Made by a program: the position numbers and the translations under genes
Part shown: in pieces, positions 1 through 24,432 of the stretch
How positions within the stretch are numbered: the stretch's first letter is position 1
How the letters are laid out: every line of letters starts with the position of its first letter
Notes under the pieces: model-generated
Told to the model about the DNA's origin: nothing
What the model saw: only the letters and a program-made list of their open reading frames with translations
Database searches by the model: none
Virus record (IMG/VR): IMGVR_UViG_3300035199_000287
Coordinates: 1-24,432 of that record
DNA: 24,432 nt
Strand: one strand, 5' to 3'
Source: a virus

Positions 1-1130
1 GCTGTTGCTAGAAATCCATCCTCGCGCATGATCTCTAATATATCGCCAATGACATGGCGTTCGTTCCAGTCCATATCGATCACTACTGAATCGTGAATGC
101 TGAACGCCAACTTTGTATTCATCCCTTCCAGTAGTTTATGGATGTGAAGCATCTTTCGCAAAACGTAGTCGGCAGTTGTGCTTTGGATCAAATAAGAGAT
201 GGCGTGGTCCTTGTCGGCCTTGATGGTCCGTCCAAAAGGATTTGTTATTTTCTCGCCGTCCCAATGTGTCTTTAAAATGTAATCACGGCCGTAAGTCTTT
301 TCAAGTCTTTTATCTTGTTTTCCCAAATCATAAAGCCATGAGAATATCAACTTCTTCGCCATGTCGCGGTGGACTGAGGCACCAAAAATATTCTTTATAT
401 TCCATTCATGGATATCGAGGTCGGGTTGTTTTTTATTTAAGATGTAAAAAAGCGATCTCAAGTCCGCAGCGTTATAATCAAACTCAACAAACCAGTCGTT
501 GTTGGGTTTTAAGAAATGCCTCATATCCTTCTCGTAACGCAAGATAGGGAATGATTTCTTGGATGTCGTCAGGCGCCCTGTAACGGCGCCATAGAGGCTA
601 TATTCCACGTTACGGTCATAGCTCTCCATCTTCTTGGAAAACGCCCTGACCCGCTTGTTAAAAGACTGTCTCTTTATCTCGTCGTCATCCAGATTAATCT
701 GATAAGTTCTCATCTGTTCGAACATCGCGGTGGCTTCCACCATGATATCGTGATTTTCTGGTTTTTCGTAGTTCTCGAATACCCATTCGCAGATTTGATT
801 CTTAACTTTACAGTAGTCGATCAAAAATTGTTGTGGAACCAGATCAAAAAAACAGTTTTCATCCATATCGACTTTGGCCAAGAGAAAAGAACGATAAAAA
901 GCGCTAAGTTTCTTATCAACCATTTCCCATTCGTCTTCAAGATGACTCGGGCACACCTCAGCAGGTGATTTTCCGCCGCACCAAATGCTGGCGTATTCAA
1001 TACCATCCGGCAAATATGGCGACCAAGACCAAGTATGGGTCAGGTCGCTGGGTAGCTCGCCAAATATCAACTTATCGTCGATATAGCCGCCAACACATTC
1101 ATTTTTGTTATCAAGCGTTTGGAATAACAA
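1..1130 (-). CDS. Family A DNA polymerase, polymerase domain only (3' end outside window)
   Basis: Replicative DNA polymerase of the Pol I/T7 type. Open for about 376 codons from a TAG at 1143-1145 to the window edge. Motifs in order: TGRLTTS (about residue 184), motif A DYNAADLR (about 218), O-helix HRDMAKKLIFSWLYD (Arg about 255), and motif C IHDSVVID (His about 346, Asp 347). The stretch before TGRL is only about 180 residues and shows no exonuclease motifs I recognise, so the 3'-5' exonuclease is absent or encoded elsewhere. Oddities against the family: motif A has Asp where Pol I has the steric-gate Glu, the O-helix reads YD instead of YG, and motif C is HDS instead of HDE. There is no in-frame ATG near the stop; TTG at 1130 after a purine-rich GAGAGAAGAG stretch is the most upstream plausible start, and this choice is uncertain. 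A sigma70-like promoter lies just upstream. Family assignment is secure. Confidence 0.9.
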   Translation of the reverse strand, partial: MLFQTLDNKNECVGGYIDDKLIFGELPSDLTHTWSWSPYLPDGIEYASIWCGGKSPAEVCPSHLEDEWEMVDKKLSAFYRSFLLAKVDMDENCFFDLVPQQFLIDYCKVKNQICEWVFENYEKPENHDIMVEATAMFEQMRTYQINLDDDEIKRQSFNKRVRAFSKKMESYDRNVEYSLYGAVTGRLTTSKKSFPILRYEKDMRHFLKPNNDWFVEFDYNAADLRSLFYILNKKQPDLDIHEWNIKNIFGASVHRDMAKKLIFSWLYDLGKQDKRLEKTYGRDYILKTHWDGEKITNPFGRTIKADKDHAISYLIQSTTADYVLRKMLHIHKLLEGMNTKLAFSIHDSVVIDMDWNERHVIGDILEIMREDGFLAT

Positions 1131-1148
1131 CTCTTCTCTCGTCTAAAC

Positions 1149-1177
1149 AATATAACACACCGAACAGAAGAAGTCCA
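1149..1177 (-). promoter_or_regulatory. Sigma70-like promoter upstream of the DNA polymerase
   Basis: On the coding strand TGGACT (1172-1177, -35, four of six matches) is followed after 17 bp by TATATT (1149-1154, -10, five of six) with an extended TG two bases before the -10. Predicted initiation near 1142 would leave a leader of only about 12 nt before the TTG at 1130. It sits in the 147-nt gap between endolysin and polymerase and would let the polymerase be transcribed independently of the late genes. Prediction from sequence only. Confidence 0.5.
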
Positions 1178-1292
1178 GCAGTTTTATTTTTTGGTCTTGA
1201 GGGCCTTTAAAAGCTCCAGGCGACACCCAATACCTTTTTACCAAACGGATGCTCTCACGGCAGCGAGAGGGGTCTTAAAAGTAATAAATGGA

Positions 1293-1682
1293 CTACAGTA
1301 ACTCGAAGTGCGGTAAATCCATGAAGCTCTGGTCGTTCACTTTCGTATCTCCGTCCCAGTCTCCACCCCAACGAATCTTAATATCCATCTGGTCTGCGAG
1401 GCCTTTAACGTATCCGGCGAAATAATAAAACCTTTCTTTATCATTCCAGTTAATAGGGTATGGGGCAACGTCAGCAGCCATGGATGGAAGACTATTGTGT
1501 TTTGAGTTGGGGTATTCAACTTTAGATTTTCCTGTCCTATAATATTCGTCCTGAAGCTTCTTGCTTCGATGGCCTTGTAAGATAGTACAGTCAAAGTTCT
1601 TTACAACTTCTTGAAATAATTTTTGTAAATCCGGATGACAACCTTCTAGCGTAGCATTGGATTTTTTGGAAAACTTTGGCAT
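1293..1682 (-). CDS. Endolysin, M15-type L-alanyl-D-glutamate/D-Ala peptidase
   Basis: A 129-aa peptidoglycan peptidase of the VanY/M15 superfamily (compare the T5 endolysin class), expected to cut peptide cross-links for host lysis. The zinc-site pattern is visible: SKHNSLPSMAAD with His62 and Asp71, then RWGGDWDG around residue 105-111 and DLPHFEL with His125 near the C-terminus. Full length for a single-domain enzyme. There is no signal peptide or membrane segment, so it would need a holin, and none is visible in this window. The start has a clear ribosome binding site (AAGGAGAG). It is the last gene of the baseplate run, with a 13-nt gap after the preceding gene, so it probably shares that late transcript. 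Confidence 0.88.
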   Translation of the reverse strand: MPKFSKKSNATLEGCHPDLQKLFQEVVKNFDCTILQGHRSKKLQDEYYRTGKSKVEYPNSKHNSLPSMAADVAPYPINWNDKERFYYFAGYVKGLADQMDIKIRWGGDWDGDTKVNDQSFMDLPHFELL

Positions 1683-1695
1683 TCTTCTCTCCTTT

Positions 1696-3021
1696 TCAAT
1701 AAATTTTAAATATTTTACTTGCCGTATCTTTTTTTATGGCGTCCGAAACGCTTTCATTGATGCCTTGATCCCTAAACGATAGTTTCGTTAAGGTATGGTT
1801 TATTGAGCCTTCAAAATGATTGTTGGAAATAAACTTATTATTGATATAATTTACGATCAATAGTAAGTCTGTTGTGCCGGCGAGTGAGCGAACGGTCTTT
1901 TTCATTTGATTAATTTCTGGTATTCCTAAATTCAAAGTTGAATATCGATTTTTCAAATCAACATATTTTTCGAGCCAATAGGCCGTTGTTAATTCGTTTA
2001 AACCTTCGATATTCGTCGGAGAGCGTATGATAAATTCCGGCATCTCATATTTACAGCCAACATCGACGAAGGTTTTCGTTCGAGGATTTCGAGACACAAA
2101 AAGATTGTAGGCTTGTATATAATCTTCCAGCATAACAATAAAGTCAGAAAAATCAACCAAATCATAGTTATCGAGAATTGTAAAAGTATTAGAAGTTATA
2201 CTTGCTCCCGCTTTCGCAATATATTCTATCATCTGCGGTGAACTTATATCGGCCACCAGTCGCCATGGAATGTTTTTATCGATGTTAAAGCCATAAGCAT
2301 ATGCGGCTGCTTTATAGAAAGCGAAATTATCGGCTTTATAGAAATTATCGACTTTATATTTGTCTTCGCTGTAAGAAGCCTTCGAGATTTCAATGGCCAG
2401 CCCGGTATTTAATTGTGAATTTAGCGCCGATCTAATATAATCGGACAAGAAATAAGATGTATTTCTTTGCGAAAGTAAATAATCTTCATAGAATTTAGAA
2501 AAATCATATATATTTCTTATTTTCTTCTTGTCTCCGAGGCCGATATAATCAAGAACAAAGGTATTTCTTGCACGAATGCGAAAATCTGAATATTCAGCCA
2601 AAGGATCGACGTAGCCTTTTTGGGCGCGAAGTTGAACCAGATCGTTTGAGGGATTGCGGGCGACTTTATTATCTAATATCTGCCCCGAACGCAGAGCATC
2701 TTCAAATCTGACTGCTAGCGCATCGAAAGCATCAGCAACAAAATTCAAAGCGTAAACGCCAGTGGAGCCTTTAAGTTTTGTATTTTTGATCTTTTCCGAC
2801 TTGGGTATGATCGGAAAGTCACTTATGGATATCTTACCTCGCATGCTCTTTTCCATAAGTTCGAAATCTTTGACTTGTAAAGTCTCAATTGTCGGTTTAA
2901 ATAAGTTAACAGGAGCATAACCCGGAGTGCAATTAAGCACATATGCTCTAAAACTCAATCTTCTATAAAAAAGAGTAGCAGCCGGTAAGTCGTTTGTTCC
3001 GTCAAAATTTGGAATGGCCAT
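1696..3021 (-). CDS. Phage structural protein of unknown role, baseplate module
   Basis: A 441-aa protein I cannot place in a named family. It is mostly mixed alpha/beta with many aromatic residues, has no membrane segment, and contains an IPWRLVADISSPQM stretch at about 251-264 that I have seen only as a vague theme in uncharacterised structural proteins of T4-like marine phages. Around residues 225-239 a short internal duplication (DNFYKA, then DNFAFYKA) is encoded by a near-perfect direct repeat. The start overlaps the stop of the large hub-like gene by one base (TAATG), with GGGAGGT as ribosome binding site, so the two proteins are probably made in coupled amounts. Location between the hub-like protein and the endolysin suggests a baseplate or tail-fibre attachment component; that is inference. 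Confidence 0.7.
   Translation of the reverse strand: MAIPNFDGTNDLPAATLFYRRLSFRAYVLNCTPGYAPVNLFKPTIETLQVKDFELMEKSMRGKISISDFPIIPKSEKIKNTKLKGSTGVYALNFVADAFDALAVRFEDALRSGQILDNKVARNPSNDLVQLRAQKGYVDPLAEYSDFRIRARNTFVLDYIGLGDKKKIRNIYDFSKFYEDYLLSQRNTSYFLSDYIRSALNSQLNTGLAIEISKASYSEDKYKVDNFYKADNFAFYKAAAYAYGFNIDKNIPWRLVADISSPQMIEYIAKAGASITSNTFTILDNYDLVDFSDFIVMLEDYIQAYNLFVSRNPRTKTFVDVGCKYEMPEFIIRSPTNIEGLNELTTAYWLEKYVDLKNRYSTLNLGIPEINQMKKTVRSLAGTTDLLLIVNYINNKFISNNHFEGSINHTLTKLSFRDQGINESVSDAIKKDTASKIFKIY
2309..2349. repeat. Short imperfect tandem duplication inside the 441-aa gene
   Basis: A 23-nt unit (2309-2331) is followed one base later by a 17-nt copy (2333-2349) that differs only by lack of six internal bases. 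On the protein level it doubles a DNF-(AF)-YKA element in frame. It looks like a recent local slippage duplication and has no obvious regulatory meaning. Confidence 0.6.
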
Positions 3022-5966
3022 TAACTACCTCCCGATGGATCTTTGGCTTCTCCTCGCGAAATAAATCTTGCCTTAACGGTCGTGCTATATTTGCCCGGGG
3101 ACATGTCGTGACTTATCATCGTTATAAGGTGAACACCTCCCAAACCCATCAAATAAGACAAAGAATCTTTGCTTTGAGGCACACCTAAAGCACCCAAAGG
3201 CGATAAGGAGCCTGGATCAAAATATATTAAACCGCCCAAAGTATTTAGATCATTTCCAATCATTTCGAAAGTCGCATCATAAACATTTGAAAGTTGAGTT
3301 AAAACGTTAGTTCCGCCGGCTTGTTCCATTCGCGCTTCTGGTAGAAAGGGTTGATCTGTTTTTTGAAGTTGGACTCTTTTTATTAAACCATAGCTTTGGC
3401 CAATCGAAAAATGTGGGATGCTCCTTTCGAAATCTCTTTTTGTATCGCCAATAGATTCGATTATTAAATCTTTATCTTCGACTTCCAATATTAATAAGTG
3501 TGTAGAATCAATTTTAGCACCGCGGTTCTCTTCTAATATTTTCTTGGCAGAAGATACAACATTCTTTAAAACTCTTTGCAAATTAACGAAAACGAACCCT
3601 TCTTGCGAGAAGGGATCAGTGTCTGGTTTACTGGGATCTGAAAAATGGGCAACATCAACGATTTTTGAAACTAAATTACCAGTTTGCAAAGCGTTTTCCA
3701 TGCATTGAATCCCCAAAGCTTCGACAATTAATTTGTTCAGGCTTTCTTTCAAAAATGCTGGTAAAGACAGAGTGTTTACTTTTCGGCTTGTCGTTAATTC
3801 TGTTATAAATTTAATATACAATTCAACAGATATGGGAACAGCCGCCAATGATATTGGTATTTTTTTTTCGGGATTAAATGTTGTTCCAAACGTCAAATCA
3901 GGCAAGGATATATCATCAAATATTATTCTATAATCATCAAAAAATGTTGGGCCGGCAAAGGTGATGATAGCGTCTACCAAATCACCAAAATAGAAATATG
4001 GAATATTGGCAACATCGGTGGCGACCTGATTGGCTTCTATGGATTTAAATGCATCCGGATTATCTATATACTCTTGCATAGTCATCAGCGGCGGTCTGGG
4101 GCGCAGCAATGTCTTCTGGTGCGCCAACCCGATCTCTTGGGCGGCACCGGCCTCGGGCTGGCCGTGGGACAGATCGCCTTGTGCCTTATCTATAAAATCT
4201 TTTAATGCGCTAACTGTAAATTCCTCTGAATATTCTTGAAATGCTGCTACCGAGTCGGCGCCGAGCGGTAATATGTATATTTGGTGAAGATCTAACAATT
4301 TTTTAACAACGCCACTAAGAAAATCCTTTCTCGCTTTTCCAAGTAGAGTATTTATAGAATTTGTTAATCCTTTGATTTGTTCCTCCTTATTTGGGCTATT
4401 TTTGATCCCCCTCAAACTGTCCTCGTAACTACGCAAAATATTTTTCTGAGTTGCATCTAGTACAATACTTTGATTTGTTCCTCTCAAGGCGGCCTGTCCA
4501 CGACCTCTATAATTAATTGTTAATTCGACAGAACCATTTTCTTTGATATTAAAATTATGGTCGGTTAAAGTAAGATGAAGTGTTGATCGCATTCTTTTAA
4601 AGAGAGTAGTTCTATCGATTTTTAGATCAGGATCGGGCACGAAGTCCGAAGTCGGGTTTCCATCGTCGTCTGTGCCCTCAACCGTGTCTCCTAAAATCAA
4701 TGTACTTAAGCTCGTATCATCGTCTTTTTCTCGCATCGCGTTCAATACCGTATCATCAATACTAAAACCTGCGTCGACCATTATTTCAAAACATTCTGGG
4801 TGCCAGTTATACGCGGCTCCCACAGACGTAGGATCTGAAAAATGTGGTGGATCTCCTGGCTCTTCAGGAGCCTGTTCTTTGGGATCCTTGTAACAACTAG
4901 GCTGAATGATAAGATCAGATACTCTGAATTTTTTTCCCGGGTTGAGGGTCGAGTTTCGCTCTAGAAACAAGGCGTCTAGACTATCCATGACTAAAGTTAA
5001 TTCGGCCTCGATATCTCTCTCGGCTGTGAATCTATCTTTACCAATATATCTCCAATTAAAAGCTTTAATACCGATTTGGCCTGATCGGTTGGCCAATAAA
5101 TGTTTGCCGCTAAACATTACATCGGGGAGTTTCGGGTCCGCGTTGATCATCTCCTCCCAATCAACAACAGACTGATCATTTATGGAACGAGGCATTTCTA
5201 TTGGGACAATACCGCCCGGTTTCAACTCGTATTGATGCGTGCTGGGATTATATTCTTTGTTGACTTTATATAATTGAATATCGGGCACCAAAGCAGAATA
5301 TACATGATTTTTAAGATAAAAAAGGTGCATATCAGGTGGTGAGTTTCTTGATATATTGGTAAAATTAGTTATAAGATCGGGCTTTTTTATTTTTAACAAT
5401 TTATGATTAACGAAAAACTCTCCGCTGCTGGTCCGTCGGTCTCGATAAGTTTTATCGTGAGCTTCATATAAAAGAAATAGCGCGCATTGCCTGTTAAAAA
5501 GATTATTTGCGCGTTCACCCAAAGAGGCGGCATCAGGCTCAATGGATAGGTTCTTCTTGGCGCTCTCTTCAAGTCTCTCAATATCTGAAGGATAGACGGT
5601 ACCTTCTGGGTAGAATTTTCCCGTCACTAGTGCGCCAACTATATTACCCTTGATGCGTTGGCCCGTGTCCAACCCAGTCAATGTAAAATCGTCGCGAGCT
5701 AAACCATACGACAGTGTTTTATATTCTGCTTCTTGTTCGGGGCGCCGAAGAGAACCGAGATCTTCTAATTCCTTCATTCTCTGGTAGACTACCCCGGATT
5801 GCTCATAAGATAGCTCTACGCCCCGGTTGATCCGGATTTCCTCATAAACTAGTTCCAGATCTCCGGCGGTGGGATCGAAAGTGAATCCGGTACCAATAAT
5901 CGCGGCGGCATCTTGGTCGATCAACTCGCCGACAGCAGCAGTATAATTTAACGTCTGAGCCGGCAT
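3021..5966 (-). CDS. Large baseplate hub-like protein
   Basis: A 981-aa protein, the largest of the baseplate module. The last 30 residues contain HDMSPGKYSTTVKARF (953-968), which fits the closing beta segment of hub proteins of contractile tails (the 'H-(D/E)-I-x-G-x-(Y/F)' ending seen in gp27/gpD-type hub rings). The first 700 residues show no family I recognise; there is an acidic, Pro-rich patch near residue 365-380 (PKEQAPEEPGDPPHFSDP) and a second HFSDP later, around residue 765. No catalytic lysozyme-like motif was seen. It starts directly after the stop of the gp53-like gene (TAG then ATG) with only a weak GGGG ribosome binding site, suggesting translational coupling, and its own stop overlaps the next start. 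A hub or inner-baseplate role is probable; the exact equivalent in T4 is unclear. Confidence 0.65.
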   Translation of the reverse strand: MPAQTLNYTAAVGELIDQDAAAIIGTGFTFDPTAGDLELVYEEIRINRGVELSYEQSGVVYQRMKELEDLGSLRRPEQEAEYKTLSYGLARDDFTLTGLDTGQRIKGNIVGALVTGKFYPEGTVYPSDIERLEESAKKNLSIEPDAASLGERANNLFNRQCALFLLYEAHDKTYRDRRTSSGEFFVNHKLLKIKKPDLITNFTNISRNSPPDMHLFYLKNHVYSALVPDIQLYKVNKEYNPSTHQYELKPGGIVPIEMPRSINDQSVVDWEEMINADPKLPDVMFSGKHLLANRSGQIGIKAFNWRYIGKDRFTAERDIEAELTLVMDSLDALFLERNSTLNPGKKFRVSDLIIQPSCYKDPKEQAPEEPGDPPHFSDPTSVGAAYNWHPECFEIMVDAGFSIDDTVLNAMREKDDDTSLSTLILGDTVEGTDDDGNPTSDFVPDPDLKIDRTTLFKRMRSTLHLTLTDHNFNIKENGSVELTINYRGRGQAALRGTNQSIVLDATQKNILRSYEDSLRGIKNSPNKEEQIKGLTNSINTLLGKARKDFLSGVVKKLLDLHQIYILPLGADSVAAFQEYSEEFTVSALKDFIDKAQGDLSHGQPEAGAAQEIGLAHQKTLLRPRPPLMTMQEYIDNPDAFKSIEANQVATDVANIPYFYFGDLVDAIITFAGPTFFDDYRIIFDDISLPDLTFGTTFNPEKKIPISLAAVPISVELYIKFITELTTSRKVNTLSLPAFLKESLNKLIVEALGIQCMENALQTGNLVSKIVDVAHFSDPSKPDTDPFSQEGFVFVNLQRVLKNVVSSAKKILEENRGAKIDSTHLLILEVEDKDLIIESIGDTKRDFERSIPHFSIGQSYGLIKRVQLQKTDQPFLPEARMEQAGGTNVLTQLSNVYDATFEMIGNDLNTLGGLIYFDPGSLSPLGALGVPQSKDSLSYLMGLGGVHLITMISHDMSPGKYSTTVKARFISRGEAKDPSGGS

Positions 5967-6302
5967 CTACAACCCCAGTTCGTTCAAAATTGTCGAAGGT
6001 GGGTGTGGTATCACGATTTCATCGCCAATTTCCCAATCTGCGTCAGTTGGTTTGTTGTTATAAAGACCAATCAACCACCATAAGTCTGTTGTTCCATAAA
6101 ACTCGAACGATAGTTTATAAAGCTTTGTTTCGATCTGCCATGTGGCCTTTTGAAAATAAAGTCGATTTTTCAACTCTTGGGTTATAATACCCAAAGGTCG
6201 AGGTCTGTAATGAGTTATTCTTTTTTTGTTTCTTTTATCGATCTGTTTCGAATAAAAGTCCAAATCATTACTAATTTTTTCGTATTTTCCGTATCTAGAC
6301 AT
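5967..6302 (-). CDS. Baseplate wedge protein, gp53-like
   Basis: A 111-aa protein. The C-terminal half (69-99), FYGTTDLWWLIGLYNN and then WEIGDEIVIP, matches the pattern of T4 gp53-type wedge proteins and related LysM-like baseplate modules, in which a 'YG-x-x-x-x-WW-x-L' stretch precedes a 'GD-x-(I/L)-x-(I/V)-P' strand. The N-terminus is basic and carries no motif. T4 gp53 is longer (about 196 aa), so this is a compact version. In the virion it is expected to link wedges around the hub. Ribosome binding site AAGG; 18-nt gap after the upstream gene and no gap to the downstream hub-like gene. Confidence 0.72.
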   Translation of the reverse strand: MSRYGKYEKISNDLDFYSKQIDKRNKKRITHYRPRPLGIITQELKNRLYFQKATWQIETKLYKLSFEFYGTTDLWWLIGLYNNKPTDADWEIGDEIVIPHPPSTILNELGL

Positions 6303-6320
6303 TTGTTAATACCTTGAATT

Positions 6321-6962
6321 CTACTCGGTTTTAAAAGGGAAGTCGGTTGGGCCGAGCCATGCGCCATTATCGAGCGAGTCGAACCCGAGAACTTTTTCGT
6401 GAATCGGTTTTATTTGAAGTGTGACGCTAAACATTTGAGGGATTAGAGCGTTGCCGGCCAAAACAGGACTATTTTGAAATGATTCAGGGTTCAAATAATT
6501 AAAATTAACAGATCCCAAATAAGCAATACCTCTGAAAAAAGTACCAATCTCAATTTCCACTAGTGGCGGCGAATGTAAAATGCGGTTTTTATAGACTGGG
6601 TACGACACTCTTATCAAGTCGGCGAGTTTCTGGAAGGCGGTTTGGGCGCCACCAGTGGCGACCGCCGGAGAAGTAAAGCCAAGCGTTATTTCTCTTTGTG
6701 TGTTGGAATAGGTATAAATTGGATCAGATCGGCCAAACACTACTTCGGGGTTAACATTGATGGTATGATTATCACTATATTGTGTATAAATAGCGTCGGT
6801 GAATATGATGGGCGCCGTTGACCGGTCGGCACCGCCGGTCCTTATAGAATTCAAAGACCAAATTGATATAGTGCCCTTCTCGGGGTCGGGTACGGTGACG
6901 ACGCCCGCGGCGCTGGTGGTGATGGCTTTTCTGTACGCGTCTTCGGCCTCTCCAAAACCCAT
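6321..6962 (-). CDS. Tube-fold baseplate protein next to the tape measure gene
   Basis: A 213-aa, beta-rich protein without signal or membrane segments. It has the texture of tail-tube-like proteins: a predicted helix (AFQKLADLIRVSYPVY, about 109-124) followed by strands, PPLVEIEIG and AYLGSVNFNYLNPE, then a final strand FSVTLQIKPIH. That arrangement, and its place directly after the tape measure gene, suggests the tube-initiating or hub-capping role of T4 gp48/gp54 or of the LysM-type hub proteins of other myophages, but I see no diagnostic motif. Start overlaps the tape measure stop by one base (TAATG) with CAGGAG as binding site; a copy of the ACTANTTA element lies 23 nt upstream inside the tape measure gene. 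Confidence 0.6.
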   Translation of the reverse strand: MGFGEAEDAYRKAITTSAAGVVTVPDPEKGTISIWSLNSIRTGGADRSTAPIIFTDAIYTQYSDNHTINVNPEVVFGRSDPIYTYSNTQREITLGFTSPAVATGGAQTAFQKLADLIRVSYPVYKNRILHSPPLVEIEIGTFFRGIAYLGSVNFNYLNPESFQNSPVLAGNALIPQMFSVTLQIKPIHEKVLGFDSLDNGAWLGPTDFPFKTE

Positions 6963-9112
6963 TATACTTTCTCCTGTCCTGAATTAACTAGTTTAACGAC
7001 AGAATTATAGAGATTTGGATTTCTCGAAGGATCGACTTTTACCTTGTTCACGGCATTCTTTATTTCGTCTCCGTCAATTGATAAAGTAAGACTCAAATTA
7101 ATTGGTGGCTGTGCGGCCGGGGCGCCCCCCGGGAGCAGTTGTCGGACTGCATTTTTTGCTGTATCCGCCCAACTGTTATTAACAGTGTTGTTTGTCTGTG
7201 TTGTCGTATTCATCAATTGTTTTGCTGCTTCTGTGCCGGCCGTCGCGGAAACTAGTCCTTCCGTCGCCAAAGCCTTGGTGTTAACAGTCGCGGCATTGAG
7301 TTCTGTGTTGGCTAATTCGGCTTCGACCGATAGGGTTCCGAAACTATCAGTAGACATATTTAGAGATTCTAAAAGGCTCGGAGAGTTGCCAACTGTTAAA
7401 GCATGAGCAAGGCCGATGACTCCGCTAACAACTGCGCCAATTGCAGCAGCGGTAGCCCACGCCGGGGAACTGATCAATAAAAACGCGCCGCCGACGAGAG
7501 CGGCCGTGCCCAGAACCGTTTTAAGAATTATTGCTAACTCGTTAGTTGACCCAGTTAAGGCATCCGTACCTATAAATATTTCTTCGATGACGTCGCTCAG
7601 CATTCTTAATGGAGACAAAGCAACTTGCGCGCCGTCCATTACAAACTTAAGCGCCGAAATAAGGGGCCCAACTGAAATGGCCAAACTCATCATTGTTTGA
7701 TTAAGCTCATCCATCACGGTATTAAATGCTGTTGTTTGTGCTTTCATCTCGATGATTGATTCGGCATCCATTTGAGGCGCGCCAATAGACTCTAGATTAC
7801 CAGAGAGCAGCAAAGCGAGATCATTAACATCCTGAAGGCCGGCGGCATCTGCGATTGCTTTCCTCTCATAATAGGACATTTGGTCGAACGATAAGCCTGC
7901 GTCTGTTAAAGCACCAGCCAACAACCTCATTCTTTCGGCCGGATTAGTTTCTTCTATCATCTCCAGGGTGCTTAAAAATGGGCCCCCAAGCATAGCATTA
8001 AGCTTGCCCACCTGTCCCGCGGCAGAATCAAATGTATCGAATTTTTCTACTATACTAATAAGCTTCTGCATCGACAGGCCGGTTGCTTTCGATTGGGCCT
8101 CTAGCAGCGCAAATGATTCGATTGCTCCATCGCCAAATGCCGCCAAAACATTGCTAGCAACGCCAAAATCCTGAGCTACTTGTTCCGCGGACAAGCCAAG
8201 TTCATTCGCTAGATTACGCAACCCGGTTTGTAATGCAGCGGCGCCTTCCAAATTCATACCAAGTGATTTTGTAGCAAATTGAATATTTTTTGTAACAGCC
8301 GCAGATGAAACACCCAACTTATTTAATAAAGCAGTTGTAGTGGTCAAACTTTTTTGCTGTTCGCGTGTTGCGAAGGTGAAATCAGAAACATTTTTATATA
8401 AATCGCCGAAGGCGGCGCCAACATCGGCAGAACTTACACCGGTGCTAACAAGATTTGAACTAACTTGTCTTATTTCAGCATTATAATCGCCGGCAACGCC
8501 GGTGGCTTTATTGAAAGCAACTGTGGCGTTATCCTGTGCAACCGCCATCGCGATAGATGATTGAACCACACCGTTCATCACATTTTTCATCACGTTCATG
8601 CCGGTTGTTTTTGATCGCATTTGCGTAAAAGCTTCTTTTGCTTTTCCGGGATTGAAGAGGGAGTCGACAATACCACCCTTCTGAGGTTCTTGTGTGAAAA
8701 AAGAAAACAGCGCTTCATAGCCGCCTCTTAGTTCACCAATTTTCTTCTTGCGTTCTTCATATTCGGCATTGAGGGTGGCCTGGGATTCGATCTCTTCTTC
8801 TATAACCGCGATACGTTCTTTAGCAGCGTCGATAGCCGCGGTATCGGCGGCAAGTCGAGCAGTCGCCAAGTCCTGTTGGGCCTCGGTTAGATACCTTGTT
8901 AAATCGGATATATCTTTGATTTCTTTTTTTCTTGTTAGGTGCGCGATCTCTTCTTGAACATTAAAAGCTTCATGAGCCAAACCTAATTCTTTAAGAACTT
9001 TTGTTCTATGTTCTAAAAGTGCTATAGCACCTTCTAATCTAGAGCGCTCGTTCGCTTCGTCGCGGACAGCATCTTCCGATAGGGCGCTTGGATCGTCTTT
9101 TCTATCACCCAT
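6962..9112 (-). CDS. Tail tape measure protein
   Basis: A 716-aa protein that sets tail length and spans the tube lumen before ejection. The first 130 residues are charged and helical (coiled coil), the centre is a long Ala/Gly/Ser/Thr-rich region of helical repeats as in tape measure proteins, residues 530-579 form the typical hydrophobic stretch (LGTAALVGGAFLLIS, then a second Ala/Gly/Val run), and the end is a small beta segment (INLSLTLSIDGDEIKNAV). The ATG at 9112 follows GGAG by 8 nt and begins 3 nt after the upstream stop. By the usual relation of about 1.5 angstrom per residue the tail would be roughly 105 nm. Identification rests on composition, membrane-like segment and position. 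Confidence 0.85.
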   Translation of the reverse strand: MGDRKDDPSALSEDAVRDEANERSRLEGAIALLEHRTKVLKELGLAHEAFNVQEEIAHLTRKKEIKDISDLTRYLTEAQQDLATARLAADTAAIDAAKERIAVIEEEIESQATLNAEYEERKKKIGELRGGYEALFSFFTQEPQKGGIVDSLFNPGKAKEAFTQMRSKTTGMNVMKNVMNGVVQSSIAMAVAQDNATVAFNKATGVAGDYNAEIRQVSSNLVSTGVSSADVGAAFGDLYKNVSDFTFATREQQKSLTTTTALLNKLGVSSAAVTKNIQFATKSLGMNLEGAAALQTGLRNLANELGLSAEQVAQDFGVASNVLAAFGDGAIESFALLEAQSKATGLSMQKLISIVEKFDTFDSAAGQVGKLNAMLGGPFLSTLEMIEETNPAERMRLLAGALTDAGLSFDQMSYYERKAIADAAGLQDVNDLALLLSGNLESIGAPQMDAESIIEMKAQTTAFNTVMDELNQTMMSLAISVGPLISALKFVMDGAQVALSPLRMLSDVIEEIFIGTDALTGSTNELAIILKTVLGTAALVGGAFLLISSPAWATAAAIGAVVSGVIGLAHALTVGNSPSLLESLNMSTDSFGTLSVEAELANTELNAATVNTKALATEGLVSATAGTEAAKQLMNTTTQTNNTVNNSWADTAKNAVRQLLPGGAPAAQPPINLSLTLSIDGDEIKNAVNKVKVDPSRNPNLYNSVVKLVNSGQEKV
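6985..6992 (-). promoter_or_regulatory. ACTANTTA element (ACTAGTTA) before the tube-fold baseplate gene
   Basis: Copy of the recurrent element, located in the last codons of the tape measure gene, 23 nt upstream of the ATG at 6962. Possible internal late promoter. Confidence 0.4.
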
Positions 9113-9115
9113 ACA

Positions 9116-10327
9116 TTATACTCCAAATGGCCACTTAATACCCGTTTCTCTTTCGAAGCTTTTGATTGCTTGATCGAGTTTTGATTTTGAGGCATAAGTT
9201 TGCTTATTTGTTAAACCATATCGCGTTGCTGAATCAATATAATTCTTTTCGCCGGCCAATGCTCTTGCGAGGGCGTGAACCTCAGAATGTTTTCCGGTGA
9301 TGGTAACTGGAATATCAATATCCCCGAACATCGCCTTAAGAATATACTTGGCCCAACTTCCGAACATTCCCAAGAAGCTTTCATTAAGAAGCTGCTGCTT
9401 TTTAAGATCATTCAAGTTGATTATTATTCCTTGATTTTCCTGCACGGCCTTCAAGATCGTGGGGCTAGCTTCCTCTATACCCATTATTTTCAAAAGTTTT
9501 ATTTTATAATTATTCTGAATCTCGTGATTAATCTCGAAATTGCGCGCAATAAAATCCGGTATCTTTTCTGGGCTAAGCTTTAAAAAATCCGCCTTTATTT
9601 TATCTATGTCTCCGCGGAAAGTAAAAGCTTTTGCATTATCAAAGTATTTTTTAAGATCTGCTTCGGTCTGGATATGTTGTCGTAGAAGCTTCGCGATATT
9701 CAATTTAGATATTTTAAAGGGCTCCACGGTCTCGAAATCCTCCAATGTATGCGCTGACCCTGTGGCCGATGGGGAATCCGAACGAGGCGAACGAGATCTC
9801 GGAGTGCGGATCCTTATATTAGTTTCTCGGAAAGATCTTTCAATATATTTTCTTAAATTTTCTAATTGCGCTGGTTCAAGCTCCCGGGCACCAGATTTTG
9901 CAAACATAGCCGATATTTGACTGGTTATATAGTCTGGGTTGCTGATTTGATCTGGATCAAAATCAAGAGTTTTCACTGCTTCTCTCAAGGCCGCGGGGAT
10001 GTTTTTGTTTTCTTCAAAGCCGTATGCTCCGGCGTCGGTCGGCCTGGGGGCTCGCGGATTCTCACGCGGGCGGGCGATGCGCGGAGAGACCCCGCTGCCG
10101 CGTTGCGACCACTCACCGGACTCAGAATCATCGTCATCGACCATGGGGGTGTCGGCGGCGCCGGCGGGCCCAGCAGAAGCAAGAACGTTTTTTGGATAAT
10201 TAATCTTTAAATACTGGCCCACCTTCGAGACTAATACGTTGGGGGCACCCAAAATAGCTAAAACATCAGCGGAATACTCGATCAATTGTAATAATTCTTT
10301 TTTATATTGGCTTATAGATAGCGGCAC
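9116..10327 (-). CDS. Unidentified protein encoded just upstream of the tape measure
   Basis: A 403-aa protein I do not recognise. Start chosen as GTG at 10327 because GAGG lies 9 nt upstream; the TTG six codons earlier lacks a binding site and would sit almost on the promoter-like element. Residues 1-40 are helical, about 45-105 are a disordered Pro/Arg/Gly/Asp-rich linker with an acidic core (VDDDDSESG), about 170-190 is an Arg/Ser/Pro-rich stretch (RTPRSRSPRSDSPS), and the C-terminal 200 residues are helical and charged, ending in KWPFGV. The linker DNA (about 10020-10180) is clearly more GC-rich than its surroundings. Being first in its transcription unit and directly before the tape measure suggests a tape-measure-associated or baseplate core function. 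No function is claimed. Confidence 0.65.
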   Translation of the reverse strand: MPLSISQYKKELLQLIEYSADVLAILGAPNVLVSKVGQYLKINYPKNVLASAGPAGAADTPMVDDDDSESGEWSQRGSGVSPRIARPRENPRAPRPTDAGAYGFEENKNIPAALREAVKTLDFDPDQISNPDYITSQISAMFAKSGARELEPAQLENLRKYIERSFRETNIRIRTPRSRSPRSDSPSATGSAHTLEDFETVEPFKISKLNIAKLLRQHIQTEADLKKYFDNAKAFTFRGDIDKIKADFLKLSPEKIPDFIARNFEINHEIQNNYKIKLLKIMGIEEASPTILKAVQENQGIIINLNDLKKQQLLNESFLGMFGSWAKYILKAMFGDIDIPVTITGKHSEVHALARALAGEKNYIDSATRYGLTNKQTYASKSKLDQAIKSFERETGIKWPFGV

Positions 10328-10345
10328 TTTAATACACCTCAACAA

Positions 10346-10353
10346 TAAATAGT
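10346..10353 (-). promoter_or_regulatory. ACTANTTA element (ACTATTTA) after terminator, before the 403-aa gene
   Basis: Coding-strand AACTATTTAT, 19 nt upstream of the GTG at 10327 and immediately downstream of the hairpin terminator at 10356-10398. A terminator directly followed by this element is the best argument that it acts as a promoter for the tape measure/baseplate unit. Confidence 0.6.
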
Positions 10354-10355
10354 TG

Positions 10356-10398
10356 CGAAAAAGATAAAGCCAGGACCTTTAAGGTTTTCCTGGCTTTA
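10356..10398 (-). terminator. Intrinsic terminator after the tail module
   Basis: Perfect 11-bp stem (10365-10375 with 10388-10398; arm TAAAGCCAGGA on either strand) with a 12-nt loop, followed on the coding strand by TCTTTTTCG. It begins 5 nt after the stop of the 73-aa ORF. The plus-strand side lacks a T-run, so it should act mainly on the minus-strand transcript. Confidence 0.9.
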
Positions 10399-10402
10399 TA
10401 AG

Positions 10403-10624
10403 TTAAGATTTTCTTGCTTTCTTTTGAGCTTTCTCCAATTCTTCCTTTTCCTTTTCTTTTTGTTCGACCAATCTTTTCAGGAACCAGCGACGAATAAGAA
10501 TAGGCAAATTGTAGCTTTCAGTGAAAGACCAATTACCGTAGTATTTTAAAAGAAAAATCTCTTCATATACACTTTGAATATACTCAGGGCCGATTCCAAA
10601 AAAAATCTGCCGATATAGGCACAT
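10403..10624 (-). CDS. Small ORF overlapping the gp26-like gene, possible frameshift extension
   Basis: A 73-aa ORF: an aromatic N-terminal half (GPEYIQSVYEEIFLLKYYG) and a very charged helical tail rich in Lys and Glu. It overlaps the end of the gp26-like gene by 41 nt in another frame. It could start independently at ATG 10624, where GGAGGTGA lies directly upstream but with only 3 nt between GGAGG and ATG, which is close. Or it could be reached from the upstream gene by ribosomal slippage (+1 or -2) on the run of eight T at 10596-10603, giving a fusion of about 344 aa. A third possibility is a homopolymer error splitting one gene. Two genes before the tape measure is where tail chaperone G/GT pairs lie in many phages. 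The protein is conserved-looking in composition but not recognised. Confidence 0.6.
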   Translation of the reverse strand: MCLYRQIFFGIGPEYIQSVYEEIFLLKYYGNWSFTESYNLPILIRRWFLKRLVEQKEKEKEELEKAQKKARKS

Positions 10625-11438
10625 TCACCTCCGGGTCTGCCCCACAAGCTTCACACTGGAAGTCTTGCCTCATATCCACATTTGGGATAATTTTTGCGTA
10701 TATACCACGAAGATATCTCGAATCCGTTGCCGGCATTCCATCGATGAATATTGAGATTTGTGATCGATCCTCAACACCAGCCAAAGAAACAACAATTGAT
10801 TTTAAGTGAGTCGTCAGTGGTGCTTCTGGAATGCCGCGCTTCCCTTGCCTCTTGGTTATTTCGATGAACGCGGATTCGTCATGGCCAGTCAATAATTTGA
10901 CTTCCGCCACAATACCGGTTGCCGGCAATTCAACAAGAAAGGTATTTCTTTCTGTGATTTGAACACCGAGTTCTTCCAAGTCTGCTTGCTCTTTTTCCAT
11001 AATCTCGGACAATTCAAAAGAAAATGAATTTATTGTGGAGCAGTTTGGACAAGTAACTTTTGTCGCATATTCTGAACCAAACCCGGTTATCCGTGATGCG
11101 ATAAGAATAGCATTTTTATCACCCACCAAGAGATCTCTGGCCTTGATTCTTCTATCAGTCAGAACATTTTCGATAAATCTATCCAACACGAGGCCCTTTT
11201 TGATAAGGGAAGTTGAAGATAAAATATCTTCGTCTTTTGCGGTCATATACCTGATTTCCACGGACTCTTGCTCATAAAGAGGGTGGTCTTCTGAGTAGTA
11301 TTTGCCTCGCGATGGAAGTGTAACGAACTCTGTTGGTGTCGAAAAACTAAATAAATCTGGCTGTTGTTGGGCGACAGGCGTTGCTGCCGCGTCTTCTCCT
11401 TCTAGATTCGGTTGAAATCTAGAACTATTATCTCTCAT
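10584..11438 (-). CDS. gp26-like baseplate/tail assembly protein (T4_baseplate family)
   Basis: A 284-aa protein of the family of T4 gp26. The hallmark is the early segment EFVTLPSRGKYYSEDHPL (38-54) followed by EIRYMTAKDEDIL (61-73), a pattern I associate with this family in T4-like phages, then RDLLVGDKNAILIASRI (101-117). Two Cys pairs, C130-x2-C133 and C262-x2-C265, could bind one zinc ion. In T4, gp26 is needed for hub assembly; by position and by analogy with tail chaperones it may escort the tape measure, which is inference. The start has TGGAG upstream and the gene has its own sigma70-like promoter. The 3' end overlaps the 73-aa ORF at a run of eight T. Confidence 0.8.
   Translation of the reverse strand: MRDNSSRFQPNLEGEDAAATPVAQQQPDLFSFSTPTEFVTLPSRGKYYSEDHPLYEQESVEIRYMTAKDEDILSSTSLIKKGLVLDRFIENVLTDRRIKARDLLVGDKNAILIASRITGFGSEYATKVTCPNCSTINSFSFELSEIMEKEQADLEELGVQITERNTFLVELPATGIVAEVKLLTGHDESAFIEITKRQGKRGIPEAPLTTHLKSIVVSLAGVEDRSQISIFIDGMPATDSRYLRGIYAKIIPNVDMRQDFQCEACGADPEVNVPISADFFWNRP
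10596..10603 (-). other. Run of eight T in the gene overlap, candidate slippery site
   Basis: On the coding strand the upstream gene reads GAT TTT TTT TGG four codons before its TGA; the overlapping ORF reads ATT TTT TTT GGA through the same bases. A +1 or -2 slip joins the two frames. The sequence alone cannot separate programmed slippage from a sequencing or assembly length error. Confidence 0.5.
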
Positions 11439-11455
11439 AAAAACTCCATACTAAT

Positions 11456-11484
11456 ATAATAACACAGTCTTGTGTATGTGTCAA
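11456..11484 (-). promoter_or_regulatory. Strong sigma70-like promoter with a dyad in the spacer
   Basis: Coding strand: TTGACA (11479-11484, perfect -35), 17-bp spacer, TATTAT (11456-11461, five of six) with extended TG. The spacer holds the inverted repeat ACACA-AGAC-TGTGT, which could be an operator. It lies in the 55-nt gap before the gp26-like gene and is unlike the ACTANTTA elements of the other late genes, so this gene pair may be transcribed by the unmodified host polymerase. Confidence 0.65.
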
Positions 11485-11493
11485 GAAAATGTT

Positions 11494-12336
11494 TTAATCT
11501 CGCCGCGGGGTGTCGGTGCGGAGCACATCATGGGTAACATAATTAAATTGCTCTTCGCCGTCGCCGATATTAAACATCTTACATGTGAATCCCGAATATT
11601 TTATTTCCATATCTATTTCAACGAAATCATCCGCAGCATAATCCAAACTACCAAAATTAATATTTAATATCGTTGGTTTCCGCAGTTCCCACTCTTCGGC
11701 TTTATATAATAAATCGTCCTTTCCTCCGTGAGATTTCGGTATATGCACATATTGTATGATCTTAAATGGAGTTAAAAATATATCGATCATATGCCCGTAA
11801 TCTCCTCGGTATTGTGCATTCGTCCGGGTCTTGCCCTCCTCGGCTTTGGTGGTGTCATACCCAAGATCGTTACCTATACCGGCTGCTCTCAAAATTCTTA
11901 AAAGCTTTCTTGTCGCATTGGGATAGGTAGGATCTATTAAGGTCATCTTTATAGTACCAAATTTCGGCGCCGCGCCGACGGCGATGAGTTGTGTATCACT
12001 AGTAAATATAGTGTTACCGTCGACGCCTTCGACTTCGGTGAATATTATTGATGGTTTAGTTACTGTTTTTGCATACCAAACAAAACCTTTAGAATCTTCA
12101 TCCGGAGAATTTTCCGCGTCGCGGGCGTCATCGCGAACGCGGCCGCTCATATAGAAGCCGGTGGCGCCGGGGACCAACGGTTTTAATGTTTCTGGGACCT
12201 CGGAGGCCCCTATTTGCACCATGAAGAGATTCTTTTGCTTTGGGGTATAAAGAGTCGAGGGATGGGAACTTGCCCAAAGCATCTTAAAATCAGCGATTGC
12301 TTTTTGAGGTTTTAGATGTGGATCTTCTTTGGCCAT
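11494..12336 (-). CDS. Second tail-tube-like protein (gp19 paralogue)
   Basis: A 280-aa protein homologous to the tube protein encoded just upstream. Shared blocks: VWYAKTVTKPSIIFTE here and VWFAKTCTQPSLTFTE there; MTLIDPTYPNATRKLL here and ITLVDPVEPHATGKLL there; and an 'NLDY/SLDYA...EI' C-terminal block. It is about 80 residues longer, with an extra N-terminus (residues 1-40) and a mid insertion containing DDARDAENSPDEDS. In T4 the tube-initiating proteins gp48 and gp54 are tube homologues, so this copy may be the tube initiator, terminator or a minor tube protein. The ATG has almost no ribosome binding site (TTAAAGT before it). Confidence 0.8.
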   Translation of the reverse strand: MAKEDPHLKPQKAIADFKMLWASSHPSTLYTPKQKNLFMVQIGASEVPETLKPLVPGATGFYMSGRVRDDARDAENSPDEDSKGFVWYAKTVTKPSIIFTEVEGVDGNTIFTSDTQLIAVGAAPKFGTIKMTLIDPTYPNATRKLLRILRAAGIGNDLGYDTTKAEEGKTRTNAQYRGDYGHMIDIFLTPFKIIQYVHIPKSHGGKDDLLYKAEEWELRKPTILNINFGSLDYAADDFVEIDMEIKYSGFTCKMFNIGDGEEQFNYVTHDVLRTDTPRRD

Positions 12337-12340
12337 ACTT

Positions 12341-12348
12341 TAACTAGT
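12341..12348 (-). promoter_or_regulatory. ACTANTTA element (ACTAGTTA) before the second tube gene
   Basis: Copy of the recurrent element only 5 nt upstream of the ATG at 12336. Transcription initiated from it would be nearly leaderless, so this copy may serve another purpose or be a relic of the duplication that produced the tube paralogues (the first tube gene has the same octamer 22 nt upstream). Confidence 0.35.
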
Positions 12349-12370
12349 GTTGAAGTAAAATTATTTGTTA

Positions 12371-12979
12371 TCAAGGCTTGAATAGAGGAGTGGCGATACC
12401 GTCGGTGGTAATTCCTTCTCCGGATGCAAATTCTGCCCAATCATAGCGAATTTTGAGCGAGATTTCCATCAATTCTTCATTACTATAATCTAGATTCGAA
12501 AATGAGATCTCTTTTGCCCAAGAATGAACCAATGTCCACGAATGGTTCGGCTTGCCGTCATGATCCAATTGTTCGATTAATATGTTTCCCAACGCCACGT
12601 TAGCAGTACCCTTATTAATGGAGGTAAAGCCGGTTGAACCATTCGTCGGAATTTTATAACCGGAATCAGAAATAATTTTTAACAATTTGCCGGTGGCGTG
12701 AGGCTCAACAGGATCGACAAGGGTAATATCAACTTCATTCCAAGTTGCTTTGGCCGGCCAATAGAACTTATGCATCATAAAATCAACACTAGACTCAGTA
12801 AAAGTTAAAGATGGCTGCGTGCAAGTCTTGGCAAACCAAACACCGCCCCCGTTCATAAAGGGGCTCGAAGTAAGATCGGTACCCACAAAACTAATTCTAA
12901 ATCTAAAGTTTCTTTTTGGATCTTTTACGCCCTGCAAATTCGTGCCGGCCCAAAAGTTTTCTCCTATTCCATCAGCCAT
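12371..12979 (-). CDS. gp19: Tail tube protein, gp19 family
   Basis: A 202-aa major tube protein. It follows the sheath gene by 30 nt, the standard sheath-tube order of contractile tails, and its size is close to T4 gp19 (163 aa) with a little extra. Family features: an N-terminal strand NFRFRISF, the helix block HATGKLLKIISDSGY after a strand ITLVDP, and the closing strand ISFSNLDYSNEELMEISLKI. Strong ribosome binding site (ACAGGAGAG). A paralogue follows at once, so one of the two builds most of the tube; the shorter, well-translated one is the better candidate. Confidence 0.87.
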   Translation of the reverse strand: MADGIGENFWAGTNLQGVKDPKRNFRFRISFVGTDLTSSPFMNGGGVWFAKTCTQPSLTFTESSVDFMMHKFYWPAKATWNEVDITLVDPVEPHATGKLLKIISDSGYKIPTNGSTGFTSINKGTANVALGNILIEQLDHDGKPNHSWTLVHSWAKEISFSNLDYSNEELMEISLKIRYDWAEFASGEGITTDGIATPLFKP

Positions 12980-13000
12980 TATATCTCTCCTGTTCTGTTA

Positions 13001-13008
13001 TAACTAGT
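13001..13008 (-). promoter_or_regulatory. ACTANTTA element (ACTAGTTAT) before the tube gene
   Basis: Located in the 30-nt gap between sheath stop and tube start, 22 nt upstream of the ATG at 12979. A separate tube promoter would fit the high amount of tube protein needed. Confidence 0.45.
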
Positions 13009-13009
13009 A

Positions 13010-16000
13010 TTAATCTTCAAAAGATGCACCCGATCTTGTGATGATAAAGTCGAGAGCAATGAACTCAATAGACCGTGTAGGCTTGATAAAGATTTTAGCA
13101 TACATTATGTTTCTATCGATCATATCTGGTGTTGTCGTTGTTTCGTCCAAGACGACACGGAAATCATCGACACCAAATCTAACCTTAACATTACCAAGGA
13201 AAGAATCCGATCTAGACTTAAAGTCATTCCAAGTTGTCTGAATGTTCTGCTCGAACAAGACCGTGGAAGCGATTCGCGAAATACCTTTCTTAAGATAGAT
13301 GAGAAGGCGACGAACGTTGATACGATCCAAAGCAGATTGTGTAGCCTGGAGTGTCTTCTGTCCGAAAATTACGATGCCTTCTGCCGGGAATGAAGCAACC
13401 GGGTTAATATTTCTGGCGTAGAGTCTATCGCGGTCAGAGGCAAAGAGCTTTTCTTCCACATTCAAGACCGCAATTCCAGCAGAGCCATTTGATAAGCCGC
13501 CGCGGTTAAAGCCGGCGGGAGCAAACCAAACATCGGCAACCCTTTCGGTATTCGCGAGGACTCCAAGAGCAACAACGGACGGGGGCGCTTTAAGGATTGT
13601 GTTATTCACGTCGTCCCTGATTGTAACCCATGGGTAATATGCGGCACCATAAGAATTGTTAAGGTTTCTGGAGTCTACATTGCTAAGCACTGTTTGTAGA
13701 TCACCTTTACGAGAAGTCTTATTAGAGTAATAATATTCATGAGGAGGTGTATAGCCACCCTTAAGATCGATTATGCCTAAACAATCGCCACGAGCTTCAC
13801 AAACATCAATCAGTTTCTTGGTCAACGGCTCATACCATAAGCCGGGGGCCGACATAACATTGAATTCATAGCCTTCTGTATCGGTAAGAATATTCAACGC
13901 AGTTTGATATGTGTTGTATACATAATTTGTTGTATCAGCAGCACCGTCCGTGATCAAATTATTGCGCAGCGGATCGCGCTCTAATATACTAAAGCCATCG
14001 AAACCGCCAAGCATTGGGGCACTGAATCTTTGAAACCCTGCGTCGAGAATATTCTTATAGCTAGTTCCGCCGCTAGCGCCGGAGGCAGTCCAAGAATTAC
14101 CGGCAGCGCGAGAGCCAGATTCATGATAGGCGTTAGTAATATTTCTACGTGGACTATTAGAGCTATATTGCGAAGTCAGATTCAGGCGTACATCATCTAA
14201 AGTAAATGCATCTTGAAATTGTATACCGCCGGCGACGGAGGTAAGCCCAAAAGCATCTCCCCAATCACCATCGGAAATGACGCTAGCGCCCATCGTTCTG
14301 GTATAATCAACATAACCTTCGTTATACACCGAATTTGTTGTTGCTTTTCCGACATCGACACCAAAGAATGCTTTATCATTTGCTGCACCCTGAGCGGAAG
14401 AAGTAACTTTCGTGGGGATCTCAGGAAACTGAACAGACATCGTTAGCGCCGTCGCGCCACCGGTGGCTCCGTCGGTTGCTGAACCAGTAGTCATGGCTGC
14501 TGTTCCCGCGCTGCCGTTGACGCCGACATAGCCGAGAGTATAAAGAGAAAGATCAGCGTCGGTCGCGACTGAGGCTGTCGCCGTTATTGTGACTGTGCTC
14601 GATCCTTCGCCTGGGGTCGTATACGTTCCGTCATAAGCCGGTAAAGAGCTAAAAAGAGTCGATATTTGAGCAGCAATCTGATCGTCATGAGGGCTATCAA
14701 GTATGCCGATTGATGCGGATCCATAGTTGCTAAACGAACCGGAGGAGTCCGCGAGAGCTATCGACGAAGTTAAAATAATTCCCATGCCCTTTGCGGCAGT
14801 AGAACCACTAAGCCCACTAAACCTAATCGTATCATTATTATTTCCCGGGTGATAATTAGTGAAAGTCCAAGTTAATGTCGCATATGTGCCTGGATCGCCG
14901 GCGAGAAGCACCGAAGTTGAAGAGTTATAACCGCCGGCAACAATATAAGTATTTGGATTATTAGTTTGAGTACCACTAAGGAAAACGTTGCGATATTTTG
15001 GAATTCCATAGTATCCGAAGGGCAAGAGCGATGGTGTGTCGCCGGCGGCCACTTCGGAACTCACAACAACTCGAACATATCGCGATAGGTTAGGCATATC
15101 GCCATAGGTCCTAACGACACCGTATGTATCATCATATTCTTGATATCGATCACCGATCTTATTAACAATGTAATTTGTGGAAAGTGGGTTCAGATTAACT
15201 CCAGAAAAACGCTCCAAAACATTAAGCTGGAGGTCGCTGTCTTTTGCATCTCTGACAAGCACATCAAAAGAACCAAAATTTACATTATCGTTCGGCGAGT
15301 AGTTGATATTATCAATTGAAATTTTTATATTTTTGTTCGCGTAGTCGCCTTGGCCGTCAAGAGTTATAAACTTAAACAGTGGTCGCGCAATGCTGTTGTC
15401 TGTCGGATCGAAAGAACCAGTAGTTGTGGTCGCATCTTGCGAAACAAACCATGGAGTTTGAGCATTTCTGAATGAACCGCGGCGGTCCGAGGGGCCTTCA
15501 CCACTGGTCGATCCAGAAAGCAGTGGGACAATGGCGACACCATAGTTGCTATAATTAGCAAAGATTTTATCTTGGACCGATCTTTCGAAAGACTCTCCAA
15601 GCCAATAATCTTTCTGTTGATTTGTATCTTCAACAGAAGTCGCTCCCGGGAAACCAAATCTCGCAACTTGAGGATTTGTATTGAACACATTACGAATAAA
15701 GTTCGGATTTGATTCCTCCATTGAGGTTCTATATACCGTCGAGCCGGCCGAATTCGAAAGAATAAGATTAAATTCTTTAGAGGAATTTAAATCAACCAAC
15801 TTATTCATGCCTTCAGTAGCAGAGGAATAGCTGTGAATACTTCCAGTAGGATAAATCGCCGCCCCACTGGCGTAGAAAATCGCCGCCAATGTTCCAGTAA
15901 TGGTCGTAGTCGATGAAGAGCCGAAGTAGAAAAGACCGTATGCTCCACAAATTTCTGCGGCGCCCTTTGATGAATCCGTAGTAAGTGCCGAGAGAGCAGG

Positions 16001-16381
16001 AAGTTCCCAGCCGGCTTGAGCGAGAGTTGTCTTCGAAGCCGCGGCGCCGTTGTTATCCTTGCCGAGAAGCCTCAAATATGTAACAGGGGCAACACCAGCC
16101 GCCAAATACGCCTGAGCCGCATATGCGGCATATACCGGAGCGTTTTGTGCCCCATAACGCCAGACATCACCGGGCTGCTGGTTGCCGGCAACTGGATTAC
16201 CAAAGGTATTAACAAACTCGGAAAAAGATTCGACTTTGGTGGGGGCAAACGCTGGGCCTCGCTGGGCGCGCCCGATGATAACCGGCCCAACTGCGTCTGG
16301 GAGTGCTGGGATCTGTGATTGATCTATTTCATTAAGAAATATCCCAGGTGAGATAAATTTGAACTTGCTTTCGTCAGCCAT
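13010..16381 (-). CDS. gp18: Tail sheath protein, gp18 family, oversized
   Basis: A 1123-aa contractile sheath subunit; T4 gp18 has 659 residues. The N-terminus (FKFISPGIFLNEIDQS, then PVIIGRAQRGPAFAPTKV and the 'F...FG' block to about residue 60) and the C-terminal core (NVRRLLIYLKKGISRIA, then FEQNIQTTWNDF, ending IEFIALDFIITRSG) are typical of sheath proteins: the core that stays attached to the tube. The middle, roughly residues 130-800, holds several large Gly/Ser/Thr/Ala-rich insertions, expected to form extra domains on the outside of the sheath. Strong binding site (TAGGAGTT). A copy of the ACTANTTA element lies 26 nt upstream. Confidence 0.93.
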   Translation of the reverse strand: MADESKFKFISPGIFLNEIDQSQIPALPDAVGPVIIGRAQRGPAFAPTKVESFSEFVNTFGNPVAGNQQPGDVWRYGAQNAPVYAAYAAQAYLAAGVAPVTYLRLLGKDNNGAAASKTTLAQAGWELPALSALTTDSSKGAAEICGAYGLFYFGSSSTTTITGTLAAIFYASGAAIYPTGSIHSYSSATEGMNKLVDLNSSKEFNLILSNSAGSTVYRTSMEESNPNFIRNVFNTNPQVARFGFPGATSVEDTNQQKDYWLGESFERSVQDKIFANYSNYGVAIVPLLSGSTSGEGPSDRRGSFRNAQTPWFVSQDATTTTGSFDPTDNSIARPLFKFITLDGQGDYANKNIKISIDNINYSPNDNVNFGSFDVLVRDAKDSDLQLNVLERFSGVNLNPLSTNYIVNKIGDRYQEYDDTYGVVRTYGDMPNLSRYVRVVVSSEVAAGDTPSLLPFGYYGIPKYRNVFLSGTQTNNPNTYIVAGGYNSSTSVLLAGDPGTYATLTWTFTNYHPGNNNDTIRFSGLSGSTAAKGMGIILTSSIALADSSGSFSNYGSASIGILDSPHDDQIAAQISTLFSSLPAYDGTYTTPGEGSSTVTITATASVATDADLSLYTLGYVGVNGSAGTAAMTTGSATDGATGGATALTMSVQFPEIPTKVTSSAQGAANDKAFFGVDVGKATTNSVYNEGYVDYTRTMGASVISDGDWGDAFGLTSVAGGIQFQDAFTLDDVRLNLTSQYSSNSPRRNITNAYHESGSRAAGNSWTASGASGGTSYKNILDAGFQRFSAPMLGGFDGFSILERDPLRNNLITDGAADTTNYVYNTYQTALNILTDTEGYEFNVMSAPGLWYEPLTKKLIDVCEARGDCLGIIDLKGGYTPPHEYYYSNKTSRKGDLQTVLSNVDSRNLNNSYGAAYYPWVTIRDDVNNTILKAPPSVVALGVLANTERVADVWFAPAGFNRGGLSNGSAGIAVLNVEEKLFASDRDRLYARNINPVASFPAEGIVIFGQKTLQATQSALDRINVRRLLIYLKKGISRIASTVLFEQNIQTTWNDFKSRSDSFLGNVKVRFGVDDFRVVLDETTTTPDMIDRNIMYAKIFIKPTRSIEFIALDFIITRSGASFED

Positions 16382-16406
16382 TAAGGAACTCCTATCGTGC
16401 TCAAAA

Positions 16407-16414
16407 TAAATAGT
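16407..16414 (-). promoter_or_regulatory. ACTANTTA element (ACTATTTAT) before the sheath gene
   Basis: In the 52-nt gap between the gp15-like gene and the sheath gene, 26 nt upstream of the ATG. Coding strand TACTATTTATTTTGAG. Confidence 0.5.
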
Positions 16415-16433
16415 ATTTTAAAGGGCAAAAAGC

Positions 16434-17324
16434 CTATTCTCTATAAAATGACTTCTTGGTTAATTCGTTAATGTCTCCTACTAAAACACGCTCTCTAGGG
16501 ATTTTAACTTCAACGAAGTTCTCGACAACCGAAAATTTTGGCTGTTCGTCATTGGCGCCATCGCCCATTAAATAGCCGAGAACGTCAAAATTAATCGATG
16601 TTGAAAATTCTCTTACTTCTTCTGCTAGATTATCTGTGTTGTTATCGTAGGTAAAATTACCCTTAATAAAAGTTTCGTATCGATGGCCGTCGGCATTAAT
16701 AAAGAATGTATTAATTTGTCCAGTTCTCGTTAAGAAGGGAGTTATTAAATCATTCATTTGAGTTTGATAGTCGGTTACAATTTTGACATCGTAAATAACT
16801 TTAACGTATATTGGAAGAGGCGCATAATAAGTTTGATATACTACTTTTTTGTTTGTTCCCTTCCTATTCGGATCTCCCAAACCAACAGTTCCATCTGGGC
16901 CAAATTTTCTTCTCGCGTCGGCATTTGCAAATTCTGAGGTTTTCTTTTGGTTTATTCTTCGAGCTATTGGAACATTAATACGTCGAGGGCCCTGGCCGCT
17001 AAAAATTTGGGCTTGAAACGAGCCTTTAAAAGTCATATCTTTCTCGACAGACTTCCTAGTAATTGTAATAATTGGATATTTAAGATTTCCGTTTTTATCT
17101 CTTAGATCTGGATTATTTTTAATTTGGTGGGACCTCTCAGCAGACACCCAAATAACAGGAGTCTTCTTAAAACCTTCTTGAGTTTCGGTACTCTGGTTAT
17201 ATTCTTCGTCAATATAAGTATAAAAAGCAGTGTCTATTGTTTCTAGTTTAGACGGGGCTAATAACTTCTCATATATGATGTTGTTTGCATTTTCTATTTC
17301 TGTATAATTATAATCAGGCGGCAT
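16434..17324 (-). CDS. Tail completion / sheath terminator protein, gp15-like
   Basis: A 296-aa protein from the ATG at 17324, chosen because GGGAGGG lies 8 nt upstream; an ATG 17 codons earlier has no such site. The start overlaps the previous gene by 11 nt. The central block PIITITRKSVEKD, then LPIYVKVIYDVKIVTDYQ and NDLITPFLTRTGQINTFF follows the pattern of T4 gp15-type proteins, which cap sheath and tube and join the tail to the neck ('P-x-x-(I/V)...(Y/T)-x-x-x-(M/L)-N-x-(L/I)-(I/V)-x-P'). Its place after the head-closure gene and before the sheath supports this. Similarity is by pattern only. Confidence 0.7.
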   Translation of the reverse strand: MPPDYNYTEIENANNIIYEKLLAPSKLETIDTAFYTYIDEEYNQSTETQEGFKKTPVIWVSAERSHQIKNNPDLRDKNGNLKYPIITITRKSVEKDMTFKGSFQAQIFSGQGPRRINVPIARRINQKKTSEFANADARRKFGPDGTVGLGDPNRKGTNKKVVYQTYYAPLPIYVKVIYDVKIVTDYQTQMNDLITPFLTRTGQINTFFINADGHRYETFIKGNFTYDNNTDNLAEEVREFSTSINFDVLGYLMGDGANDEQPKFSVVENFVEVKIPRERVLVGDINELTKKSFYRE

Positions 17325-17808
17325 TAAAAATTCCCTCCCTTGCTCTAATGCATTTGGCTGAAATTTCGATAGCATTCCCTATCTGACCAAATAACTGTTT
17401 AGGTTCAGAAGTAGAGACAATTTCATAATGTTGAGCGCCATACAAAACAAAATCGCCGTCGCGAACAAAAAGATCTTGGTCTTCTGTTAATCTTCTTTTG
17501 TGAAAATGAACAATAATTTCTTCTTCTTTATCGAGGCCAACGCCACTTTTGAATGTTGTGCTGTATTTATTCCACTCGACAAGGGCGTAAACTCTTACAG
17601 GAGGAAGAAAGTTTTTAACCTTAGCTTCACCATAAATAGGATGAAAATCAGTTGTTTCTAAATCAATTGGATAATAAATAACCTGCTGCCCAATTACTCT
17701 CTCTATAAGCTCATCGTTGACTTGCTTAACAAGATCTTTCTCTTTCTTCCCTGTGAAAAGGGGAGGTGGTGGAGCATCGGGTTGTGACCATTTATTATCG
17801 CTAGACAT
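17314..17808 (-). CDS. Head-closure/neck protein, gp14 position
   Basis: A 164-aa beta-rich protein: QQVIYYPID, then VRVYALVEW, IIVHFHKRRL, FVRDGDFVLYG and HYEIVSTSEP. The 'v-x-dGDfv-x-y-x-x-x-yEI' ending is common in head-closure proteins of tailed phages, which plug the portal channel after packaging. In T4 the corresponding place between gp13 and gp15 is taken by gp14 (256 aa), and this protein may be its counterpart. Starts 3 nt after the gp13-like stop with AGGGG as binding site. The N-terminus is Pro-rich (PDAPPPPL). Confidence 0.65.
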   Translation of the reverse strand: MSSDNKWSQPDAPPPPLFTGKKEKDLVKQVNDELIERVIGQQVIYYPIDLETTDFHPIYGEAKVKNFLPPVRVYALVEWNKYSTTFKSGVGLDKEEEIIVHFHKRRLTEDQDLFVRDGDFVLYGAQHYEIVSTSEPKQLFGQIGNAIEISAKCIRAREGIFNAA

Positions 17809-17811
17809 TTG

Positions 17812-19149
17812 TTACCCCTGGTAAATAAGGAGAGGAATCTCCTCCAGTACTTTACTAACATTATCCATAATTGTAGCATCTCGCTCGGCAAGTTTTGGAT
17901 ATGTAAGCTCGGCAAGCGTTGTTTTAAGCTCTTCTTTGAGTTCTTTTTGCTCGTCCCGGGCTTCGGTGATTAGCGCGGTGCCGTTCAAGGTAACGGTTTC
18001 TCCTGGTATCGGGATTGTACCGAACTTGGAGCGGATCTGCCCCAAAGTCTCTTTAACCAAAGCGAGGGCATAACGACGAATCCATTGTTTACCTATCGAG
18101 TTGATATTTTGATATGGGATATTATCGAATGGAAGAGTACCTAAGTTATTAATGCCCTCCTCATCGTCATATATGTTACCAACTTTATCCCACGGATCGT
18201 TGACTCCATCGACTGAGAATTCAAACCACATATAACTAATCAACGAGGCCTCTGGCTGGGGAGTGATCCTCAACTTATTATTAAAAATTTCATATGTATA
18301 GTGGGACAATCTTGTGTATATATGATCTTCATAGGCCATGGCTTGGAGCTTATTCTGCCAAACTGGAATGATCTCGAAAGTAGTGTCGTCGGCAAACTGG
18401 CCATAATAATTTAAGTTGCCCACAACATTAAGGCCGCCGTAGTAGCCATAGAATCTCCACATAGCCTGTGGCGTTTTGTAATAGACTCTTCTGACGGTTA
18501 TTCTTCTGTTTGTTTCGCCAGAACCCGTGCCGATAATGCTAGCATAAGGCACGGTATTACCGCTTCCCGGCTCATTATTATTACTAGCATTGTCGACAAT
18601 AATCTGTTGCAAATCGTAATCCTGCTGCTTGCTAACGAGAGCAAAGCTAGCCGAGTAGTGGGGAAGACTGCCGCCGCCAACGGCGCCTTCACTCGCAATA
18701 CCGAGAGCTACTCTCTTTGTATAACTAAATTCGAATCTTGGATAGCGAAGATTAACATTTGCACCAGACAAAGATGTTTTTAGCTGGCCATCCTGATCGA
18801 AAGTGCCTGTTGTTGCGCCAAGAAAATCAGAAAGAACATTGGATGCCTGATGAATATTCATAATATATGAGTATTCTAGTGTGGCTTCTTCATAGGCAGA
18901 ATACACATTTCCTGGTGTTATTTCTAGATCTAAAACGTCGCCGCCCAACTTCTTATAAACATAAGCAACTTGATCTGACGCACCGGAAATAAAGTTAGTG
19001 TCGTATAGTTGACTAGTTGAATCAACGTAAATCGCAAATGGATAGTTAGAAGTATTGCCGGCGCCATTACCAGTCGTTGCTGTCGAGCCTGTCGACGTTA
19101 AAACAATAGCATTCACTGTGCTAACTGGACTTAAAGTTGGAATCGCCAA
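17812..19149 (-). CDS. gp13: Neck protein, gp13-like
   Basis: A 445-aa connector protein, longer than T4 gp13 (309 aa). After a Ser/Thr/Gly-rich start, YVYKKLGGDVLDLEITPG and then NVYSAYEEATLEYSY (about residues 63-95) give the pattern 'LG-x-x-(V/I)-x-(V/I/L)-E-(L/I)-T-x-x-x-(I/V)-x-x-x-x-x-x-A-(L)-x-x-Y' of gp13. The C-terminal third has WIRRYALALVKETLGQIRSK followed by IPGETVTLNG, again as in neck proteins. The start is TTG at 19149, supported by GGAGG 7 nt upstream. First gene after the capsid terminator, with a copy of the promoter-like element 20 nt upstream. Confidence 0.8.
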   Translation of the reverse strand: MAIPTLSPVSTVNAIVLTSTGSTATTGNGAGNTSNYPFAIYVDSTSQLYDTNFISGASDQVAYVYKKLGGDVLDLEITPGNVYSAYEEATLEYSYIMNIHQASNVLSDFLGATTGTFDQDGQLKTSLSGANVNLRYPRFEFSYTKRVALGIASEGAVGGGSLPHYSASFALVSKQQDYDLQQIIVDNASNNNEPGSGNTVPYASIIGTGSGETNRRITVRRVYYKTPQAMWRFYGYYGGLNVVGNLNYYGQFADDTTFEIIPVWQNKLQAMAYEDHIYTRLSHYTYEIFNNKLRITPQPEASLISYMWFEFSVDGVNDPWDKVGNIYDDEEGINNLGTLPFDNIPYQNINSIGKQWIRRYALALVKETLGQIRSKFGTIPIPGETVTLNGTALITEARDEQKELKEELKTTLAELTYPKLAERDATIMDNVSKVLEEIPLLIYQG

Positions 19150-19168
19150 GATATACCCTCCGCAAATA

Positions 19169-19176
19169 TAAGTAGT
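19169..19176 (-). promoter_or_regulatory. ACTANTTA element (ACTACTTAT) after the capsid terminator
   Basis: Lies 20 nt upstream of the TTG at 19149 and a few bases downstream of the terminator at 19182-19222. As at 10346, terminator plus element mark the start of a new transcript. Confidence 0.55.
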
Positions 19177-19181
19177 TTGTT

Positions 19182-19222
19182 AAATAAACAAAAAGCCCCG
19201 GCCTTCGAAAAGACCAGGGCTT
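19182..19222 (-). terminator. Intrinsic terminator after the major capsid gene
   Basis: Stem 19194-19203 with 19212-19221 (ten pairs in the RNA, two of them G-U), 8-nt loop, followed on the coding strand by TTTTTGTTTATTT. Separates the head module from the neck/tail module. Confidence 0.9.
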
Positions 19223-19252
19223 AAGATAACTGTTATTAGTTATCAGGGATTG

Positions 19253-21034
19253 CTAGGAGGTTCCAGACTCACCCAAGAGGCCGCGCACGATAACAAGACC
19301 GTACATATCGGGCCTCACCATCTTCTTGGCATAGCGAGTCATCACGCCCTTACGGGGCACGAAGTCTTCGACGCCAAAGATGGTCGGTGTGACCTGGAGG
19401 GGCACATACGGAGCGTACACATAGCCGCTTTCAAGGAAAGAGCCTCCTCGTCGGCCAACAAGGCAGAGGTTTCTCGGGAAGTATGGGTCGACATAGACGT
19501 CCCACTTCTTGCTCAAAGAGCCAACCTTAACCGCACCAATGGAGCCGCGTGTATCATCATGAGTCACCGAAGCACGGAAACCGGCAGTAAACTCAAGGAT
19601 GTTAGCAACTTCAGGCGATGTTACGACGAAGTTTGCCCCACCACGCAATGTCTTGCGGTGGATTTGAGCAGACACATCGTTGATAGTCTCAGCGAGAGTC
19701 TCATACCATTCAGAAACCGTACCAGTGAAGTCAGGAGCAGCAGTAGTGGCTCCAACTTCTACACCAGTCGTGCGATTCAAGAACATTCCAGGTGAACGCG
19801 ACCAGTAGTATGTACCGGCAGTCGCACCCTGAATAAGATCCTCAAGAATCTCGTGGTCGATCTCAAGAGCAATCTGTTCAGACAAAATACTAGTAAGTTC
19901 GACCTCGGCATCCAAGTTGTGATAGGCATTAAGATCCTGTCCCAACTCAGGTGTCCACTTGGCTTTGAGCTTCTTAGTCTTCGCGGTGACTGCCACCGAA
20001 TCCACCTTGATGTCGATTTCAGGAATCTTCGGATTACCTTCGAGGGAGAAAGTAATAGCGTCGACAGAACCGACGGGTCCGCCGTTGTTGAAATCATCGG
20101 CTAACGGAATATCCATATGGTTTACACCATTAAGAAGAGCCATAAGCTGGGTGATGTGTGCAGCATTCGTAGAAGCTGTGGTGCTTGTCGCGATGAGCAA
20201 AGTGTTGCCGCTTGTAATCGGATCCGGATGCGTGAGGCGTCGAACTTGAATGGAGTTAGTACCTAACTCAGAACCAGTAATCGTAAACGTCACAAGATCA
20301 TCCATGTTGGCGTTACCATCCGTAAAAGTCGTTGTCGGGACTCTGCCTACCGCGAAAACAGCACCAGAAACTATATCTGGATCGAACCTCAGCAGTCTAG
20401 GTATATTGTAATTAGCCACACCACTATAGCCATCGGTCAGGTTCAGATAGTTGGGAACACCACCATCCGTAACAGTGCCGGAAGCAATCGGGGCGACGGC
20501 TACGGCAAGGGTACCAGTCGGCGATGCATAACCGTTGTTGAGGGCGTAAGGACCAGCTTCTGCGCCGGTACCTGTTAACGTAACACCACCGGTGATCTGC
20601 GATGCGATCTTACCGCCGCCATAGAGCGACTCTTCAGTCGAGGCGCCTGCGCCATAACCTAGGCGTGGGAGGCCCGGGCCACTGGTTGAGGTGGTAAAGT
20701 CAAGGAAGAAAATGAGGCCCGAGGGCAAACTCATCGGTTGAACGCTAACAAGATCGTTAGCGAAAAGTCCAGCGAATACTCGTCGGACGAGGGGGAAAGC
20801 AACAGCAGAGAAACCCTGCACGTCGCCGGCTGTTCCACCGCCAGCCATAGCAGAAGCCTCCTTAAGAAGCTGCTTGGCCTGATTTTCTAAAAGGCGGGCC
20901 ATGCCTTGACGTTGATGATCGTGTTCGAGTCCTTCCAGAAGACCGGTCTTCTCCCACTTGTTAAGAAGAGCGGTACCTTCCTTCCGGAGATCTCGATCAA
21001 CAATGCCTTCTGTTAATTTATCTAATATAGACAT
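19253..21034 (-). CDS. gp23: Major capsid protein, gp23 family
   Basis: A 593-aa gp23-type capsid protein (T4: 521). Signature blocks: a helical N-terminus with LLENQAKQLLKEAS (48-61), the 'VSVQPMSLPSGLIFFLDF' block (96-113), and the C-terminal SGYVYAPYVPLQVTP with FVPRKGVMTRYAKK. LKE59|A60 is a good candidate for cleavage by a gp21-type protease, as T4 gp23 loses its first 65 residues; the protease gene is not in the window. Strong binding site AAGGAG. The gene is visibly richer in G and C and in C-ending codons than its neighbours, as usual for the most abundant virion protein. A terminator follows at once. Confidence 0.95.
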   Translation of the reverse strand: MSILDKLTEGIVDRDLRKEGTALLNKWEKTGLLEGLEHDHQRQGMARLLENQAKQLLKEASAMAGGGTAGDVQGFSAVAFPLVRRVFAGLFANDLVSVQPMSLPSGLIFFLDFTTSTSGPGLPRLGYGAGASTEESLYGGGKIASQITGGVTLTGTGAEAGPYALNNGYASPTGTLAVAVAPIASGTVTDGGVPNYLNLTDGYSGVANYNIPRLLRFDPDIVSGAVFAVGRVPTTTFTDGNANMDDLVTFTITGSELGTNSIQVRRLTHPDPITSGNTLLIATSTTASTNAAHITQLMALLNGVNHMDIPLADDFNNGGPVGSVDAITFSLEGNPKIPEIDIKVDSVAVTAKTKKLKAKWTPELGQDLNAYHNLDAEVELTSILSEQIALEIDHEILEDLIQGATAGTYYWSRSPGMFLNRTTGVEVGATTAAPDFTGTVSEWYETLAETINDVSAQIHRKTLRGGANFVVTSPEVANILEFTAGFRASVTHDDTRGSIGAVKVGSLSKKWDVYVDPYFPRNLCLVGRRGGSFLESGYVYAPYVPLQVTPTIFGVEDFVPRKGVMTRYAKKMVRPDMYGLVIVRGLLGESGTS

Positions 21035-21037
21035 AAT

Positions 21038-22642
21038 TTAGTCTCCTTTTTGTTTGTTAGATTGGATACCTGCCAAAATTTGAAACCTTCTTTTCTCCCC
21101 TGATTCGACAGAGTTGTGCATGATTTCTCTTCTTGGTATTGTGTGAGAAGGTCTTCGGATTGCCTCGTTCAGTGATTCAGGTTCACTAGTCTTGCGACGA
21201 GCGGGCACTGTACTTTGAAGTGTTTCGTATATAACCTTCGCGTCATTTGCAGATTCAGCCCGACGAATAGATTCGACAAACTGTTCTTTTTGTCGTCTAT
21301 TCAAAGAGGTATTCGTAAGGGCCTCATTCTGAAAAAGTAATTTAGCATTTGAAAAAGTAACTTCATCGAGCTTCTCTTTCAACGCAGTAACTGCTTTAAC
21401 AAGCTTGGTATTTTTAGCTTCGAGCGACTCGTATTTGAGTGCGAACTTTTTCATACCAGCTTGTAAATCTTTAATTTCTTCTTGTGCCTCGGTCGAAGAG
21501 AGGCGAGCAAGATTAATTTTTTCTTGATATTGAATATCTTTTTCTGGGCGTCCTGCCCATCCGGTGAAATCTCCGTCCATAATCTTAACGGTTAATTCTT
21601 CGGCAATTGCTTGAATATCATCTTCGTCGAGATTTTCATATCGTCGACCTTTTCTAGTTTGGCCGCGGCCACGACGTAAACTAGCGCGCTCGCGACGGTC
21701 GCCGCCAGGAGTTGTTGGCTCTTTATCATAGCGCGGATCACCGTGGAGTTGAGTTCGAAAAGAGGGATCTACGCCCGGGTCGTATTCTGTAGATTCTTTC
21801 TCTTTCTTGCCCCCCATTGTTGGGCCACCTTCGTCTAGTTCTTCTTCCTTAACTGGATGTATCCCGGTACGTGAATAACGTGTTTTTTCCGGTCGTGTGG
21901 TCTTCCGGCGGCCGCGGGTGGGGGTTTCTCCCGTATCTGTTGTCGGCGAGGCTGGGTGGGGCTCTCGTCGATGGTAACTGGGTGGAAGTTTTTCTTGTCG
22001 TTCTGCTTCCTTTTCCCAGCCGCGCTTTCCAAGACTAATTTCGTCGAGTTCTTCTTCACCTTCTTCTTCAGCGCGTTTCTTGGCCGAGGCCATGGTGTCT
22101 GCGATCTCCTCATCACTCATCTCGCGGCTTGCCGCCGTCGATGGGTGGAGTTCACTATACGGATCGAATGCTTCGTCTAAATCTTCCAATAAAGAAGAAA
22201 GATCAATATTTTCGTCCTCAAGAGTTAATTCGAGTCCTTCGGCCATGGTCGAAATCAAATCTTCTTGGGCTTCTGGTTCGCCCATTTCCATTTCGTCAGC
22301 CATTTTCTTTAAATCTCCTAGAGTAAATTCCATTTCGACATCTGCTTCTGCCTCGGGGCACGGACACAAATCAGAGGCGCCCATAGCAGCATCAGGTACA
22401 CCTTCAACATCTTCTGCTTCGGCCTCTTCGGCACCCATCTCAAGGCCTGCACCAAGTTCGTCACCACCGAGAGGATCTTCTAGTGCGAAAGGATCTTCTT
22501 CTTCTGGCTGTTCCAGAAGTGAACTCATCGCTTCTTTAATTTCACCGGCATATTTCTCGACAATTTGGCTTTCCGCCGTCAATAATGCTGCTTCGCGAAG
22601 TTCCTTCGCATCAATAATGGCTTGTTCTATCAATGAGGACAT
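21038..22642 (-). CDS. Prohead core/scaffold protein, gp22 position
   Basis: A 534-aa protein directly before the capsid gene (3-nt gap), the place of the T4 scaffold gp22 but about twice its size. ATG 22642 is chosen over an upstream in-frame TTG because CGGAG lies 7 nt before it. Layout: helical start, very acidic part (about 45-190, Glu/Asp-rich with a CPCPEAEAD spot), a basic Arg/Gly/Lys-rich disordered part (about 210-335), a predicted coiled coil (about 375-435) and an Arg-rich C-terminus. The string EEELDE occurs twice (about 196-201 and 266-271), on both sides of the basic part. Composition (charged, helical, almost no Cys or Trp) fits a removable scaffold. No sequence motif proves it. 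Confidence 0.75.
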   Translation of the reverse strand: MSSLIEQAIIDAKELREAALLTAESQIVEKYAGEIKEAMSSLLEQPEEEDPFALEDPLGGDELGAGLEMGAEEAEAEDVEGVPDAAMGASDLCPCPEAEADVEMEFTLGDLKKMADEMEMGEPEAQEDLISTMAEGLELTLEDENIDLSSLLEDLDEAFDPYSELHPSTAASREMSDEEIADTMASAKKRAEEEGEEELDEISLGKRGWEKEAERQEKLPPSYHRREPHPASPTTDTGETPTRGRRKTTRPEKTRYSRTGIHPVKEEELDEGGPTMGGKKEKESTEYDPGVDPSFRTQLHGDPRYDKEPTTPGGDRRERASLRRGRGQTRKGRRYENLDEDDIQAIAEELTVKIMDGDFTGWAGRPEKDIQYQEKINLARLSSTEAQEEIKDLQAGMKKFALKYESLEAKNTKLVKAVTALKEKLDEVTFSNAKLLFQNEALTNTSLNRRQKEQFVESIRRAESANDAKVIYETLQSTVPARRKTSEPESLNEAIRRPSHTIPRREIMHNSVESGEKRRFQILAGIQSNKQKGD

Positions 22643-22665
22643 TAATATACTCCGACTAGTCAAAA

Positions 22666-22673
22666 TAATTAGT
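22666..22673 (-). promoter_or_regulatory. ACTANTTA element (ACTAATTAT) before the scaffold gene
   Basis: In the 50-nt gap between the bS21 gene and the scaffold gene, 24 nt upstream of the ATG. Coding strand TACTAATTATTTTGAC, close to the copy before the sheath gene. Confidence 0.5.
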
Positions 22674-22692
22674 ATTAAGAATCCTTAAAAGA

Positions 22693-22953
22693 CTACTCTT
22701 CTCTAGCAGCCTCAAGTTTTCTTAATACCTTTTCTCTTTTCCTAGCTTTCCTTTTTCTAAGTGCTGATGGTTTTTCGTAATAAGATCTTTTTCTTACCTC
22801 TTCCAAAATACCATTCTTCTTTACTTTTCTCAAAAACTTTTTGATATCCCTATCAACATATCGATCATTTCTGGGGACAACAACGACATTCGCTGCTCTC
22901 TGGCCGACGTTATTTCTGGGATTGATATAGGGAGGTTTTCTGTGATAGGCCAT
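22693..22953 (-). CDS. rpsU: Phage-encoded ribosomal protein bS21
   Basis: An 86-aa homologue of small-subunit protein bS21, which sits near the anti-Shine-Dalgarno end of 16S rRNA and takes part in initiation. The core DRDIKKFLRKVKKNGILEEV (34-53) followed by RKRSYYEKPSALRKRKAR (54-71) matches the E. coli order ('...RRREFYEKPTTERKR...') through the YEKP signature. An N-terminal extension of about 20 residues (HRKPPYINPRNN) is absent from the 71-aa E. coli protein. It lies inside the head gene cluster, so it should be made late with virion proteins. Its own ribosome binding site is weak (AGAGAAAC) while its neighbours have strong GGAG sites. bS21 is known as the ribosomal protein most often found in phage genomes. 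Identification is secure. Confidence 0.93.
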   Translation of the reverse strand: MAYHRKPPYINPRNNVGQRAANVVVVPRNDRYVDRDIKKFLRKVKKNGILEEVRKRSYYEKPSALRKRKARKREKVLRKLEAAREE

Positions 22954-22964
22954 ATGTTTCTCTG

Positions 22965-23432
22965 TTAACTAGTGGCCCATGGATCTGCCGGAGTACCGGT
23001 GCAGCTAGTGTGTGCTTGGACCATCCACGCGGTTGCGCCAACAAGGGTAAAAGTAAGGTACGTACCGACCATTCGACCTTTGTTATTGGCGTCCATGACT
23101 ATAGCATCGTTTGAGCCATCTGCCGCTGATGGGAAAAGGTCGGACTTTGCCGCGGAGCTAATCGCACGAATACCACCATACATAGAATCACCATCGGCAT
23201 CGGACTGAATTTTTAAGGTACCAGTTTGAGTGACTGCTACAAAGATTGTGCAAGAAAATCCAATATTATTAGCTTCCGCGGGCGGAAGAGTAATCGTCAT
23301 TCCGCTACTAAAAGCATTAGTTAACGCCACTATTATACCGCTTCTTCTGGCCGGGACTGAATACGTGGTACCAGAATTTAAAACCTTCCTAAATCTTCTC
23401 GCTGGTGCGCCGGCGCGGGTGTATGAGGCCAT
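22965..23432 (-). CDS. Small beta-rich virion protein (unidentified)
   Basis: A 155-aa protein from the ATG at 23432, which overlaps the previous stop by one base (TAATG); an upstream in-frame ATG seven codons earlier lies inside that gene and is less likely. Strand-rich with many Gly, Ser, Thr and Ala: SGMTITLPPAEANNIG, CTIFVAVTQTGTLKIQSD and TYLTFTLVGATAWMVQAH. This looks like a jelly-roll or Ig-like surface domain. Together with the preceding gene it is probably a head decoration or fibre protein. No family was recognised, and the role is inference from composition and place in the head module. Confidence 0.65.
   Translation of the reverse strand: MASYTRAGAPARRFRKVLNSGTTYSVPARRSGIIVALTNAFSSGMTITLPPAEANNIGFSCTIFVAVTQTGTLKIQSDADGDSMYGGIRAISSAAKSDLFPSAADGSNDAIVMDANNKGRMVGTYLTFTLVGATAWMVQAHTSCTGTPADPWATS
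22966..22973 (-). promoter_or_regulatory. ACTANTTA element (ACTAGTTA) before the bS21 gene
   Basis: Overlaps the stop codon of the upstream gene, 13 nt before the ATG at 22953. Could give bS21 its own, nearly leaderless transcript. Confidence 0.35.
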
Positions 23433-23866
23433 TAGAATCCATACTCCGACCATAGTGAATCGTTCAGCGTAGTTAACCCAGAACCAGTTAAATAGCTATC
23501 CGGCATTGTACCAGTAGGGATGCTTGTTAATTCTGCGATGATTCTATATCCATTATCTGCGCCATAGCTCTTAATAAAAATCTGCTTACATTTTACGTTG
23601 AAGGTTACAACAGAATCTTCGCTATCTAAATCAATATAATGATTGCCGGCAGTTACACTTCCAGCGGAAGAACTATTAAAAGCAACTTGCATCATGTTTG
23701 TTATCGAGCCCGATGCTATAACAGTAACAGACTTGGCGACCATTGGAAACTTAATGGTATGTTCTTTGTTGGCGCCAATAGTAGAGCCAGTAATATAGGG
23801 GACACCCGAAACTTGGTATGAACCTACATTGTGTAAGCCAACGGTATATCTATCAAAATTTGCCAT
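23432..23866 (-). CDS. Small beta-rich virion protein (unidentified)
   Basis: A 144-aa protein with repeated short strands: EHTIKFPMVAKSVTVIASG, DSVVTFNVKCKQIFIKSYG and YRIIAELTSIPTG. An aromatic, Gly-rich N-terminus (SYQVSGVPYITGS) precedes them. No signal peptide or membrane segment. Strong binding site GAAAGGA and a copy of the ACTANTTA element 21 nt upstream. Coupled by TAATG to the next small beta-rich gene. Possible head decoration or vertex protein; unidentified. Confidence 0.65.
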   Translation of the reverse strand: MANFDRYTVGLHNVGSYQVSGVPYITGSTIGANKEHTIKFPMVAKSVTVIASGSITNMMQVAFNSSSAGSVTAGNHYIDLDSEDSVVTFNVKCKQIFIKSYGADNGYRIIAELTSIPTGTMPDSYLTGSGLTTLNDSLWSEYGF

Positions 23867-23884
23867 TATAATTCCTTTCTCTCT

Positions 23885-23895
23885 TATAAATAGTT
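23885..23895 (-). promoter_or_regulatory. ACTANTTA element (AACTATTTATA) before the first small virion gene
   Basis: In the 54-nt gap after the 136-aa gene, 21 nt upstream of the ATG at 23866. The plus strand here reads TATAAATA, identical to the T4 late promoter box but pointing away from the gene. A near-copy of the region (AACTAATTAAATAAGAG) lies at 23917-23933 over the end of the upstream gene. Confidence 0.5.
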
Positions 23896-23920
23896 GTTAA
23901 CCTATTAAAACTTTCCACTC

Positions 23921-24331
23921 TTATTTAATTAGTTGTGACCAAACCGAACCGCCTAAAGCAACGATACCTGAAATATCAACACCGGGGTCAGAAGGATCTT
24001 GGTCGCTTAGTGGGCCGGCCATGCCGGCGGGTCCGCTGGGCTCGTAGGGTGCTGGAGTTGTTCCTTCAAAAATATCTATACCATTAAAGGAGTTTCTGCC
24101 GATTGAGTCTAGAAGTTGATCTTTTTGTTTTAACAAAGCAGCATTATTATTTCTTCTTGGCTCGGGCTTTGGCCGCGGCGTTTGTTTGTGTTGTTCTGTT
24201 ATAATATTTCCTTGAAGTCCTTTTGCGACTTCCGATATAACAGAAGAAAGAAGCCCCTCTTCTAATAGGACTTCGTTTATGCACTCTTTAACGAGTGGCT
24301 TGATTAGTTTTTTGAGATCTGCTCTCTTCAT
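23921..24331 (-). CDS. Small helical protein of the head module (unidentified)
   Basis: A 136-aa protein. Residues 1-45 form an amphipathic helix (LKKLIKPLVKECINEVLLEE and the following VISEVAKGL), 46-70 are a basic Pro/Gln/Asn-rich linker, and the rest is Gly/Pro/Asp-rich and probably disordered, ending WSQLIK. Such short helical proteins occur near portal, protease and scaffold genes of T4-like phages, where T4 has the core proteins gp67 and gp68, but I see no specific motif. The ATG overlaps the previous stop by one base (TAATG) after GGAAAG. Confidence 0.6.
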   Translation of the reverse strand: MKRADLKKLIKPLVKECINEVLLEEGLLSSVISEVAKGLQGNIITEQHKQTPRPKPEPRRNNNAALLKQKDQLLDSIGRNSFNGIDIFEGTTPAPYEPSGPAGMAGPLSDQDPSDPGVDISGIVALGGSVWSQLIK

Positions 24332-24432
24332 TATCTTTCCAATATTTCGTCCAAAATGGACACAAGTTTATTTTTATTTCTTTGCTTACCTTCATAAACA
24401 ACATTATCCATGAAGGCTTCGGGTGTTGATGG
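24331..24432 (-). CDS. C-terminal end of an unidentified gene (5' part outside window)
   Basis: The last 33 codons of a reading frame entering from the right edge, ending in TAA that shares a base with the next ATG. The visible part is charged and helical (YEGKQRNKNKLVSILDEIL). Coupled translation with the downstream 136-aa gene is likely. By T4 synteny a portal, protease or core gene would be expected here; too short to say which. Confidence 0.6.
   Translation of the reverse strand, partial: PSTPEAFMDNVVYEGKQRNKNKLVSILDEILER

Follow-up and report, generated by a model that had tools for sequence, protein, structure and literature searches.

Divergent family A DNA polymerases (PolA) with an inactivated exonuclease and a truncated thumb were described by Yutin et al. 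2024 (Virol J 21:200, PMC11348598), who named the protein of Flavobacterium phage vB_FspM_immuto divPolA1. The genomes encoding divPolA1 belonged to phages of 155-190 kb, which also encoded a regular DNA polymerase of family A, B or C. The neighbors of the divPolA1 gene were genes for SSB, RecA, a 5' exonuclease, DnaB and Nrd, and because this conserved replication module surrounds divPolA1, a role in replication was suggested (PMC11348598). Actinobacteria likewise have an accessory polymerase of family A (PolA2/APEX, PMC12926913), whose exonuclease domain is dead and which occurs beside a family C replicase; this cellular enzyme has a beta-clamp-binding motif in a vestigial exonuclease loop. 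The same survey noted that FEN nucleases occur as separate proteins in cases in which Pol I is absent.

The stretch of DNA analyzed here (the window) is a linear virus record of 24,432 bases whose major genes all share the minus strand. Genes for a T4-like head, tail and baseplate came first, then an endolysin gene and last a polymerase gene that ran off the contig at position 1. The tail sheath protein (13010-16381, minus strand) was very long at 1123 aa, with the Pfam sheath domains C-terminal and a large extra part before them. The initial annotation had placed a polymerase gene at 1-1130, and the gene proved real and correctly located, on the minus strand. Its frame began with TTG at 1130, preceded within a few codons by a stop, and stayed open to position 3 (376 codons); about 15 C-terminal residues lie past the contig end and are missing from the window. 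The protein matched PF00476 (DNA_pol_A) with an E-value of 2.6e-12 and 46.8 bits, above the curated cut-off of 34.3, and carried motifs A, B (the O-helix) and C. It is therefore a family A DNA polymerase.

Close relatives were found in 16 IMG/VR contigs, at 36-48% identity, with a common start and a length of 381-397 aa where complete. A profile scan of IMG/VR matched at least 600 stretches, of which at least 496 encoded relatives, and the best 80 were used. Among 86 distinct aligned family members, nearly all were full length (usually 386-397 aa) and had start and architecture in common. Since these sequences agree in both, the window protein was neither truncated nor frameshifted from a longer gene, an outcome that the initial annotation had named as a possible refutation. 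The fused 5' nuclease and 3'-5' exonuclease domains of a canonical Pol I (PolA1) were lacking in the window protein, and neither PF01612 nor 5_3_exonuc matched it in Pfam. In many relatives stop codons lay close upstream of the polymerase start, which argues against a fused N-terminal nuclease.

Residues were numbered from the TTG codon as 1 and mapped onto Klenow by hhalign and profile alignment. Motif A (D218-Y-N-A-A-D223, positions 462..479, minus strand) placed D218 at Klenow D705 and D223 at the steric-gate site, Klenow E710. The O-helix (327..368, minus strand) contributed R255, K259, F263 and Y267, equivalent to R754, K758, F762 and Y766, so that a Phe occupied the ddNTP-discrimination site, and D268 stood at Klenow G767. 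Motif C (87..95, minus strand), H346-D347-S348, corresponded to H881-D882-E883, and D218 and D347 were the catalytic aspartates. The motif readings made earlier from the letters (Asp in DYNAADLR, YD at the end of the O-helix, HDS, and Phe) all mapped onto Klenow as stated. Seven residues were invariant across the 86 distinct members: D218, R255, K259, Y267, Q316, H346 and D347; a Gln at the Klenow Q849 site was thus constant in the family. The remaining sites varied, with E76/D10 at site 223, F81/L5 at site 263, N57/D24/G5 at site 268 and HDS70/HDN15 in motif C. The residues called unusual were thus present, and Asn or Asp at 268 and HDS or HDN in motif C held family-wide. The Asp gate did not stand as a trait of the polymerase type: Glu was the usual residue, and all Asp-223 sequences placed on the tree grouped with the window in a single clade (support 100), which is most simply explained by a single E-to-D change and is no hallmark of the enzyme.

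The N-terminal domain (residues 1-125; 756..1130, minus strand) lay where Pol I has its 3'-5' exonuclease. No proofreading domain had been visible to the initial annotation, and none was detected here: Pfam exonuclease profiles gave no match to the window protein up to E 10, and when the N-terminus was compared with the exonuclease domains of Pol I in hhalign, the probability was 0.2%. A hidden exonuclease domain was thereby ruled out at the profile level. The description of a gene that starts shortly before the polymerase domain nevertheless omitted a conserved domain of 110-125 aa, which AlphaFold folded confidently on its own (pLDDT 96.3 for residues 1-125). This domain had no recognizable DEDD motif. 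Searched alone against the PDB with Foldseek, it gave no significant match, and its best structural match on a second look, the exonuclease region of Pol epsilon, was weak (VIA Z 4.1). Residues 1-125 may be a reduced, eroded remnant at the exonuclease position; because a Z of 4.1 is too weak to stand alone, this reading is a structural one, and it agrees with what has been published for divPolA1 (PMC11348598). In an alignment of 44 sequences D7, K9, C12, T33, W34, C60, P61 and C93 were invariant within the domain. The three Cys (C12, C60 and C93) and W34 may have a metal or structural role.

The full AlphaFold model of the window polymerase (pLDDT 90.9) aligned with the Bst Pol I large fragment (4ez6) over 343 residues at 4.1 A and 13% identity (VIA Z 24.1), and the alignment began at Bst residue 310, inside the vestigial exonuclease domain. 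In palm and fingers the catalytic and O-helix residues were those of bacterial Pol I (Klenow, Bst). However, the window family had about 390 residues versus 580-605 in Klenow and Bst Pol I, about 35 fewer residues between the O-helix Tyr and the Gln equivalent to Q849, no exonuclease, and Asp or Asn in place of the Gly after the O-helix Tyr. The 5' nuclease was encoded by a separate gene in the relatives, unlike in bacterial Pol I. Compared with PolA2/APEX, the N-terminal domain was smaller and unlike in sequence. The short polymerase is predicted to be enzymatically active.

We compared the window protein with known phages. In a tblastn search against 50,697 phage records nothing was found at 1e-5, and at E 10 there were only weak matches, the annotated ones being regular PolA; the homologues in immuto and in Microcystis phage Mel-JY01 were therefore found with the profile alone. 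The profile search recovered a 441-aa protein of immuto (annotated as family A and lying in the same module), a 408-aa protein of Mel-JY01 (annotated as hypothetical) and a homologue in a 484-kb uncultured phage (LR756508). Immuto also encoded a 778-aa PolA with PF01612 (exo+), and Mel-JY01 a PolB plus clamp loader. In the Mel-JY01 record (PP395634.1, 46000-95000) the label 'DNA polymerase I (TIGR00593)' stands on a gene for a 5' nuclease, while the short PolA itself, at 50397-51623 of the record, is labeled hypothetical and is missed by Pfam. In LR756508 the frame with the DnaE match had 575 aa, well below the usual length, and may represent a split gene or a distinct short form.

In the tree, 21 short PolA rows formed one branch apart from regular PolA (support 100/99.9), with some long branches, and for the diverged members both E-values and trees carry a long-branch risk. 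The window protein fell in one clade with the immuto protein and is thus divPolA1, immuto being the one published record against which membership was checked (MK892584, MK892766, MK892784, LR796625 and LR796697 were not among the sequences compared). Within divPolA1 the window family differed from immuto in length (about 390 versus 441 aa). It had a canonical TGR, Glu or Asp in motif A and HDS or HDN in motif C, whereas in the group of immuto, Mel-JY01 and LR756508 the gate residue was His and motif C read YDA. The window family is a new, large and uncultivated branch of the already published divPolA1 group, with an Asp-gate subclade. It extends divPolA1 from 14 known genomes to a large environmental family, with at least 496 encoding stretches in IMG/VR. 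A scan of genome contigs gave a single match, a phage fragment beside runs of N in a WOR-3 MAG 'chromosome' (CP070664.1), which is probably a chimeric scaffold.

The gene context was conserved among the relatives, whose IMG/VR contigs are fragments. Their polymerase gene followed tail and baseplate genes and was directly preceded by a structural gene of the baseplate region; the window's copy, of 441 aa, lies at 1696..3021 (minus strand) and had a tblastn match in 78/96 related loci. In the window an M15-type endolysin gene (1293..1682, minus strand; PHROG 465 endolysin, E 9.8e-41) stood between the two. It had no tblastn match in the 96 related loci and lay outside the conserved context, and it therefore looks like a recent cassette insertion. 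Beyond the polymerase the relatives encoded a 270-285 aa protein, a gp32-like SSB and a RecA/UvsX-like recombinase, and further downstream a dCMP deaminase-like gene in many cases, then a FEN-like 5' nuclease and a DnaB-like helicase, and finally a ribonucleotide reductase-like gene (the deaminase-like and reductase-like genes were named by eye from sequence). The replication genes typical of divPolA1 (SSB, RecA, 5' exonuclease, DnaB, Nrd) were thus present downstream in the relatives and in immuto. The conserved 270-285 aa protein (IIGLGxxGCxIAxxFxKYPQY; for example L149:16768-17601(-), L003:9170-9991 and L028:3976-4782, among others) came right after the polymerase in most relatives, in some of them with one or more small inserted genes in between; it had no PDB match and at best a weak Rossmann-like match in Pfam.

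A regular DNA polymerase was found alongside the short one in the relatives. DnaE (family C, PF07733) was present in 12/12 contigs that extended at least 17 kb past the polymerase on its downstream side, always on the same strand and 13.6-19.1 kb away, and in 0/7 contigs with less than 12 kb on that side. Two members of the window's own clade (G017 and G032) were among the DnaE-carrying contigs, and none of the 12 encoded a second family A or any family B polymerase. Every relative with enough sequence therefore has DnaE, whereas published divPolA1 pairs with family A, B or C. The DnaE proteins had PHP, palm, fingers and HhH domains. All nine metal ligands of the PHP domain (5 His, 3 Asp/Glu and 1 Cys, in the order HxH-D-H-E-H-C-DxH) were invariant in 12/12, and the same composition is reported for DnaE1 of M. 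tuberculosis, whose PHP exonuclease is active (PMC5636811). Judged from these ligands, the PHP exonuclease of the relatives' DnaE is apparently intact. The replication module and DnaE were seen in the relatives, the window contig ending inside the polymerase gene, and the phage from which the window derives presumably encodes both DnaE and the 5' nuclease.

We consider it probable that the window protein is a minimal, proofreading-less polymerase of the divPolA1 type that is not the main replicase. Its palm and fingers would be Klenow-like, its thumb would be reduced, and a catalytically dead remnant would take the place of the 3'-5' exonuclease. The genome would be copied by the separate DnaE, which would proofread through its own PHP domain, while the short polymerase would work like a dissected Pol I, in gap filling, in Okazaki-fragment maturation and at recombination gaps. 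Its likely partner would be the FEN-like 5' nuclease, whose stand-alone gene follows a few genes later, near those for the gp32-like SSB, the RecA/UvsX-like recombinase and the DnaB-like helicase. The accessory role is suggested because short polymerases coexist with three unrelated replicases (families A, B and C), and since the rest of the job of Pol I falls to the neighboring, separately encoded 5' nuclease, gap filling and Okazaki-fragment maturation are favored, although co-location with the nuclease would not in itself prove joint action. The consistent pairing of this branch with a DnaE whose PHP proofreading site looks intact supports reading divPolA1 and the neighboring 5' nuclease as Pol I taken apart.

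A different division of labor had been proposed by the initial annotation, in which polymerase and 3'-5' exonuclease of one replicase are split into two genes as in Rhodothermus phage RM378. RM378 is a distant T4-like phage with a related capsid protein (33% over 96%), and it does encode the two activities separately, but its polymerase is DNA_pol_B (PF00136/PF03104, E 2.2e-33) and its exonuclease DNA_pol_B_exo1 (E 2.7e-14). Both are of family B, the short PolA profile had no match in RM378, and RM378 is therefore not the model for a family A protein. A separate DEDD exonuclease was sought in the relatives: PF01612 was absent from the 16 closest, and an RNase_T/DnaQ-like gene (PF00929), which would suit the split, was present in just two long relatives (G012 and G024) and was not found in those of 172 kb and 204 kb. 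The implied separation of a replicase from its proofreader also conflicts with the separate DnaE and its apparently intact PHP exonuclease. The split model is mostly refuted, and we give it hardly any weight. It is improbable, to a lesser degree, that the short polymerase is the main replicase and DnaE an accessory enzyme. The short polymerase does lie within the replication module, with DnaE 14-19 kb off, but the protein is very short, without proofreading and truncated in the thumb, full-length DnaE with intact PHP ligands occurred in every relative with enough sequence, and homologues coexist with family A, B and C replicases, as expected if the replicase is the part that is swapped.

The main rival to gap filling is translesion synthesis, the short polymerase being a low-fidelity translesion or repair enzyme like actinobacterial PolA2/APEX. 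The absence of a proofreading domain suits this, as does the precedent of PolA2/APEX, an accessory PolA with a dead exonuclease that is thought to be mutagenic (PMC12926913). The window polymerase nevertheless retains the normal O-helix set R/K/F/Y, and its gene is near-fixed beside those for SSB, RecA, 5' nuclease and helicase, a setting suited to routine replication or recombination; we regard the translesion role as unlikely, while ranking it above the other alternatives. Changed sugar selectivity, with the enzyme of the window's clade incorporating or extending ribonucleotides, would draw on the Asp gate. Asp at site 223 occurred in every member of one supported clade, and because His occupies this site in the diverged group of immuto, Mel-JY01 and LR756508, the gate is labile in divPolA1. 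Against this, E-to-D is a conservative change that keeps the carboxylate, and F263 and Y267 of the gate pocket are normal in the window, so ribonucleotide use is most improbable. We think it scarcely more credible that the Asp-gate clade differs in function from the rest of divPolA1 through an altered sugar selectivity, and that in a phage replicated by DnaE it might serve, for example, to extend RNA primers or to patch junctions of RNA and DNA. Asp, Glu and His together form a natural series at the steric gate of a small exonuclease-free family A scaffold, which makes the effect of this residue directly testable.
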